64,000 nucleotides of DNA from Nonlabens xiamenensis (GTDB lineage: Bacteria > Bacteroidota > Bacteroidia > Flavobacteriales > Flavobacteriaceae). Made by a program: the position numbers and the translations under genes. Below the pieces are notes generated by a model, which had not been told where the DNA came from, did not search any database, and worked only from the letters and a program-made list of their open reading frames with translations. The stretch lies in contig NZ_RMVE01000003.1 in assembly GCF_003865345.1 (NCBI RefSeq), positions 310,001 to 374,000 on the forward strand, given 5' to 3'. Shown piece by piece: positions 1 to 64,000 of this stretch. The first letter of the stretch is position 1. Each line of letters opens with the position of its first letter.

Positions 1-273
1 TTTGCCCAAAGGAATACCTCTACCATAATCACGCACGATGACGCGCTCACCTTGGATAGAAACTTCTATCGTCTTTCCAGCGCCCATTACGTATTCATCA
101 ATAGAGTTATCGATGACTTCTTTTAAAAGAATATAGATACCGTCATCGGCACTAGATCCGTCTCCCAGCTTACCTATATACATCCCAGGACGCATTCTGA
201 TGTGCTCTTTCCAATCGAGCGAGCGGATATTTTCTTCGGTATATTTAGTAGTTCCGTCCATGAATTCTTCCAT
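1..273 (-). CDS. parE: DNA topoisomerase IV subunit B (ParE), N-terminal fragment
   Basis: The gene runs off the left edge; only about 91 N-terminal codons are present. The translation carries the GHKL ATPase start of type II topoisomerases: an [11 protein letters not shown] segment, then [11 protein letters not shown] with the ATP/Mg-binding Asn, then [10 protein letters not shown]. GyrB has a very similar N-terminus; the phrase around [13 protein letters not shown] is what I associate with flavobacterial ParE, so ParE is preferred. Start chosen at ATG 273; a second in-frame ATG lies at 261. An in-frame TAA lies about 66 bases upstream with no other start codon between. Known role: decatenation of replicated chromosomes by the ParC2E2 complex. 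Confidence 0.85.
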
Positions 274-791
274 CTGTCGTAGCTTGAAATATAAGTATTG
301 TTGCCTCCTTTCCCATTCAGCTTTTTTGTTTTTTAATTAACAGGTTTAAACCTTCAATTGTGAATAAAATCAATCATTGTTTATGATTTTTCTGCACCTC
401 TGGTCTTAACTCGTGTTTTGTAGCAAAGCTGTATGACTTCCTACCCACCAGGATCAACAATATTTAATTCTACCGGAGATGGATATCAATGCCCAAATAG
501 CTATTAACCCCTTTAAACATTACAAACATCGACAAACTACATCATAATTACTTTTTAAAATAAAGTGCTAAATCATTAACATTTGGGAAGAATAGCGTGT
601 TTTGATTTCGAGATTAAGTTTTTGAAAATAAACCAATTACCCTAGTAGCTGACTGGGTTTTATGCGGATTATCAAACTAGCAAAAATTGGAGCTTCCCAC
701 TGATTGATTCGCAATATAACGCGTGTGAATACTTGGTTTTTAACAATAAATTATATTTTCGGCTGACCATTTTTAATATTAAAACAAAAGA
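274..791. other. Intergenic region between parE and the M43 protease gene
   Basis: About 518 bases separate two divergently transcribed genes. No convincing ORF, RNA gene or strong hairpin was seen. The only regulatory hint is a TTGG at 733-736 and an A/T-rich TATATTTT at 752-759 upstream of the protease start, resembling the Bacteroidetes -33/-7 pair but not matching its TAnnTTTG core exactly. Confidence 0.5.
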
Positions 792-3200
792 ATGAAAAAA
801 ACCCTTACTTCTCTACTGGTTCTAGGTGCAGTGTTATTGTCTTCCATGGCACTCGCTCAACGTACCTGTTCCGCACATGACGATTTGGAATTGGCCAAAT
901 CTCAAAATCCAACCTTGGCGCGCAACATGCAACGCATCGAACAATTTACCCAGCGCAGGGCCAATGAATTGATGATCCAAAAAGCGATCGACGGTTCAAT
1001 CATTACTATCCCTGTAGTTGTTCATGTATTGTATGGCAACTCTACCCAAAACATCAGTGATGCGCAAATACAATCACAAATCGATGTATTGAATGAAGAC
1101 TTTAGACGCCTCAATGCCGACCGTGATAATACCTGGTCTCAAGCAGCAGATATGCAAATTGAATTTTGTTTGGCTCAACAGGATCCCAACGGCAACCCTA
1201 CCAACGGTATCACCAGAAAGGCATCTAACGTTACCACTTGGAACACGGTAGAAAACAGAATGAAAAGTTCGGCAACAGGAGGTATCGATCCATGGGATAC
1301 CACCCAGTACCTGAACATGTGGACGGTAAGTGCACTGAATAGTAATGGACGACCAGGAATTCTTGGATACGCACAGTTTCCTGGAGGTAATCGCGCCACC
1401 GATGGTGTGGTAATGGGTTACAACTATTTTGGTCGCACCGGCGCGGTTTCTGCACCTTTCAATGGTGGTAGAACAACCACCCATGAGGTAGGACACTTCT
1501 TGAACCTGCGCCACATTTGGGGTGATGGTCCTTGTGGAGCCGATGATTTTGTAAGCGATACGCCTGAATCAGATGCCGCCAATGCAGGATGCCAGGTAGG
1601 AAGCATCTCTTGTGGTTCTTCTGATATGGTACAGAACTATATGGATTACTCAGATGACGCTTGTATGAATCTGTTTACCACAGGTCAAAAAGCAAGAATG
1701 AGAGCTACCCTACTTAACGGAGGTTTTCATTCTGGATTAGCACAGTCGACTAAATGTACTCCTCCATCAGGTGGTGGAAACGGAACTGGATGTAATTCAA
1801 CCATCGACAGCTTCCCTTATAACAACGGATTTGAAAACGGATTGAGCGGATTTACTCAAGACACCAGTGATTCCCATGATTGGACGCTGCGTTCAGGAGG
1901 TACTCCTTCTTCGAGTACTGGACCGTCTGGTGCAGATCAAGGTTCTTTCTATGTGTATGTAGAAGCTTCTGATCCTAATTTTAATAAAACCGCGATTTTA
2001 AATGCACCTTGTTTTGACTTTGCCAGCGTATCGAGCCCAGAAGTGAGTTTCAGATATCAAATGACTGGAAACGCGGTGGGAACTTTAAGTTTGCAAGCCA
2101 AGGAAAGTACTGCCAATACATGGAGTACCATCTTCACCCAAAGTGGTGATCAAGGCAGCGCCTGGAAGACTGCATCAGCATCACTGGCCAGTCTGGCTGG
2201 AAAAGTAGGTCAATTGAGATTGGTGGTTAACACCATTGGATCCTGGCAAGGAGATATTGCAGTTGATGCGTTTGAAGTGCGCAATGCCTCTACCGGCGGT
2301 GGTGGATCTTCCTGTACCAATGGAGTCAGTAGCTTCCCATATGCTGAAGGTTTTGAAAACACCTTGGGACAATGGACGCAAAATAGCAGCGATTCTCACA
2401 ACTGGAGCCTGCGTTCTGGCGGGACACCATCCAGCAGCACAGGACCATCTGGAGCGGCTCAAGGTAGTTACTATATTTATGTAGAAGCCTCTGACCCTAA
2501 CTTTAATAAGACGGCCATTCTGGATTCTCCATGTTTCGACCTTACATCTCAATCTGCGGCAGTATTGAGTTTCAAATACCAGATGACTGGAAATGCAGTA
2601 GGAAGACTTAGGGTTCAGGCCAGCACAGGAGGTGCTTATGCCACCATTTTTGATGTATCAGGAGATCAGGGAGCTGCATGGCGTACCGCGAGTGTAGATC
2701 TTGCCACCTATCTTGGAAGTGATGTGAACTTGAGATTGGTCGTCAATACGTCTAGTTCATGGCAAGGGGACATCGCGGTGGATGATTTAGCTATCTCTAG
2801 CGGTAACATAGACAAATGTGCTGGTGTACCTGCTTACAACAGCAACCAAAATTACAGTGTTGGCGACAGGGTAGTTTATCAAGATTATCTCTTTGAACTT
2901 CAACCTGCAGGTTGGGAGAACCTTGGTCAATGCGGAACTGCCAGAAGCATCTCAAATGTCAAGGTTAACATTCCAAATGAGATTAGTATTTACCCGAACC
3001 CAGTAAGTGGAGCTGAGTTATTTACGACTGCCAGTGGCTCGGCAGCTACCTATCAAATCTTTAACCTGAGCGGACAATTGGTGCGGTCTGGTAAGGTGAA
3101 TCAAGGTACTATTGAGGTGAGCGAATTGACGCCAAACGTTTATTTGATTCGCATTGATGATGAAAACAATAGTTTGACTACCAAATTCATCAAAAAATAA
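792..3200 (+). CDS. Secreted M43 (pappalysin-like) metalloprotease, T9SS cargo
   Basis: 802 residues. Signal peptide at 1-22. The zinc site is complete: H231-E-x-x-H235-x-x-N-x-x-H241-x-x-G-D, with a Met-turn at Y-M284-D, the pattern of MEROPS family M43. Two MAM-like beta-sandwich domains follow (about 334-500 and 510-672); they are recent duplicates, sharing long stretches such as EASDPNFNKTAIL. Next comes a small chitin-binding (CBM5/12-like) module near 680-722 (NYSVGDRVVYQ, final W-x-x-LGQC). The last ~70 residues (IYPNPV start, IFNLSGQLV, FIKK end) are a type IX secretion sorting domain. It should cross the outer membrane by T9SS and act on the surface or outside. Substrate unknown; collagen- or chitin-associated protein is a guess. 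Confidence 0.92.
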   Translation: MKKTLTSLLVLGAVLLSSMALAQRTCSAHDDLELAKSQNPTLARNMQRIEQFTQRRANELMIQKAIDGSIITIPVVVHVLYGNSTQNISDAQIQSQIDVLNEDFRRLNADRDNTWSQAADMQIEFCLAQQDPNGNPTNGITRKASNVTTWNTVENRMKSSATGGIDPWDTTQYLNMWTVSALNSNGRPGILGYAQFPGGNRATDGVVMGYNYFGRTGAVSAPFNGGRTTTHEVGHFLNLRHIWGDGPCGADDFVSDTPESDAANAGCQVGSISCGSSDMVQNYMDYSDDACMNLFTTGQKARMRATLLNGGFHSGLAQSTKCTPPSGGGNGTGCNSTIDSFPYNNGFENGLSGFTQDTSDSHDWTLRSGGTPSSSTGPSGADQGSFYVYVEASDPNFNKTAILNAPCFDFASVSSPEVSFRYQMTGNAVGTLSLQAKESTANTWSTIFTQSGDQGSAWKTASASLASLAGKVGQLRLVVNTIGSWQGDIAVDAFEVRNASTGGGGSSCTNGVSSFPYAEGFENTLGQWTQNSSDSHNWSLRSGGTPSSSTGPSGAAQGSYYIYVEASDPNFNKTAILDSPCFDLTSQSAAVLSFKYQMTGNAVGRLRVQASTGGAYATIFDVSGDQGAAWRTASVDLATYLGSDVNLRLVVNTSSSWQGDIAVDDLAISSGNIDKCAGVPAYNSNQNYSVGDRVVYQDYLFELQPAGWENLGQCGTARSISNVKVNIPNEISIYPNPVSGAELFTTASGSAATYQIFNLSGQLVRSGKVNQGTIEVSELTPNVYLIRIDDENNSLTTKFIKK

Positions 3201-3220
3201 ATTAAATCCCTTTTAACGCT

Positions 3221-3258
3221 AAAAGCCTGTCATTCCCTCGATGACAGGCTTTTTTTTG
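3221..3258 (+). terminator. Rho-independent terminator after the M43 protease gene
   Basis: A perfect 13-bp stem (3221-3233 with 3241-3253), a 7-base loop and a run of T. Located 20 bases after the stop codon. Confidence 0.9.
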
Positions 3259-3330
3259 GATTCAAGTTCTTCTGTTTCCTGTTTAATGTACGGCAATGGT
3301 ACTTCTAATTCAATGACTGATTTGATCAAA

Positions 3331-4683
3331 TCAAGCAATCACTACTGTTTTAATATTGGTGAATTCCCTAATCCCAAAAGCTGAGAGTTCGCGTCCATAA
3401 CCAGAAATCCCAGTTCCGCCGAAAGGCAATGCTGGATGACTGGCTACTTTGTGATTGATAAAAACGGCTCCGTCTTTAATTTTATGGGATAACTTTTCCA
3501 TGCGGTCTACATCTGTCGAAAACAGGCTGGCCCCCAGACCAAATTTTGAGTTGTTGACCATATCAATAGCTTTCTCTTCGGTAGAAAATGTGGTTACAGC
3601 AATCAGCGGTCCAAAGGTTTCTTCCGTGAAAACGGGCATATCTTCTGTTACATCAGTTAATATAGTGGGTTCATAAAAGGCTTTGTCTCTTTTTCCGCCG
3701 AGTTTTAATTGTGCACCTTGATTCAGAGAATCATTCATGAGCTCTTCTAATTCCTCGGCAAGATCTTCTCTGGCCATGACTCCAATATAGGTTTCATCAT
3801 CCATTGGGTCTCCAGCTGATAATTCTTGCACCTTCTGGGTGAACTTTTTCATGAATTCTTCTTCAATGTTTTCGTCTAGCAATAAGCGTTTACCTGCTAT
3901 ACAGCTTTGTCCGGTATTTTGATACCTGGCATCCACACACTTTTCAACAGCATCATCCAAATCGGCATCTTTAAAAACTACAAGTGCATTATTTCCTCCC
4001 AGTTCTAATACAGATTTTTTGATTGCACCACCAGCTGTCGCCGCTACACTACTACCTGCTGGTTTGGAACCGGTAAGCGTCACTGCTTTGATGATCTCGT
4101 TTTTGATCACTCCTTCAATCGGGTCGCTGGAAACTACCAGGTTTTGGAAACAGCCTTTTGGAAAACCTGCGGTGGTGAAAAGCTGCTCTATACGTTCTGC
4201 ACAACCCATCACACTGCTTGCGTGTTTCAATACACCCACGTTACCGGCCATTAAGGCAGGAATGATAAATCTAAATACCTGCCAATAGGGATAATTCCAC
4301 GGCATTACGGCCAGCACCACACCTAGCGGCTCGTAAGACACATAGGATTTGAGGTGTTCCGTTTCTATAAATTCACTGGCCAGATATTCAGGTGCCTTTG
4401 TTGCATAATGCTCACAGAGCCATGCACATTTTTCAAGTTCGCCACGCGACTGACTGATAGGTTTACCCATTTCCTCTGTCATTTGTTGCGCGTAGTAATC
4501 CGTATTTGATTTCAGCAGACGAGCAACTTCTTTAACTTTTTCGGCACGGTGGTCAAAACTGGTATTCTTCCAATCTTGAAAAGCTTGTTGTGCCCGATCT
4601 AATTTTTGCTGAATCTCAGATTCTGTGAGTTCGTTATATTGTGCGATTTCCTTTCCTGTATAGGGATTGATGGTCGTAATCAT
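3331..4683 (-). CDS. Aldehyde dehydrogenase, succinate-semialdehyde dehydrogenase type
   Basis: 450 residues, the length of the short SSADH-like branch (GabD/Sad type). Visible landmarks: PWNYP at 128-132, the NAD(P)-binding lysine K153 in LKHAS, general base E227 in ELGGN, catalytic C261 in GQSCIAGKR, and ETFGP near the C-terminus. It oxidises an aldehyde to an acid with NAD(P)+, most likely succinate semialdehyde to succinate in GABA-type catabolism; the substrate cannot be fixed by eye. Monocistronic, minus strand, with ATG at 4683. No other GABA genes are nearby. Confidence 0.88.
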   Translation of the reverse strand: MITTINPYTGKEIAQYNELTESEIQQKLDRAQQAFQDWKNTSFDHRAEKVKEVARLLKSNTDYYAQQMTEEMGKPISQSRGELEKCAWLCEHYATKAPEYLASEFIETEHLKSYVSYEPLGVVLAVMPWNYPYWQVFRFIIPALMAGNVGVLKHASSVMGCAERIEQLFTTAGFPKGCFQNLVVSSDPIEGVIKNEIIKAVTLTGSKPAGSSVAATAGGAIKKSVLELGGNNALVVFKDADLDDAVEKCVDARYQNTGQSCIAGKRLLLDENIEEEFMKKFTQKVQELSAGDPMDDETYIGVMAREDLAEELEELMNDSLNQGAQLKLGGKRDKAFYEPTILTDVTEDMPVFTEETFGPLIAVTTFSTEEKAIDMVNNSKFGLGASLFSTDVDRMEKLSHKIKDGAVFINHKVASHPALPFGGTGISGYGRELSAFGIREFTNIKTVVIA

Positions 4684-4856
4684 GTTTTTCTTTTAAAATT
4701 ACGATACCTCAACGCATATTGAGCAAGGCTTTAGAAGTTGTTAACGATTGCCACTAAATCGTTTAACGATGTTGGATAAAAGAAATAGCCTATATGCTGT
4801 TCGATGTATAATCCTCCTTTCGAAAAATAATTATTGACGATTTGTCCAATGCTTTA

Positions 4857-5819
4857 CTATCTATGCGACAGCCACTGGCGAACATTGGTGTCGATGCGAT
4901 TTGATATATCAGAGGTATCGGCTTTTTCAAAGTCTCTACCAGTGATCCTTTCATAAAGTTCGACGTAGCGATCACTCACACCCTGGATATATTCATCGCT
5001 CATTTCTGGTACCTGCTGCCCTTCCAAACCTTGAAAATCATTGGAGATCAACCATTGTCGAACGAATTCCTTGCTGAGTTGTTTCTGAGGTTCATTGTTG
5101 TCCTGACGTTGCTGATACCCGTCGGCATAAAAGTATCTGGAAGAATCTGGTGTATGAATTTCGTCTATCAATACTATTGTTCCATCCTGTGTTTTTCCAA
5201 ATTCATATTTGGTATCCACCAGAATCAATCCGCGCTTTGCGGCAAGCTCGGTACCACGTTGAAACAGCGCCTTGGTGTATTTTTCTAGTACGGCATAATC
5301 TTCGGCAGAGACAATTTTGCGTTGTAGAATTTCCTCTTTGGAAATGTCTTCATCGTGGTCTCCCATTTCTGCTTTTGTAGCAGGAGTGATGATTGGCTCA
5401 GGAAATCTATCGTTTTCTTTCATGCCATCTGGCATGGAAACACCACACAATTCTCTTTTACCCTTTTTGTATTCCCTGGCAGCATGACCAGACAAGTACC
5501 CACGAATGACCATTTCTACCTTAAAAGGTTCACAACGATGTCCGATGGCTACATTAGGGTCAGGAGTTGCCAGCAACCAGTTGGGAACAATATCTTCGGT
5601 ATCCTTCATCATTTGAGTAGCGATCTGGTTGAGAATTTGCCCTTTATAAGGTATCCCCTTAGGCATCACCACATCAAAGGCACTGAGTCTATCACTGGCG
5701 ATCATCACTAATAATTGATCCTCCAGATAATACACTTCCCTGACTTTTCCTTTGTATACTTTTTGTTGTCCGGGAAAATCAAAATCTGTCCCTGTGATGG
5801 TTGTAGGTAATGATGGCAT
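4857..5819 (-). CDS. purC: SAICAR synthase (PurC)
   Basis: About 320 residues, the long form usual in Bacteroidetes. The N-terminus has [16 protein letters not shown], followed by [12 protein letters not shown] and [17 protein letters not shown], classic SAICAR synthase motifs. It joins CAIR and aspartate with ATP in purine biosynthesis. Start set at ATG 5819. The open frame extends to a TTG at 5873, but a likely -7 box (CAAATTTG, 5845-5852) with TTG 18 bases upstream lies inside that extension, and homologues begin close to the ATG. phoH lies upstream on the same strand, an arrangement common in flavobacteria. Confidence 0.95.
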
Positions 5820-6039
5820 GCCTCTAATGGTTTGGATTGCTGCACAAATTTGCAGATTTTTCAGTTGCCTCAACTAACATTGAGCAATTAATTTAAATGA
5901 AGTTATTGACTGGATATCATCAGCATTCATTTTCTGAAAAATGAAAACAAATAACTTTGGCCAAGAGCCGCAACGTGCATATATAGTGCGCTAATTAGCC
6001 TATCAGTTGATAAAACAATCCTTAGATCAATAATCCGAA

Positions 6040-6990
6040 TCAATTCCTGTTTTCAATCTGTTTGTAAGCTGCCACGACATGTTTTACCAGACGGTGTCTG
6101 ACCACATCACTATCGTCCAAATACATCATACCCACACCCTTGACATCCTTCAAGATCAACAAAGCCTCTTTGAGTCCAGAAGTGACCCTCCTGGGCAGAT
6201 CAATCTGCCCAGGATCACCAGTAATGAAGAATTTGGCATCCTTACCCATTCTCGTCAGAAACATTTTCATTTGCGCGTGGGTGGTGTTTTGAGATTCATC
6301 CAGTATCACATAAGCCTGGTCCAGTGTTCTTCCTCTCATAAAAGCCAATGGCGCAATCTGAATGGTACCTTTTTCAATGTAAGCGGCAAGACGTTCTGCA
6401 GGAATCATATCCCTTAGTGCGTCGTATATAGGTTGCATATAAGGGTCAAGTTTTTCTTTGAGATCTCCAGGTAAAAAACCAAGGTTCTCGCCTGCTTCTA
6501 CGGCTGGTCTTGTGATAATAATTCTTTTGACTTGTTTCTCCTTGAGTGCACGCACCGCCAAGGCCACACCAATATAGGTTTTACCAGTACCTGCGGGACC
6601 TACGGCAAAAACCATATCATTCTTGTTACAAAGTTCTACCAGTTTGCGCTGATTGGGAGTTTTAGGACGAATCAGCATTCCTGAATTACCATGTACAAGG
6701 ACTTCATCTTTTCCCTTGCCCATATAATCATGGCTGCTGTCACTGGTCAGCAATCGTTCCATCACGTTTTCATCCATTTTATTGTATATACCAAAATGGG
6801 TCAACATCATTTGGATACGTTTGTCAAATTCAGCTAATTGTTCTTCATCTCCATATACCTTCATGGTACTACCTCTTGCCACAATTTTCAATTTGGGGAA
6901 ATGGGATTTTAAGAAAGCTAGATTCTTGTTTTTGGCTCCAAAAAATTCTCTTGGATTGGATTCTGACAGGTCGATGATAAGTTCGTTCAA
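6040..6990 (-). CDS. phoH: PhoH-family ATPase
   Basis: 316 residues. Walker A GPAGTGKT at 131-138, RPAVEAGE after it, Walker B VILDESQN at 228-235 and GDPGQIDLPR after that, which is the PhoH/YbeZ core. PhoH proteins are thought to act in RNA metabolism, often beside YbeY; the exact job is not settled. The start is a TTG at 6990 giving (M)NELIIDL, which fits family N-termini; the next in-frame ATG would remove conserved sequence. It lies upstream of purC and diverges from the SAM hydrolase operon. Confidence 0.92.
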   Translation of the reverse strand: MNELIIDLSESNPREFFGAKNKNLAFLKSHFPKLKIVARGSTMKVYGDEEQLAEFDKRIQMMLTHFGIYNKMDENVMERLLTSDSSHDYMGKGKDEVLVHGNSGMLIRPKTPNQRKLVELCNKNDMVFAVGPAGTGKTYIGVALAVRALKEKQVKRIIITRPAVEAGENLGFLPGDLKEKLDPYMQPIYDALRDMIPAERLAAYIEKGTIQIAPLAFMRGRTLDQAYVILDESQNTTHAQMKMFLTRMGKDAKFFITGDPGQIDLPRRVTSGLKEALLILKDVKGVGMMYLDDSDVVRHRLVKHVVAAYKQIENRN

Positions 6991-7139
6991 AAGCGGCGTT
7001 TTAGTTCTGAGATTGCGTGTTAATTTTCATAGTTTTGTTTGAGGTCAAACCAGTGTTTGAATGTAATAAAATTTGTTCTTCAAGCCGCAAGACCGATCGG
7101 ATTTTAACCAGCAATTAATTAACAGTTTTTCAATTCCGT

Positions 7140-7976
7140 ATGGCCATAATTACCTTAACAACAGATTTCGGCTGGAAAGATCCCTATGTGGGAGCGGTAA
7201 AAGGGGCGATTTATAAGGAATTGAAGGAAGTCACCATTGTGGATATATCGCATGATGTTACGCCTTTCAACATTGCCGAAGCAGCTTACATCATACAAAA
7301 TGCCTATCACTCCTTTCCAGAAGGCACCATTCACATCATAGGGGTGGATGCAGAACACACCCCTGAAAACATTCATATTGCCGTATTACTTAAAGGACAT
7401 TATTTTATTTGTGCAGATAATGGTGTACTTGCATTGATCATGAACAAATTGAGACCTGAAAAACTAGTAGAGATCAATATACATGACCGCATCACCAGTA
7501 ATTTTACCACCCTCGATGCTTTTGTCAGTACGGCTTGTCATATCGCTCGAGGCGGAACACTGGAAGTAATCGGAAAACCTCTGTCGCGTATCCGCGCTAT
7601 TTCAGGCGTACAACCCAAAGTCTCTGATAGCAGCAATAGCATTTACGGACAAGTCATTTATATTGACAATTACGGAAATTCGGTGACCAATATATCTGAG
7701 GAGATTTTTGATACAGTGGGTAAAGGTAGGGCGTTTGAAATATCTGCCCGAAACGAACGATTTACCAAAATCTTCAAACAGTATAGCGATATCATTAACT
7801 TTGAAGACGAAGAGAAAAAACGGGACGTGGATGGTAAGGGGCTCGTCATTTTCAATAGTGCCGGCTATTTGGAAATGGCTACCTATAAATCCAATCCGCT
7901 AACCGTCGGAAGCGCAAGTTCGCTTTTCGGTTTAAAAATTAATGTTCCGGTGATCATAACCTTTAAAGACTCATGA
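7140..7976 (+). CDS. S-adenosyl-L-methionine hydrolase (DUF62, SAM hydroxide adenosyltransferase)
   Basis: 278 residues. The start TLTTDFGWKDPYVGAVKGA and later FICADNGVL and IDNYGNSVTNI are hallmarks of the SAM-dependent chlorinase/fluorinase-like family (DUF62). Non-halogenating members cleave SAM with water to adenosine and methionine. First gene of a tight plus-strand run; its stop overlaps the start of the next gene by 4 bases. I see no halogenase-specific insertion, so hydrolase is the better call. Confidence 0.88.
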   Translation: MAIITLTTDFGWKDPYVGAVKGAIYKELKEVTIVDISHDVTPFNIAEAAYIIQNAYHSFPEGTIHIIGVDAEHTPENIHIAVLLKGHYFICADNGVLALIMNKLRPEKLVEINIHDRITSNFTTLDAFVSTACHIARGGTLEVIGKPLSRIRAISGVQPKVSDSSNSIYGQVIYIDNYGNSVTNISEEIFDTVGKGRAFEISARNERFTKIFKQYSDIINFEDEEKKRDVDGKGLVIFNSAGYLEMATYKSNPLTVGSASSLFGLKINVPVIITFKDS

Positions 7977-8269
7977 TTGTACGTATTGTCCACATGCATT
8001 TTAATGCCCATGATATCGATGCCTTTAAGTTATTATTTAAAGAACATAAAGAGGCCATCCGGAATCAGCCAGGTTGTACATTTTTGGAACTCTACCAGGA
8101 TACGATCGACAAACAACGTTTTTTTACTTACAGTCATTGGTCAAATGAATCGGCACTCAATAATTACCGTCATAGTGCGTTGTTTGCTAAAGTATGGCCT
8201 GCTACCAAGGTTTTATTTGACCAACAGCCCAAAGCCTATTCCGTAAATAAAATACACAGCCTAGCATGA
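7973..8269 (+). CDS. Antibiotic biosynthesis monooxygenase (ABM) domain protein
   Basis: 98 residues, one small ferredoxin-like ABM domain: MIVRIVHMHF strand, helix with FKEHKEAIRNQPGC, then LELYQD, FFTYSHWSNESAL and a C-terminal strand. Such proteins include quinol monooxygenases and heme-degrading enzymes; the function here is open. ATGA overlap with the gene before and again with gldF after, so it is translationally coupled into the gld operon. Confidence 0.8.
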   Translation: MIVRIVHMHFNAHDIDAFKLLFKEHKEAIRNQPGCTFLELYQDTIDKQRFFTYSHWSNESALNNYRHSALFAKVWPATKVLFDQQPKAYSVNKIHSLA

Positions 8270-8994
8270 AAGCCATTTTTATTAAAGAACTTAGAGGTTT
8301 CTTTTCTAGCCTAACCGGTTACCTGGTGATTGGTATTTTCCTGCTGGTGACTAGCCTTTTTGTATTTGTTTTCAAGGGTGAATACAATATATTGGACTAC
8401 GGATTTGCTGAGCTAGCCCCCTTCTTTCTTTTAATACCCTGGCTTTTTATGTTCCTCATACCTGCCATCACCATGCGCAGCTTTACAATAGAACGCAACT
8501 TGGGTACACTCGAAATGCTCGTAACACGACCGATTTCGTACAGAAAATTGGTAGGGGGAAAATATGCAGCTGCACTGGTATTGATCGTTTTGGCGCTCGT
8601 ACCCACTCTTATTTACGTATGGAGCATCAGCGTTTTAGGAGAAACACCTTATAATATGGATTATGGTAGTACTCTTGGGAGTTACTTGGGCGCCCTGTTG
8701 TTGGCCATGAGCTACACCGCAATCGGCATATTTAGTTCTACGCTGACTTCCAATCAAATTGTTGCTTTTCTTTTGGCTGCTGCTTTGAGCTTTGTCATGT
8801 ACTTTGGCTTTGAGGGATTACAGGGCCTCGTTGCCGACTCGGATAGCCTTTCGGCACTGGGATTGAAATATCATTATGAAAGTATGGCCAGAGGAGTAAT
8901 TGACACGCGGGATATGATTTACTTTTTGAGTGTCGCTGTACTTTTTTTCGCTTTAAGCGAAATAAGCCTTAAAACCTTACTTAGTAAAAGATAA
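8266..8994 (+). CDS. gldF: Gliding motility ABC transporter permease GldF
   Basis: 242 residues, about six membrane segments. The start (IFIKELRGFFSSLTGYLVIGIF) and the ITMRSFTIERNLGTLEMLVTRPI segment match GldF of flavobacteria. GldF, GldG and the ATPase GldA form an ABC transporter linked to gliding and the T9SS machinery; gldA is not in this window. The start codon overlaps the ABM gene by 4 bases and gldG begins 1 base after the stop. Confidence 0.93.
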   Translation: MKAIFIKELRGFFSSLTGYLVIGIFLLVTSLFVFVFKGEYNILDYGFAELAPFFLLIPWLFMFLIPAITMRSFTIERNLGTLEMLVTRPISYRKLVGGKYAAALVLIVLALVPTLIYVWSISVLGETPYNMDYGSTLGSYLGALLLAMSYTAIGIFSSTLTSNQIVAFLLAAALSFVMYFGFEGLQGLVADSDSLSALGLKYHYESMARGVIDTRDMIYFLSVAVLFFALSEISLKTLLSKR

Positions 8995-8995
8995 G

Positions 8996-10714
8996 ATGAA
9001 AAAAAATATTAGAAACATCCTCATACTTATCGTCCTATTGGTGATCATACACTTTTTGTCTAGCCACTTTTTTACCCGTTTTGACTTAACCAGGGACCAA
9101 CGCTATACCGTATCCCCTACCACCACTAAGTTGCTGGAAGAAGCCTACCATCCCATCGTAATTGATGTGTTTTTAGACGGCGAACTCCCGGGAGAATTCC
9201 GCAAATTAAAAATGGAGACCCGACAATTCCTGGAAGAGATGGCAGCCATCCATCCTCATCTAAAATACAACTTTGTCAATCCCATTGAGGATGCCAGCCC
9301 GCAAGAAACCCAACAAATTACCCAACGGCTTAACGAGCTTGGCGTCAAAGGTGCCGTAGCGACGATTCAGGAAGGTGGCTCCAATACCAATCTTACCATA
9401 TTTCCATATGCCTTGATCTTATATGAAGGTGAAACAACACCCGTTCCTCTTCTTAAAACCGTGGCTCGAGCAACGACTGAAGAGAGGGTCAACTCCAGTA
9501 TTCAACAACTGGAATACCAATTTGCAGATGCCATCAGAAAGGCTTCCCAACCCAAAACCAAAACTATTGCCTTTCTAAGAGACAGCGGTACCTTAAAGGA
9601 TATACAGATCCGGGATTTTATTCTGTCCCTGCAGGAGTATTATAGTGCGGCACCTTTTGGTATCGAGTTTGTTAACACCAGTGATTCTATACAACCGCAG
9701 CAAGTACTAGCTTCTCTCAGCAAATTTGACCTCGTGGTTGACCCAAAGCCTACCGAAGCTTATAGTGAAACGAAAAAATATATTATTGACCAATATTTGA
9801 TGCAGGGTGGAAAACTATTGATGGCAGTCGATCCGATTGTCATGGAAAATGACAGCTTATCCAATGCAGAAGCTAAAGCTTATCCATTATCGAGAGACCT
9901 GAATCTGGACGATATGTTATTCAGGTATGGATTGCGCTTGAATCGAGGCTTGGTGAAAGATTTAAGACATGGCCCCATTGCGCTGGCTGTCGGTCAAGGT
10001 CGCAATACCCAATATGAGGCTTACCCCTGGCCCTACTACCCCATTTCAAAGTCATCGCCGGATACCAGCAAGACCGCTCAATTTATTACAAAAAACCTGG
10101 AGGAGGTGCGATTTGAATATACTGGAAGCATTGACACCTTGGCCAATGATATTAAAAAAACGGTACTACTCTCTAGCTCTGATCAAACACAGGTACTAAC
10201 GCTTCCAGCTGTTGTGTCTCTATTAGAACTGGAACAAGAAGACAATCCAGCAGCTTACTCGAGGTCCCACCTCCCACTGGCTGTACTCGCAGAGGGACAA
10301 TTTACCAGCGCTTACAAAAACAGGGTCAAACCATTTGAGCTCGCTAATTCCAGGGATCAGGGAGAGCAAGGTGCCATTGTTCTCATCGCCGATGGTGATG
10401 TATTGAAAAATCAAGTAGATCGCGGAAGAGCGACTGAATTAGGCTACGATATCCGCACCGGTTCGTTATATGGCAACAAAGAGTTTTTGATGAATACAGT
10501 AAATTATTTGTTGGACGATACCGGATTGATCAAATTGAGAAACAAGGACATCCAAGTACCGTTTTTGGACACCCAAAAAGTAAGCCGCACCCGCCTGCAA
10601 TGGCAATTGATCAATGTGTTACTGCCATTACTGCTGATCAGCGGTTTTGGTCTGTTGTATTTATGGTGGAGGAAGCGTAAATATTCGGCAGTTGCATCTG
10701 GGGGAAATGTATAA
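8996..10714 (+). CDS. gldG: Gliding motility-associated ABC transporter protein GldG
   Basis: 572 residues. One N-terminal membrane segment (about 5-26), a long periplasmic part (YTVSPTTTKLLEEA, a DUF-type Gld/ABC-2 substrate-binding-like domain) and a C-terminal membrane segment (about 538-560) followed by WWRKRKY. Matches GldG in length, topology and position behind gldF. Its last 8 bases overlap the next gene. Confidence 0.93.
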   Translation: MKKNIRNILILIVLLVIIHFLSSHFFTRFDLTRDQRYTVSPTTTKLLEEAYHPIVIDVFLDGELPGEFRKLKMETRQFLEEMAAIHPHLKYNFVNPIEDASPQETQQITQRLNELGVKGAVATIQEGGSNTNLTIFPYALILYEGETTPVPLLKTVARATTEERVNSSIQQLEYQFADAIRKASQPKTKTIAFLRDSGTLKDIQIRDFILSLQEYYSAAPFGIEFVNTSDSIQPQQVLASLSKFDLVVDPKPTEAYSETKKYIIDQYLMQGGKLLMAVDPIVMENDSLSNAEAKAYPLSRDLNLDDMLFRYGLRLNRGLVKDLRHGPIALAVGQGRNTQYEAYPWPYYPISKSSPDTSKTAQFITKNLEEVRFEYTGSIDTLANDIKKTVLLSSSDQTQVLTLPAVVSLLELEQEDNPAAYSRSHLPLAVLAEGQFTSAYKNRVKPFELANSRDQGEQGAIVLIADGDVLKNQVDRGRATELGYDIRTGSLYGNKEFLMNTVNYLLDDTGLIKLRNKDIQVPFLDTQKVSRTRLQWQLINVLLPLLLISGFGLLYLWWRKRKYSAVASGGNV

Positions 10715-11210
10715 GTCTGAAGGTCTCCAAATCTTAAATGAAAGCAGACGTTTCTTTAGATTATTATGGATATTTCTTTGCAGCGCTTTGATTCTTTTTA
10801 TTGCTTATCAACTCATCAATGAATACATACCTGAATCCACTCACCACCGACCTATGCGAATAGAAAGGAAAACGTGGTGGATGATACTGATTTTATCAAC
10901 AATCCTTACGCTGAGCCTGATCTTGCTGAGACATTTTTACCGGACAACCTATAATCTTTATTATGACCTGGAGCGGCTTTATTTTATTTCTAAAAAAGAA
11001 AAAATAAGTGTGCCCTTACAAAAAATTACCCGTGTTCAGTGTACCATGGCCAGTTTTAAACTCATGGGCTTTCGATGGCAGAAATACGAAATTCACAGCC
11101 TAGGCTATCCGCACTACATTAAATTTTTTATTCCTCATAAAAATGAAAACTTAGAAAATTTTGAGTCGTTATTGGAGCGAAAAGTGCCTGAATGTAGGAT
11201 TTTTGGCTGA
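10707..11210 (+). CDS. Small membrane protein with PH-like domain
   Basis: About 167 residues from ATG 10707; the frame opens further upstream inside gldG, but that start would overlap it by 68 bases. Two membrane helices (about 18-36 and 57-75) are followed by a beta-rich stretch (YNLYYDLERLYFISKKE, VPLQKITRVQC) resembling bacterial PH (bPH2) domains. Function unknown. Its 8-base overlap with gldG places it as the last gene of the gld operon, before a strong terminator. Confidence 0.65.
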   Translation: MYKSEGLQILNESRRFFRLLWIFLCSALILFIAYQLINEYIPESTHHRPMRIERKTWWMILILSTILTLSLILLRHFYRTTYNLYYDLERLYFISKKEKISVPLQKITRVQCTMASFKLMGFRWQKYEIHSLGYPHYIKFFIPHKNENLENFESLLERKVPECRIFG

Positions 11211-11241
11211 GGGTTGATAAATTTTCTTTACCATTATAAAC

Positions 11242-11276
11242 AAAAAAGCCGCGTGACTTATCAACGCGGCTTTTTT
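11242..11276. terminator. Bidirectional terminator between gld operon and ychF
   Basis: A perfect 13-bp stem (11242-11254 with 11264-11276) that begins with six A and ends with six T, so it can end transcription on both strands. It sits between convergent genes. Confidence 0.92.
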
Positions 11277-11317
11277 ATGGGTTACTTCAGCTCGATGAGG
11301 GTGTAACAAATAGGTAT

Positions 11318-12412
11318 TTATACATTGAAAAGGAAATGCATGACGTCTCCATCTTGAACGATGTACTCTTTACCTTCCACCTTTAGCTTTCCAGCCTCCT
11401 TGACTTTGGCCTCAGAGCCGTAATCTACATAAGTGTCGTATTTGATCACTTCTGCCCTAATAAAACCTTTTTCAAAATCGGTATGAATGACACCTGCTGC
11501 CTGCGGTGCGGTTGCACCTATCTTAACGGTCCAGGCACGTACTTCTTTTTCTCCAGCGGTAAAATAGGTTTGTTGATCTAGCAGTTTATAAGCAGCACGG
11601 ATCAACTTTGCACTACCAGGTTCTTCCAGACCCATATCTGCCAAAAACTCCTGACGCTCTTCATAATCCTCCAGCTCAGTAATGTCTGCTTCTGTACCTA
11701 CCGCAAGTACCAAAACTTCTGCATTTTCGTCTTTTACTGCTTCCTTGACCTGATCTACATAGTCATTACCTGAAACCGCTGCCTCGTCATCTACATTGCA
11801 CAGATAAAGGACAGGTTTATCCGTAATAAATTGTAAAGGCTTGATATATTCTTTTCTGATTTCTTCGCTTAAGTCGACCGCTCTAACAGAAATTCCTGAT
11901 TCCAAAGCGTCTTTAACTTTGACAAGCGCCTCTTCTTCCTTGATCGCTTCCTTATTACCTGTTCGCGCGGCTCGCTTGACCTTTTCCAGTTTTTTTTCGA
12001 CAGTCTCTAGATCTTTGAGCTGTAGTTCAATGTCAATGGTTTCCTTATCGCGGATAGGATCAACACTTCCATCCACATGAACGATGTTGTCATTGTTGAA
12101 GCAACGCAAAACATGAATTATGGCATCGGTTTCACGTATGTTTCCCAGGAATTGATTTCCCAGCCCTTCCCCTTTGCTGGCGCCCTTAACAAGACCTGCG
12201 ATATCTACAATTTCGACTGTAGCTGGAATCACTCTTTCTGGATTGACCAGCTCCTCCAATTTCTTTAATCTGGGGTCAGGTACGTTGACCACGCCTACGT
12301 TAGGCTCAATGGTACAAAATGGAAAATTGGCACTTTGTGCCTTGGCATTGGATAGGCAGTTAAAAAGTGTTGATTTACCTACATTAGGCAGTCCTACGAT
12401 TCCGGCTTTCAT
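11318..12412 (-). CDS. ychF: Obg-family P-loop ATPase/GTPase YchF
   Basis: 364 residues, the normal YchF length. P-loop GLPNVGKST at 7-15, DIAGLVKGASKGEGLGNQFL switch region, LCNVDDEA in place of NKxD (the change tied to ATP preference in this family), and a C-terminal TGS domain ending DVMHFLFNV. Cytoplasmic, ribosome-associated regulator linked to stress and redox. Monocistronic. Confidence 0.95.
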   Translation of the reverse strand: MKAGIVGLPNVGKSTLFNCLSNAKAQSANFPFCTIEPNVGVVNVPDPRLKKLEELVNPERVIPATVEIVDIAGLVKGASKGEGLGNQFLGNIRETDAIIHVLRCFNNDNIVHVDGSVDPIRDKETIDIELQLKDLETVEKKLEKVKRAARTGNKEAIKEEEALVKVKDALESGISVRAVDLSEEIRKEYIKPLQFITDKPVLYLCNVDDEAAVSGNDYVDQVKEAVKDENAEVLVLAVGTEADITELEDYEERQEFLADMGLEEPGSAKLIRAAYKLLDQQTYFTAGEKEVRAWTVKIGATAPQAAGVIHTDFEKGFIRAEVIKYDTYVDYGSEAKVKEAGKLKVEGKEYIVQDGDVMHFLFNV

Positions 12413-12536
12413 TCTTATGGATTTCTAGAGTTAGCGACTTTAGACCTTGATGTCTGGACTAATTAACAAGACCCGGTCAAAAGGCGTGCAAATATAAAAT
12501 ATCCTACTGCATTTCAGGCATAAGACCTTTTCTTGC

Positions 12537-12571
12537 ATAAAAAAAATCGGCAGGCCTTGACCTACCGATTT
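12537..12571 (-). terminator. Terminator after the DUF4252 operon
   Basis: On the minus strand an 11-bp stem with one G-T pair (12571-12561 with 12554-12544), a 6-base loop and at least seven T. It lies 23 bases after the stop of the last operon gene. Confidence 0.85.
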
Positions 12572-12593
12572 CTAGTATTTAGATTTATGGATA

Positions 12594-13223
12594 TCAATCC
12601 TCGATATCAGCTTGTATCTCTTCCACAGTTTGTTGCAATTCCTGCTCGTTGTCTATCTTGTCGCCTCTCTTATTCATACCCAGATCTCCAAGAATTCCTT
12701 TCATCATGCTGGTGTCTACATCTGCATTTTCCAGCTCTTTCATCATTTTCATCAACTGACTAATATTCATGTCGTCACCAATAATTCTGGCTATCCCCAT
12801 TCCCATCTCGTCTGATGTTCCAAAAACAATGATTTCATCAATAGAATCTGCATCGCCTTCATAAAGGAACTTTGCTTTCACGCCATCCCTATTATGAGTC
12901 ATGAGTGTCTTATACCTTTCACTCTTCAGAATATCATTCAATTCGGCACTTTCTTTTTCATAAGTGGCCTTATTGTTTTCGTTCAGCGGGAAAGCCAGTA
13001 CATTAATTTTCTTTACCGATTCGAAGGCGGCTTGGGACTCGGAGCTCATTTCACTACCATCTATACCCAAAATTCCTTTAGGAATAGAAGTACTGATGAA
13101 TCCATCTTTTTCATCGCTCTCGACAATATAGCTTTGCAACGTAGGTGCTGGATCCGACTCACAAGACATCACTCCCAACAGGGCGAGTGCTAAAAAAATT
13201 GTTTTGATCAAGTGGTTTTTCAT
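12594..13223 (-). CDS. DUF4252 lipoprotein
   Basis: About 209 residues from ATG 13223 (an upstream in-frame start at 13259 would place 12 hydrophilic residues before the signal peptide). Signal peptide with lipobox GVMSC, so membrane anchored. The body (SQAAFESVKKINVLAFPL, ...VFGTSDEMGMGIARIIGDDMN) is the DUF4252 domain. Last gene of a sigma/anti-sigma operon; its regular place there suggests an envelope-stress output gene, but its function is not known. Confidence 0.82.
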   Translation of the reverse strand: MKNHLIKTIFLALALLGVMSCESDPAPTLQSYIVESDEKDGFISTSIPKGILGIDGSEMSSESQAAFESVKKINVLAFPLNENNKATYEKESAELNDILKSERYKTLMTHNRDGVKAKFLYEGDADSIDEIIVFGTSDEMGMGIARIIGDDMNISQLMKMMKELENADVDTSMMKGILGDLGMNKRGDKIDNEQELQQTVEEIQADIED

Positions 13224-13262
13224 AATGTGGTTTTTTAATGGTGTTGGTTGTGTAATCACGGC

Positions 13263-13793
13263 TTATTTGTCCTTGGTAGCTTCTTCAATTTGCTTTTGTC
13301 CAGGTACATTGATCATTTTGGTGATTTTGGAAATCTGGTTCAAATCAATATTTCCCGAAATCTTCAAGACAATAGCTTCGGGATTGTCCGTGTTCATGGT
13401 TTCATCAATGACCATGACTAGGGTTTTTACCTTTTTGTCTGAAGCCCTCTTGACGTGAAAACTAAAGTTTTGATCATCCTCCTTTACGCTCATGAGTTTG
13501 ACAAGACCATTTGAACTGATGTAGGCATTGGCCATGTCGATCATTTTTCTGGCACTATCAGGATTACTGGTTTCATAGAATCTAGCATCTTTCAAACTGT
13601 CCAGAAGTTCCTTTCCAGCTTTCATGCCTTCATCTTGAATATCCATATCGATCTCTGCCAAAAGCTCAAAGGCATCTTTGGTAACTACGGTTTCTGAGAT
13701 GTTTTTCAGGCTTCCCATTTTCTCAAAGGCATCCTGGGCAAGAACTGGCAATGCCATCATTACCATTACGAGTGTAAGCATTAACTTTTTCAT
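13263..13793 (-). CDS. DUF4252 family exported protein
   Basis: 176 residues; signal peptide 1-19 (ends PVLAQ), no lipobox. DUF4252-type body: ...VKLMSVKEDDQNFSFHVKRASDKKVKTLVMVIDE and ISGNIDLNQISKI. A paralogue of the downstream lipoprotein, the two being 39 bases apart. Likely periplasmic. Function unknown; the pair seems to be the output of the ECF sigma factor encoded two genes upstream. Confidence 0.82.
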   Translation of the reverse strand: MKKLMLTLVMVMMALPVLAQDAFEKMGSLKNISETVVTKDAFELLAEIDMDIQDEGMKAGKELLDSLKDARFYETSNPDSARKMIDMANAYISSNGLVKLMSVKEDDQNFSFHVKRASDKKVKTLVMVIDETMNTDNPEAIVLKISGNIDLNQISKITKMINVPGQKQIEEATKDK

Positions 13794-13828
13794 GTTGACT
13801 TATTTAAATTGTGATTGAGGTTTTGTTA

Positions 13829-14296
13829 TTATTTTAAATTAAAGACTGCTGTAGTCTTATTTTCCAAGGTATTCATTGGGCTCATTTTACGTTTACCTTT
13901 ATTGAGGCGATCGCCTACCATTTCCAGCATTTTCAAGGTTTCTTCTCGAGCCTCTTCGGCATTGGCGACTGTTCCCAAATCTTTGTTATCCGAGGAAACA
14001 GGGCCGTCATAGAGTCCTGCACCTGCAGCGACCAGCAAAGCAAAGCCTGCAGCTATGGCCAGTCCTTTCCATCGTCGTGCATTCTGTTGCTGGTCCAGCG
14101 CGTTTTTTCTTTTCACTTTCGCGAAAGCGTCATACGTGCCTTCCTGCATTTGTTGTTCCAACTCAAAACTGTTGAAAATACTACGGTAGACTTCGTGCTC
14201 TGGAGCTACATTCCCAGCATTGAAGTAGTCCCGCAATTCCTGTTCTTCGTGCAGGCTGGTCTGACCTTCCCAATATTTATGCAATAAATCGTTCAT
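13829..14296 (-). CDS. Membrane anti-sigma-like protein
   Basis: 155 residues. An N-terminal cytoplasmic helical part (MNDLLHKYWEGQTSLHEEQELRDYF, typical of Bacteroidetes anti-sigma factors), one membrane helix near 76-95, then a short periplasmic tail. The start overlaps the stop of the sigma gene (ATGA). An imperfect copy of the in-gene palindrome encodes DAFAKVK at 14115-14128. Expected to hold the neighbouring sigma factor inactive. Confidence 0.78.
   Translation of the reverse strand: MNDLLHKYWEGQTSLHEEQELRDYFNAGNVAPEHEVYRSIFNSFELEQQMQEGTYDAFAKVKRKNALDQQQNARRWKGLAIAAGFALLVAAGAGLYDGPVSSDNKDLGTVANAEEAREETLKMLEMVGDRLNKGKRKMSPMNTLENKTTAVFNLK
14115..14128. repeat. In-gene palindrome copy, one change
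   Basis: ACTTTCGCGAAAGC, read as AFAKV in the anti-sigma gene. Confidence 0.85.
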
Positions 14297-14802
14297 GCGA
14301 TTTCAGTTTTATAATGTTCTTCTATTTTTTCTTTAAGCATTTTTCTGGCCCGGCTCAAAGCCACTCTTACCGCAGTGGATTTCATGTCCATAATGGTTTC
14401 AATGGATTCAAAATCATAATTCTGAATATCCCTGAGGTGCAAAATACTGCGGTACTGCTCAGGAAGCTCTGCAATCATTTTCCGTACCATTTTCACTTCT
14501 GTACGCCTCTCTAGTTGGTCCTGAGCATTTAAATCTTCACTGTCATAATTACTGTGAACGATTTTTAAATGACTGGCCTGTTTACTTTTCAATCGGTCCA
14601 ATGAAAAATTCTTGACCATTTGCATGGCGTAGGCTTCTTTGTTCTTTACCTTTTTCAACTGTGTACGTTTCTCCCATAATTTTACCATAACTTCCTGCAC
14701 CGCGTCTGCAGCCTCCTCATGGGAAGTAAGCAGCCTTTTGGAGAGAAAGTACATTTTGGGTTGTACCTCCTGAAAGGTTTTGATAAAAGTTTTTTGGTTC
14801 AT
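14293..14802 (-). CDS. ECF-type RNA polymerase sigma factor
   Basis: About 169 residues from ATG 14802 (the frame opens at a TTG at 14850, but the family starts near MNQKTFIKTFQ). Sigma2 region with HEEAADAVQEVMVKLWEKR and sigma4 region with LPEQYRSILHLRDIQNYDFESIE and the helix-turn-helix STAVRVALSRARKMLKE. First gene of the operon sigma, anti-sigma, DUF4252, DUF4252, so it probably autoregulates this set. Confidence 0.9.
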   Translation of the reverse strand: MNQKTFIKTFQEVQPKMYFLSKRLLTSHEEAADAVQEVMVKLWEKRTQLKKVKNKEAYAMQMVKNFSLDRLKSKQASHLKIVHSNYDSEDLNAQDQLERRTEVKMVRKMIAELPEQYRSILHLRDIQNYDFESIETIMDMKSTAVRVALSRARKMLKEKIEEHYKTEIA

Positions 14803-14975
14803 TGTTCTGGTTATACTTGCATGACGAGAGTCTCCTTCATTTGTTACCAAAGCTGATCAATTTTAACAATTTGGCCCGAAAATTGAAATTCATGTGCTAG
14901 AATTAGGAGTATCAAGCTTATCATTTCTTTGATGAATTTGTGATGCTATTTACCTATTTTTACTCCAAATCAGCG

Positions 14976-16409
14976 ATGAAAATGAAAAAATTCCTAGGTT
15001 TTTCCTTACTTCTTTTATTGATCGGCACCAGCGTAACTAGTTGTTTTGATGATCGGGATGACGTATTTGCCAGTGATGCAGTTGTCAAAAATTTTATTTA
15101 CAGAGGCATGAATGCCTTTTACCTCTACAAACCTGAAATTCCAGTGCTGGCAGATGATCGTTTTGCCAATACCAGCGAATTGGAAAGTTATCACGAACAA
15201 TTTGAAAGGCCAGAAGAATTTTTTGAGTCCTTATTGTTTGATCCGAATCGCGTAGATCGCTTTAGTGTTCTAGTCAGTGATTATGTGGCATTGGAAAACA
15301 TTCTGTCGGGAAATACCCTGAACAATGGGATGGAGTTTGGACTGGTGGCAGAGACAGGTAGTATGACTGATGTTTTCGGATATGTGCGTTATGTCTTGCC
15401 AAATACCAGCGCCGACCGACAAAATGTAGTTCGCGGTATGGTATTCAACAGCATTGATGGCATCCGACTTACCAGAGAAAATTTTAGGACTTTACTGGCA
15501 CAGGATAATTATACCATAGGTCTTGCTAGCCTTAATAATGGCGTAACCACTGCTATCGGAACAGAAATAGATTTAGTCAAGGAAGTAGTTCAGGAAGACC
15601 CTATTCATGTTACCCGTGTGATTGATCAAGGCGGACTGAAAATCGGTTACCTCATGTACAATAGCTTTTTATCGCAGTTTGACGGTGATCTCAATGCTGT
15701 TTTTGCAGATTTTCAGGCACAAGGTGTAACGCACCTAGTATTGGACTTAAGATATAATGGTGGAGGATCGGTCAATACTGCAATCATTTTGGGAAGCTTG
15801 ATCAGTGGTAACCCCACGACCGACATTTTCTCTACCGAGGAATGGAATCCAGATATTCAAGCACAATTAGCGATGCAGGACCCGGATTTGCTGGTCAATT
15901 TTTTTGCAGACCAAACCTCGACAGGTAATGCATTGAATAGCCTAAATCTATCCAAAGTACACATCATCACCACCGGTAGTAGCGCCAGCGCCAGCGAACT
16001 CGTAATCAATTCGCTGGATCCATATATCAATGTGGTACAAGTGGGTGATGATACGGCAGGAAAGTTTCAAGCCAGCATTACTTTATATGACAGTCCAGAC
16101 TTTAGAAGATCCGGCGCGAACCCTTCTCATCGATATGCCATGCAGCCCCTGGTGTTGAAAAGTGTTAATTCGGCAGGTAATACAGATTATATTGATGGTC
16201 TGGCGCCAGATATAGCTATACGGGAGGATTTAGAAAATTTAGGAACCTTGGGAGACCCTAGTGAACCACTATTGGCCGAATGCTTAAATGATATCATGGT
16301 GAACGGTAGATCACAGCGATCTTCTGCACTGCAGATCGATTATGAGGAATTTACCGGAAGTAACCGCCTGCGCCCGCTGGGTGACCAAATGTGGAAAAAT
16401 CTAGACTAA
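14976..16409 (+). CDS. S41 family (C-terminal processing) peptidase, lipoprotein
   Basis: About 477 residues from ATG 14976. The start is chosen because a -7-like TGAATTTG lies at 14933-14940, right at the upstream alternative ATG 14940, and because the signal peptide begins here. Lipobox VTSC. The S41 core is seen: LDLRYNGGGSVNTA and the catalytic serine region GSSASASELVIN, then VGDDTAGKFQ. A PDZ-like stretch precedes it. Envelope protease with unknown substrate. Confidence 0.88.
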   Translation: MKMKKFLGFSLLLLLIGTSVTSCFDDRDDVFASDAVVKNFIYRGMNAFYLYKPEIPVLADDRFANTSELESYHEQFERPEEFFESLLFDPNRVDRFSVLVSDYVALENILSGNTLNNGMEFGLVAETGSMTDVFGYVRYVLPNTSADRQNVVRGMVFNSIDGIRLTRENFRTLLAQDNYTIGLASLNNGVTTAIGTEIDLVKEVVQEDPIHVTRVIDQGGLKIGYLMYNSFLSQFDGDLNAVFADFQAQGVTHLVLDLRYNGGGSVNTAIILGSLISGNPTTDIFSTEEWNPDIQAQLAMQDPDLLVNFFADQTSTGNALNSLNLSKVHIITTGSSASASELVINSLDPYINVVQVGDDTAGKFQASITLYDSPDFRRSGANPSHRYAMQPLVLKSVNSAGNTDYIDGLAPDIAIREDLENLGTLGDPSEPLLAECLNDIMVNGRSQRSSALQIDYEEFTGSNRLRPLGDQMWKNLD

Positions 16410-16477
16410 AAAATATCGCTAATATTTAACTATGGGCCATAGGATCATGCTTAAATTTAGCCATTGTTTCATCACTT

Positions 16478-17137
16478 ATGTCTGCCTCTAAAATGTTAAA
16501 AAGCTTTACGATTTTCAGCTTTATTTTGATCGCTTCTCTTTTTCAATTCAAGGCTTTTGGACAGGAGTTGCCTGTCGAGAAGCCCATGTACTTCTTTGAT
16601 CATTTGGGGAAGCCCATGATGGAAAAGGATTTTGAAAAAAAAATAAGGTCCTTTGGTTATACCCATAGCTTTCGCGAAAGCGATACCGCATTTGTAGGTC
16701 GTTTACAACTGATCCGTGAGAAAGGCCAGCTATCAACAACTGAACTTAAGGAAATCCGAGCCTATGTGAGACGTTTGACTGGAAAGACCGTAGAGAAAGC
16801 TAATACGTTAGTGCTACATTATTTTATCGCTCCGACCGAGGATACTTCCGCTTGTGACGAAAAGTACCTCAATCAACCTACCTATATCAAGACCCTGGAG
16901 AAAAGACGAACCGTAGAGCAGTTTTTTATTAGTGAAACAGGATACCTGAAACAGAAAGAACAAGTGTTTCAAGATAGGGAGAGTTTCTTGCGTGATCATT
17001 TGTTTGCTCATGCACAGATTTGCGGCAATTATGTTATTATACAACCTGACGGGAGTTATTACGCCAAATATGGGGTCTTCAAACAAACCTCTGACTTGAG
17101 TCGGATCGATGCCAACTGGGATAATGGACAGGATTGA
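16478..17137 (+). CDS. Exported protein of unknown function
   Basis: 219 residues. Signal peptide near 1-28 (FKAFGQ cleavage). No family recognised. Contains HSFRESDTAF encoded by the palindrome at 16668-16681. Four Cys would not be needed; only two are seen (SACDEKY and QICGNY). Its stop overlaps the next start by one base, so the two are translated together. Confidence 0.6.
   Translation: MSASKMLKSFTIFSFILIASLFQFKAFGQELPVEKPMYFFDHLGKPMMEKDFEKKIRSFGYTHSFRESDTAFVGRLQLIREKGQLSTTELKEIRAYVRRLTGKTVEKANTLVLHYFIAPTEDTSACDEKYLNQPTYIKTLEKRRTVEQFFISETGYLKQKEQVFQDRESFLRDHLFAHAQICGNYVIIQPDGSYYAKYGVFKQTSDLSRIDANWDNGQD
16668..16681. repeat. In-gene palindrome copy
   Basis: Exact GCTTTCGCGAAAGC, read as SFRES. 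Confidence 0.9.
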
Positions 17138-17514
17138 TGAATTTAAATCAAATCACCATACCCGTAACCGATGTTATTGTATCCATTAGCTTTTATGAGC
17201 AACTGGGGCTGAACTGTATCGTCCATACCCACGATGATTATGCGAGATTAGAGTTGCCGCAAGGAGAGGCCACTTTAAGTCTTACCCGCGTGGACAAGGT
17301 AACTCAAGGGAATGGTATAAAAGTTTATTTTGAATGTGCTGACATCGATGAAAAAGTAGCGTTTCTCGAGTCTAAAGGCATTCATTTTGATTCGGCTCCT
17401 GAGGATAAAACCTGGCTTTGGAGAGAGGCACATCTCAGGGATCCCGACGGTCACCATTTAATTCTCTTTCGCGCTGGAACCCATCGAAAAAACCCGCCCT
17501 GGAGAAAGAAATAG
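17137..17514 (+). CDS. VOC family (glyoxalase/bleomycin resistance-like) protein
   Basis: 125 residues from ATG 17137; a TTG directly before is in frame. A single-chain vicinal oxygen chelate fold: N-terminal strand LNQITIPVTDVIVSISFYEQLGL, a middle VYFECADIDEKVAFLESKG and LRDPDGHHLILFRAG with the conserved metal-site region. Substrate unknown. TGATG overlap with the preceding gene. Confidence 0.8.
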   Translation: MNLNQITIPVTDVIVSISFYEQLGLNCIVHTHDDYARLELPQGEATLSLTRVDKVTQGNGIKVYFECADIDEKVAFLESKGIHFDSAPEDKTWLWREAHLRDPDGHHLILFRAGTHRKNPPWRKK

Positions 17515-17571
17515 CATCTTCATAATGTAGTCAGGTTAAAATTCCTATTTTCAACACCAAAACCAACCAGT

Positions 17572-18378
17572 TTGAAAAAATTAATTCTTCTATTTGTGCT
17601 TTTCGGGCCTGTAGTTACAGCGCAAAACCTTGAAAAAAAGGCCGATTCAATTATGGCTGAAGCCAAGTTATTGCTTCAATTAGAAAAAGCCTCATGGCAC
17701 GCTACCGACCATTTCCTTGAAAACTTCCCAGATCAAAAGGAGCAAATAGTCGGGTATTTTTCCTATTTGAATCATCTGGGCAACGTGGCCACTATTTTTT
17801 ATGGCCAAGAAGAATATCAAATTTTGGCGAGATATCTCTTTGAAGATGTTCCATCTCCAGAAAGTCTTCAATGTGTCACGGAAAACCTGATGATTTCAGA
17901 TCCTGAAGCCACCTTATATGACATGCGCAAAGCAGCTGTGAATCACTACTTAAATAATAAAGAAGGAATTTATAAATATTACAACGATGTCAACCCCAAC
18001 TTTATACCGCTGAATTACGGAGGAGATAAAAAAGTTTACATCATTTCTGGAACCTCAGAAAATAAGATGCTGATCGGTAATGATTATCGTCTGGAATTTG
18101 ATGAAGATAATCAGGTTACGCAAGCCACGGCATTGCACAATAGCTTAATTCCCTACGACTACACAAAGCAGCAAAATACAATCACCAGTTTACACAGTCA
18201 TGTGAATTCAGCATTTATAGATGTGACGGATGTTTGTACCTTATTGCTGTATAAGGATTATATTGGAGTTAAAAAACATATCGTAGTTCATAAGGATTAT
18301 GTTTCCATCTTGGATTTAGAATCTGAAAATCTACTGATATTGAACAAAGAAGCCTTTGACAAGATAGCACAGGACTGA
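17572..18378 (+). CDS. Exported protein of unknown function
   Basis: 268 residues starting at TTG 17572. The TTG start is supported because it begins exactly at a good signal peptide ((M)KKLILLFVLFGPVVTAQ) and no ATG is available there. The mature part is mixed helix and strand with no family I recognise. Stands alone between the VOC gene and the VPS10-type gene. Confidence 0.6.
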   Translation: MKKLILLFVLFGPVVTAQNLEKKADSIMAEAKLLLQLEKASWHATDHFLENFPDQKEQIVGYFSYLNHLGNVATIFYGQEEYQILARYLFEDVPSPESLQCVTENLMISDPEATLYDMRKAAVNHYLNNKEGIYKYYNDVNPNFIPLNYGGDKKVYIISGTSENKMLIGNDYRLEFDEDNQVTQATALHNSLIPYDYTKQQNTITSLHSHVNSAFIDVTDVCTLLLYKDYIGVKKHIVVHKDYVSILDLESENLLILNKEAFDKIAQD

Positions 18379-18446
18379 TAAGCCTGTCCAACCTCCCTGT
18401 ATTTTGTAACCTAGATCTTATCTTTAGACTTTTAATAGCTATAGAT

Positions 18447-21400
18447 ATGAACAAAATATTAGTCGGCTTCCTTATACTGGCAGCACAAACCCTTGTTGGA
18501 CAAGAAGTTGACCTCCAGCTTTTTGAAAATATTGAACCTCGCAACATTGGTCCTGGGGGTATGTCTGGAAGAGTTACCGCCATTGATGTGGTAGAAAACC
18601 ATCCAGAAATTATCTATGCTGGGACAGCCAGCGGCGGACTTTGGAAATCGCCGAATGCTGGAATTACCTGGGAGCCTATTTTTGAAAAGGAAGCTACTGC
18701 CTCCATCGGTGCTGTAGCTGTTCAGCAGTCCAATCCCAGCGTTGTTTGGGTAGGTACTGGTGAAGGGAACCCACGTAATTCTCTGAATGGTGGTTATGGC
18801 ATCTATAAATCGATGGATGGTGGAAAGAACTGGGAATTGATGGGTTTAGAAAATACCAGACACATCCATAGAGTGGTTATCGATCCCACAGACCCCAATA
18901 CAGTTTATGTAGCCGCAATCGGCTCTCCGTGGGGGGAACATCCTGAAAGAGGTATATTTAAGACAACAAACGGTGGAACATCCTGGGAAAAGATTCTTTT
19001 CACCAATAACAAATCCGGAGCTGCCGACCTGGTCATGGATCCGGAAAATCCCAACAAACTTATCGCTGCCATGTGGGAACACAAACGCGATCCTTGGTTT
19101 TTTAATTCTGGAGGGAAAGGTTCTGGCCTTTATATGACCCACGACGGAGGGAAAAATTGGAAGCAATTGACTGATGAACAAGGCTTACCTAAAGGAGAAT
19201 TAGGTCGTATAGGTATCGCCATTGCTCCCAGCGATCCCAATGTGGTCTACGCTTTAATTGAATCCAAAAAGAATGCCTTATATAAGTCGACGGACGGCGG
19301 CTTCAATTGGAAAAAAATCAATGATAAGAGTGATATTGGCAATAGGCCTTTCTATTACTCGGATATCTTTGTCGATCCACAGAATGAAAACAGAGTATAT
19401 TCTGTATTTACCTATGTCAACGTTTCTGAAGACGGTGGTAAAAACTTTAGTCAACTCATGCCTGCCTATGGTGTGGACAATGGCGTTCATCCGGACCACC
19501 ACGCCTGGTACATACATCCCAAAGATGGAAAATTTATGATCGATGGGAATGACGGCGGACTCAACATTACCCGTGATCGAGGGAAGCATTGGAGGTTTAT
19601 TGGTAATCTACCTGTAGCCCAGTTCTACCACATCAATGTGGACAATGATATACCCTACAATGTGTATGGTGGAATGCAGGATAATGGTAGCTGGAGAGGT
19701 CCAGCCTATGTTTGGCGTGCACAGGGAATACGCAATAGTTATTGGCAAGAAATAAGTTTTGGCGATGGATTTGACGTAGTTCCAGATCCAGAAAACAGCA
19801 GATTTGGCTATTCTATGAGCCAGCAGGGATTTGTCAGCAGATACGATTGGCAAACGGGTAACAATTATAGTGTAAGACCTACACACCCAGATCCAGAGGT
19901 TCAATTAAGATTTAACTGGAACGCTGCCATAAACATGGATCCATTTGACAGTGCCACCTTATATTTTGGAAGTCAGTTTGTACATAAATCTACGGATAAG
20001 GGGCTTACTTGGGAAGTGATTTCCCCAGACCTGACCACCAACGATCCTGAAAAACAAAAACAATCGGCTTCAGGAGGTTTGACCATGGATGCCACTGGAG
20101 CAGAAAACCATACCACTATTTTGGTCATTGAACCCAGCGCAGCAGAGCGAAATGTGCTTTATGTAGGGACAGATGATGGACGCGTACACGTGAGTAAAGA
20201 TGGTGGAGGTCAATGGCAGGATATTTCCAAAGGACTCAAAGGTCTACCAGAGGGAAGTTGGATTGCCCAGATCAAAGCTTCCAAAACCAAAAAAGGCCAC
20301 GCCCTACTGGTGGCCAATGATTATCGCAGGTTCAATTATGAGCCTTATGCTTACAGGACCACCAACTACGGTAAATCTTGGACCAGAATTGTGGATGCTG
20401 AGGATACCCTGAGCTATGCCCTCTGCATTATTGAACATCCAGAGGAAAATAATTTGATGTTTTTGGGGACAGACGACGGACTCTACGTCAGTTTTGATGC
20501 TGGTAATCGCTGGTCCAAATACACCCATGGTTTTCCGACAGTTTCGGTTAAGGATTTAGTCATCCACCCCAGGGAAGATGATTTGGTGATTGGTACTTTT
20601 GGTCGAGCAGCTTGGGTATTGGATGATTTGGCTCCATTTATCGCTTTCGCGAAAGCGGAAACACCTACCAATTCAAAAAAACCAATTGCCCTATTTGAAC
20701 CACCCGTGGCCTATCTGGCCAGAAATCAGCAACCTACTGGTAGTCGTTTTGGAGCGGATGCCATGTTTAATGGTGAGAATAGAGGAAGCGCAGGCCGATT
20801 CAAATTCTTTTATGATAACGAACTTCAGGCATCATCTGATACCACCAAAGTCGATTCCCTATTTCTTCATATTTACAAGGCTGATGAACTCATACGTACC
20901 CTCAAGCGCAAAGTACCTAAGGAAAAAGGTATCTATCAATGGAACTGGCGCTTGCGAGAGAAAGGAGTCGAACGTCCATCACGTCGGGTCCGGGAATCTC
21001 AAAGTGAACCAGCGGGACAAACTGTTCTGCCTGGCACATACAGAGCAGAATTGGTTTATAATGACCAAATTAAAGATGAAAGTCAAATAAGAGTAGAAGA
21101 AGATCCCAGAATTGATGAAATGAGCATGGCCGACAGGATACAGCAACGTGAGGCCCAGAATGAATTGAACAAACTCCTCCAGGAAATCAACGATGTGACC
21201 AGCTTGCTCGCAAAAAATAAGGAGACCGCATCCAATTTTAAAAAGCTACTGAAACAACAGGATGAAAATAGCTTTAAAAACCAGATTAAAAGCACTGATT
21301 CATTGATTAAGCAAATAGACAGTTTACAGAATAAGTATTTTGGAACGCCAGATGACCGCCAGGGCATCACCCGTAATCCTGAAATCACTGTAATGAATCG

Positions 21401-21596
21401 TGTGTATAGTGCGGCAAGCTATATCGGCAGCAGGCAGGGGCCACAAACCGCCACTGAAAGCCGATTGTTCAAACAAGCCAAAGATCAGGCGATGGAAGTC
21501 AATGCTGAGAGCAAAAACTGGTTAGAAAACGAGTGGAAGAATTTTGTAAACACAATGAAGCAAGTGAGTATCAATATGTTTGATTCACCCGAATAA
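18447..21596 (+). CDS. Large exported VPS10/sortilin-type BNR-repeat protein
   Basis: 1049 residues; signal peptide about 1-19. The first ~740 residues are beta-propeller repeats with Asp-box motifs (S/T-x-D-x-G-x-x-W), for example SMDGGKNWE, THDGGKNWK, STDGGFNWK, SKDGGGQWQ and TTNYGKSWT, as in sortilin/VPS10 and BNR glycosyl hydrolase-like proteins. Then an Ig-like stretch and a C-terminal helical, coiled-coil-prone region (AQNELNKLLQEIND...). Often annotated glycosyl hydrolase, but no sialidase catalytic set was seen, so protein or peptide binding is as likely. AFAKAE is encoded by the palindrome at 20643-20656. Confidence 0.85.
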   Translation: MNKILVGFLILAAQTLVGQEVDLQLFENIEPRNIGPGGMSGRVTAIDVVENHPEIIYAGTASGGLWKSPNAGITWEPIFEKEATASIGAVAVQQSNPSVVWVGTGEGNPRNSLNGGYGIYKSMDGGKNWELMGLENTRHIHRVVIDPTDPNTVYVAAIGSPWGEHPERGIFKTTNGGTSWEKILFTNNKSGAADLVMDPENPNKLIAAMWEHKRDPWFFNSGGKGSGLYMTHDGGKNWKQLTDEQGLPKGELGRIGIAIAPSDPNVVYALIESKKNALYKSTDGGFNWKKINDKSDIGNRPFYYSDIFVDPQNENRVYSVFTYVNVSEDGGKNFSQLMPAYGVDNGVHPDHHAWYIHPKDGKFMIDGNDGGLNITRDRGKHWRFIGNLPVAQFYHINVDNDIPYNVYGGMQDNGSWRGPAYVWRAQGIRNSYWQEISFGDGFDVVPDPENSRFGYSMSQQGFVSRYDWQTGNNYSVRPTHPDPEVQLRFNWNAAINMDPFDSATLYFGSQFVHKSTDKGLTWEVISPDLTTNDPEKQKQSASGGLTMDATGAENHTTILVIEPSAAERNVLYVGTDDGRVHVSKDGGGQWQDISKGLKGLPEGSWIAQIKASKTKKGHALLVANDYRRFNYEPYAYRTTNYGKSWTRIVDAEDTLSYALCIIEHPEENNLMFLGTDDGLYVSFDAGNRWSKYTHGFPTVSVKDLVIHPREDDLVIGTFGRAAWVLDDLAPFIAFAKAETPTNSKKPIALFEPPVAYLARNQQPTGSRFGADAMFNGENRGSAGRFKFFYDNELQASSDTTKVDSLFLHIYKADELIRTLKRKVPKEKGIYQWNWRLREKGVERPSRRVRESQSEPAGQTVLPGTYRAELVYNDQIKDESQIRVEEDPRIDEMSMADRIQQREAQNELNKLLQEINDVTSLLAKNKETASNFKKLLKQQDENSFKNQIKSTDSLIKQIDSLQNKYFGTPDDRQGITRNPEITVMNRVYSAASYIGSRQGPQTATESRLFKQAKDQAMEVNAESKNWLENEWKNFVNTMKQVSINMFDSPE
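20643..20656. repeat. In-gene palindrome copy
   Basis: Exact GCTTTCGCGAAAGC, read as AFAKA inside the VPS10-type gene. Confidence 0.9.
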
Positions 21597-21681
21597 AAGT
21601 TGGCAAAAACCTGCGCCAAAGTCTTGACTGGTGTGTCAAATATATATTAGATTTGCGCGCACCAACGACGAGTTGGTTTTT

Positions 21682-21756
21682 CGGGATGTGGCGCAGTCCG
21701 GTTAGCGTACATGGCTGGGGGTCATGTGGTCGCAGGTTCAAATCCTGTCATCCCGA
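21682..21756 (+). tRNA. tRNA-Pro(GGG)
   Basis: Cloverleaf folds fully: acceptor CGGGATG with CATCCCG, D-stem GCGC/GCGT, anticodon stem CATGG/TCATG with loop CTGGGGG (anticodon GGG), and T-arm GCAGG-TTCAAAT-CCTGT. Discriminator A, no encoded CCA. Its last 17 bases (21740-21756) are repeated downstream and form part of the island-flanking repeats, so it is the likely attachment target. Confidence 0.95.
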
Positions 21757-21763
21757 CAAACAG

Positions 21764-21796
21764 ATGCCTGACAACGAAAGTTGTTGGGCATTTTTT
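21764..21796 (+). terminator. Terminator of tRNA-Pro
   Basis: A 12-bp stem with two G-T pairs (21764-21775 with 21780-21791), a GAAA tetraloop and six T. Located 7 bases after the tRNA. Confidence 0.93.
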
Positions 21797-21890
21797 GTGT
21801 TGGTCGTTGCCGAGCTCAGCCTCGAGCATAAGACCAATACAGAAAATGTCCAGACACGCATTAAGCGTGGCAGGCAGCTAATTGCAAACA

Positions 21891-21929
21891 ATGCGATGTA
21901 AAAGGGTTCTGTAAATCCTGTCATCCCGA
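21891..21929 (+). repeat. Internal copy of the att-like repeat
   Basis: 39-bp sequence spanning the junction of tandem units 1 and 2; it matches the island-flanking repeats with a few changes (GGGTTCTGT for GGATTCTAT). Confidence 0.8.
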
Positions 21930-21936
21930 CAAACAG

Positions 21937-21969
21937 ATGCCTGACAACGAAAGTTGTTGGGCATTTTTT
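21937..21969 (+). terminator. Second copy of the tRNA-Pro terminator
   Basis: Same hairpin as at 21764-21796, displaced by exactly 173 bases as part of the tandem repeat. Confidence 0.85.
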
Positions 21970-22063
21970 GTGTTGGTCGTTGCCGAGCTCAACCTCGAGC
22001 ATAAGACCAATACAGAAAATGTCCAGACACGCATTAAGCGTGGCCGGTAGCTAATTGCAAACA

Positions 22064-22102
22064 ATGCGATGTAAAAGGATCCTATAAATCCTGTCATCCC
22101 GA
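22064..22102 (+). repeat. Left att-like direct repeat of the island
   Basis: 39 bases, identical at 37 positions to 30859-30897. Its 3' part is the tRNA-Pro 3' end (AAATCCTGTCATCCCGA). Marks the left boundary of the inserted region. Confidence 0.85.
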
Positions 22103-22171
22103 AAAATGAGGCTTTATAAAATTGGAGTTTTTTCCATAGCATCGAAAACCAACCGATTCGGTTATCAATTG

Positions 22172-22204
22172 GGTTAGCAAATTCAAAAATGAAAAGTGCT
22201 AACC
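22172..22204. repeat. Short inverted repeat
   Basis: GGTTAGC (22172-22178) and GCTAACC (22198-22204) flank a 19-base spacer just inside the left island edge. Could be a recombinase or terminus site; not followed by a T run. Confidence 0.35.
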
Positions 22205-22285
22205 GAATAAGCTGTAAAACGCTTTTATTTAAATAGTTGATTTGACATTCGTCGAGAAGTTTTCATAACTTTTAAGACGACAACT

Positions 22286-22564
22286 ATGAAATCACGGTTA
22301 GCATTTAGTCTGCTATTTTGGCTGGAAACCTCCAGAGCTAAAAATGGAATGGCTCCAATTATCGCACGGATTACTGTAAAATATATCTACTCGGTATTGC
22401 CGTTTTTCTTAGCTGATTATTCAAAAAAGAGTAAACAAAAGGTTCCAGGCGAAGCTTTAATATTTGGTAATTGTGTGCCAATGCCATTACATATGAAAGT
22501 TCACGAGGCAAAACCAGCACCAAACTCATCTAATTGTAATATAAGTAAAGAGTGGTACGGGTAA
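22286..22564 (+). pseudogene. Remnant of a HerA-like ATPase (C-terminal tail)
   Basis: A 92-codon frame. Residues 53-92 (VPGEALIFGNCVPMP, KVHEAKPAPNSSNCNISKEWYG) closely resemble the extreme C-terminus of HerA/DUF87 ATP-binding proteins, which end PGEA-(x)-FG...P-x-P-x-SS-x-C-(D/N)-I. The P-loop and the rest of the enzyme are missing, and the preceding 52 residues look like random translation. HerA proteins partner with NurA or Sir2 in DNA processing and phage defence. The match is from memory of the family, so moderate certainty. Confidence 0.5.
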
Positions 22565-23075
22565 AGTCTCACCAACGGCACTTGCCACTTCATCCCTCTT
22601 TACCTCATTCCGCTCGCTACATTCGTCCATCCGTCTTCAGCAACAAGAGCCTTCGGTTCCGCACAGTATCAGCAGGGATTGTGAAACGCTTGTCATATCG
22701 AGTTCAGATTTGAATGAACAATTTGTAATTTCAAAGGAAAATATTTAATCACAATCCCTACTCGTACACTTCGCCTTTTCGTCCACCCATCCAACTATTT
22801 TCGTCGTCATAATAAACAGCAGTGATGCCATTCGCATCCGGGAAGGCAGGTAATAAGGTGTGCTTCATTCATTTCATTTTGTTCCAAAAAACATCCTTGC
22901 AGGGGGGGGGCTATTCACTCTACCATCGGGAACTTGTTTCAAAAACTTCAGGTTCCTTAAAGGATTTACGTACAAACATCAGCGATAGGCACATGCTGGT
23001 GCCGCACGAATTATTTCATTTCACTAAATGAGATCTGAATCTTCCTTTCATTCATGAAAATCTGAAATAAACTTT
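22565..23075. other. Non-coding left arm of the island
   Basis: About 510 bases with no credible gene. It contains an 11-bp inverted repeat (AGGGATTGTGA at 22674-22684, TCACAATCCCT at 22749-22759) and a run of nine G at 22902-22910, odd for this base composition. Looks like decayed mobile-element DNA. Confidence 0.5.
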
Positions 23076-24368
23076 CTATCTATCAAACAATTCTCTAAAT
23101 CGATAAATAAACCTATCTATAAGGCGAAGATCCTCTGTGATAATTTCAGCGGTGGCAATAGCTTCTTGAGAAAGCTCAATTTTTTTATTATAGGTTGTAA
23201 TAAGGTTTTCTGGTAATTGAACAATGACTAAGTAATTCCCGTCATCGTCTGTACTCGACCCCATACTTTCAACACTACCAATAAGACTACCATACTCAGG
23301 CTCAGGATAGCTGATCATATTTATATTGACACGTTGTCCAGGTTTTACTTTTCCAAAATTTAAAGCTGGTGTTTTACAAAATGCAAGGTATCCTTCAGGG
23401 TTTTCCGGAAAGATGGTGAAAAGTTCTTCTCCTGCCTGCACAAAATTACCTTCTTCCCAGTTTGTTGGAAAACTGATGGTTCCAGAGCGATTGGCATAAG
23501 TTAAATAGGTACTCTTGTAATTACTTATAGATCGCTTTAAATTAATAAACGCTTGATTAACACTTCGCCTTAAAGTAAAATTAGCGATCTCGTTTTCAAT
23601 GGCGATGCCCTTTAATGTACCAGAATTATTGTAAAGCTGATTGCGTAATTGAGAGATCTGACTGGTAAAGGATTGATAAGAGCGTTCGTATTGAAAGATG
23701 TCTAGTTGTTTCGATTCATATTCTTGTCTTGCAATAACACCTTTGTCAAACAAAGTTTTCATGCGACGTAATTCTTCTTGTTTTAATTCTAGTTCTTTCA
23801 AATTGTTTCGCTTTCGCGAAAGCAAGTTCTCCAACTGTATTTCAAGCTCTCTTCGATTAAATTTCTGCGATTGAGTATTGTTTTCAAAAGGTTTAAGCTT
23901 TCGGTTGAGCTCATAACTCAAATACGCGTTCTCAAACGCAGCATAGTCCTGCTCGAGATCGCCCAAGTATAATATAGGCATACTGTAAATAGGAAAAGTA
24001 ACATTTTCATTATCCATGGAAAGTGTATCTAGCGTTCTTTCCAATAACAAAACATCTTGAAAAGCAGCATTATTCTCAAGGATCATTAATAAATCCCCTT
24101 CTTGCACCTTTCCATTCTCCGTAACATAAATGCTGTCTAGCCTTGTACTTACTTGTGCCAGTTCTTTTTGAGGTGCGTCTCTTGTGGTAATAATAGCTTG
24201 TGTAGGTACCAGGTCAGGGTATTCTATAAGATAAGACAGTCCTAACCCAAGGATGATGACAAGTAAAATTGAAAAGCTGCCATAACGCAGTAAAAAGTGT
24301 GGTACACGGGTTATGATCTCCTGTACCTCATCACTGCGCAATTCTAAGTTCTCATTATTTTCTGGCAT
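23076..24368 (-). CDS. HlyD-family membrane fusion protein of the peptide exporter
   Basis: 430 residues. One membrane helix near 28-48, a first beta/lipoyl half (VSTRLDSIYVTENGKVQEGDLLM), a long coiled coil (about 140-260: RRELEIQLENLLSRKRNNLKELELKQEELRRMKTLFDKGVI) and a second lipoyl/barrel half (NRSGTISFPTNWEEGNFVQAGEELF, VKPGQRVNINMISYPEPEYG). It links the inner-membrane ABC exporter to the outer membrane. Start ATG 24368 overlaps the exporter stop by one base. Palindrome at 23810-23823 encodes LSRKR in the coiled coil. Confidence 0.93.
   Translation of the reverse strand: MPENNENLELRSDEVQEIITRVPHFLLRYGSFSILLVIILGLGLSYLIEYPDLVPTQAIITTRDAPQKELAQVSTRLDSIYVTENGKVQEGDLLMILENNAAFQDVLLLERTLDTLSMDNENVTFPIYSMPILYLGDLEQDYAAFENAYLSYELNRKLKPFENNTQSQKFNRRELEIQLENLLSRKRNNLKELELKQEELRRMKTLFDKGVIARQEYESKQLDIFQYERSYQSFTSQISQLRNQLYNNSGTLKGIAIENEIANFTLRRSVNQAFINLKRSISNYKSTYLTYANRSGTISFPTNWEEGNFVQAGEELFTIFPENPEGYLAFCKTPALNFGKVKPGQRVNINMISYPEPEYGSLIGSVESMGSSTDDDGNYLVIVQLPENLITTYNKKIELSQEAIATAEIITEDLRLIDRFIYRFRELFDR
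23810..23823. repeat. In-gene palindrome copy inside the island
   Basis: Exact GCTTTCGCGAAAGC, read as LSRKR within the HlyD-like gene; the only copy in the island. Confidence 0.9.
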
Positions 24369-26557
24369 TAATTCCCTAGTTCTAGTTGGTTTTTGACCAG
24401 TTCGTAATAGGCTCCCTTTTTTGCTGTAAGTTCTTGATGGTTACCGGTCTCTATAATTCTTCCTTTTGACAACACCACGATTTGATCTGCATTCTTTACA
24501 GTACTCAATCTGTGCGCAATGATTAGAACTGTTTTATCCTTAAAGAACTGGTTCAGATTATTCATAATGATCTTTTCATTGTTAGCATCTAGTGCGCTAG
24601 TAGCCTCATCAAAAAACAAAAAATCTGGGTTTTTGTAAACCGCTCTTGCTATCAATAGGCGTTGTTTTTGTCCGGTACTCAAGCCTGTGCCTTCTTGACC
24701 TATTTTGGTATTATAAGAAAGTGGTAGCATTTCTATAAAATCCTTTATGTTGGCGATGCTAATGGCTCGCTCCAGCCTTTCCTGATCAATGTAATCTTCC
24801 CCAACTGCGATATTATAGGCAATTGTGTCGTTAAATATATAACCTTCCTGCATTACCGTGCCACTGCTGTCTCGCCATGCTTGGTGTGAAATATGATGGA
24901 GTTTTTGATTTCCTAGGTAAACAGTTCCCTGTTGTGGTTCATAGAACTTGAGCAACATTTTCATTAATGTGGTCTTTCCACTACCACTGGTACCTACAAT
25001 AGCAGTAACTTTATTGGCAGGAATAATCATGTCTAAGTCTTCCAGAACGAATTGATTACTTCCCATATATCTAAAACTGACGTTCTCAAGAATTATATCA
25101 CTATCCAGTTGAACTTTCATGATGCGCTGTTCTTCTGGAGGCTCCTCGTCCTCCCGATCATGGATTTCTCCCAATCTTTCTAGAGAGATGCGCGCATCCT
25201 GTAGTTCTCTCACATAGTTGATCAGCTGTCCTATAGGAGCATTAAGTTGACCCACTATATAGGTAATTGCCAGCATCATACCAAGAGTGATATCGCCTGA
25301 AATAACTAGCGTTGCAGAAATGATCGTAATAAAAATGTTCTTTAGCTCGTTGATAAATCCAGATCCTACGCCCTGAAACTGCTCCAACCTCAAACCTTCC
25401 ATCGCTACCTTAAATAGTCTTGCCTGCGTGTACTCCCAGTTCCATCGCTTACGCCTTTCCGCATTATGAAGTTTGATGTCTTGCATTCCATTAATTATTT
25501 CAATGACTTTGCTTTGCTCTTGACTGACTTGTGAGAAGCGTTTATAATCTAGATCCCGTCGTTTTTTAAGAAAAATGGCAATCCATAAAAAATAAAGAGC
25601 ACTACCAGCCATAAATATTCCAAAAATCAGCCAGCTATAATAGGCAAGCACGATACTAAAAATGATCAAATTGAACATTCCAAACAATACCGACAATGAC
25701 GAGGTTGTAAGGATTTGCTCAATACGCCTATGGTCGTTGATGCGCTGTAGAATATCTCCAGTGACTCTAGAATCAAAATAGGCAATTGGCAATTTCATCA
25801 ACTTGATAAAAAAGTCTGATACAAGCGAGATATTGATGCGGGTACTCAAATGCAGTAGGATCCAACTACGTATGACTTCAATCACGGTACGACCTAAGAA
25901 TACGGCCAACTGGGCAAAAAGTACTAAATAGATAAAACCTATATCTTGATTCTTGATCCCAATATCTACTACACTTTGAGTCAAAAAAGGAACTACTAGT
26001 TGTAATAAACTAGCCGCAAGCAATCCCAGCACCAGTTGCCATAAAAGATTTCTATGCCGCTTAATATAATGGGTCAGGACTCCAAAACCATATTTCGATT
26101 CTTCGTCATCTTCAAAATCATTATTAAAGCCAATCGTAGGTTCAAGCATCAATGCTATTCCTTCTTGAGAATCTTCTTTGGCACTTTTACCGATCCACGC
26201 ATCAATGAATTCTCGTTGAGAATATTTGATCAAACCATGTGCAGGATCTGCAATAAAAAATCGATTTTGTTTGATCTTATATAGTATAACGTAATGATTC
26301 TGCGACCAATGCAAAATACATGGCAACGGTGCTTTAATAAGTTTCTTAGTACTTAGTTTTACAGCAAGAGTTTTGAAGCCTATCTGCTCTGCAGCCTCAC
26401 TAATACCTAATAAACTACTACCTTCACGAGTAGTCTCCGCCACCTGCCTCAAACGATCTATGGAAAGTGTTTTTCCGTAATGTCTAGCTACCATTTTAAG
26501 ACAGGTGGGACCACAATCTTTAGCCTCTGACTGTTTAAAAATTCTAAACCGCTTCAA
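24368..26557 (-). CDS. Peptidase-containing ABC transporter (C39 PCAT)
   Basis: 729 residues. C39 peptidase domain first: Q9, C15 in KDCGPTC, H88 in QNHYV and D104 in IADP form the catalytic set. Membrane domain about 165-440 with the usual helices. Nucleotide-binding domain: Walker A GTSGSGKT 522-529, signature LSTGQKQ 626-632, Walker B FLFFDE 646-651, H-loop H682. It should cut double-glycine leaders and export the core peptides. The start is TTG 26557; the nearby ATG is out of frame. Last but one gene of the cassette, immediately before the HlyD partner. All active-site residues look intact. Confidence 0.95.
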   Translation of the reverse strand: MKRFRIFKQSEAKDCGPTCLKMVARHYGKTLSIDRLRQVAETTREGSSLLGISEAAEQIGFKTLAVKLSTKKLIKAPLPCILHWSQNHYVILYKIKQNRFFIADPAHGLIKYSQREFIDAWIGKSAKEDSQEGIALMLEPTIGFNNDFEDDEESKYGFGVLTHYIKRHRNLLWQLVLGLLAASLLQLVVPFLTQSVVDIGIKNQDIGFIYLVLFAQLAVFLGRTVIEVIRSWILLHLSTRINISLVSDFFIKLMKLPIAYFDSRVTGDILQRINDHRRIEQILTTSSLSVLFGMFNLIIFSIVLAYYSWLIFGIFMAGSALYFLWIAIFLKKRRDLDYKRFSQVSQEQSKVIEIINGMQDIKLHNAERRKRWNWEYTQARLFKVAMEGLRLEQFQGVGSGFINELKNIFITIISATLVISGDITLGMMLAITYIVGQLNAPIGQLINYVRELQDARISLERLGEIHDREDEEPPEEQRIMKVQLDSDIILENVSFRYMGSNQFVLEDLDMIIPANKVTAIVGTSGSGKTTLMKMLLKFYEPQQGTVYLGNQKLHHISHQAWRDSSGTVMQEGYIFNDTIAYNIAVGEDYIDQERLERAISIANIKDFIEMLPLSYNTKIGQEGTGLSTGQKQRLLIARAVYKNPDFLFFDEATSALDANNEKIIMNNLNQFFKDKTVLIIAHRLSTVKNADQIVVLSKGRIIETGNHQELTAKKGAYYELVKNQLELGN

Positions 26558-26599
26558 ATAAGAACATCTTTTTAATTATAGTTTTTGAAATAACAATAT

Positions 26600-26623
26600 G
26601 CGATAGATATCCATATCCATCGC
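26600..26623. promoter_or_regulatory. Imperfect palindrome upstream of the exporter gene
   Basis: 24-bp near-palindrome GCGAT-A-GATAT-CC-ATATC-C-ATCGC in the gap between precursor A and the exporter. Could be an operator or a partial attenuator; no T run follows on the minus strand. Confidence 0.35.
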
Positions 26624-26732
26624 GGTACTTTAGAAGATCTAAACGATTAAATTCAATATTGCCAAAAACTAGAATTTAATATTATAATAATGACATTGTT
26701 CGATTAAAAATTTACCTGTTGCAAGAATTAGT

Positions 26733-26987
26733 TTAGTCGCCATGAGCACAGTCATAACCACATTTAGAATTACCTTCATTTATAATGAAGTTCGCACAGT
26801 AATCATTTGCAACCCCACTTTCACGTTCAGCTGGCTGTAGACTAGGACTTATAGTCATTGTATACATTGTTTCACTTCCTTGGGAATCTGTTAGATAAAT
26901 AATACAGGTGCCACCGCCTTGAATGATTCTTTGAGTCTCTTTAGATAATAAGAATATTCCGTCTGTGTTAATTAAATTTTCAAACAA
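26733..26987 (-). CDS. Precursor peptide A, GG-leader, four-Cys
   Basis: 84 residues from TTG 26987; the TTG is the only start that gives the MFENLINTDG leader, which aligns with MFQDLMSTEG of precursor B. Leader ends with LSKETQRIIQGGG (GGG 24-26), matching a C39 double-glycine cut site. Core of about 58-60 residues with cysteines at 28, 64, 76 and 80, the last two in KCGYDCAHGD. 33 bases follow the end of the upstream TlpA-like remnant. Likely a secreted bacteriocin-like or signalling peptide; activity unknown. Confidence 0.8.
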   Translation of the reverse strand: MFENLINTDGIFLLSKETQRIIQGGGTCIIYLTDSQGSETMYTMTISPSLQPAERESGVANDYCANFIINEGNSKCGYDCAHGD

Positions 26988-27020
26988 ATTTTTAATATTT
27001 TGATTATTGATTAGTTGAAA

Positions 27021-28385
27021 TTACCAATTATCATAATTATTTATATCCTGTAGCTTTGGTAAAAATTGTTCTTGTTGAGGGTGGTAAAATGCTTGATCTA
27101 TAAGATTTAAGTTCCTATCTATTAGAATATATCTCGGTAGTGTTTCTAACTGTATAAATTTTAAAAACTCCGTATTTTCGGTGAACGTTTCACTTAAATG
27201 ATAACTAACATCTTGACCTAGTTCTTAGGTTAAATCTTGCCATTTTTTAAAATCTTTATCTTTATCTAAACTAACACTTATAACTTCAATATTATATGGC
27301 AGTTTCATACCTTTGATCAGTTTTACTCCTTCAATACATGGAGCACACCAAGTAGCCCAAAAATCAATCAAGTAAAATTCATTCGGATTTGCCTTCATGA
27401 TATTTTCAAAGGTTTGTTCTCCATTAAATTTTAATCTTTGAATTTTTTCTTTAAAAGTGATTGCATCTAACGGCTCAATTTTGCTTTTTAATGCGACTGA
27501 ATCTCTTTGAAATTCTTTGGTAGACTTAAACCAAGCTATTGCCTCGTCAAGCTCATGATCTCCAATGTTATCTTCAAATGAAAGAATTCTAAACATTGAT
27601 TCCTTATACAATTTCAAACAATAATCATTCTCGATACTCTGATAATCATTGAAATTATATGAGCGTATTCTTGAATTTAAATGATTTTCTGGTAAAGAAC
27701 CAAATAGTGTGTTAATGATTAGCGAATTAGGCTTTAATTGTTTGAAAAAAAAGTCTGATTCAGTATTACGAGGGTCAACCTTTTCCAAATATGTGTAGAA
27801 AAGAAGATCATTGTGGTAAGAGAGTCTTTCATTCTTATTTTTTTCGCGGACGGCAGTAATTTCTGCCTTAATAGTAGCCTTATCATATTCGCTTTTCTTT
27901 GAAGCCCAAAATACAGACATGTAGCGATTTATCAAATTATTTATCTGCAATTGCAAAGAGTCATCTTTTATTCCCAGATTTCCATTCTCCATTAAATCTA
28001 GATTGATTGTGTCTGATTCATTAGTAAGATATACAAAATCTAAACGAAAATCTGATCCGTCAAATTGAGCTGCAACGTGTGGTCGAAAATGATTTTCGAA
28101 TTTATAAATTATTGTGGAATCTGATGAGCTAGGATTCGAAAATGAAAAATACATATCTCCCTGATAAGGCAAAGTAAGATTTAAGCCAGCATAGGTTTTT
28201 GCAGGTATTACACTTTTAAGAAATGTATAATCTGCTACAGCCTTTTCAGATTCAACCTCTACAGGATCTTTAAACTTCTCTTTTGAATCCTGTTTGCAAC
28301 CGATCAATGCGATAGTAACTAAAAAAAGAAGGAGTAATATACTCCTTCTCAATTTAAGAGATTTCTGTCTATCTACCAAATCCAT
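27021..28385 (-). pseudogene. TlpA-like thioredoxin lipoprotein with in-frame TAA
   Basis: Start ATG 28385 inside the 3' end of precursor B (17-base overlap); longer in-frame starts would overlap it more. Signal peptide with lipobox ALIGC (C30), a domain of unknown family, then a C-terminal TlpA/thioredoxin domain with FWATWCAPC (CAPC 347-350). At codon 387 a TAA (27225-27227) stops the frame. The same frame stays open for 67 more codons and encodes the missing thioredoxin half, including LPRYILID with the cis-proline (about 417), to a TAA at 27021-27023. One point change would restore a 454-residue protein. As it stands the fold lacks its cis-Pro loop. Probable role: reducing or proofreading disulfides in the periplasm. 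Confidence 0.8.
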
Positions 28386-28620
28386 CGTATGCACAATCAT
28401 ATTGACATCTATCCCATCCAGCTTCGATCGCCTGTACACAATGGGTATTGGCGACAATTGAATCATTGGGACCTTGAATAAGTCCAGTACTAATCTCTTG
28501 TGTGAATGTAGTGCCACCACTGGTGTATGTAACTCTACACTTTCCACCACCGTTAACGCTAGTTTGCCGTTGTTTTGAGAGTACAGTAACTCCTTCCGTA
28601 CTCATTAAATCTTGAAACAT
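28369..28620 (-). CDS. Precursor peptide B, GG-leader, four-Cys
   Basis: 83 residues, ATG start. Leader MFQDLMSTEG...LSKQRQTSVNGGG with GGG at 24-26, the same spacing as precursor A. Core cysteines at 28, 61, 72 and 76, ending RCQYDCAYDGFGR; the C-x-Y-D-C-A motif is shared with A. Encoded between the oxidoreductase genes of the cassette, which fits a disulfide-bonded product exported by the C39 transporter. I know no named family for the core. Confidence 0.82.
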   Translation of the reverse strand: MFQDLMSTEGVTVLSKQRQTSVNGGGKCRVTYTSGGTTFTQEISTGLIQGPNDSIVANTHCVQAIEAGWDRCQYDCAYDGFGR

Positions 28621-28709
28621 AATAAAAATATTAAATTATAAAATAAGCGACCGTTTTATTTTAGGACCGCACCGATTTTGTACTGTCCATCACCTTGCAA
28701 GTGTGTTTT

Positions 28710-30278
28710 TTATACAGCCTTTTCCATAGGCTGCATTAATTTATTGTTTAGTTCGATGATTATATCTTTTATTTGATCTTTTGTATAGCTGGAGGTGACC
28801 AATTTATTATTAATGATTAGTGCTGGGGTGTAATTAATTTGCTGGCTAAAGCACCAATTCCGGTGTTCTATCAATTGTTTATGGATCACTGTTTTGTCAA
28901 AACTCCTTTGCCATTTTTTAGTCCAAACTTTGTAATTTTTATTTTGAAACCAGTCTGTAAGTGCTTCGTTCTGTATTTCCAAGGGTAAGGCAAGAATAGA
29001 GGCGCTTATTATGTAGGCTTTGCTTTCTTTATCATGAGCTTCTACCAAAAATCTAGGACTCAAATGCATATGAATATGATCAAGATCTGATATTACTTGT
29101 TCCATTCTGTGATGTAGTATTTTGCATCCTGGACAACTAGGATTTGTGACTCATATAATCTCAACACCATCCTGTTGCAGGTGCTTAAAATCTTTATCAT
29201 AATCTTCCAAACGAGTATCGATCAAAGGCAACTTATCTATCAATGTCTCTAGCACTTGCGGCGTGCGCCATAGAGTTAAATATTTCAACTGGTTTTCAAA
29301 ACTGCTGGCTTTAAATTTAAAACCTTTCTTAATCTGTGATAAGGCCATTATTGAAATTAGAGTGGCACTTAAAAGTATTAATAGAGAAAGAACATCTATT
29401 GCAAAGAAATCTAGCAATGGTAAACTGAAAAGTGCAGTCACCACAATAAAGCCAGCAATTCCCAGACATAAGGGACACCATTTTTTTATGATTACAGCTT
29501 GTATGTAGATACTATATGGCAAGACGGCTGCGCCGGAAATAGCAATTATACCAACTAGACTCACTTGTAAGGTTATCAGTTGCAACAATGCTACAGAACC
29601 GAAGTAAATCCAACATAAATCGGTTAGTTCTATTTTATTAAAAATTTTAGCTTGTGGTGAATTGATTACGCTGTTGCAATCTGACTTTTTACTCAACTTG
29701 CATATTTTGAGACCTTGCCCATTGCTGTACTTTTGCTGTAATAGAAAATATGAAAGTACTAATCCACTAGATAAAGCACAAAATATCAATAATTGCGGCA
29801 AGCTTTCTGTCGAAAAGGCTATATAAAGGAGAGCAAAAAGGAATATGCATATCGCACCAATATATTCTGCATTTTTCTTTGATAAGAACCTTCTAATATT
29901 CGTTGAAGTTTTATTTTCTTCTACAGCAAACACAACTCCAGTCCATTCGTTGAGAAAATGATTTTTGGCAAAAGGTTGAAAATTACCTACCCCCTTGGTA
30001 AATGAAATATCGCCATTGGTTTCTTTCTTGATCAAAACTAGTAGCTCCTTTTGTCCATTGCTTATTTGCGCTATGAAATAATTAGGCAATTTTCCTAGTG
30101 CAGCAGGTGGCACTCTCATCGATGCATTGCGCACTTCAAAAAAATCACAAGTGTTAGAATATGCTTGGAGCGACTTTTCACGATCAGATTGCATACGCAA
30201 TCTCAATTCTTTTTCTGCAACATCATGCCCTTGAAATTCAAGCAACCGTTTTAACAAATAAGTTCCGTTTTCTATCAA
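28710..30278 (-). pseudogene. C39-like/VKOR/thioredoxin fusion with in-frame TGA
   Basis: One 523-codon frame split by TGA at 29151-29153 (codon 376). N-terminal C39-like domain without the catalytic Cys, then a membrane VKOR domain with C193/C201 and WCPLC (C268, C271). Straight after the TGA the frame continues VTNPSCPGCKILHHRM, the CxxC of a DsbA-like thioredoxin domain, which ends with cis-Pro YTPALIINN. The start is TTG 30278; an in-frame stop lies 21 bases upstream with no other start codon between. Such fusions oxidise cysteines of exported peptides via quinone. Without readthrough the VKOR part loses its own partner thioredoxin. The downstream piece has an internal ATG at 29105, but that lies after the CxxC. 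Confidence 0.82.
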
Positions 30279-30586
30279 AAGTTTAACATTAACTCTTTAA
30301 AATTAAAATAAAAATTAACTTTTATAGCTGTTTGGTTTTTTTTGTTATGGAATTGGTATTTTTTGTTAAGGAATTTATTCCTAGCTGTTTTCTCTTCCTT
30401 TTGGACCAATTGTTCGCTGATAGTTTCGCGTGACTCATTTTGATCGGAGACAGTCTTTTCATCGACAATCACCGCCTGATTAACGGCAGTGGCGACTGTT
30501 CCAGCCACAGCCAGGTACGTGACCAAGGTCACCCGCGGCGCCACCCATAGTGGCCAGTGCATGGCCAATATTGCGCAAGACTCCAA
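30275..30586 (-). CDS. Doubtful small ORF upstream of the VKOR gene
   Basis: Up to 103 codons from TTG 30586, or about 95 from ATG 30562. A possible membrane helix (LVTYLAVAGTVATAVNQAVIV) is followed by a charged, A/T-rich tail. TTGA overlap with the VKOR start would couple the two. The 5' half (30450-30600) is clearly richer in G+C than the rest of the cassette. No family recognised; it may be chance coding. Confidence 0.3.
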   Translation of the reverse strand: MESCAILAMHWPLWVAPRVTLVTYLAVAGTVATAVNQAVIVDEKTVSDQNESRETISEQLVQKEEKTARNKFLNKKYQFHNKKNQTAIKVNFYFNFKELMLNF

Positions 30587-30617
30587 AAGAATTTCGGAGT
30601 CGGTGTTTGATAGCGTT

Positions 30618-30860
30618 CTATAATATTAATAATTTATAAATTTTGATGTGTATATCAACTTTTTCGCTACTTTCAAAAGCCTCATGACAAATCGCCAAAA
30701 GCTTATTCAATGCCGCTCTGGATTGAAGTCCTTTTCCGATGCCTGTAGGTGAACTTACTAAGGCAATGCAGCCCTGCAGCTCTTTCACTGCATCATTAGC
30801 CGTGTGTATCAAAATCAAACTTCTATTTGGTATATCCAGCAAGTGTAAATAATGCTGCAT
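30618..30860 (-). pseudogene. 5'-truncated DUF5675 protein at the island edge
   Basis: 80 codons: IPNRSLILIHTANDAVKELQGCIALV and SRAALNKLLAIC match the C-terminal half of DUF5675 proteins (conserved IHxxN...GCI...S-x-x-AL). The N-terminal half is absent; the frame's ATG lies across the first bases of the right direct repeat. Family members come mostly from phages and mobile elements. The break at the repeat implies that recombination removed the front of the gene. Confidence 0.65.
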
Positions 30861-30897
30861 GCGATGTAAAAGGATTCTATAAATCCTGTCATGCCGA
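30859..30897 (+). repeat. Right att-like direct repeat of the island
   Basis: 39 bases, 37 identical to 22064-22102 (changes at GGATTC and CATGCCGA). Carries the tRNA-Pro 3'-end sequence with one change. Abuts the truncated DUF5675 gene and the transglutaminase-like gene. Confidence 0.85.
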
Positions 30898-30905
30898 CTG
30901 GATGA

Positions 30906-31541
30906 CTACTGAATTAAAATCTGATCCTTGCCTTTAAAATTTTTATAAAGCGCTGGATAATTGGATTTAAATATTTCTTTGATCAATACAAAAGGAACAT
31001 CTGAAAAGTGGCCATAATCTTCCAGATAACGCATAAATAATTGCTGATCACGATTATACTCCTGAAAAACAGCGTCCTGACTACCGTCAAATTCAAGTAC
31101 TTCTACTTGGTACCGATCGCATAGTTCTTTATTGAAGGCAGGCGAACACTTTACCCATTTTCCCTGGTGGTAAACATCTACCATTCCGTGGGGAGCCAAT
31201 TCATTGGTTCCAATGATCTTTTCCAGTCTTTCAGTAGCAATATGGTTGGATACCTTGGCCAGATGCAGTCGCGCTGGAATTTCAAAAGCTCTCAGCAATG
31301 TGGTGTAGAGAATAGCCTTGTCAATGCAATGACCGCTGGGTTTTTGTGCAATATTACTGGCTTTAAAATGAGATTTGGTCAAACCGATGTCAAATGGGCG
31401 ATATAGCCAACCTTCACGAACTTTGATATAAAGTTCGCGGATGACATCAGTATCCGACCCCAGGTCGCGATAATCTTCTACTATTTCCTGTATAACCGGA
31501 TGATCTAGATCAAAAAAATAGGATTTTGCCGTGTACTTCAC
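30906..31541 (-). CDS. Transglutaminase-like domain protein
   Basis: 211 residues from GTG 31541. Cys-His-Asp papain-like set of the transglutaminase superfamily: C in SGHCIDKAILYTTLLRA, H in PHGMVDVYHQG and a following D. No signal peptide, so cytoplasmic protease- or transferase-like. First core gene after the island. Function unknown. Confidence 0.8.
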   Translation of the reverse strand: MKYTAKSYFFDLDHPVIQEIVEDYRDLGSDTDVIRELYIKVREGWLYRPFDIGLTKSHFKASNIAQKPSGHCIDKAILYTTLLRAFEIPARLHLAKVSNHIATERLEKIIGTNELAPHGMVDVYHQGKWVKCSPAFNKELCDRYQVEVLEFDGSQDAVFQEYNRDQQLFMRYLEDYGHFSDVPFVLIKEIFKSNYPALYKNFKGKDQILIQ

Positions 31542-31626
31542 TGTATAAAGGTAGGGTTTTTCTTAGAGCGCTGTTAAAAAACTGGCTTATGTATCAAAAG
31601 TCACAAGAGTTCATCCTAGGCTGTGC

Positions 31627-31634
31627 TACATTTG
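31627..31634 (+). promoter_or_regulatory. -7 box of the MBL-rhodanese gene
   Basis: TACATTTG fits the Bacteroidetes -7 consensus TAnnTTTG 13 bases before ATG 31647, and supports that start over the TTG at 31623. No clear -33 TTG was seen. Confidence 0.45.
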
Positions 31635-31646
31635 AAAATAAAACCC

Positions 31647-32981
31647 ATGAAAGTCAAACAATTTGAATACAAGCCACTCGCCCATTATTCTTATGCCATT
31701 CTGAGTAAAGGGGAAATAGCATTGATTGACCCAGAACGCGACCCTTCGCAATATTACGCTTTCGCGAAAGCGAATCAAGCTAAAATAGTCGCCATTATTC
31801 AAACCCACCCACATGCCGACTTCGTGAGTTCTCATCTGCAAATCCATCAGGAAACTGGTGCTACCATTTACAACAGTCAAAAATTGGGAGCAGACTACCC
31901 GTACACTTCATTTGATGAAGGCGATGAGATAAACCTAGGTGACTTGCAATTAGTTGCCATCGACACGCCTGGACACTCCCCTGATAGCATAAGTATCTAC
32001 GTCCAAGATGCAGAAGCTGGAGTATTATTCACAGGAGATTGTTTATTTATCGGCGATGTAGGTCGTCCAGACCTCAGGGAAGAATCAGGTAATATGCAGG
32101 CCAAAAGAGAAGAATTGGCAGAAATGATGTACCACACTATCAAAAACAAATTTGAGGAATTACCAGATGATACCTTGATATATCCAGCCCATGGTGCAGG
32201 TTCTTTATGTGGAAAAAGCATGAGCGATGCCAACAGCAGTACTTTGGGGGCTGAACGACAGGGAAACTGGGCCTTTAAAGAACAAAGCAAACAGGAGTTC
32301 ATTGATACTTTACTGGATGGACAGCCTTTTATTCCTTCCTATTTCAGCTATGATGTAGAGCTAAATAAAACTGGTGCTCCTTCTCTGAACGAAGCCTTAA
32401 GCAAAATTCCATTTCAAGCCAATACCACTGTCAATGGGCTTATAGTGGATGTAAGGGATGAAGCCAACTTTAAAAAAGGTCACCTACCTCAAAGTATCAA
32501 TATTATGGCGATTTCAAAAAATGCCAAATTTGAAACCTGGTTGGGTGCAATCGTCAAACCAGAAGAGCCTTTTACCCTGGTGTTGGACAGTAAAGAGAAT
32601 AAAGAAGACCTGTTGAATCGGGTAGCTAAAATCGGTTACGAACAGCAACTTGAACAAGCGATCACGCTGACGGCTGAAGATTTAAAAGAAACACCTGCAC
32701 TGGACTTGGAGCATTTTAAAAATCATCCAGACGCTTACACCATAGTGGATATACGCAATCAAAGTGAAATAGCAGAAGGAAAGGTTTTTGAAACTGCCCT
32801 AGCGCACCCTTTGAATGAATTACGCCAAAGCTGGGATCAAATACCTACAGATCGACCCATTGTGGTACATTGTGCCGGTGGGTATCGCAGCGCCGCAGGA
32901 AGTAGTATACTTCAGGCCAAATTCCCAGACATCAAGGTATATGATTTAAGCGATGATATTAAAAAATTTCAGAATCAGTAA
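31647..32981 (+). CDS. MBL-fold hydrolase with two rhodanese domains
   Basis: About 444 residues. Metallo-beta-lactamase fold of the persulfide dioxygenase/glyoxalase II type: THPHADFVSSH metal motif, DTPGHSPDS, TGDCLFIGDVGRPDL, YPAHGAGS. Two rhodanese domains follow; the second has the active cysteine in HCAGGYRSAAG, the first lacks an obvious one. Likely handles persulfide or thiosulfate sulfur in the cytoplasm. Followed by two YeeE/YedE genes on the same strand. AFAKA encoded by the palindrome at 31758-31771. Confidence 0.9.
   Translation: MKVKQFEYKPLAHYSYAILSKGEIALIDPERDPSQYYAFAKANQAKIVAIIQTHPHADFVSSHLQIHQETGATIYNSQKLGADYPYTSFDEGDEINLGDLQLVAIDTPGHSPDSISIYVQDAEAGVLFTGDCLFIGDVGRPDLREESGNMQAKREELAEMMYHTIKNKFEELPDDTLIYPAHGAGSLCGKSMSDANSSTLGAERQGNWAFKEQSKQEFIDTLLDGQPFIPSYFSYDVELNKTGAPSLNEALSKIPFQANTTVNGLIVDVRDEANFKKGHLPQSINIMAISKNAKFETWLGAIVKPEEPFTLVLDSKENKEDLLNRVAKIGYEQQLEQAITLTAEDLKETPALDLEHFKNHPDAYTIVDIRNQSEIAEGKVFETALAHPLNELRQSWDQIPTDRPIVVHCAGGYRSAAGSSILQAKFPDIKVYDLSDDIKKFQNQ
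31758..31771. repeat. In-gene palindrome copy
   Basis: Exact GCTTTCGCGAAAGC, read as AFAKA. A decayed relative (GCTTCCGCGAAAAA) lies in the gap at 33015-33028. Confidence 0.9.
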
Positions 32982-33059
32982 AATTTTTGATCACGGAAGT
33001 CTGTATAACATCCTGCTTCCGCGAAAAAACTATTCCAAACCCTAAAAAATAATAGAATA

Positions 33060-33617
33060 ATGAATTGGATATATGATCCATGGCCCTGGTACGTCGCAGG
33101 GCCGCTGTTAGCACTAGTAATGTTTGCCTTACTCATGGTGGGTAAGAAATTTGGCATGTCCTCCCCTATGCGCACCACCTGCTCAGCATTGGGTGCTGGA
33201 AAAGCTGCCTCATTTTTTTCATTTGATTGGAAAGCCGAAAGATGGAACTTAATGGTCGTGTTAGGAGCAGCCATAGGTGGATTTATTGCCGCCAACTTTC
33301 TAAGTGACAATACAGTTCAAATCAACCCAGAAGTGGCCAATCAGCTGGCAGAACAATATGAAATCAAAAGCGCTGGAGAAGCTTATCTACCACCAGAATT
33401 GTTTGCAACCGAAGTTTTAGGTGATCCCTGGATAATAGCTATTTTGTTGGTTGGCGGCATCTTAGTAGGTTTTGGCGCCAGGTATGCAGGTGGTTGCACC
33501 TCTGGCCATGCGATTTCGGGACTAAGCAACTTACAACTTCCCTCTTTGATTGCTGTCATTGGCTTTTTTATTGGTGGATTAGTGATGGTGAATTTGTTAT
33601 ACCCCTTAATTTTTTAA
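33060..33617 (+). CDS. YeeE/YedE sulfur transport protein, first half
   Basis: 185 residues, about five membrane helices. Carries GARYAGGCTSGHAISGLSNLQ, the conserved cysteine motif of YeeE/YedE (TsuA-like) thiosulfate/sulfur carriers. Half-size; the next gene supplies the other half. Works with the upstream MBL-rhodanese protein in inferred sulfur uptake and oxidation. Confidence 0.9.
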   Translation: MNWIYDPWPWYVAGPLLALVMFALLMVGKKFGMSSPMRTTCSALGAGKAASFFSFDWKAERWNLMVVLGAAIGGFIAANFLSDNTVQINPEVANQLAEQYEIKSAGEAYLPPELFATEVLGDPWIIAILLVGGILVGFGARYAGGCTSGHAISGLSNLQLPSLIAVIGFFIGGLVMVNLLYPLIF

Positions 33618-34034
33618 ATGATGAGATATTTTACTTATTTGGCCATCGGCGTTTTTTTCGGAATTGTTATGTACAAGTCTGAGGCCGCATCCTGGTTTCG
33701 TATCTATGAAATGTTTCAATTCGGAAGTTTCCACATGTATGGAATTATTGGTTCTGCTTTAGTGCTAGGTATCATCGGTGTACAGTTGATCAAACGAAAG
33801 GACGTTAAGCCGATTTCTGGCAAGCAAATGAGCCTACAACCTAAAGAAAAAGGGGTGTATAGATATTTGTTGGGCGGAATTATTTTTGGACTAGGCTGGG
33901 CACTTGCTGGTGCATGTCCAGGCCCGATGTACGTATTGGCGGGAGCTGGTTATTTACCCATTCTGGTGGTTATCGTTGGAGCTCTGCTAGGTACTTTTAT
34001 TTATGGTTTGTTACGCTCAAAATTACCTCACTAG
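33618..34034 (+). CDS. YeeE/YedE sulfur transport protein, second half (DUF6691)
   Basis: 138 residues, four membrane helices, with the motif GLGWALAGACPGPMYVLAGAG. Begins on the base after the previous stop. The two halves together match one full-length YeeE/YedE transporter, as in the split PmpA/PmpB pairs. Confidence 0.9.
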   Translation: MMRYFTYLAIGVFFGIVMYKSEAASWFRIYEMFQFGSFHMYGIIGSALVLGIIGVQLIKRKDVKPISGKQMSLQPKEKGVYRYLLGGIIFGLGWALAGACPGPMYVLAGAGYLPILVVIVGALLGTFIYGLLRSKLPH

Positions 34035-34037
34035 CGA

Positions 34038-34262
34038 CTATTTTTTGACAAATGTTTCCAGGTAGAGTTCTTCCACTTGCTGCCTGGCCCAGGGAGTTCG
34101 CCTTAAAAATTTAAGACTGGACTTGATGGAAGGATTCGTATTGAACGAATTGATCCTGATTTTATCACCCAGTTCGTACCAACCGTAATGTTCTACCAAT
34201 TGGGTAACCATATCGGCCAGTTTGATACCGTGCAGCGGATTATTAGGTTGCTCGACTGCCAT
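34038..34262 (-). CDS. VF530-family (DUF2132) small protein
   Basis: 74 residues: NPLHGIKLADMVTQLVEHYGW, INSFNTNPSIKSSLKFLRRTPWAR, the whole-length signature of VF530 proteins, thought to bind DNA. Starts 2 bases after the phosphatase gene and ends 3 bases from the convergent YeeE gene. Confidence 0.9.
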   Translation of the reverse strand: MAVEQPNNPLHGIKLADMVTQLVEHYGWYELGDKIRINSFNTNPSIKSSLKFLRRTPWARQQVEELYLETFVKK

Positions 34263-34264
34263 AA

Positions 34265-34795
34265 TTAATCCATAAAATCCATGCTTTCTTTTGTAGCGCT
34301 GGAGTTGCCATTGTTATCTACACGTACAACAAAGAAAGTATCGTAATCAGATTCGTTTAACTCGGGATAATTCACATCATCTTGGAGGTCATTTGCATAA
34401 TTGTGTATGGTATTGGAATGACCAAAAACAACCACCGTTTTTCCCCGATACCGCTCCAAAATCGCCTTCCCTGTAAGTGTTGAAACGTCATAGATTTCAA
34501 TCTCTAAACCTTGTGCCTCCGCCAATGCCTTGGCAGTTTGACGTGTGCGATTAAAGTCCGAACTCAGGACATGATCGACTTCTTTCAGGAAAAAATAATT
34601 GACCCATGCCTTGGCGCGTTGTTGCCCCTTTCGGGTTAGCCCCGGGTCCTTTCCTTGACTCAAGTCTTTTTCGGCGTGACGGATCAGGTACAAACTGGTC
34701 AATGAATCTGAATCGGCATCATTTTTTTCTTGGCCAGACCCGGTATGCATACAGGAGATGACAAGGAAAGTCAGTAGAAAGGATAGATATTTCAT
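34265..34795 (-). CDS. Histidine phosphatase (SixA-like) lipoprotein
   Basis: 176 residues. Lipobox VISC near residue 15. Catalytic RHAEK motif (LYLIRHAEKD), SSDFNRTRQTAKALA with the second Arg, and VFGHSNTIH with the second His, so the phosphoglycerate-mutase-like fold is intact. Membrane-anchored, periplasmic; substrate unknown. Confidence 0.88.
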   Translation of the reverse strand: MKYLSFLLTFLVISCMHTGSGQEKNDADSDSLTSLYLIRHAEKDLSQGKDPGLTRKGQQRAKAWVNYFFLKEVDHVLSSDFNRTRQTAKALAEAQGLEIEIYDVSTLTGKAILERYRGKTVVVFGHSNTIHNYANDLQDDVNYPELNESDYDTFFVVRVDNNGNSSATKESMDFMD

Positions 34796-34918
34796 GTAGA
34801 GGAACTTTGTGTAAAAATACCAAAACCTATGGCAACAGACGAGTTTGAAACGATCTTAATAAGCCATTAGGTTACCGAAAACCGACGATTCTCCCTATTT
34901 TTAATGAAAATTTGAGGA

Positions 34919-36136
34919 ATGAATTATGAAAAAATCAGCTTTACCAATGCTCACGGCTATGAATTAAGTGGTCGTTTGGAATTGCCAGCTGACCGGTTAC
35001 CACACAACTATGCTATTTTTGCTCATTGTTTTACCTGCAGCAAAAACTTTGTTGCAACGCGCAATATTTCAAGAGCTTTGACTACTGCCGGATACGGTGT
35101 TCTAAGGTTTGACTTTACTGGATTGGGAGAATCTGATGGAGATTTTGCCGATACTAATTTTTCAGGCAATGTAGAAGACCTATTGGCCGCTATCGACTTC
35201 ATGTCGTCTTCTTATGAAGCTCCCACGCTATTGATAGGTCATAGTTTAGGAGGAGCGGCGGCTATCTTCGCTTCCGCGAAAGCGAAATCTATCAAAGCCC
35301 TCGTGACTATAGGGACACCTAGCGATACCAAACATGTAAGAGGATTGTTTGGGGATCAGATTGATGCCATACGTAAGAACGGAGAAGCTACTGTGGAATT
35401 GAGCGGAAGACCCTTTAAAATCAAAGAACAGTTTTTGGACGATATCAACGAACAAATGCTTACTGATACGCTCAACAAGTTGCGTAAACCCATTCTCATT
35501 GCCCATTCTCCACAGGATAATACTGTTGGCATACAACACGCAGAAAAACTGTATCAATCTGCCATCCATCCCAAAAGTTTTATCTCGCTGGACGGCGCAG
35601 ATCACCTCCTTATGGATACAGCCGACTCAAAATATATGGGAGAAGTGATCGCTGGCTGGGTTTCTCGCTATATAGAACTACCAGCACCTACCCAGCTCAA
35701 CTCTGAACATCCTGTGGTCGCCAGTTTGGATCAGAAACAAATGTTTACCACCCAAGTGAAGGCAGGAAAACATTATTTTACCGCAGATGAACCTGAAGAT
35801 GTCGGTGGAAAAGATTTTGGCCCCACGCCATATGAGTTGATGTCCAGTGGTTTGGCAACTTGTACAGTGATGACCATGCAGATGTATGCCCGAAGAAAGG
35901 AATGGCCATTGGACAATGTAGAATGCCATGTGAATTACGCTAAAAAACATGCCGCAGACTGTGAGCAATGCGAGGATGACGCTTCCAAGATTGATACTTT
36001 TGAAAGATATATCCAAATTAATGGAGACCTGGATCAAAAGCAATTGGATAAACTCATGCAGATCGCAGATAAATGCCCAGTCCACCGCACATTGCATTCC
36101 CAAACCCAAGTTATTACAAAACTGGTCCAGCCATGA
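34919..36136 (+). CDS. Alpha/beta hydrolase fused to OsmC-like domain
   Basis: 405 residues. N-terminal hydrolase (about 1-255) with nucleophile motif GHSLGGAA, acid in PQDNTVG and GADHLL histidine. C-terminal OsmC/Ohr-like half with ATCTVMTMQMYARRK and DKCPVHRTLH cysteines. A fusion known in several bacteria; the OsmC half suggests peroxide or thiol chemistry. An imperfect palindrome copy at 35270-35283 encodes ASAKA. Overlaps the next start (ATGA). Confidence 0.9.
   Translation: MNYEKISFTNAHGYELSGRLELPADRLPHNYAIFAHCFTCSKNFVATRNISRALTTAGYGVLRFDFTGLGESDGDFADTNFSGNVEDLLAAIDFMSSSYEAPTLLIGHSLGGAAAIFASAKAKSIKALVTIGTPSDTKHVRGLFGDQIDAIRKNGEATVELSGRPFKIKEQFLDDINEQMLTDTLNKLRKPILIAHSPQDNTVGIQHAEKLYQSAIHPKSFISLDGADHLLMDTADSKYMGEVIAGWVSRYIELPAPTQLNSEHPVVASLDQKQMFTTQVKAGKHYFTADEPEDVGGKDFGPTPYELMSSGLATCTVMTMQMYARRKEWPLDNVECHVNYAKKHAADCEQCEDDASKIDTFERYIQINGDLDQKQLDKLMQIADKCPVHRTLHSQTQVITKLVQP
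35270..35283. repeat. In-gene palindrome copy, one change
   Basis: GCTTCCGCGAAAGC, read as ASAKA in the hydrolase-OsmC gene. Confidence 0.85.
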
Positions 36137-36621
36137 TCTATGAATTTAAAGCCACATTAAATCATGATGGTTTTACTGGAGCCATTCTGATACCTGAAGA
36201 CATCGCTGCACAATTGGCCCAAGACAGAGTGAAACGCGTGGTGGCAGAATTATTCCACGATGACCGATCGCTTACCCTTTATGCAGGTGTATTGAAAAAA
36301 AAGGGAGTAGTGTATTTAATGTTTTCTAAAGCCAAAAGAAAGGAGTTAGAGGTTGAGCCCGGCGATACCATCAACGTGCAAATGAAGGAGGATACCAGTA
36401 AATATCAAGCACCTATGACAGAAGAATTAGAGGCTGTCTTGTTGAGTGATTATGAAGCATACCAGATATTTGAGCAACTGCTGCCTGGCAAACAGCGCAA
36501 TATTATTTTTATGGTTTATAAAGCCAAAGACTCCCAAAAGCGAGTGGATATTGCCCTAAATGCTATGGAAAACCTAAAAATGGGCAACGCCGACCCTATG
36601 AAATTTGAGAAACTATTATGA
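36133..36621 (+). CDS. DUF1905/YdeI-type protein
   Basis: 162 residues from ATG 36133, which overlaps the preceding stop; the frame opens 60 bases earlier but only inside the upstream gene. DUF1905-type beta barrel (MIYEFKATLNHDGFTGAILIPEDIAAQL, DTINVQMKEDTS), then the YdeI helical tail (FEQLLPGKQRNIIFMVYKAKDSQKR). Cytoplasmic, function unclear. Confidence 0.82.
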   Translation: MIYEFKATLNHDGFTGAILIPEDIAAQLAQDRVKRVVAELFHDDRSLTLYAGVLKKKGVVYLMFSKAKRKELEVEPGDTINVQMKEDTSKYQAPMTEELEAVLLSDYEAYQIFEQLLPGKQRNIIFMVYKAKDSQKRVDIALNAMENLKMGNADPMKFEKLL

Positions 36622-36680
36622 CAAAATCGCAGCCGAAGTACTTATTTTTATCTGCAATAACAACCTTAAACACACAAACT

Positions 36681-37292
36681 ATGAAAAAATTAACTATCGC
36701 ATTGATGGCTTTTACTATTTCTCTGGGAATGACTTCCTGTAAAGAGGAGAAAAAAGAGGATATGCAAGATGAAGAAATGATGGAGCATAGCGATCACGAT
36801 GGAGATCATGACCACGAAGATATGGATGAGACCCAGTTGATGATAGGTAAAGAGCTTACCGTAACTCTTTCTGCTAAGAGTGGAAGCAGTGCAAACGGAG
36901 TTATCGAATTCATGCAAACTGAAGAAGGCGTCGTGATGGAAGCAGATCTTTCAGGACTTGAGCCTGGACCGCATGCCATTCATATCCACCAGAATGGAGA
37001 TTGTAGTGCAGAAGATGGAAGCAGTGCAGGAGGCCACTGGGATCCTACCAGCGAGGCTCATGGAAAATGGGGCGATGAAATGCACCACTCTGGAGACATT
37101 GGAAACCTGGAAGCTGATGAAGAAGGCAACGCTACCTTGACTTTTAGCACGGACAAATGGTGTATTTCCTGTGATGATGACATGAAAAACATTGTAGGTA
37201 AAGGCGTGATAGTACATGCCAAGGCAGATGATTTCACTTCACAGCCCAGTGGCGCTGCCGGAGCTCGAGTAGCTTGTGGCGTGATTGAATAA
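36681..37292 (+). CDS. sodC: Cu/Zn superoxide dismutase, lipoprotein
   Basis: 203 residues from ATG 36681; the earlier in-frame start at 36618 would add 21 residues before the signal peptide. Lipobox GMTSC (C20), then a His/Asp-rich linker (HSDHDGDHDHED). SodC ligands H101, H103, H119, H127 and H179 are visible, with cysteines C108 and C199 for the structural disulfide. An extra WCISC lies at 160-164. Detoxifies superoxide in the periplasm; the linker may capture metal. Confidence 0.92.
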   Translation: MKKLTIALMAFTISLGMTSCKEEKKEDMQDEEMMEHSDHDGDHDHEDMDETQLMIGKELTVTLSAKSGSSANGVIEFMQTEEGVVMEADLSGLEPGPHAIHIHQNGDCSAEDGSSAGGHWDPTSEAHGKWGDEMHHSGDIGNLEADEEGNATLTFSTDKWCISCDDDMKNIVGKGVIVHAKADDFTSQPSGAAGARVACGVIE

Positions 37293-37324
37293 GCGCTGGC
37301 CGTTAAGATAATTCTGACAATCGA

Positions 37325-37363
37325 TAAAAAATCTGTAGGTTTCTTTCCTGCAGATTTTTTTTT
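37325..37363 (+). terminator. Terminator after sodC
   Basis: Stem of about 12 bp with one G-T pair (37327-37338 with 37346-37357), a 7-base loop, T run to 37363. Confidence 0.88.
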
Positions 37364-37394
37364 TGCATCTTTACTGGATAAACCAAATGATTTT

Positions 37395-37931
37395 ATGAGC
37401 ACACAACCAGACTTATTAATCGCTAGAATGAAGAGTGGTGATGAAAGTGCCTTTTCCAGGGTATACGATCGTTACCAGGAAGCTTTGCACGGCGTAATCT
37501 TTAATATCGTAAAGGATAATGCGGTGTCTCAAGAAATACTTCAGGATGTGTTTATCAAGATCTGGAACAACTCACAATCCTACGACAGTGAACAAGGGAG
37601 ATTTTTTACTTGGGCTCTTAATATTTCACGCAATGCCTCTATCGATTATCTACGTTCAAAAGGACATAAAAACAGTTTAAAAAACCTAAGTACAGATAAT
37701 TTCGTAGATGTATTAGAGACCAGCGATGATCTCGAAAAAGAAACCAACGCCATTTTCCTAAAAAAATGGATACAGAAATTGGAACCCATGTGTGTACAGA
37801 TCATTGACGTGATCTTTTTCAAGGGTTTTACATTTAATGATGGAGCAAAAGAATTGGACATGCCTTCTGGAACACTAAAAACCAGGCATAGGAAATGTAT
37901 GATGGCATTGCGTAATATGATACTAAACTAA
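37395..37931 (+). CDS. ECF sigma factor (SigK-like)
   Basis: 178 residues. Sigma2: ESAFSRVYDRYQEALHGVIFNIVKDNAVSQEILQDVFIKIW; sigma4: MCVQIIDVIFFKGFTFNDGAKELDMPSGTLKTRHRKCM. One-base overlap (TAATG) with the anti-sigma gene, so they are co-translated. Confidence 0.92.
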   Translation: MSTQPDLLIARMKSGDESAFSRVYDRYQEALHGVIFNIVKDNAVSQEILQDVFIKIWNNSQSYDSEQGRFFTWALNISRNASIDYLRSKGHKNSLKNLSTDNFVDVLETSDDLEKETNAIFLKKWIQKLEPMCVQIIDVIFFKGFTFNDGAKELDMPSGTLKTRHRKCMMALRNMILN

Positions 37932-38725
37932 TGGATACTCAAGAACTGATCAATAGCGGCGAACTCGAACTCTACGTATGTGGAGTGTTGGACCTTGAGC
38001 GATCCATTGAGATTACTCAAGAAATTAAAGACTCTGTCGAGGTACAATTGGAGGTAGAAAAAATCGAAACCACTTATATAAAATTAGCCCAAGGTTTAGC
38101 GCCATCTAAAGATGAGCAAGCTATTTACGACCGTTTGATGGCCAATATTCAGACAGGTGGCAACAACAGAACTAAAGAAGGGTCTTCTTGGACCGGATAT
38201 TTAGGATGGGCAGCTGCCATTGCTTTCCTATTGGGTTGCGCTTACCTATATAATAATAATGCAGAGTTGAACAACGCCAATTCTCAATTGGAAAATGAAG
38301 TAACCAATATTCAACAAGAAAAAGAATTCCTCGATGCGGAGATGGAAAACATTAAAGTTTCCAATGAAGATTACCAAGAGGCCTTAACGTTTATCAAGGA
38401 TAGAAATACGGTTAGGGTAGATCTAGCTGGTCAGCCCGGTTTTGACAACACCTTTGCAACGGCATTCCATAACCCAGTTGAAGATGTGACCTATATAGAT
38501 ATGACGGGATTACCCCCGGCTCCAGATGGTAAAGATTACCAATTATGGTCTCTAACGCTGAATCCGCTGACGCCTACTAGTTTGGGTGTGGTCAAAAACG
38601 ATACGGACTTGCTGCGTATAGAGAATCCGTATGCCACAGAAGCCTTTGGAATTACCCTAGAACCAGCTGGCGGAAGTCCAGGACCTAACCTGGAACAGTT
38701 GTACACTCTAGGGGTGATCAACTAG
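37931..38725 (+). CDS. RskA-like anti-sigma factor
   Basis: 264 residues. Cytoplasmic N-terminal part, one membrane helix near 86-104, a coiled coil (about 105-140: NNAELNNANSQLENEVTNIQQEKEFLDAEMENI in part) and the periplasmic RskA fold (FHNPVEDVTYIDMTGLPPAPDGKDYQLW). Should bind the sigma factor encoded just upstream. Confidence 0.9.
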   Translation: MDTQELINSGELELYVCGVLDLERSIEITQEIKDSVEVQLEVEKIETTYIKLAQGLAPSKDEQAIYDRLMANIQTGGNNRTKEGSSWTGYLGWAAAIAFLLGCAYLYNNNAELNNANSQLENEVTNIQQEKEFLDAEMENIKVSNEDYQEALTFIKDRNTVRVDLAGQPGFDNTFATAFHNPVEDVTYIDMTGLPPAPDGKDYQLWSLTLNPLTPTSLGVVKNDTDLLRIENPYATEAFGITLEPAGGSPGPNLEQLYTLGVIN

Positions 38726-38750
38726 CCTATATTACTATTATTTTTGGTCT

Positions 38751-38786
38751 GCCTTCTCCAGGCTCTTTTAAGAGCCTGAAGAAGGC
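38751..38786 (+). terminator. Strong hairpin after the sigma/anti-sigma genes
   Basis: 15-bp arms with one mismatch (38751-38765 with 38772-38786) around a 6-base loop. No clear T run, so terminator or mRNA-stabilising hairpin. Confidence 0.6.
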
Positions 38787-39277
38787 ATTCACAAATTTAA
38801 ATGTCACCCAATGTGACGATGAAAGAATCATGTGTACAGCAACCAAACTAATGACTTTTGAGGCAAATAATAGAATTCCTGAAACAATGATCTTGTGTAT
38901 TTAGATACGCTACTATTATTTCTTTAATAGGGATTGATGGTATCTCTAATGGTCAACTGTTGGGGCGCGTATAAAAGCAAGTTATCTAAGTTGCTTTTGA
39001 GTTTGCTTAAGTCACTGGATGTCGACTCACCCGGGCTAATTATTAAACGCTGTGGGCTTGTCGTTTTATAGCCAGTGCTAAAGAAAATCCTTGTAGCTGA
39101 TGGAAGAGTCGGTCTAATCATTTTCCGCCCTTATTCCTTATTTTCCAATAGTGGTTAAGCTATTTTCACCAGATAACTTATCAGGCAGAAAACTCACCAT
39201 AGTTTTTAAAGTGTAGCGAACGAGACCAAGGGCGATGAGATGTTGAATAATCAATACTCAGCCAAACTTCTATAAAT
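38787..39277. other. Intergenic region with no gene seen
   Basis: About 490 bases. A 65-codon minus-strand frame (38924-39121) has no family resemblance, signal or context and is left out. Nothing else recognised. Confidence 0.5.
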
Positions 39278-39311
39278 AAAAAGTGCCTGAAATCTTAATG
39301 ATCCCAGGCAC
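39278..39311 (-). terminator. Terminator after the TPR lipoprotein gene
   Basis: Minus-strand 7-bp stem GTGCCTG/CAGGCAC (39311-39305 with 39289-39283) and five T. Lies about 100 bases past the stop. Confidence 0.7.
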
Positions 39312-39409
39312 CCAAACTAACCAACCAAAAAAACTGCTTTTCCCTGTACAGTAAAGTTGTTGTTTAACCGTTATACTCTATTTACGTAATAAAAACAAAG
39401 TCGGTTTTA

Positions 39410-40720
39410 TTATTTGGACATTTTTTTAATAGATGTCATGGTTACTGGCCCTAATTCATAAGCTGCCTCCATCAATTCTGATTGATACTCCCTTGCCTCT
39501 TCATTCAGATCATTGGCAAGCAGAATTTCGTATGTGTGTAATGCAGCGACAGGTTCATAGGTTTTATCAATCACATGGGCACGATGGTTTTTCAATGCCT
39601 CCTCTTTATTATTGTTTTGCAACAAGGCATATCCCAATAAGTCATAAGTTTCAGGCGTAGGCCTGTGTTCAACTTCCTCTCGGGCAAGCTGAATGGCTTC
39701 CTCTTTCATTTTTAGGTTTCCTTGTGCCAATAACTCGATGCGGTAGGTATTGTAAAGCTTACCATATTTGTCTTGTGATGTCTCTTCCAAGAATTCTTCT
39801 CGCAGTCGATCTGCTGCGGCAGTATCACCTTGAAACTCCTTAATTTCGGCGATAGCGAGTTTATAGTCAGGTAAGGGATGATTTTCCTGTAATGCCTGAA
39901 GTATGTCAAGGGCTTTTGCAGGATCATTTTCGTGCGCGTATTCTATCCATGCGATACCTTTTAGGGCATAGTAATTGTCAGGGTCCAGCGCTAAAGTTTT
40001 AAGGTAGTGCTGATATGACTTATCGATCTCGCCATTGTGGCCATAATAATCAGCAATATTTGAATTACTCCACAATTGTAAACTAGTGTTTCCACTCTGA
40101 TCTGCCAGCTTTTTGGCCTTTTCCATCATCTGTAAGGTAGCAGCCAGATCTCCTTTAAAATCATTCCATTTGGCAGCACGGATGAGGTAATTGTAGTCCC
40201 TGGGATTTTCTAGGTTATCCAGCATCTTTTCGGCCAGGGGATAATCTCCCAATTCCATCGCGATATCAAAATATAGCATCTGCTCTTCTTTGCTTAGCTG
40301 TTCAGTAGTAAAGGAACGCATTAAACTATCTGCTCTTCTAAACTGATGCTGTTTAATGTATAATTGTGCTAACCCCAGCTTTGCTTTCCAAGGTTTGATA
40401 GCCAGGTGTTCTACTTGACGTTCTTTGCTTTGCACTGCTTTGTGCAGGTGATTTACATCGGCCGTCAAATCATAAGATGTATTATACATTACAGAAAGTC
40501 TACCCAGGTCTCCCACTGCATTGGGCTGAGACTCTAAGCGTGTTTCCATGCTATCGATGTCCTGTTGTAGATCGGCTATTTTCTGTTGGTTCTCAACATT
40601 GAGATACTTTATATAATCTGCCGAATCGGTGATCTTGTCTATGCTTTTTTCCTTTTGGGTTTCTTGCTTGCAGGAAACGATTGAAAGAAGCAACAAAATG
40701 ATAATAATATTGTTTTTCAT
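39410..40720 (-). CDS. TPR-repeat lipoprotein
   Basis: 436 residues. Lipobox SIVSC near residue 17. Many tetratricopeptide-like helices (KSYQHYLKTLALDPDNYYALKGIAW is the clearest). Protein-protein scaffold in the envelope. Third gene of a minus-strand set with two DUF4331-type genes, separated from them by an attenuator-like terminator, so probably co-regulated. Confidence 0.85.
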   Translation of the reverse strand: MKNNIIIILLLLSIVSCKQETQKEKSIDKITDSADYIKYLNVENQQKIADLQQDIDSMETRLESQPNAVGDLGRLSVMYNTSYDLTADVNHLHKAVQSKERQVEHLAIKPWKAKLGLAQLYIKQHQFRRADSLMRSFTTEQLSKEEQMLYFDIAMELGDYPLAEKMLDNLENPRDYNYLIRAAKWNDFKGDLAATLQMMEKAKKLADQSGNTSLQLWSNSNIADYYGHNGEIDKSYQHYLKTLALDPDNYYALKGIAWIEYAHENDPAKALDILQALQENHPLPDYKLAIAEIKEFQGDTAAADRLREEFLEETSQDKYGKLYNTYRIELLAQGNLKMKEEAIQLAREEVEHRPTPETYDLLGYALLQNNNKEEALKNHRAHVIDKTYEPVAALHTYEILLANDLNEEAREYQSELMEAAYELGPVTMTSIKKMSK

Positions 40721-40746
40721 GGTAAGGTGGTGGTAGTTATTTAAAC

Positions 40747-40779
40747 AAAAATGCCGATTTCAATTGTAGAAATCGGCAT
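40747..40779 (-). terminator. Terminator between the DUF4331 lipoprotein and TPR genes
   Basis: Perfect 11-bp stem (40779-40769 with 40761-40751), a 7-base loop, T run on the minus strand. Confidence 0.85.
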
Positions 40780-40800
40780 CATTTAGACTAATTCAAAATT

Positions 40801-41412
40801 TTAGAACTGGGCTGGCGTCAAATACGGGAATGTACTTGTGCTCGTACCAGCTTCTTGGGACACGTTATCTGAAACCAAATTTGGTGTACCGTTATTTCCA
40901 TCAAATCGTTGTCCAGAATTCCCTCCGAAGAGTACAATTAAAGAAACATCGATTACATCATCTTCTAGCGTTCTTCCAGTCAAAAAGCTAGACGGCATCG
41001 TTAGTGCAGTAGCACCAGTTCCAGGAGTGAAGTATGACGTTGGAGCATCTGGGGCAACTTGCAATACGTCCAATGAAAGCACTGCTGTAGTTTGTCCTCT
41101 ATCCAATCCGAGAATATTATTCTCAAATGTGGCTCCATAGGCATTATAGTAAGCACCTAAAGTAGCGTCAAAAGTACCAGCATAATCAGCCAATTGTGTG
41201 GATGGAGTGGTGACGTTAAAATTGTTTTTAGCGGCATCAGATCCCGAAAGCACTGTATTAATACCTGGTCTACCCATTTGATCCTGGGTCATAAATGTTC
41301 CAGAGAAATCAGTATCTACCCCACCTCCGGTGATTAGATCGTCATCGCTGTCACAGCTCATTAAAAGGCCGGCTGCCAATGCTGCGGTAAGTATATAATT
41401 GAATATTTTCAT
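40801..41412 (-). CDS. DUF4331-related lipoprotein
   Basis: 203 residues from ATG 41412 (an upstream start would add 20 residues before the signal peptide). Lipobox LLMSC. MTQDQMGRPGINTVLSGSDAAKNNF resembles the C-terminal part of DUF4331 proteins, so this and the next gene look like a split or paired version. Function unknown. Confidence 0.75.
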   Translation of the reverse strand: MKIFNYILTAALAAGLLMSCDSDDDLITGGGVDTDFSGTFMTQDQMGRPGINTVLSGSDAAKNNFNVTTPSTQLADYAGTFDATLGAYYNAYGATFENNILGLDRGQTTAVLSLDVLQVAPDAPTSYFTPGTGATALTMPSSFLTGRTLEDDVIDVSLIVLFGGNSGQRFDGNNGTPNLVSDNVSQEAGTSTSTFPYLTPAQF

Positions 41413-41447
41413 GATTTTTTCTTTAAGAGTTAAAATTTGATCAGTAA

Positions 41448-42167
41448 TTATCGTCTTTTGGTTTCTACCCAAACATTATAAGAATCTGGCAACCCGTAGA
41501 CAGGTGCCATCAAACCTGCACGAAACTGATCGGCAAGATGGGTAGGCGCAGTTCCTAATAACGAATTAGGCACTTCTACCACAACTGCGTTGACATTTAA
41601 AGGTTCAAAGAAGTTACTTCCTGTCGTACCGAATCCATCTGCTGGAGCTGTACTAATAACAGTATTAAATTGATTAAAGTCAAAGAAGAAAGCGTCTTGA
41701 CGTTGACCTGCAAAGGCACGTACGCCATTGCTCAATGTCTCTCCAGCGCCGTTGATCTCCACACTACCAATAGCTTGATTAACATCAATGCTTCCTGATA
41801 GACCTGTATTTCCCGCAGCGTCGTAAGGACCAAAGAAATACATACGATCTCCTTGTCTCAAGGCTTGGATGACCAATTCCTCAGTAACCCCAACCGAAGC
41901 AGGGAACGCACCAGGAACATCTGCGCCTGTGTTATCAATATTAATCTCAATCATCACGTTTTCGTCAAAATTGGCGGCCGCATCTCCTGCAGGCAAAGTG
42001 ACAATAAAAGTGGTAGCATCAGTATTTTCTCCTTCAAAAGCGTAGAAATCTGCTATGTCGGCAGTTGTACTCGCAACGTTAGGAGCATCGAGGTGGTCAG
42101 CCGCGATAAAGATGCTTCCTGCAATCGCAAGAACAGCAAGACTGGACCAAAGGGCAATTTTTTTCAT
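41448..42167 (-). CDS. DUF4331 family exported protein
   Basis: 239 residues. Signal anchor 1-22, then ADHLDAPNV, the signature of DUF4331, and TTADIADFYAFEG. The C-terminal NVWVETKRR ends close to the next gene (35 bases). Likely periplasmic or surface. Family function not established. Confidence 0.85.
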   Translation of the reverse strand: MKKIALWSSLAVLAIAGSIFIAADHLDAPNVASTTADIADFYAFEGENTDATTFIVTLPAGDAAANFDENVMIEINIDNTGADVPGAFPASVGVTEELVIQALRQGDRMYFFGPYDAAGNTGLSGSIDVNQAIGSVEINGAGETLSNGVRAFAGQRQDAFFFDFNQFNTVISTAPADGFGTTGSNFFEPLNVNAVVVEVPNSLLGTAPTHLADQFRAGLMAPVYGLPDSYNVWVETKRR

Positions 42168-42281
42168 CGTAAAATGGTTATTTTGATTATTTACCCAATC
42201 TACGAGTATGCTTACCAGGTGGTTTCACAAGTTTTGTTAAAGTATTCCCAAGGCTTTAACAAACCTTATACAAACAATGCT

Positions 42282-43070
42282 CTACTTATCCAGCCAATTC
42301 TTGAAATCCTTGACCCGCTCTCTACTGACGATCAAATCAAATTCGTTAAAGGAATTTATTTTCACTTTTAATCTAGAGTTGGTATGGTGTATCATGTCAT
42401 CAATCGCATTTACATTGACAATCGCTTGTCTTGAAATACGGAAGAACTGCTCAGGATCCAGTTCATTTTCCAACGATTCCAGCTTGTTGTCGATCAAATA
42501 ATTACGACCATTGTCCAGGTGCAGATAAGTTCCCTTATTTTCCGAATAAAAAAGCTGAACTTCATCGGTGGGGAATAGTTTAAGGTGTTCACCTACTTTG
42601 GCGGTATATCGCTTTTTGTAGGTTTTGCCTACTGGATTACCTAACATTTTTGCGATATCATTGAAGTCTATGGTTGCAGGTGGAATGTTGGTGGTATCGC
42701 TTTCGCGAAAGCGATTTCTAAATTGCTGTACTGCGGTCTCCAACTCTTCCTCGTCAATGGGCTTTAATAGGTAATCAATACTATTCAATTTAAAAGCCTG
42801 AAGGGCATATTCGTCATAAGCGGTGGTAAAAATAATGGCACTGTCTACCTGCACCTGATCAAAAATTTCAAATGAAAGACCATCACTGAGTTGGATGTCC
42901 AAAAAGATGAGATCAGGTGACGGATGGTTAAGCAGGTATTCTGTGGCTTCCTGTACAGAATGCAACATGGCCAGTGGCTCCAAGTCCAATTCCTTGAGCA
43001 TACGCACCAATCGCCTGGCCGCTGGCTTCTCATCTTCAATGATGATGGTTTGTATATTTTGTTTGGTCAT
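42282..43070 (-). CDS. LytTR-type response regulator
   Basis: 262 residues. Receiver domain with EDEKPAARRL acidic pair, phospho-acceptor D in PDLIFLDIQL, and K in YLLKPID. C-terminal LytTR DNA-binding domain (YFRISRQAIVNVNAIDDM). Pairs with the histidine kinase 50 bases upstream. RFRES encoded by the palindrome at 42699-42712 in the linker. Confidence 0.93.
   Translation of the reverse strand: MTKQNIQTIIIEDEKPAARRLVRMLKELDLEPLAMLHSVQEATEYLLNHPSPDLIFLDIQLSDGLSFEIFDQVQVDSAIIFTTAYDEYALQAFKLNSIDYLLKPIDEEELETAVQQFRNRFRESDTTNIPPATIDFNDIAKMLGNPVGKTYKKRYTAKVGEHLKLFPTDEVQLFYSENKGTYLHLDNGRNYLIDNKLESLENELDPEQFFRISRQAIVNVNAIDDMIHHTNSRLKVKINSFNEFDLIVSRERVKDFKNWLDK
42699..42712. repeat. In-gene palindrome copy
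   Basis: Exact GCTTTCGCGAAAGC, read as RFRES in the regulator's inter-domain linker. Confidence 0.9.
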
Positions 43071-43120
43071 TATTTGATGTTTTATTGATGGGTCAATATA
43101 TCTGTGTAGGAACGTCCTTT

Positions 43121-44737
43121 TTATTCTTCCATAAATTCTTGTAGTTTACGTTCCTGCCATTGTTTATTGGTAAATGGGTTGCGTCCAAATGTTCCATAGG
43201 CGTGGCCGAGCAGTCCTAATCCCCAGCCGGCTAGTGTGTAAACGAACCAAGGGGTGGACCATTGATTTTGATAATAATTGAAGGAGGCAATACCCAGGTT
43301 CACAACTATATAAATCATCAAGTGATAATAAAAGGAGCGTATTTCCTCTACCCGCTTTTTGGCAGTGTTGTATCTTTCTTTATAACTCTCTTTTTGGTTG
43401 GTATAGGTATCTTGAGGTTGATCCAGTAAGACCTGGATTTTGCGTTCCTCCCATCCCCTGCCTAAAAAACCAGAATTACTAAAAGTCCTCAGGTATCGGA
43501 AAAACAGCCCTAATGACATTCCCAAGGCAGGAAAAATCACCCATGGAAAATCAGAGCTAAAGAAATTGAGAATGGATAACAGAGCAACGATAACTACGGT
43601 TTTGGCAATACTATCATAGAATGATTTGATTCGACTCACTCGTTCTCTAGCTTGGACCAATTTTATATCCTCCACTGCGGCAGGTGCTTCTGGCGTAAGT
43701 TGGACATTCTCTGGTCCATCGAGAATTGGAATTTGAACCTTAAATTTACCATCGGCTTCAGAGGTGCTCATCTTGCGATCTGTAAAGAGCTGGTACCTGG
43801 CAGCAATATTGTTAAGACCTACACCACTGCTTTTCTTGACGACAGGCTTGACCTGCAAACTATTTTCCACCACCAGATTGCCCGCCTCCTGATAAATGCG
43901 TATTTGCAAGGGTTTTGTATCACTGATCACATTGTGTTTTACTGCGTTTTCTAATAATAGCTGCAAGGAAAGTGGCACGACCATGAGCTCAGAAAAAGCA
44001 GGGTTATTCTCAATGTCCACCTGGATACTGTCTTCAAATCTGGTCTTCAGCAGACTCACATACGTATCGGCAAATTTTAATTCTTCCTGTATACTTACAA
44101 GATCCTTATTGCGCTGCTCCAGCACGTATCTATAGACTTTGGACAGCGAGGTTGTAAATTTTGTGGCTGCCTTTGGGTTCTCCTCTATCAACGAAACCAA
44201 TACATTAAGGCTATTGAACAAAAAATGTGGATCCAACTGATTTTTCAGCGCATCGAATTGAAGGGTGGCCGACCTGGCAATACTTTTTTGCTCTTTCACC
44301 TTATTGGCATTCAGCTCGCGGTAAAAATAAACGGCGTGAAATGTGATACTCATCACAATAGTAATCAGCAAACCAAAGGTGTACCATTCCAGTGATTGAT
44401 CACTGAGGTATTTGTCTAAGGGAACGTCATAGATCACCACATACATAAACATGAGCAGCAGAAACAAACTCAGCATCGTTAGAATAATGGATCCTACCGC
44501 GCCATATATCAACCGTTGCGCCGGTTGTTCCAGCCAAGAAAAATGCTTGTCCATCCAATCAAAGAACCACTGATTGACGAAAGTAAGCGTGACCGAAAAC
44601 AGTAGGTTGATGGAGAACTCTTCCAGTTGTACAGACCAGGACTTGAAACCCCCATCAAATACCACATCTATAAGACTGATTCCTATTGCAATGAGGATAG
44701 CAGCCAGGAGGTTTCTGAATATACGTTTAGAAGTCAT
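43121..44737 (-). CDS. LytS-type sensor kinase with two C-terminal 2TM domains
   Basis: 538 residues. Four N-terminal membrane helices (about 9-26, 43-60, 75-101, 120-138), then the His_kinase core with H171 in LDPHFLFNSLN and the N-box LLLENAVKHN. After the ATPase (about 350 on) come two 2TM domains (about 355-440 and 455-538), each ending W-x-E-R-K-(I/L)-Q. 2TM domains are frequent in flavobacterial proteins, but two behind a kinase is unusual to my eye. Confidence 0.9.
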   Translation of the reverse strand: MTSKRIFRNLLAAILIAIGISLIDVVFDGGFKSWSVQLEEFSINLLFSVTLTFVNQWFFDWMDKHFSWLEQPAQRLIYGAVGSIILTMLSLFLLLMFMYVVIYDVPLDKYLSDQSLEWYTFGLLITIVMSITFHAVYFYRELNANKVKEQKSIARSATLQFDALKNQLDPHFLFNSLNVLVSLIEENPKAATKFTTSLSKVYRYVLEQRNKDLVSIQEELKFADTYVSLLKTRFEDSIQVDIENNPAFSELMVVPLSLQLLLENAVKHNVISDTKPLQIRIYQEAGNLVVENSLQVKPVVKKSSGVGLNNIAARYQLFTDRKMSTSEADGKFKVQIPILDGPENVQLTPEAPAAVEDIKLVQARERVSRIKSFYDSIAKTVVIVALLSILNFFSSDFPWVIFPALGMSLGLFFRYLRTFSNSGFLGRGWEERKIQVLLDQPQDTYTNQKESYKERYNTAKKRVEEIRSFYYHLMIYIVVNLGIASFNYYQNQWSTPWFVYTLAGWGLGLLGHAYGTFGRNPFTNKQWQERKLQEFMEE

Positions 44738-44931
44738 GAGTTGGAATTGAATTTTAAAAATAGTCCTTTCTAATACAACAGTACAAATCTGCTATTTGAA
44801 GGTAGGCTGTACCAGCAAAACTTACCCAATTGTCAAAAGCTTATACTGAACTGTAATATGTCCGTGGAATTCTGTTGGTTTTTTATCAAACAATTAACCG
44901 AAACTTGTAGGAAAAATAGATGAATCTCAGA

Positions 44932-44939
44932 TACATTTG
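44932..44939 (+). promoter_or_regulatory. -7 box upstream of mtfA
   Basis: TACATTTG fits TAnnTTTG; a TTG at 44905-44907 could be the -33 box though spacing is long (24). Fits translation from TTG 44957. Confidence 0.4.
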
Positions 44940-44956
44940 GGCACAAAATTAATCTA

Positions 44957-45742
44957 TTGGTTTTCCTCTATATCCTTCCCATTGTGGCTGCCGCACTGCT
45001 TCTTTATTTTTTTGTGTTTAAAAAAGATACACCTACCATTGATTACCCTACCGTTCAATGGCATCAACCCCTGATGGAAAAAGTGTTGTTTTATCAGCAA
45101 CTGAATGATGTCGAACAAAGAAGATTCAGATATAGAATGGCGATTTTTCTTGAAGATACTTATGTGGAATCGGTAGGTTTTGAGCTGGAGGAATTAGATC
45201 GTGTGCTCGTAGCTGCAAGTGCTGTAATTCCGGTTTTTAAATTTCCTGCCTGGCATTATGACGAGCTGACTGGTGTAATCTTATATCCAGATAACTTTAA
45301 TAAGGATCTTGAATTTGACCACAGCGGAAAGGATAGATTCATCGGTGGGCTGGTAGGAACTGGGAGGTATAAAAACCAAATGATTCTGTCCAAGACATCA
45401 CTGTATCACGGTTTTGACAACCAAACCGATAAACGCAACACTGGTATACATGAGTTTGTGCATCTGATAGATAAGACTGACGGCGATACCGACGGTGTTC
45501 CTGAAGTGCTATTAAAACAATCCTACGTTATTCCTTGGATCAATCTGATGCACCAAAAAATGGATGCCATCAACAAGGACAAGTCGGACATTCGCGCCTA
45601 CGGAGGTACCAGTCAGGCAGAATTCTTTGCTACAGCCGCAGAATATTTTTTTTCCCGCCCCAAACTCATGCGACGCAAACATCCAGAGCTCTATCGTATG
45701 CTGAAGCAATGCTTTGATCCTTCTCTTAAAAAGGCTGCTTAA
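44957..45742 (+). CDS. mtfA: MtfA-like zinc peptidase (M90)
   Basis: 261 residues from TTG 44957. One N-terminal membrane helix, then the M90 core with HEFVH in GIHEFVHLIDK and a downstream TSQAEFFATAAEYFF glutamate. E. coli MtfA responds to glucose-repressor Mlc; that partner is absent here, so the role is a general zinc peptidase. The start is TTG because no ATG precedes the helix and a -7 box sits 17 bases upstream. Confidence 0.87.
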   Translation: MVFLYILPIVAAALLLYFFVFKKDTPTIDYPTVQWHQPLMEKVLFYQQLNDVEQRRFRYRMAIFLEDTYVESVGFELEELDRVLVAASAVIPVFKFPAWHYDELTGVILYPDNFNKDLEFDHSGKDRFIGGLVGTGRYKNQMILSKTSLYHGFDNQTDKRNTGIHEFVHLIDKTDGDTDGVPEVLLKQSYVIPWINLMHQKMDAINKDKSDIRAYGGTSQAEFFATAAEYFFSRPKLMRRKHPELYRMLKQCFDPSLKKAA

Positions 45743-45800
45743 TCTCCTACACATTTACCGCAAGCCTTATTGAACCTGGCATAAATTGATTTTCACCCCT

Positions 45801-45808
45801 TACTTTTG
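45801..45808 (+). promoter_or_regulatory. -7 box of the S1/P1 nuclease gene
   Basis: TACTTTTG fits TAnnTTTG, 13 bases before ATG 45822. It lies downstream of the alternative TTG start (45786), which it therefore excludes. Confidence 0.5.
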
Positions 45809-45821
45809 TAAAAAACTTATT

Positions 45822-46595
45822 ATGCGTCAACTACTTCTCCTTTTCTCAATATTAGTATTCAGTCTTCCTGCTCATGCCTTTGATTGGGGAAAAACTGGTC
45901 ATCGTACCACTGGCGCTATTGCCGAGCAATACCTTACACGCAAGGCGAGGAAAAACATCGCTAGATTACTTGATGGGGAGTCACTGGCATCAGTTTCCAC
46001 CTATGCAGATGAGATCAAAAGCGACGAAGCTTATAGAAAATATAGTCCATTGCACTATGTCAATATCCCATTTGATCAAACCTATGACACCCATCCGCCT
46101 AGCGACCGAGGAGATATTATTACTGGTATCGACCAGTGCATCGCCGTTTTGAATTCTGCTACCGCTACAAAGGAAGAAAAGGCTTTTCAATTACGTATGT
46201 TGGTGCATTTTGTTGGTGACCTACACCAGCCCTTACATACCGGCTTGCAAGAAGATAAAGGGGGGAATGATTTTCAGGTGCGTTGGTTCAATGACGGAAC
46301 AAATCTGCACCGGGTTTGGGACACTCAGATGATCGAGCATTATGGCATGTCCTATTCAGAATTGGCAGCCAATATGCCCAGACTGAGTCGCAAAAACCGC
46401 AAAGCAATGTCGACAGGAACTCACCGCGAATGGTTGGAGGACAGCAGGAAATTGGTTAAAAAAATCTACTCCGATACAGAAAAAGGAGATCAATTGGGGT
46501 ACAGATATATGTATGATTATTTTAGTACCCTAAAATTACAGTTGCAAAAAGGTGGGGTAAGACTTGCAGCACTACTCAATGAATTATTGGGCTAG
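45822..46595 (+). CDS. S1/P1 nuclease, exported
   Basis: 257 residues. Signal peptide ending PAHA, then FDWGKTGHRTTG with the N-terminal Trp and His zinc ligands, HYVNIP, HFVGDLHQPLH, NDFQVRWF and NLHRVWD, the complete trinuclear zinc set. Degrades single-stranded DNA and RNA in the periplasm or outside, perhaps for phosphate. The mature protein has two residues before the usual first Trp. Confidence 0.93.
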   Translation: MRQLLLLFSILVFSLPAHAFDWGKTGHRTTGAIAEQYLTRKARKNIARLLDGESLASVSTYADEIKSDEAYRKYSPLHYVNIPFDQTYDTHPPSDRGDIITGIDQCIAVLNSATATKEEKAFQLRMLVHFVGDLHQPLHTGLQEDKGGNDFQVRWFNDGTNLHRVWDTQMIEHYGMSYSELAANMPRLSRKNRKAMSTGTHREWLEDSRKLVKKIYSDTEKGDQLGYRYMYDYFSTLKLQLQKGGVRLAALLNELLG

Positions 46596-46680
46596 AAATG
46601 AGATTAAACTGGTAAGGATACCCCCACGAAATAGTTATTAAATAGCTCATTGTAACTTTCAATCGCTCAACACTGACCTT

Positions 46681-46962
46681 ATGAATATCAAAAGACTGTT
46701 GACTACCCTGGCGATAGCACTTTCGCTATTACTCATACCGTTGATCGCTATGTTTTTCACGAAAGGAGTTCAATGGAGTACAAGCGATTTCTTGATGATG
46801 GGTGTCCTACTTACCGTTTTGGTTGTAATATTCGAGTTGTTGAGAAACATCAAGAAACGCAAATTTCGCATTCTGGCGATGATCGTTCTATTGTTTTTTT
46901 TCCTTTTGGTATGGGCAGAATTGGCCGTCGGAGTATTCGGGACGCCTTTTGCCGGTACCTAG
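46681..46962 (+). CDS. Small membrane protein of unknown function
   Basis: 93 residues with three membrane helices and the end WAELAVGVFGTPFAG, a motif I have seen in flavobacterial hypotheticals. Convergent with the following gene, 2 bases apart. Confidence 0.65.
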   Translation: MNIKRLLTTLAIALSLLLIPLIAMFFTKGVQWSTSDFLMMGVLLTVLVVIFELLRNIKKRKFRILAMIVLLFFFLLVWAELAVGVFGTPFAGT

Positions 46963-46964
46963 AA

Positions 46965-47708
46965 CTATTCGGTTAATTTCACTTTGGCCCTTTCCAATTT
47001 AATCTCGCTTATTTTTTCCAACTTACCTTCTTCCCAAAGGTCATCCATTTTGGACAAAGTAGGATCTGTTTGCAATGCTTTATAATTGTTGTAATCCTGA
47101 ACAATAACTCCGTTGAGGTTGCGTCGGTTCACGCTTTCGCGAAAGCGATATCCACATTCTTGCTCGCAATAGGAATAGGCAAGAAAGTCGATCAAAAAGT
47201 TCTCAGCATCAACCCAATAAACAAAAATATCATCATGGTCTTCTCCACCACCTTCCTCGTCAAAGGTGACTTCTATTTCATGATAGGTTTTTCCCTTGAT
47301 CAGGTCCTGTCCCAAATAGCGCAAATTGATGGCTGGTCCATCCAACCCAAATGGTAATTGGGCAAAATATACCACGCTATTTAAACTGGCAGCATATCGG
47401 TTTTTCAAACTATCTGCAATCATTTGAATCTCACCATCGCTGGATCTGGTAAAACCTTGATTGTTCAACCGATCGACAACTTCAAGACTATCTATTTCCA
47501 GATGACGCTCATACACGTAGTTGCCGTTTTTTCGCTCGACCGCATAAGCAATACCTCTGAAATCAAATTCCAGTCGGGCGTTTGAAGCAATCGCTGTCCC
47601 GTGAGCCTCGAGTGCCTTATTCATGATTTCGCCTGCAGATGGTTGTGGATCCTGACATGCTCCTATGGTCAAAAGCACTAGTAATATGATCAGTTGTTTC
47701 AATTTCAT
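46965..47708 (-). CDS. DUF6503-like lipoprotein
   Basis: 247 residues. Lipobox TIGAC near residue 18. Beta-rich body (NARLEFDFRGIAYAVER, DDIFVYWVDAENFLIDFLAY) of the LolA-like type; DUF6503 is my best match. RFRES encoded by the palindrome at 47133-47146. Confidence 0.72.
   Translation of the reverse strand: MKLKQLIILLVLLTIGACQDPQPSAGEIMNKALEAHGTAIASNARLEFDFRGIAYAVERKNGNYVYERHLEIDSLEVVDRLNNQGFTRSSDGEIQMIADSLKNRYAASLNSVVYFAQLPFGLDGPAINLRYLGQDLIKGKTYHEIEVTFDEEGGGEDHDDIFVYWVDAENFLIDFLAYSYCEQECGYRFRESVNRRNLNGVIVQDYNNYKALQTDPTLSKMDDLWEEGKLEKISEIKLERAKVKLTE
47133..47146. repeat. In-gene palindrome copy
   Basis: Exact GCTTTCGCGAAAGC, read as RFRES. Confidence 0.9.
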
Positions 47709-47745
47709 TTCACAAAGATATAAGAGATTACAAAGCGGTTTAAGG

Positions 47746-47753
47746 TATATTTG
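47746..47753 (+). promoter_or_regulatory. -7 box of smpB
   Basis: Perfect TAnnTTTG (TATATTTG) 10 bases before ATG 47764, implying a very short leader and excluding the earlier in-frame start. Confidence 0.55.
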
Positions 47754-47763
47754 TCCCGATTAT

Positions 47764-48225
47764 ATGGATTTTAAGAACAAAATAGAGATAAAGAATCGCA
47801 AGGCCAGGTTTGAATATGAAATCCTGGATAAATATATGGCGGGCATCGTGCTGACGGGTACAGAGATCAAGGCCATTCGCTTGGGAAAAGCCAGTATAGC
47901 CGAAAGTTTTTGCGAATTCAAAAATCATGAACTTTATGTCATCAATATGACGGTTCAGGAATATTCACATGCGACCTATTTCAACCACAATCCAAAACAA
48001 GAACGCAAACTTCTTTTGAACCGTAAGGAGCTAAAAAAACTGGAAAAAGAGGTAACCAATTCAGGGAACACCATTATTCCTCTCAAACTTTTTGTGAATG
48101 ACCGTGGATTGGCCAAACTCGATATCGCTTTGGCCAGAGGTAAAAAGCTTCACGACAAAAGAGAGACCATAAAGGATAGAGATAACAAGCGCCGACTTGA
48201 TGCCATCAAAAAACAATTTGGATAG
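47764..48225 (+). CDS. smpB: SsrA-binding protein SmpB
   Basis: 153 residues: NRKARFEYEI, GIVLTGTEIKAIRLGKASI, FFNHNPKQERKLLL-like loop and a basic tail GKKLHDKRETIKDRDNKRRL. Binds tmRNA and guides it to stalled ribosomes. ATG 47764 chosen; the frame opens 99 bases upstream only into non-homologous sequence. The ssrA gene is not in this window. Confidence 0.96.
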   Translation: MDFKNKIEIKNRKARFEYEILDKYMAGIVLTGTEIKAIRLGKASIAESFCEFKNHELYVINMTVQEYSHATYFNHNPKQERKLLLNRKELKKLEKEVTNSGNTIIPLKLFVNDRGLAKLDIALARGKKLHDKRETIKDRDNKRRLDAIKKQFG

Positions 48226-48522
48226 ACACTTTTGATCTTTAAAAATATTGAATGAATGTCCGCGCCATCGACAGTATAAATTGATCTCCCAGTGCAAATG
48301 ATTTATTGATCTTGAATAGATGATAACCTAACTAAGCATTTAGGTTATTGTGAGGCTGATCTTTCTAGCATGGGAATTGATGCTTGAGTTGAAAAAATTG
48401 GTTTATAAATTCTCCCAGACAACCTTTTTACATTTCGTACGTCTTAACAATAGTTAGGAGTCATTCACACTGATTCTTAAAAAGTCTTGTTTTCTTTGTA
48501 CAACCAAACCAATTACCAGCCA

Positions 48523-51018
48523 ATGAAATTTATCTCTACCTCTTTCGTTCTGTTCATTATTTCTCTTTTGGTGTCCGCTTTTGCGAAAGCGCAACTTACC
48601 GGAACCCTGACCGATACCAATAATGAACCCATTGCCTTTGCCTCTATATACATCAAAGGTACTTATCAAGGAACCACTACCAATACCGATGGAAGCTATG
48701 CTCTACAGCTCAACGGGAAAGGGCAATACGAGATCGTTTATCAATCGCTGGGCTACGAACCACAAACCATCAGCGTAGATTTTATCGAACAAGGGCAAGT
48801 ACTGGATGTTCAATTAAAAGAAGAAGTCGCCTCACTAGAGGAAATAGTACTCCAAAGCGATGAAAACCCTGCTGAAAGAGTGATACGAGAGGCCATTGCT
48901 CACAGGGAAGAAAATCGGAGAAAGTTTTCCAGTTATACGGCCAATTTTTATTCACGAGGGATCTGGCGTATGGAGGATGTACCAGAAAAATTTTTAGGTC
49001 AGGAAATTGGCGACCTGGAGGGATCGTTAGACTCTGTCACCCGTAGCGGTGTCATTTATCTGTCAGAGACCTTTTCAAAGATTGCCTATCAAGCTCCAGA
49101 TAATTTTAAGGAGCATATCGTCGCCAGCAAGATCAGTGGTGATGACAATGGTTTCAGTGCCAATAGTGCAGAATCAGCCAACTTTGATTTTTACAACAAC
49201 AATATAGATTTAAACAATCGTATTGTCTCCCCTATTGCAGACTATGCATTTGGGTACTACAGATATAAATTGTTAGGGACTTTTTATGATGATAATAATT
49301 TCCTGATCAATAAGATACAAGTTACTTCACGTAGACCTAAAGACAACACTTTTGATGGAATCATCTATATCGTTGAGGACCAATGGACCATTTATGGTTT
49401 GGAGTTGACCACGCTTGGAGAAAACATCAATGTTCCTGCCATCGACTCCATTACCTTTAATCAAGACTTTACTTATGAGCCATCAAGCGGAGACTGGGTG
49501 AAACGCTCCCAAAGTATAGATTTCTCTTTTGGCTTATTCGGATTTAAAGGAAATGGAAGGTTTATCGCCAATTATACAGACTACAATTTTGATCCACAAT
49601 TTGAGAAGTCCTCCTTCGGTCCGGAGGTACTGAGTTTTGAGCGTGATGCCAACAAAAAAGACAGTACTTTTTGGAATACCAAAAGACCGGTCCCTTTAAC
49701 CGTTGAAGAAACTAAGGAGTACATTAAAAAAGATAGTATATCTACTGTGCGCAACGATCCCAAATACAAGGACAGCGTGGATAGGGCGCGCAATAAGTTT
49801 CAGGTGATGGATCTGTTGAATGGTTATACCTACCGAAACAGCAAGAAAAACGAGCGCTATACCTATAACGGCTTTGCAGGATTAGATGCTTTTAAAGGAT
49901 TTAATACTGTACAGGGGTTTATGATGGGTACAGGGGTGAGTTATTACAAGGGATTCGATGAAGATTATAACTCGTCTTTATATATAGGATCCGACTTTAC
50001 TTACGGATTCTCGGATGACCGCTTGCGATATACAGGAAGAATTACCTATAGATTCAATCGCATTAATTATCGCTATCTCACGTTAAGCGGCGGTACAGAA
50101 ACCCGGCAAATCAACAATTCAAACCCGATTACTGGGCTGGAAAACATGATCTCAAGTTTAATGTTTGAACGCAATTTTGCCAAGTTCTATGAAGTGGATT
50201 TTGGACGGATCGGCTACGGAGAGGAATTATTCAATGGTTTGTTTGTAAATGCTTCAGTAGCTTATGAGCGCAGACAGCCATTGATCAATACCACCGATCA
50301 GGTATGGTTTACCCAAAGTGATGTAGATTACACTAGTAATAATCCGCTTGAACTGGACAACGGCAGGATAGCCTTTATTGATGACCATCAGATCCTTAAA
50401 GCAGGTTTAGATGTTCGATTGCGTTTTGGCCAGAAGTACCAGAGTTATCCCGATCGTAAATACAATATTACCAACGAAAAGTACCCTACGGTTTACTTGA
50501 ATTATGAAGGGGGATTTGCTTCCGACAACAGTAATTATAATTTCCAACATTTACGCATGAGTTTAACCCAGGGATTTGATATGGGTAATCTGGGTAGAAG
50601 CAGCTATTGGGCCAATGCCGGCACTTTTTTCAATGCAGAGGATATATCTTTTGTGGATTATCGGCACTTTAATGGTAATCAGTTGCGGTACAAACTTTCT
50701 GCTCTTAATCCATACAGCTTTGGCTTGTTGAGTTATTATGATTACTCCACTAATGAAGACTATGCACAAGTTCATCTACAGCATGATTTTAAAGGATTTA
50801 TCCTAGGTAAAGTACCAGGTATCAATCGGCTGAATCTGGACATGGTACTCAGTGGTAAAGCTTTGTTTACAGAACGTAAACCTTACTTTGAAGCTAGTGC
50901 TGGTATCAATAATATAGGATGGGGAAAATTTAGACCTTTTAGGGTAGATTATGTGCATAGCATTACCAGTGGTCGGAATTATGGCGCCTTTATTTTTGGT
51001 GCCAACCTTGGCTTCTAA
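48523..51018 (+). CDS. DUF5686 outer-membrane protein with CarboxypepD_reg domain
   Basis: 831 residues from ATG 48523; the TTG start at 48487 lies before a hydrophilic run and is unlikely. Signal peptide ending AFAKA, which is itself encoded by the palindrome (48577-48590, one change). A TonB-type plug-like CarboxypepD_reg domain (GTLTDTNNEPIAFASIYIKGT) then DUF5686, ending in a beta-barrel (FRPFRVDYVHSI...GANLGF). Surface protein, exact role unknown. Confidence 0.9.
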   Translation: MKFISTSFVLFIISLLVSAFAKAQLTGTLTDTNNEPIAFASIYIKGTYQGTTTNTDGSYALQLNGKGQYEIVYQSLGYEPQTISVDFIEQGQVLDVQLKEEVASLEEIVLQSDENPAERVIREAIAHREENRRKFSSYTANFYSRGIWRMEDVPEKFLGQEIGDLEGSLDSVTRSGVIYLSETFSKIAYQAPDNFKEHIVASKISGDDNGFSANSAESANFDFYNNNIDLNNRIVSPIADYAFGYYRYKLLGTFYDDNNFLINKIQVTSRRPKDNTFDGIIYIVEDQWTIYGLELTTLGENINVPAIDSITFNQDFTYEPSSGDWVKRSQSIDFSFGLFGFKGNGRFIANYTDYNFDPQFEKSSFGPEVLSFERDANKKDSTFWNTKRPVPLTVEETKEYIKKDSISTVRNDPKYKDSVDRARNKFQVMDLLNGYTYRNSKKNERYTYNGFAGLDAFKGFNTVQGFMMGTGVSYYKGFDEDYNSSLYIGSDFTYGFSDDRLRYTGRITYRFNRINYRYLTLSGGTETRQINNSNPITGLENMISSLMFERNFAKFYEVDFGRIGYGEELFNGLFVNASVAYERRQPLINTTDQVWFTQSDVDYTSNNPLELDNGRIAFIDDHQILKAGLDVRLRFGQKYQSYPDRKYNITNEKYPTVYLNYEGGFASDNSNYNFQHLRMSLTQGFDMGNLGRSSYWANAGTFFNAEDISFVDYRHFNGNQLRYKLSALNPYSFGLLSYYDYSTNEDYAQVHLQHDFKGFILGKVPGINRLNLDMVLSGKALFTERKPYFEASAGINNIGWGKFRPFRVDYVHSITSGRNYGAFIFGANLGF
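48577..48590. repeat. In-gene palindrome copy, one change
   Basis: GCTTTTGCGAAAGC, forming the AFAKA signal peptidase region. Confidence 0.85.
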
Positions 51019-51141
51019 AGCCTGATCCTCTCTGTATTTCAAAAGATGAAGCTATAGTAGGTATCCAAAAAACCTTTCCATGCTTTTTTATTGAATATGT
51101 AGAATTTTATAGATTTGGCACTTATCATTTAAGCCAACCTT

Positions 51142-51432
51142 ATGTTAGAAATATTTCTGATTATTTTCCTGTCTAAAAAAATTGGTCGTATGGTCGAAGC
51201 CAAAGGCCACAATAAGAAATGGTATCAAATAGGCTTTGTCATTTCCTGGATAGTTCTAGAAATATGTGGTTTTATTTGGGGAGCGATCTTGTTTGGAGAA
51301 AATGGAATAGCCACTTACCTGGTGGCAATCATTGGTGCTGCTTCATCTTATCTCACTTTTTATATTATTGCCAAATCACTGGAAGACCGAAGCAAATTGG
51401 ATGAGGACCCATTGGTCCCTGTCAATGGTTAA
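51142..51432 (+). CDS. Small membrane protein of unknown function
   Basis: 96 residues, about three membrane helices, no family recognised. Stands alone between convergent genes. Confidence 0.55.
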   Translation: MLEIFLIIFLSKKIGRMVEAKGHNKKWYQIGFVISWIVLEICGFIWGAILFGENGIATYLVAIIGAASSYLTFYIIAKSLEDRSKLDEDPLVPVNG

Positions 51433-51504
51433 CTGACTGCACTTAACTGAAAATATTTGCCGTTCAGTGGCTTTTACAGTCAATGATTAGAAGAGTCTTT
51501 GTTA

Positions 51505-52107
51505 TTAGTTTTTTCCTCCCAGAAAGGGCACGAATCTGAATTCGCCAAATGTTCTTTTGGTAAATTCAGTAGCCGACTCACGAATAATCAATGTCATGAC
51601 CTGTGCATTCTCCCCTACTGGAATCACTAGCCTACCTCCTATTTTGAGTTGGCTTAACAAAGTCTGCGGAATCTCTGGAGCTCCACAGGTAACGATGATA
51701 GCATCAAATGGGGCGTCTCCAGGTAGGCCTTTGTAACCATCACCGAATACAAATTTTCTGGGACGATAATTGAGTTTTCTAAACAACAGGCTTGTTTTTT
51801 TGTACAGCTCATTTTGGCGTTCGATGGTATAGACTTGAGCCTTCATCTCAAGAAGAACAGCACACTGATAACCACTACCAGTTCCAATCTCCAACACTTT
51901 TTGCCCAGCCTGCAGCTCGAGCAATTGACTTTGAAAAGCTACCGTATAAGGGTGTGATATTGTTTGGTCAGCACCAATGGGGAAGGCCTTATTCTGGTAG
52001 GCGTGTTCCAGAAACGAGCTGTCCAAAAATAAATGACGGGGAACCTGATTCATGGCCTCAAGAACAGTCGCATCGGTGATGCCTTTTTCCCGCATTAAAT
52101 CCACCAA
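51505..52107 (-). CDS. pcm: Protein-L-isoaspartate O-methyltransferase
   Basis: 200 residues from TTG 52107. SAM-binding motif LEIGTGSGYQ, the PCMT motif GADQTISHPYTVAFQSQLL and VTCGAPEIP. Repairs isoaspartyl residues. The conserved family N-terminus (KGKRRQLVDLMREKGI) is coded upstream of the TTG back to an ATC at 52146, but no ATG, GTG or TTG occurs there before the in-frame stop at 52150-52152, so the start may be a rare codon. Confidence 0.9.
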   Translation of the reverse strand: MVDLMREKGITDATVLEAMNQVPRHLFLDSSFLEHAYQNKAFPIGADQTISHPYTVAFQSQLLELQAGQKVLEIGTGSGYQCAVLLEMKAQVYTIERQNELYKKTSLLFRKLNYRPRKFVFGDGYKGLPGDAPFDAIIVTCGAPEIPQTLLSQLKIGGRLVIPVGENAQVMTLIIRESATEFTKRTFGEFRFVPFLGGKN

Positions 52108-52285
52108 CTGACGGCGTTTTCCTTTATGTATATAATTGTCTTTGATGTTTCAAAAATAATGGCTTACCAGTAGATTCCTGTGCCCAATACCTATCGTTTT
52201 TTCAACAATTTAATAGGTAGGAAGAATCGTATTGTGGCCTTTTTAATCAGGTTGGTATTTGCTATTTTTACAAAAAACAGAAATA

Positions 52286-53254
52286 ATGCTAAAAGCAGGC
52301 GTGTTGGGTGCGGGCCACCTGGGAAAAATCCACCTTAAACTTTTACAACAAAGCGACAGGTACGAACTGGTTGGATTCTATGATGCTCACCCAGAATACG
52401 CCAAAAAGATTGAGGCCGAGTTTGGTTACACCTATTATGAGGATGTAGATGAACTGATTGCCGCTTGTGATATGATCGATGTGGTAACTCCCACTTCCTA
52501 TCATCACGCTAGTGGTATCAAGGTTTTAGAGGCAGGAAAACATCTTTTCGTAGAAAAGCCGATCACGGTGAGTGTAGAAGAAGCAGAGGAATTGATATCG
52601 CTTTCGCGAAAGCGGAACCTCAAAGGACAAGTGGGACAAGTTGAGCGATTTAATCCGGCGTTCAGGGCCGTAGCAGATAGGATTGATAACCCGATGTTCA
52701 TAGAGACCCATCGCTTGGCAGAATTTAATCCTCGGGGAACTGATGTCAGTGTCGTACTGGATTTGATGATACACGATATTGATGCGATTTTGAGTGTGGT
52801 AAAGAGTCCAGTAAAAAGAGTGAGTGCTAGCGGTGTATCAGTCATTTCAGAAACTCCGGATATTGCCAATGCGCGCATCGAATTTGAAAACGGATGCGTA
52901 GCCAATCTTACGGCCAGTAGAATCAGTTTAAAGAAAATGCGCAAAGCTAGATTCTTTCAACGGGATGCGTATATCTCTGTAGATTTTCTATCCAAAAAAG
53001 TAGAAGTCGTACGTATGCAGGATGCACCAGAAACACCTGGAGATTTTGACATGATCTTACAGAATGCTGAAGGCGTTAAAAAACAAATCTATTTTGACAA
53101 CCCTGAAGTCTCTGACAATAATGCTATTTTGGATGAATTAGAGACTTTTGCAGATGCCATTGAAAACGACACCAGGCCTATTGTCGATCTGGAAGATGGA
53201 AAGGCAGCACTGGATGTTGCTTTACAGGTAATTCAAGAGTTCAAGGCTTTGTAA
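52286..53254 (+). CDS. Gfo/Idh/MocA family oxidoreductase
   Basis: 322 residues from ATG 52286. NAD(P)-binding GVLGAGHLGKIHL and the catalytic lysine in VEKPITVS; MIHDIDAILSVV in the C-terminal domain. Sugar-type dehydrogenase of unknown substrate. Palindrome at 52600-52613 encodes LSRKR. Begins a plus-strand run with HBDH, DUF1015 and YggS genes. Confidence 0.9.
   Translation: MLKAGVLGAGHLGKIHLKLLQQSDRYELVGFYDAHPEYAKKIEAEFGYTYYEDVDELIAACDMIDVVTPTSYHHASGIKVLEAGKHLFVEKPITVSVEEAEELISLSRKRNLKGQVGQVERFNPAFRAVADRIDNPMFIETHRLAEFNPRGTDVSVVLDLMIHDIDAILSVVKSPVKRVSASGVSVISETPDIANARIEFENGCVANLTASRISLKKMRKARFFQRDAYISVDFLSKKVEVVRMQDAPETPGDFDMILQNAEGVKKQIYFDNPEVSDNNAILDELETFADAIENDTRPIVDLEDGKAALDVALQVIQEFKAL
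52600..52613. repeat. In-gene palindrome copy
   Basis: Exact GCTTTCGCGAAAGC, read as LSRKR. Confidence 0.9.
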
Positions 53255-53348
53255 TTATCAACTGGACTGGCTTTGATCCATTTCAGCATTAAGTTTCCAA
53301 CCTCCAAAAGCATTTTTTAATCAATAATACCTAAGAATACTCAGAACA

Positions 53349-54236
53349 ATGAAAAATATTACCGTAATCGGAGCTGGAACTATGGGAAATGGAATAGCCC
53401 ATACTTTTGCGCAATCAGGTTTTAAAGTGAATCTTGTCGACATATCGCAGGAAGCACTGGATCGAGGTTTGGCCACCATCGCTAAAAACCTGGACCGAAT
53501 GATCGCCAAAGAAAAAATCACTGCTCTAGACCGGGAGGAAACTTTAGGTAATATTACTTCTTACACGCAATTGACTGATGGCTTAAAGGAAGCCGATCTG
53601 ATCGTAGAGGCAGCGACAGAGAATCTGGAGCTCAAACTCAAAATATTTAAAGATATAGACCAGGCTGCTCCGTCCCATTGCATTTTGGCCACCAATACAA
53701 GTTCGATCTCTATAACCCAAATCGCAGCTGTAACTACCAGACCAGAACAAGTGATCGGGATGCATTTTATGAATCCTGTTCCCATCATGAAGCTGGTAGA
53801 AATTATCAGAGGTTATTCTACCAGTGATGAAGTCACGAGGACGATTATGGAACTTTCTCAAAAGTTGGGCAAAACCCCCACCGAAGTAAATGATTATCCG
53901 GGTTTTGTAGCCAACAGGATTTTAATGCCCATGATCAACGAAGCCATTGAAACCTTGTATAATGGCGTGGCTGGTGTTCAAGAAATAGATACCGTGATGA
54001 AATTGGGAATGGCTCATCCCATGGGGCCATTGCAACTGGCTGATTTTATTGGGTTAGATGTATGTCTGAGTATTTTAAATGTAATGCACGATGGCTTCAA
54101 AAACCCTAAATACGCTCCGTGTCCTCTATTGGTAAATATGGTGATGGCTGGAAAAAAGGGAGTCAAGTCTGGTGAAGGTTTTTATGACTATTCCGAAAGT
54201 CGAAAGGCAGAAGTAGTCAGCGAAAGTTTTAAGTAA
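53349..54236 (+). CDS. 3-hydroxybutyryl-CoA dehydrogenase
   Basis: 295 residues. NAD motif [12 protein letters not shown] 6-17, E in TENLELK, H139 in [11 protein letters not shown] in [12 protein letters not shown]. Oxidises 3-hydroxyacyl-CoA in butanoate or fatty-acid metabolism. 12 bases before the DUF1015 gene. Confidence 0.93.
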
Positions 54237-54248
54237 AAAAACATATCA

Positions 54249-55466
54249 ATGCCTACAATCATTCCATTCCGTGCTGTTAGAGCAGCCACAGATAAGGCTG
54301 CCCATGTGATCTCACGCACTTATCAGGATTATGATAAAAAGGAATTAAAGGCAACACTCAAATACAACCCATATAGTTTTCTTCATATTCTAAATCCTGG
54401 CTATAAATTCAACCAAGAGATTTCAGGTGTAGAACGGTTCAACCTCGTGCGCAACCGATATCAAGAATTCAAAGAAGAAGGCTATCTGGTTAAGGATAGC
54501 GAACCCTCCTTCTATGTTTATGAAAACAGCGACCCTCACCACAGTTATACTGGAATTATCGCTGGAACGAGCACTCAAGACTATGCTGAAAATCGAATTA
54601 AAAAACACGAAGACACGCTGCAATTCAAGGAAGTATTATTTAAAGACTACCTGAAAGTGGCTGGGTTCAATGCAGAGCCTGTGTTACTTACCTATTCCGA
54701 TCAAGAAGTAGTAAATCAAATCATAGAGGAGGTCAAACATCACGCCCCAGATGAATTCTTTTCTACCACAGATTTCAATTCGCATAAAATCTGGAAAGTC
54801 GTTGATTCCGTCCAGAAAAAGGCTTTGGTAGAGGCCTTTGGATCCTTACCAGAACTTTACATTGCAGATGGGCATCACCGCAGTGCGAGTTCGCACCTCT
54901 TGGCTCAAGAAATGCAAGGTGATGCTGAAAGTTACCAGTACTTCATGAGTTTATTGATTGCTGAAAGTCAACTCAATATCTATGAGTTCAATCGACAGGT
55001 CAAAGATTTGAACGGAATGGACAAACAGGAATTTCTGATTCGGTTGGATGAGTATTTCAGAATTCAAAACCGAGGCATAGAACTATATAAGCCCTCCAAA
55101 AAGCATCATTTTAGTATGTATCTGGACGGTGAGTTCTATAGTCTTTACTTGCGTAAAAATCTTCATCAAATCAAAACTCCTTTGGATGATCTAGATAGTC
55201 AGATGTTATATGATCTGGTGTTGCGACCCGTATTAGGAATAGAAGATCTGCGCACGGATGCACGCATACAGTATAGTTATGGAAAACACGACCTTGTCCA
55301 TATGAAGGAACGCGTTGATCAAGGTCAGTTTGCTGTTGGCTTTGGACTATATCCGGCTACAGTAGAACAGATGAAGTCCATCGCCGATGAAGATTTGAGA
55401 ATGCCACCAAAGAGTACGTTTATTCGCCCCAAATTACCAAGCGGGCTAATTATTTACGAATTTTAA
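54249..55466 (+). CDS. DUF1015 family protein
   Basis: 405 residues, full-length DUF1015: IPFRAVRAATDKAAHVISRTYQDY and IADGHHRSASSHLLA. Cytoplasmic; function unknown, though SerC/kinase-like roles have been proposed for relatives. 3 bases separate it from yggS. Confidence 0.9.
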   Translation: MPTIIPFRAVRAATDKAAHVISRTYQDYDKKELKATLKYNPYSFLHILNPGYKFNQEISGVERFNLVRNRYQEFKEEGYLVKDSEPSFYVYENSDPHHSYTGIIAGTSTQDYAENRIKKHEDTLQFKEVLFKDYLKVAGFNAEPVLLTYSDQEVVNQIIEEVKHHAPDEFFSTTDFNSHKIWKVVDSVQKKALVEAFGSLPELYIADGHHRSASSHLLAQEMQGDAESYQYFMSLLIAESQLNIYEFNRQVKDLNGMDKQEFLIRLDEYFRIQNRGIELYKPSKKHHFSMYLDGEFYSLYLRKNLHQIKTPLDDLDSQMLYDLVLRPVLGIEDLRTDARIQYSYGKHDLVHMKERVDQGQFAVGFGLYPATVEQMKSIADEDLRMPPKSTFIRPKLPSGLIIYEF

Positions 55467-55469
55467 GCT

Positions 55470-56165
55470 ATGAGTAAGATAAAAGATCGCTTATCCAAGT
55501 TTCAGGATATTATCCGAGGAAGTAATGACCATCATGCTACTCAAGAAGTCACGCTTGTGGCGGTCAGTAAGACCAAACCTGAAGAAGATTTAATGGAAGC
55601 TTATGAGACGGGGCACCGTGATTTTGGGGAAAACAAAATCCAGGAAATGACCACCAAGTCTGAATCTTTGCCAAAAGATATCAGATGGCATATGATAGGT
55701 CACACCCAACGCAATAAGGTGAAGTATATGGCACCCTATGTTCATCTGATTCACAGCGTAGATTCTCCTCGGCTACTGAAGGAAATCAATAAGCAAGCTG
55801 CCAAAAATGACCGTGTAATTGATTGTCTATTACAAGTGCATATCGCGGAAGAAAGTTCTAAATACGGTTTTGACGAACAAGAATTGATCCAGCTGATGGA
55901 AGATGAGTTATTTAAGGAATATCAGCACGTACAGATCAAAGGCCTGATGGGGATGGCCACCTTTACCGATGATGAAGAGCAGGTAAGAAAAGAATTTAAA
56001 TCGTTAAAAGCCATGTTTGACCGTGTTAAGGACCGTGGGCTTTTAGATCGACGTCATGACTTCACAGAACTCTCCATGGGAATGACGGGAGATTATGAGA
56101 TTGCCCTGGAAGAAGGGAGCACTATGTTGCGCATAGGCAGTGCTATTTTTGGTGCCAGGGATTGA
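55470..56165 (+). CDS. yggS: YggS-family PLP homeostasis protein
   Basis: 231 residues. PLP lysine K34 in LVAVSKTKP, DFGENKIQEM, WHMIGHTQRNKVKY, ELSMGMTGDYEIALEEGSTMLRIGSAIFG, the usual YggS/PROSC set. Buffers pyridoxal phosphate. Last of the run. Confidence 0.95.
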   Translation: MSKIKDRLSKFQDIIRGSNDHHATQEVTLVAVSKTKPEEDLMEAYETGHRDFGENKIQEMTTKSESLPKDIRWHMIGHTQRNKVKYMAPYVHLIHSVDSPRLLKEINKQAAKNDRVIDCLLQVHIAEESSKYGFDEQELIQLMEDELFKEYQHVQIKGLMGMATFTDDEEQVRKEFKSLKAMFDRVKDRGLLDRRHDFTELSMGMTGDYEIALEEGSTMLRIGSAIFGARD

Positions 56166-56271
56166 TGCTATTTAAACATCATTCTACACACCATCAACGA
56201 GTAAACATATGGCTGCATAAATAAAAAGAGGTCTTCCAAAGAGCTCATCAACACAACTGTTGTCAATCTTA

Positions 56272-56336
56272 GCCTGTCGAAGATCTTTTGAAAGTCAAGA
56301 GATCATAAACTTCGACAAGTTCAGTTTGAGATGACA
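56272..56336. repeat. REP-like intergenic palindromic element
   Basis: TGTCGAAG (56275-56282) and CTTCGACA (56310-56317) flank a 27-base spacer, followed by AGTTCAGTTTGAGATGACA. Similar CTTCGACAAG-x-TCAG elements are common between genes in many bacteria; it may also end yggS transcription. Confidence 0.45.
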
Positions 56337-56385
56337 AAGTTTATTTTTGGAAAGGCATTGTTGTATCAGACTTGCGGATAAGCGT

Positions 56386-57027
56386 TTAATCGATGACCTC
56401 ACTTAAATCGTACCCGCCAAATCTTTTCATATAAGTTTTAATACTACTTCCGTAGGCATCTCTACTGGCCTTGCTCCCATTGGAATTTAAAAAGCGCTTC
56501 ACGCCTCCTGGTCCAGATAGGTGTGCAGCGGCTAGGAGTCCGCTTTCCGTAATGTGAATACCTCCCACGTTAGAACCCTCATATTTTTCAATGTAAGGTT
56601 GCAATACTTTGTGGTTATATTTCAGATTCTTGATAAAAATACGCTCCTGTAATCTGAGGCTGCGCAAGAAAGCAGTTGTATCATTAACTCCAAAATGCTG
56701 AAGGGTTACAGGACCGAACTGATATTTACCCAAATAGCCCAAAGTGTTCACTTGCCACCATTGGCCTCTAGACTCTTTATAAGCCAAGGCTTCCTTAAAC
56801 GATATAAAGCTGTCACGACTTGAAGTAGCCAAGGAATAATCTCTGAAATCCAATGGTTTCTCCTCTAGGAAGGGTCCCATTGGTAAAGAAATAGTATTAG
56901 TCTCAATGGCCACATCATGACGAGATGGGACAATGGAATGGTTGGTATTGGTTTTCCATTTAAGTGCCGAAAGGCTCAACACAAAAACAGCAGGGTAGGC
57001 TAGAAAACTCACTAAGTGTGATCTCAT
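56386..57027 (-). CDS. Lysozyme-like (transglycosylase) exported protein
   Basis: 213 residues. Membrane anchor or signal at 5-22. ALAYKESRGQWWQVNTLGYLGKYQFG resembles the lysozyme/SLT catalytic region with E in KESRG; LLAAAHLSGPGGVKRFL follows. Probably cleaves peptidoglycan in the periplasm. Confidence 0.75.
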   Translation of the reverse strand: MRSHLVSFLAYPAVFVLSLSALKWKTNTNHSIVPSRHDVAIETNTISLPMGPFLEEKPLDFRDYSLATSSRDSFISFKEALAYKESRGQWWQVNTLGYLGKYQFGPVTLQHFGVNDTTAFLRSLRLQERIFIKNLKYNHKVLQPYIEKYEGSNVGGIHITESGLLAAAHLSGPGGVKRFLNSNGSKASRDAYGSSIKTYMKRFGGYDLSEVID

Positions 57028-57394
57028 AAACTTGGTTTTCGAAAGCTACTGTCACTCTTTCATTAACGCGCCGCAAATTTACGATCAAATTCCAGTTGGA
57101 AAGCAAATTACTGTTAATAAAGACATTAAGTGAAATTAATTCGTTCAAATACCACCCAAAATGAGTAACTACCCATTTACCGAAGAAAAAAATGTAATTC
57201 AGCTATGTGATGTGCAAAAAGAGTCACAAATGCGAAGAAAAATTGATTTAACTTGCCTACTAGCCAGGTATATTTTTCGCATATGTTAATTAAATTGCCG
57301 TGTAAAATTTTAAAATGAGATGTAATTCTTGGAAAAAAGCGGTGATTGGTAGTATTTGAGCTTTCCGCTTTCATCATCCCTTAAAGAAGATGAA
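57028..57394. other. Intergenic region with no gene seen
   Basis: About 367 A/T-rich bases between two minus-strand genes. A 66-codon minus frame has no support. No clear terminator found; it probably carries the promoter of the lysozyme-like gene. Confidence 0.5.
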
Positions 57395-58438
57395 TTACTT
57401 ATTATTTCTTGCAATCCATCGCCTATAAGCGGCGGCATTCTGATTGTGCTGGGCAAGGGTTTTGGCAAATTTGTGATAGCCAAAATTCTCTACATCGGCC
57501 ACGAAATAGAGGTAATTGTGTGACTCTGCATTCAGCACGGCGTTGATGGCACTCAAATCAGGGGTTACGATTGGGCCAGGCGGTAGTCCTGCATACTTAT
57601 AAGTATTGTAAGGATGGTCTAACTCCAGGTGTTTATACAGAACTTGTTTGATTTGTTGATCAAAATCATTTTCCGATTTTTTCTTGGCATAAATGACAGT
57701 AGGATCTGCGTCCAATTTGATACCTCTTTCTAAACGGTTCAGGTAAACGCCGGCCACTCTAGGTCGCTCATCCACCTTGGCAGTTTCTTTTTGTACGATA
57801 GAGGCCAATGTGTACACTTGCGAGGGAGTCATACCCAACGCCTCAGCTTTGGCTTTACGGGAATCGGTCCAGAAATTGTTGTAATAATTCAGCATTTTTT
57901 TTCTGAATCCTTCTGGGCTGATGTTCCAATACACCTCATAGGAATTAGGTAAATATAGGCTTAAAGCCGTATCGCGGTCCAAACCTTGCTCAGACAAGAA
58001 TACTGGGTCGGTCATTACTTGTAGTAAACTCAGACTGTCAGGCTCAATTTGTTGAGCGATCCGACCGGCCAAGTCCTCCACCCGCTCTTGATTGTTAAAC
58101 CTTAAGGTAATGGGTGTATTTTGACTGCGCACCCTATTGATGATATCATTGTTACTGGCACCTTTGGGAATGAGGTAATGCCCACCCTTAATATTTTTAT
58201 GGTATTCTTTTTTAACTGCAGTTGTATGCAAGTCGTCCCTATCTACCACCGCTTCTGCAATAATCAAAAAAGCTGTGTTATAATCGGCATCAGAAGGGAT
58301 GAATACCTCGTAATATTCCTGCTCAAAATTAGTATTCGGTGCAAACAACACTTGGTAAATGTTGTAGACAAAAATGCCCATAACCACAAGTCCCAGTAGC
58401 AGAACACCTAGCAATACTTTTTGGTAATTCTTATTCAT
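57395..58438 (-). CDS. mltG: Endolytic transglycosylase MltG
   Basis: 347 residues. N-terminal membrane helix 7-29, YceG domain with catalytic E in LASIVQKETAK, AGVYLNRLERGIKLDADPTVIYA and GLPPGPIVTPDLSAINAVL. Terminates growing glycan strands. 8-base overlap with the GNAT gene, which overlaps dapF: one operon. Confidence 0.95.
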   Translation of the reverse strand: MNKNYQKVLLGVLLLGLVVMGIFVYNIYQVLFAPNTNFEQEYYEVFIPSDADYNTAFLIIAEAVVDRDDLHTTAVKKEYHKNIKGGHYLIPKGASNNDIINRVRSQNTPITLRFNNQERVEDLAGRIAQQIEPDSLSLLQVMTDPVFLSEQGLDRDTALSLYLPNSYEVYWNISPEGFRKKMLNYYNNFWTDSRKAKAEALGMTPSQVYTLASIVQKETAKVDERPRVAGVYLNRLERGIKLDADPTVIYAKKKSENDFDQQIKQVLYKHLELDHPYNTYKYAGLPPGPIVTPDLSAINAVLNAESHNYLYFVADVENFGYHKFAKTLAQHNQNAAAYRRWIARNNK

Positions 58439-58952
58439 TGATCAATTGGTAGATAAGTTCGTTTTTATAAGATTTTTGAGTGGCGATCCAGTCTTTTTTA
58501 ATTCCGCTTTCGCGAAAGCGAAACTTTTCAAACAATTTACGACTGGGCAGATTGTCTTCACTGATCCCTGCATACAACTGGTGCAGTCTCAGGTGTTCGA
58601 AAGCGTAGTCTATCATCAGTCTCATTGCACTGCTGGCAAGGCCTTGAGCGCGATCCGAAGCTTGAGAAATAACAATACCTACCCCAGCTCTTTTATGATA
58701 TGGATCAAAATCATAGAGATCAATGACCCCTTTGATTTCCTGATCAGTGTTACAAATGGCAAGTCGAAGTTGTTTGACCTCATAAATGTCCCGATGAGCA
58801 TTTTGCAGGTATTCCCGAATGGTAAACTTTGAATAAGGTGTCAATGTATGGCCAAACTCCCAAAGCGCTGGGTTATTTTCAAGTTCGTAAATAAACTCTA
58901 GATCTTCTGGATCTACTGCCCTAAGCAGACATATGTCGTTTTGCAACTTCAT
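58431..58952 (-). CDS. GNAT acetyltransferase
   Basis: 173 residues, RimJ/RimL-like GNAT: GVGIVISQASDRAQGLASSAMRLMIDYAFEHL (acetyl-CoA loop) and AGISEDNLPSRKLFEKFRF. Substrate unknown. Palindrome at 58506-58519 encodes RFRES in the last conserved motif. Middle gene of the dapF-GNAT-mltG operon. Confidence 0.88.
   Translation of the reverse strand: MKLQNDICLLRAVDPEDLEFIYELENNPALWEFGHTLTPYSKFTIREYLQNAHRDIYEVKQLRLAICNTDQEIKGVIDLYDFDPYHKRAGVGIVISQASDRAQGLASSAMRLMIDYAFEHLRLHQLYAGISEDNLPSRKLFEKFRFRESGIKKDWIATQKSYKNELIYQLINE
58506..58519. repeat. In-gene palindrome copy
   Basis: Exact GCTTTCGCGAAAGC, read as RFRES. Confidence 0.9.
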
Positions 58953-59731
58953 AGGTCGATGCTGCCTTTAAACACTTGAACGGCAGGTCCGGTAAGCCAA
59001 ATATCCTGATAGCCTTCAGGCGATGGCTGGAATTTTACTGCTAGTTCGCCACCTGGGGTGTGTAGTATTACTTCATGAGATTGTGTATGCTGAGTACGAT
59101 GCATGGCCAGGGCAACGGCGGTGACACCTGTACCACAGCTCAGGGTTTCATCTTCAACACCGCGTTCGTAGGTGCGTACCTTAAATACATTACCTCCTTG
59201 AGGTTCGACAAAATTGATATTGGCCCCAGCAGCACCATATCTTTCGCGTCTTAATTTACGGCCAATACCCACCACATCGGTGTGCTCGATATTGTCCGTC
59301 AATTGAACGTGGTGAGGAGAACCTGTATCGGTAAATATATGTCCATCAAACACCTGAATTACCGGAACATTTGACATCTGTAACCCTACATGACCATTAT
59401 CATACAGTATGGCCTCGTGAATACCATCAACGGCTTCAAATCTGGCCCTGTCCTGAACCAAACCTAAATAGCGGGCAAAACTCACCAAACATCGACCTCC
59501 GTTACCGCACATGGAACTAGGTTGTCCATCTGCATTGTAATATACCATCGTAAAATCAAGATCAGCATGATTTTCCAACAACATTAAACCGTCGGCGCCG
59601 ATGCCAAATTTTCGGTCACATAACTGGGCGATAATTTTGGCATCCTTTTTGGAAAATATATGTTGACGATTGTCGATGATGACAAAGTCGTTTCCCGTTC
59701 CTTGATATTTATAAAAAGGTATTGCTGTCAT
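58949..59731 (-). CDS. dapF: Diaminopimelate epimerase
   Basis: 260 residues from ATG 59731 (a TTG three codons earlier is unlikely). Catalytic C75 in MCGNGGRC and C199 in DETLSCGTGVTAVA; YKYQGTGNDFVIID N-terminus. Makes meso-diaminopimelate for lysine and cell wall. First gene of the operon with GNAT and mltG. Confidence 0.96.
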   Translation of the reverse strand: MTAIPFYKYQGTGNDFVIIDNRQHIFSKKDAKIIAQLCDRKFGIGADGLMLLENHADLDFTMVYYNADGQPSSMCGNGGRCLVSFARYLGLVQDRARFEAVDGIHEAILYDNGHVGLQMSNVPVIQVFDGHIFTDTGSPHHVQLTDNIEHTDVVGIGRKLRRERYGAAGANINFVEPQGGNVFKVRTYERGVEDETLSCGTGVTAVALAMHRTQHTQSHEVILHTPGGELAVKFQPSPEGYQDIWLTGPAVQVFKGSIDL

Positions 59732-59861
59732 GATTTGCAAAAGTACTGCAAATACAGCAAAAACCAGACATGTTAAGGAGCGTTAAACAGCGTTAAACCT
59801 ATTTATAAACCACAATTCTATCTGTAACTTTAGGTTATAGAAGAAATAAAACAAATTGCAC

Positions 59862-61271
59862 ATGAAATCATTTTTTAGATCATTAGGAGTTGCCATTTTG
59901 GGCGGCGCAGTTGTTTTGGGATCCTATAAATTAATCATTGAGGAAGATACCCAGACATTGGAATTATCATCCAACCAAGAAACATTACCTACCACACCCG
60001 TCACGCCTGTTAATTATACAGGTAACACCAATATCGCTGGGGTGGACTTTACCGAAGCCGCAAAATTAACAGTCAATGCGGTCGTACACGTAAAAAACAA
60101 GACTGTAGCGAGGGTGCGCCCCTCCATCAATGACTTTATGAATGGAAGAGTTCCATATAGAGAAGCCATTGGTACAGGTAGCGGAGTGATCATTACAGAA
60201 GATGGTTATATTGTAACCAATAATCACGTGATTGAAAACGCACGCGAACTCGAGGTTACCTTAAATGACAACCGTACCTATAAAGCTGAATTGGTCGGTA
60301 CCGAACCCAATAGTGATATCGCATTGTTAAAAATTGATACTGATCAGGATCTTCCCTATATCATCTTTGGTGATTCTGACCAAACAAAAATAGGCGAATG
60401 GGTTCTGGCGGTAGGAAATCCATTTAATCTAACCAGTACCGTAACCGCTGGAATCGTCAGTGCAAAAGGCCGTGATCTGGACCCCAGAGATCCCATTCAG
60501 CAAAGTTTTTTACAAACTGATGCAGCAGTAAATCCTGGAAACTCAGGGGGCGCTTTAGTAAATACGAGAGGAGAATTGGTGGGAATCAATACAGCCATCG
60601 CCTCAAGGACTGGTTCTTATGTGGGTTACTCTTTTGCCGTACCCTCTAATAATGCCAGAAAGATCATCAATGACATCATGGAATATGGGTTTGTACAAAA
60701 AGGTATGATAGGGATTTCTGGAACCGACTTGAATGGTAGCCTGGCCGATGAAATGGGAATCAATGAAAGTGAAGGTATCTTGGTAGCCACCGTTGTAGAA
60801 GACAGTGGTGCTGACCAAGCTGGATTGAAAGAAGGTGATGTGATCACTAAAATTGACAACATCAGAATCAAGAAATTTGCTGATCTAACTGGTTATGTAA
60901 CGAGTAAAAATCCGGGTGATGTTGTGAATTTAGAAGTCCTGCGCAACCAACGATCATTTGATCTGGATGTCGAATTGACCAAAAACAACACCGTTAGTAT
61001 TCCTTCCATTGAAATGGATTTAAGAAACCTGACCAAAGAGGATCGTAGAACTTATAAAATTAAACAAGGTGTTAAAATAGTAAGAACTACTGGTGAATTG
61101 GCCAGGTATGATATGAGTGATTATGTGATTACCAAGATCAATGACCGTACTGTGTCTAATATTGATGATGTGCAGGAAGTCTTACGCGAAGTAGACCCGA
61201 GAGCTACTTTATTGATTCAAATGAAGAACTCTTTAGGAGAGATTGAAAGATTCCGATACACCATGAGTTGA
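59862..61271 (+). CDS. Deg-type serine protease (Do/DegQ-like)
   Basis: 469 residues from ATG 59862 (the TTG two codons earlier is an alternative). N-terminal signal or anchor helix. Triad: H in VTNNHVIEN, D in NSDIALLKID, S in NPGNSGGALV. PDZ domain near 290-380 (GILVATVVEDSGADQAGLKEGDVI) and a second weak PDZ at the end. Periplasmic quality-control protease/chaperone. Confidence 0.95.
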   Translation: MKSFFRSLGVAILGGAVVLGSYKLIIEEDTQTLELSSNQETLPTTPVTPVNYTGNTNIAGVDFTEAAKLTVNAVVHVKNKTVARVRPSINDFMNGRVPYREAIGTGSGVIITEDGYIVTNNHVIENARELEVTLNDNRTYKAELVGTEPNSDIALLKIDTDQDLPYIIFGDSDQTKIGEWVLAVGNPFNLTSTVTAGIVSAKGRDLDPRDPIQQSFLQTDAAVNPGNSGGALVNTRGELVGINTAIASRTGSYVGYSFAVPSNNARKIINDIMEYGFVQKGMIGISGTDLNGSLADEMGINESEGILVATVVEDSGADQAGLKEGDVITKIDNIRIKKFADLTGYVTSKNPGDVVNLEVLRNQRSFDLDVELTKNNTVSIPSIEMDLRNLTKEDRRTYKIKQGVKIVRTTGELARYDMSDYVITKINDRTVSNIDDVQEVLREVDPRATLLIQMKNSLGEIERFRYTMS

Positions 61272-61287
61272 ATCAAGATCATGTCTG

Positions 61288-61326
61288 AAAATCCCCATTA
61301 GTAATTTATACTGATGGGGATTTTTT
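61288..61326 (+). terminator. Terminator after the Deg protease gene
   Basis: 12-bp stem with one G-T pair (61291-61302 with 61310-61321), flanking A run and six T. Confidence 0.9.
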
Positions 61327-61514
61327 ATGTGTTGGTATGGGCTGGGTAGGTATCTTCAAGATATTTCTCCTGCTTAAACCAATTCAATTCTAACTTAAAG
61401 ATTTAAAATACTGACAGTAAATATATTAACACTTGCATATCACCTTGAAATGACTGACATCCTTCCTAAATTTGGTTAAGGAGACATCCAGTTTTAAGTT
61501 ATAATTTGTGAGCC

Positions 61515-62078
61515 ATGGATAAAAAAATTAAAATAGTTCGTTCGAAAATATTAGGAGAGGTATCTCAAGACGCAAGCTTTGAGGATTATTGGAACAGCAA
61601 ACCAATAAGAATACCATTGATTGGTAAAGAACTTAATTTGGTATTCATGGATTTCGAACCTGAAAAAGATGAATCATTTATTCAAGAAGCGGACTCTGCA
61701 CTAGATAACTTTCTCAAATTAGGAGATGAATATAGGCATCAGATTAGTGGACTGATATATGACCACTTTCGAGACTTCTGCTCAAAGGTAGGTAAAGAGG
61801 ATATCCCTGATGAAATGAAAGAGATTGATAAATCAGAAATTTGGAAATTCATTTCTCCAAGCCAAATCCTCATCGCAAGACGACCTTACAATGAGCCTGA
61901 TATATTCATTAATATGACATGTCAATGTAAATGGGAGAAAGAACATGGTTTGCAATTAGTATTTAAGAAAGGAAAAGCATTGACGAGAGTTAGCGACCAA
62001 GATGGTTACTTAACTAAGGCTGATGCTTATAATATTCCAGACAGTGAAGACGAACTATTGGCAAAATTTGAAGAATGA
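61515..62078 (+). CDS. DUF6985-like protein
   Basis: 187 residues, acidic, no signal. The end EHGLQLVFKKGKALTRVSDQDG resembles DUF6985, a domain often seen near toxin-immunity genes; no toxin is next to it here. Function unknown. Confidence 0.6.
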   Translation: MDKKIKIVRSKILGEVSQDASFEDYWNSKPIRIPLIGKELNLVFMDFEPEKDESFIQEADSALDNFLKLGDEYRHQISGLIYDHFRDFCSKVGKEDIPDEMKEIDKSEIWKFISPSQILIARRPYNEPDIFINMTCQCKWEKEHGLQLVFKKGKALTRVSDQDGYLTKADAYNIPDSEDELLAKFEE

Positions 62079-62247
62079 AAAACGGCTTGTCATGATCGTT
62101 TAAAAATCATAGCTGTCCTTTGGCACAGGAACGCTTTTTAGCTTGGGAAATATATGTACCTCGAACATTGTCAGGTAGAAATTATTACAGCTCGAACGGA
62201 GAGAAAAATTAATGATACAAAATCAAACGAAAACGTTATAGTCTTCT

Positions 62248-62255
62248 TACTTTTG
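62248..62255 (+). promoter_or_regulatory. -7 box of the GAPDH gene
   Basis: TACTTTTG fits TAnnTTTG, 29 bases before ATG 62285. Confidence 0.5.
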
Positions 62256-62284
62256 CAAAAATTTTAAACTACAAAATCATATTT

Positions 62285-63736
62285 ATGAGTAAGTCCATTG
62301 ACACTTATGAAAAAGAGCTCGCTTTCCAAACCGACAGGAGACGTGCAGCGGTAGCGTTTATTAAAGCGGTAAGCGATTTATGGTACGACAGGTCCATTGA
62401 GCTTGTTCTCTTCAGGAATCAGTTGATCGATCGCAACGTGAGCGAGATTATCAATCTGCATGAATATGCAGGTGAGTTTGTGCAAAAGCCTATTTCTGTT
62501 TTTGACAGTGTCGAGATCGCACAGGCTATTCTCTCTTTGGACATGCCGCCAGCAAAACTGGACATTGGTAAGTTGACTTATGAATACCACCTGGAGGACA
62601 ATGATGTTCAGGACGCGATGAGTTTTGTAATGAAAAAATTAGGGGATGCTAAAATGGCGGAAGAAATCGTTCCCAAAGATGTGGTCCTATACGGGTTTGG
62701 TAGAATTGGTCGTCTATTGGCCAGAGAGCTAATGACCAAAGCCGGTAAAGGGAGCCAGTTGAGATTACGTGCCGTCGTCACTCGTGGCGCCATCACTGAA
62801 TCAGTGTTGGAAAAAAGAGCTTCACTCCTGGCTCAAGATAGTGTACACGGAGACTTTTCTGGAACGGTGAGCTACAATCTTGCCGAAGAAGCCCTATTAG
62901 TCAACGGCACAACGGTCAAAATGATCAGTGCCGATGCTCCAGAAGATATAGACTATACCGCTTATGGAATTAAAGATGCCTTGATTATTGATAACACCGG
63001 AGCATTTAGGGACAAAGAAGCTTTGAGCAGACACTTAAAGGCTAAAGGGGCACACAAGGTGTTATTGACTGCTCCAGGTAAGGGTATTCCTAACATCGTT
63101 CATGGTGTAAATCACTTTGAAAATGATCCGGATGTGATTGATATTTTCTCTGCTGCCAGTTGTACGACCAATGCGATCACACCAGTGCTTAAAGCCATTG
63201 AAGATAGTTATGGGGTAGTCAAAGGACATTTAGAAACGATACATGCCTATACCAATGACCAGAACCTCGTAGACAATATGCACGGTAAATACCGTAGAGG
63301 ACGTGCAGCGGCTTTGAATATGGTGATAACCGAAACCGGTGCAGGTAAGGCTGTGAGTAAAGCTCTACCTTCTTTTGAAGGCAAACTTACTTCCAATGCA
63401 ATTAGGGTACCAGTACCCAATGGATCCCTGGCCATACTCAATTTAGAACTGGAAAATACCACTACAGTAGACGCCCTCAATTCCACGCTTAAAAAATATG
63501 CACTGGAAGGTGATTTGGTCGAGCAAATCAAATATTCGATTGACAACGAATTAGTCTCTAGTGATATTATAGGGTCAAATGCACCCTCCATTTACGATTC
63601 CAATGCAACGATCGTAGGACCAGATGGTAAGAATGTAGTATTGTACGTTTGGTATGATAATGAATATGGGTATAGCCACCAAGTTATTCGTTTGGCCAAA
63701 TATATAGCCAAAGTAAGACGATATACATACTATTAA
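62285..63736 (+). CDS. Glyceraldehyde-3-phosphate dehydrogenase, long form
   Basis: 483 residues. The first ~130 residues are a helical extension absent from standard (about 335-residue) GAPDH. Then the NAD fold GFGRIGR 137-143, the catalytic C293 in ASCTTNAITP, HAYTNDQNLVD and WYDNEYGYSHQV. Interconverts glyceraldehyde-3-phosphate and 1,3-bisphosphoglycerate. Long forms occur in Bacteroidetes, often as one of two paralogues, perhaps for gluconeogenesis. Confidence 0.93.
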   Translation: MSKSIDTYEKELAFQTDRRRAAVAFIKAVSDLWYDRSIELVLFRNQLIDRNVSEIINLHEYAGEFVQKPISVFDSVEIAQAILSLDMPPAKLDIGKLTYEYHLEDNDVQDAMSFVMKKLGDAKMAEEIVPKDVVLYGFGRIGRLLARELMTKAGKGSQLRLRAVVTRGAITESVLEKRASLLAQDSVHGDFSGTVSYNLAEEALLVNGTTVKMISADAPEDIDYTAYGIKDALIIDNTGAFRDKEALSRHLKAKGAHKVLLTAPGKGIPNIVHGVNHFENDPDVIDIFSAASCTTNAITPVLKAIEDSYGVVKGHLETIHAYTNDQNLVDNMHGKYRRGRAAALNMVITETGAGKAVSKALPSFEGKLTSNAIRVPVPNGSLAILNLELENTTTVDALNSTLKKYALEGDLVEQIKYSIDNELVSSDIIGSNAPSIYDSNATIVGPDGKNVVLYVWYDNEYGYSHQVIRLAKYIAKVRRYTYY

Positions 63737-63754
63737 TAGTTGATCTTGATTTAA

Positions 63755-63799
63755 ATCAAAAGCCATTTGCAGTCTTGCAAATGGCTTTTGATCTTTTTT
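63755..63799. terminator. Terminator after the GAPDH gene
   Basis: Perfect 17-bp stem (63755-63771 with 63776-63792), 4-base loop, T run at 63794-63799; a shorter T run on the other strand may also serve the convergent gene. Confidence 0.92.
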
Positions 63800-63819
63800 G
63801 AAATCTTTTTATCGCCGAA

Positions 63820-64000
63820 TTAGATTCTTTCGTACTCCTCCACACTCTCAAATTGTTCTAGTGCTTCGCCAATCAAAGTTTCACCTTTTACAATTTCGAA
63901 GGTAGCTTGATTAGCAGTATTATCAAATAGCACGCTGACCAATGTATGTGCAACATCTGCCCTAGATATCTCTCCCTGCTTACGCAATTTGGCATCCAGC
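63820..64000 (-). CDS. NAD(P)-binding SDR-like protein, C-terminal fragment
   Basis: About 60 codons before the TAA at 63820-63822; the rest lies outside the window. LDAKLRKQGEISRADVAHTLV and TFEIVKGE resemble the end of NmrA/YwnB-type atypical short-chain dehydrogenases. Confidence 0.7.
   Translation of the reverse strand, partial: LDAKLRKQGEISRADVAHTLVSVLFDNTANQATFEIVKGETLIGEALEQFESVEEYERI

What the first reader, a model, noticed from the sequence alone, without database searches (positions are those of the whole stretch)
26733..28620. Two paralogous double-glycine-leader peptides with a conserved four-cysteine core
Seen: the 84- and 83-residue ORFs share leader layout (MF-x-x-L, LSK-x-x-Q, GGG at 24-26) and a first Cys at 28, then C-x(3)-C at the end in a C-x-Y-D-C-A motif (A: 76/80; B: 72/76). 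Between them the cores differ strongly. Known: C39 ABC exporters cut after such GG leaders. Inference: a secreted, disulfide-bonded peptide pair, possibly a two-component bacteriocin or signal, of a core family I cannot name. This is my best candidate for an undescribed system.
Basis: partly seen in the sequence, partly recalled or inferred. Interest (0 to 1): 0.87.

Follow-up and report, generated by a model that had tools for sequence, protein, structure and literature searches.

The report
Exported disulfide peptides with partner enzymes
A marine bacterium carries, on a small and probably acquired DNA segment, genes for two four-cysteine peptides that look made for export; in the peptide family to which they belong almost every peptide gene sits beside its own partner thiol enzyme and seems to change in step with it, but here both helper-enzyme genes are interrupted by stop codons.

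Summary
The two ORFs are real, paralogous precursors: 41% identical, E 4.6e-12, four shared cysteines. No Pfam, NCBIfam or PADLOC model matches above cut-off, but the family is not confined to this window: I count 12 full-length members in eight genomes (window, three Kordia, two Winogradskyella, two MAGs), all with exactly four cysteines. 11 of 12 are followed at once by a TlpA-like lipoprotein with a private ~300-residue N-domain. Winogradskyella psychrotolerans has the whole layout intact: VKOR-Trx, peptide, redoxin, peptide, redoxin, C39-ABC, HlyD. In the window the VKOR-Trx and redoxin genes each carry one in-frame stop, and the locus lies between copies of a 40-nt repeat ending in the tRNA-Pro 3' end, found nowhere else in the genome. 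New point: peptide core and redoxin N-domain co-vary, while leader and Trx domain are alike within loci, a swapped-cassette pattern on few loci. Best explanation: exported, disulfide-folded bacteriocin-like peptides, each with a dedicated periplasmic thiol partner. An obligate two-peptide pair is unlikely: in four genomes only one was found. Activity is untested; the cores are acidic.

The parts
26733..26987 (-). GG-leader precursor A, 84 aa, TTG start, Cys 28/64/76/80; no redoxin gene follows it here
   Evidence: only 175 bp lie between it and the ABC gene
28369..28620 (-). GG-leader precursor B, 83 aa, ATG start, Cys 28/61/72/76
   Evidence: ten full-length homologs elsewhere
27021..28385 (-). 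TlpA-like redoxin lipoprotein (lipobox Cys, ~300-aa N-domain, thioredoxin domain WCAPC); one in-frame TAA at 27225-27227 leaves 62 of about 130 aligned columns of the thioredoxin domain; the chosen ATG (28383-28385) overlaps the end of peptide B, other starts are possible
   Evidence: intact homologs in L049-L055
29151..30278 (-). C39-like + VKOR part of a C39-like/VKOR/thioredoxin fusion, TTG start, ending at an in-frame TGA (29151-29153) just before the CPGC of the thioredoxin domain; no Cys in its first 43 residues
28710..29150 (-). thioredoxin part of the same fusion, same frame, beyond the stop; the ORF listed in it (28710-29105, ATG) lacks the CPGC
24368..26557 (-). C39 peptidase-containing ABC exporter (PCAT), 729 aa, TTG start, open; QSEAKDCGPTC and HW..NHYVI..DP present
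   Evidence: (PF03412 2.4e-37, PF00664, PF00005); the reading of the motifs as catalytic is recalled
23076..24368 (-). HlyD-type membrane fusion protein, 430 aa, open
   Evidence: PF13437 1.7e-10; TIGR01843 1.5e-27, below its cut-off
21682..21757 (+). tRNA-Pro(ggg); its 3' end is the sequence repeated around the locus
22064..22103 (+). left 40-nt direct repeat ending in a copy of the tRNA-Pro 3' end (1 mismatch in its 17-nt core); another copy at 21891-21930
30859..30898 (+). right 40-nt direct repeat ending in a copy of the tRNA-Pro 3' end (1 mismatch in its 17-nt core)

Best explanation
This is a probably acquired, now partly broken locus for exported, disulfide-bonded bacteriocin-like peptides. 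In intact relatives it would work like this. The leader of each ~85-residue precursor is recognised and cut after the GG by the C39 domain of the ABC exporter, and the 58-65-residue core leaves through ABC-HlyD (inferred from family knowledge). A C39-like/VKOR/thioredoxin fusion oxidises the four cysteines to two disulfides, passing electrons to quinone; its C39-like part, without a Cys near the N-terminus, would dock the leader (inferred). Each peptide has its own periplasmic TlpA-like lipoprotein, whose N-domain recognises that peptide's core and whose thioredoxin domain exchanges disulfides with it (inferred). Core and N-domain travel as one cassette between constant flanks (leader upstream, Trx domain downstream), which gene conversion keeps alike (shown as a pattern in few loci). 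I take the lipoprotein as a cognate folding/isomerisation partner first and as immunity second. In the window both redox genes carry premature stops, so correct folding is probably lost (inferred).
For: Leader, four Cys and homologs. Exporter with C39 domain. VKOR fusion. Co-occurrence: of the 32 loci, 18 hold a VKOR fusion (at least 450 aa), 14 a full PCAT, and 14 of those 14 also the VKOR fusion. Disulfides: 12 of 12 type-1 peptides with four Cys; leader-related array peptides 102 of 105 with an even Cys number, 70 of 73 after removing near-duplicates, against 532 even, 902 odd and 845 without Cys among 2279 other short frames of the same loci. Pairing: 11 of 12 full-length type-1 peptides are followed at once by a type-1 redoxin. 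Cassette: over 7 non-redundant pairs core~N-domain r=0.78 (p 0.0002), leader~Trx r=0.68 (p 0.008), core~Trx r=-0.47, leader~N-domain r=-0.21. DNA identity of the two W. psychrotolerans modules: 98% around the start codon, 70% over the rest of the leader, 32-35% in most of the core, 43-63% over the N-domain, 63-97% in Trx. Trx fold: TlpA-like, best PDB match E 2.8e-7. Acquisition: VKOR fusion in 1 of 23 genomes of the genus, its own (E<=1e-10); 40-nt repeat at three places in the genome, all here; GC 30-39% at 23-31 kb against 41-46% at 17-22 and 31-36 kb.
Against: No activity, expression or mass data. All 12 cores are acidic (K+R-D-E -1 to -7), unlike typical membrane-active bacteriocins (recalled). 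The cassette rests on 7 independent pairs; with the window's pair added core~N-domain falls to 0.66, and with near-duplicates included core~Trx (0.30, p 0.026) and leader~N-domain (0.58, p 0.0008) are positive too. Core and N-domain are neighbours on the DNA, so conversion of the flanks alone could make them co-vary without any contact. 24 of the 25 leader-only loci show no full-length redoxin of either type, so a redoxin is not needed in general. Three type-1 redoxins stand without a type-1 peptide before them (G319 C38 second copy, G103, G007). Peptide A has no redoxin.
Confidence: 0.55

Rival explanations
1. The lipoprotein is the immunity protein: a membrane-anchored thioredoxin that reduces or sequesters its own peptide, so that core and N-domain form a toxin-immunity cassette exchanged between strains.
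For: One partner per peptide in 11 of 12 cases; core~N-domain co-variation with alike flanks, the pattern known (recalled) from contact-dependent toxin/immunity cassettes; redoxins in two genomes where no type-1 peptide was found: G103 (peptides; redoxin) and G007 (peptides; redoxin); a second redoxin without peptide in G319 C38; TlpA-type domains are mostly reductants (recalled).
Against: In bacteroidetocin loci the neighbouring thiol oxidoreductase is needed for toxin activity and gave no protection (PMC6671954, passages). In the window the redoxin is cut short while peptides and exporter stay open, which would be harmful if it were essential immunity and the peptides still active.
Confidence: 0.25
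2. The peptides are signals or other secreted miniproteins rather than antibacterials; the locus is a general export-and-oxidation machine for disulfide miniproteins.
For: Acidic, hydrophilic cores (negative GRAVY in 12 of 12); arrays of up to 18 leader-related peptides per locus with one exporter.
Against: No receptor or regulator stood out next to the type-1 units, though their flanks were only read by eye from ORF lists; patchy distribution and cassette swapping fit conflict better.
Confidence: 0.2
3. Two-component bacteriocin: peptides A and B act together.
For: Two full-length peptides in the window, in two Winogradskyella loci and in G319 (there on two contigs).
Against: Only one full-length peptide found in three Kordia genomes and MAG HyVt-579; outside the window each of the two has its own redoxin.
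Confidence: 0.05
4. The stop codons are sequencing or assembly errors and the window's locus is fully working.
For: Two isolated in-frame stops in otherwise open, conserved frames.
Against: No read data to check. Peptide A also lacks a redoxin, and a gene fragment and repeats lie around the locus.
Confidence: 0.15

Closest known systems
Bacteroidetocins (class IIf bacteriocins of Bacteroidales; PMC6671954, passages read)
   Same: GG leader, four Cys, C39-ABC exporter, neighbouring thiol oxidoreductase needed for activity, host phylum Bacteroidota
   Different: Leader about 25 aa against 15; core 58-65 aa against 42; acidic against somewhat basic; one lipoprotein redoxin per peptide with a co-varying N-domain; VKOR-Trx fusion and HlyD. 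Sequence homology was not tested (their sequences were not fetched)
NCBIfam NF047798 leader_Chryseo ('bacteriocin-like protein')
   Same: Leader type of related peptides: three of the five peptides scanned match below the cut-off (15.7-17.7 bits, cut-off 23.5)
   Different: Neither window peptide matches it at E<=10, nor does the W. psychrotolerans type-1 peptide at E<=1; the model covers 18 leader residues only
Pediocin PA-1 / PedC (PMC4919988, start of abstract in the listing)
   Same: Bacteriocin made with an accessory putative thiol-disulfide oxidoreductase; C39-ABC export (recalled)
   Different: Gram-positive, cationic YGNGV peptide; PedC is not a lipoprotein with a peptide-specific domain (recalled)
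CTB family bacteriocins, NF038167
   Same: Weak match of peptide B: 16.2 bits, E 0.0087, residues 6-66
   Different: Half the 32-bit cut-off; no match for A
Bacteroidota and other TlpA-like thiol-disulfide oxidoreductases (PDB 2lja, 4ka0, 1jfu)
   Same: Thioredoxin domain fold and WCxPC motif
   Different: The N-domain (predicted eight strands 21-113 and helices 121-294) has no Pfam match above cut-off; the 50 PDB matches shown align over about 130-160 columns of 436 residues

Membership tests
Bacteroidetocins (class IIf) | leader of 15 aa and mature peptide of 42 aa | tested here: not met
   GG at residues 24-26, cores 58-65 aa; reference values from PMC6671954
Bacteroidetocins (class IIf) | four cysteines | tested here: met
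   12 of 12 full-length peptides
Bacteroidetocins (class IIf) | locus with C39-ABC exporter and thiol oxidoreductase | tested here: met
   in the window the oxidoreductases are interrupted
[quoted passage not shown]
   the VKOR part is a membrane protein, but transmembrane regions were not predicted and no comparison was made
Bacteroidetocins (class IIf) | sequence similarity to known members | not tested
   their sequences were not fetched
Bacteroidetocins (class IIf) | killing of Bacteroidota | not testable with these tools
   needs bench work
Class IIa (pediocin-like) bacteriocins | YGNGVxC motif | tested here: not met
   absent by eye from the 12 sequences (listing; peptide A)
NF047798 leader_Chryseo | score above the curated cut-off | tested here: not met
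   no match of either window peptide at E<=10
CTB family bacteriocin NF038167 | score above the curated cut-off | tested here: not met
   16.2 bits against 32 for B, none for A
Two-peptide (class IIb) bacteriocins | two different peptides encoded together | tested here: not met
   one full-length peptide found in L049, L050, L051, L052; L050 and L052 reach only 6.2 and 0.9 kb upstream
C39-exported GG-leader peptides | GG leader next to a C39-ABC with its motifs | tested here: met
   cleavage itself not tested

The most novel reading that the evidence does not exclude
Core and redoxin N-domain form a toxin-partner cassette that is swapped between constant flanks (leader upstream, thioredoxin domain downstream). 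The partner protects the producer, or licenses the peptide, by disulfide exchange: a redox-based, sequence-specific immunity or activation system that I do not know from bacteriocins. More broadly, Flavobacteriaceae would carry large, fast-changing repertoires of two- and three-disulfide miniproteins made by one VKOR-C39-HlyD machine.
Probability: 0.3. Interest if true: 0.8.

Novelty: new variant of a known kind. Interest (0 to 1): 0.6.

Why it matters
It ties an unnamed peptide family to a complete, testable machine (leader-cutting exporter, dedicated oxidase, peptide-specific thiol partner), with open versions in named marine bacteria. The core/N-domain co-variation makes the question of how Bacteroidota fold, and survive, their disulfide peptides directly testable by swapping modules. 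The even-cysteine rule (102 of 105) gives a simple handle on a large set of leader-related miniproteins; of the five peptides that I scanned, none reached an NCBIfam cut-off.

Tried and rejected
Chance resemblance of the two ORFs: rejected (E 4.6e-12; family of 12). Known family: nothing above cut-off in Pfam, NCBIfam or PADLOC for either peptide; PHROGs was not run. Plasmids: no tblastn match of B; the phage collection was not searched. Viral contigs: 31 stretches matched a pattern, none confirmed. Genome contigs with B alone: 25 stretches, none confirmed; the three-row alignment gave 107 stretches and 32 loci, 25 of them matching at most 44 residues, mainly the leader.

Partial hits dropped from the family count: four rows covering 42 to 67 of 87 positions, three with stops inside, fifteen rows covering part of the query, one of them only 49-83, the partial rows of G319 (C5, C50) and those of G072 and G087 (the latter 9-82 with four stops), all rows but the window's two. 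I looked at those of G319, G363 and G113 and at the DNA of six more (G087, G072, G033, G028, G388 twice): G072 shows a GG leader with another core, the other five no GG-leader peptide frame. The rest were not examined.

Frameshift as cause of the broken genes: rejected, the frame is kept on both sides. A third peptide at 30275-30586: rejected, no leader of this type seen. Solved structures similar to the peptide model: no match at E<=0.001, and the model has only pLDDT 66. Empty site: G017 keeps the transglutaminase/sulfur-transport flank without the locus, but no tRNA was found in that stretch or in the one from G015, so the insertion point rests on the repeats only. No integrase was recognised among the ORFs scanned; the short ORFs at 22.1-23.1 kb were not all scanned.

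Literature: ten searches. I saw the listings, and passages of five papers: PMC6671954, PMC10352776, PMC10734526, PMC12648078, PMC7440613. None of what I saw describes this peptide/redoxin family. The class II bacteriocin atlas that PMC12648078 comments on reports precursors in Bacteroidota and was not itself read; most subscription journals are missing. So this is not proof that it is unpublished.

Full report
OBSERVATION. Both ORFs exist at the stated places on the minus strand. A is 84 aa with a TTG start, B is 83 aa with an ATG start. They are 40-41% identical; A finds B in the 3.68-Mb genome at E 4.6e-12, and nothing else at E<=10.

NEIGHBOURHOOD. Gene order on the minus strand: C39-like/VKOR/thioredoxin fusion, peptide B, redoxin lipoprotein, peptide A, C39-ABC exporter, HlyD. 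The exporter's C39 domain scores 2.4e-37 and shows the motifs QSEAKDCGPTC and HW..NHYVI..DP (their catalytic meaning is recalled). The fusion's C39-like part has its first cysteine at residue 44, so it is probably a docking domain (inference). The fusion is interrupted by TGA at 29151-29153 just before CPGC, the redoxin by TAA at 27225-27227 inside the thioredoxin domain, of which 62 of about 130 aligned columns remain; the frames continue and align to intact relatives on both sides.

FAMILY. The first profile matched 13 of 397 family genomes at E<=0.01, but over its full length only 3: the own genome, G319 and G223. In 59 relatives and in 395 genomes of the class only the own genome matched in full, in 99 relatives of G319 only G319. 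With second copies this makes 12 full-length peptides in eight genomes (two each in the window, W. psychrotolerans, W. costae and G319, four singles). All 12 have exactly four cysteines and the end C-x-Y-D-C.

LAYOUT ELSEWHERE. W. psychrotolerans has VKOR fusion, peptide, redoxin, peptide, redoxin, C39-ABC, HlyD in a row, all open. G319 C38 has peptide, redoxin, second redoxin, C39-ABC, HlyD. W. costae has a VKOR fusion and two units but no exporter after them. The Kordia and HyVt-579 units have no full exporter within the fetched flanks: 10 kb on each side, except that L050 reaches 6.2 kb and L052 0.9 kb upstream; whether one lies elsewhere in those genomes was not tested. Redoxins of this type without a type-1 peptide before them occur in G103, in G007 (a congener of the window genome) and as the second copy in G319 C38. 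In three overlapping samples the redoxin N-domain was found in 5 of 397, 3 of 11 (genus of G223) and 3 of 393 genomes at E<=1e-6.

CASSETTE. The redoxin consists of a lipobox, a ~300-residue N-domain without Pfam match above cut-off and a Thioredoxin_8/TlpA-like domain. Within loci the Trx domains are alike and the N-domains are not: W. psychrotolerans 76% against 32%, W. costae 86% against 32%, G319 C38 94% against 34%. Between the two Winogradskyella species the second redoxin's N-domain is 95% identical but its Trx domain only 84%, and W. costae's second Trx is 86% like its own first one, as expected from gene conversion. DNA profiles of the two W. psychrotolerans modules show 98% around the start codon, 70% over the rest of the leader, 32-35% in most of the core (65% at its end), 43-63% over the N-domain and 63-97% in Trx. 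Over 7 non-redundant pairs, core and N-domain identities correlate (r 0.78, p 0.0002; partial on Trx 0.74) and so do leader and Trx (r 0.68, p 0.008), while core~Trx (-0.47) and leader~N-domain (-0.21) do not. With the window's pair added: core~N-domain 0.66 (none of 20000 sampled permutations reached it), core~Trx -0.38, leader~Trx 0.60 (p 0.017), leader~N-domain 0.53 (p 0.11). With all ten intact pairs, near-duplicates included: core~N-domain 0.94, core~Trx 0.30 (p 0.026), leader~N-domain 0.58 (p 0.0008), leader~Trx 0.84. The sample is small, and neighbourhood on the DNA alone can produce part of this.

DISULFIDES. The 25 leader-only loci (Flavobacterium, Aquimarina and others) carry 1 to 18 short leader-related peptides each. 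Over all 32 loci, 18 hold a VKOR fusion, 14 a full C39-ABC, and all 14 of these also hold the VKOR fusion. Of the 105 peptides in the 25 loci, 102 have an even number of cysteines (65 with four, 36 with six, one with two); 70 of 73 after removing near-duplicates. Other short frames of the same loci: 532 even, 902 odd, 845 none, of 2279; most of these are presumably not genes, so this is a rough control. This is strong evidence for fully paired disulfides across the leader family. A second peptide/redoxin type (G319 C50, L053 at 4540-6392, L064) repeats the arrangement with different N-domains.

MOBILITY. A tRNA-Pro gene lies at 21682-21757. Its 17-nt 3' end recurs at 21914-21930 (exact), 22087-22103 and 30882-30898 (one mismatch each); the 40-nt repeat around it occurs at three places in the whole genome, all here. 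The segment is poorer in GC (30-39% at 23-31 kb against 41-46% at 17-22 and 31-36 kb). The VKOR fusion was not found in the 22 other genomes of the genus held, although C39-ABC relatives at 66-74% identity occur in four of them beside other genes, in G021 beside another GG peptide. The locus was most likely acquired and is eroding (inference).

STRUCTURE. The peptide model is weak (pLDDT 66.4): two strands, a helix, a strand in the core; no PDB match at E<=0.001. The redoxin model of W. psychrotolerans is good (85.2): eight strands, a helical part, thioredoxin domain, the last matching thiol-disulfide oxidoreductases of Bacteroides and others.

KNOWN SYSTEMS. Bacteroidetocins work in the most similar way (passages of PMC6671954): GG leader, four Cys, C39-ABC and a thiol oxidoreductase required for activity but not protective. 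Lengths and charge differ, and sequence homology was not tested, so I do not file this family as bacteroidetocins. It is a new variant of exported disulfide GG-leader peptides.

JUDGEMENT. Shown: the family, its pairing with redoxins, the complete layout elsewhere, the stops, the repeats, the even-cysteine rule. Supported but on few data: the cassette. Inferred: cleavage, export, disulfide pairing in this family, role of the redoxin, antibacterial function. On checking I corrected counts and wording against the calls; the odds did not change.

Noticed in passing
window 21740-22085: A 173-nt unit that starts in the tRNA-Pro 3' end is repeated in tandem (97% identical), giving extra att-like sites.
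   Followed up: partly
L055 1843-2079; L064 9735-9854, 11741-11860, 14639-14758: Short frames that copy the start of the C39-ABC exporter (..DCG[PA]TC..) and then stop stand right behind redoxin genes, as if units were duplicated together with the start of the exporter gene.
   Followed up: partly
L054 11660-13024 (Winogradskyella costae): The exporter and HlyD genes present in W. psychrotolerans are missing right after the second redoxin, while both peptide/redoxin units are kept.
   Followed up: partly
L068, L072 (Flavobacterium hydatis, Flavobacterium sp. KMS): 12 and 18 leader-related peptides in one locus with one VKOR fusion and one C39-ABC.
   Followed up: partly
L053 4540-6392; L031 12478-14368; L064 7995-11740: A second type of GG peptide followed by a TlpA-like lipoprotein with a different N-domain; two full modules in L064 (55% N-domain, 82% Trx identity).
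   Followed up: partly
L103, L104 (congeners of the window genome): Close relatives of the exporter sit near ~740-755-aa and ~280-295-aa ORFs that look like split lantibiotic dehydratase genes (recalled resemblance, not tested).
   Followed up: no
L105 10694-11853: In congener G005 two ORFs that look like an insertion-sequence transposase (recalled resemblance) stand between two pieces matching the exporter.
   Followed up: no
window 30618-30860: Fragment of a DUF5675 gene (profile positions 56-113 of 114) just inside the right repeat.
   Followed up: no
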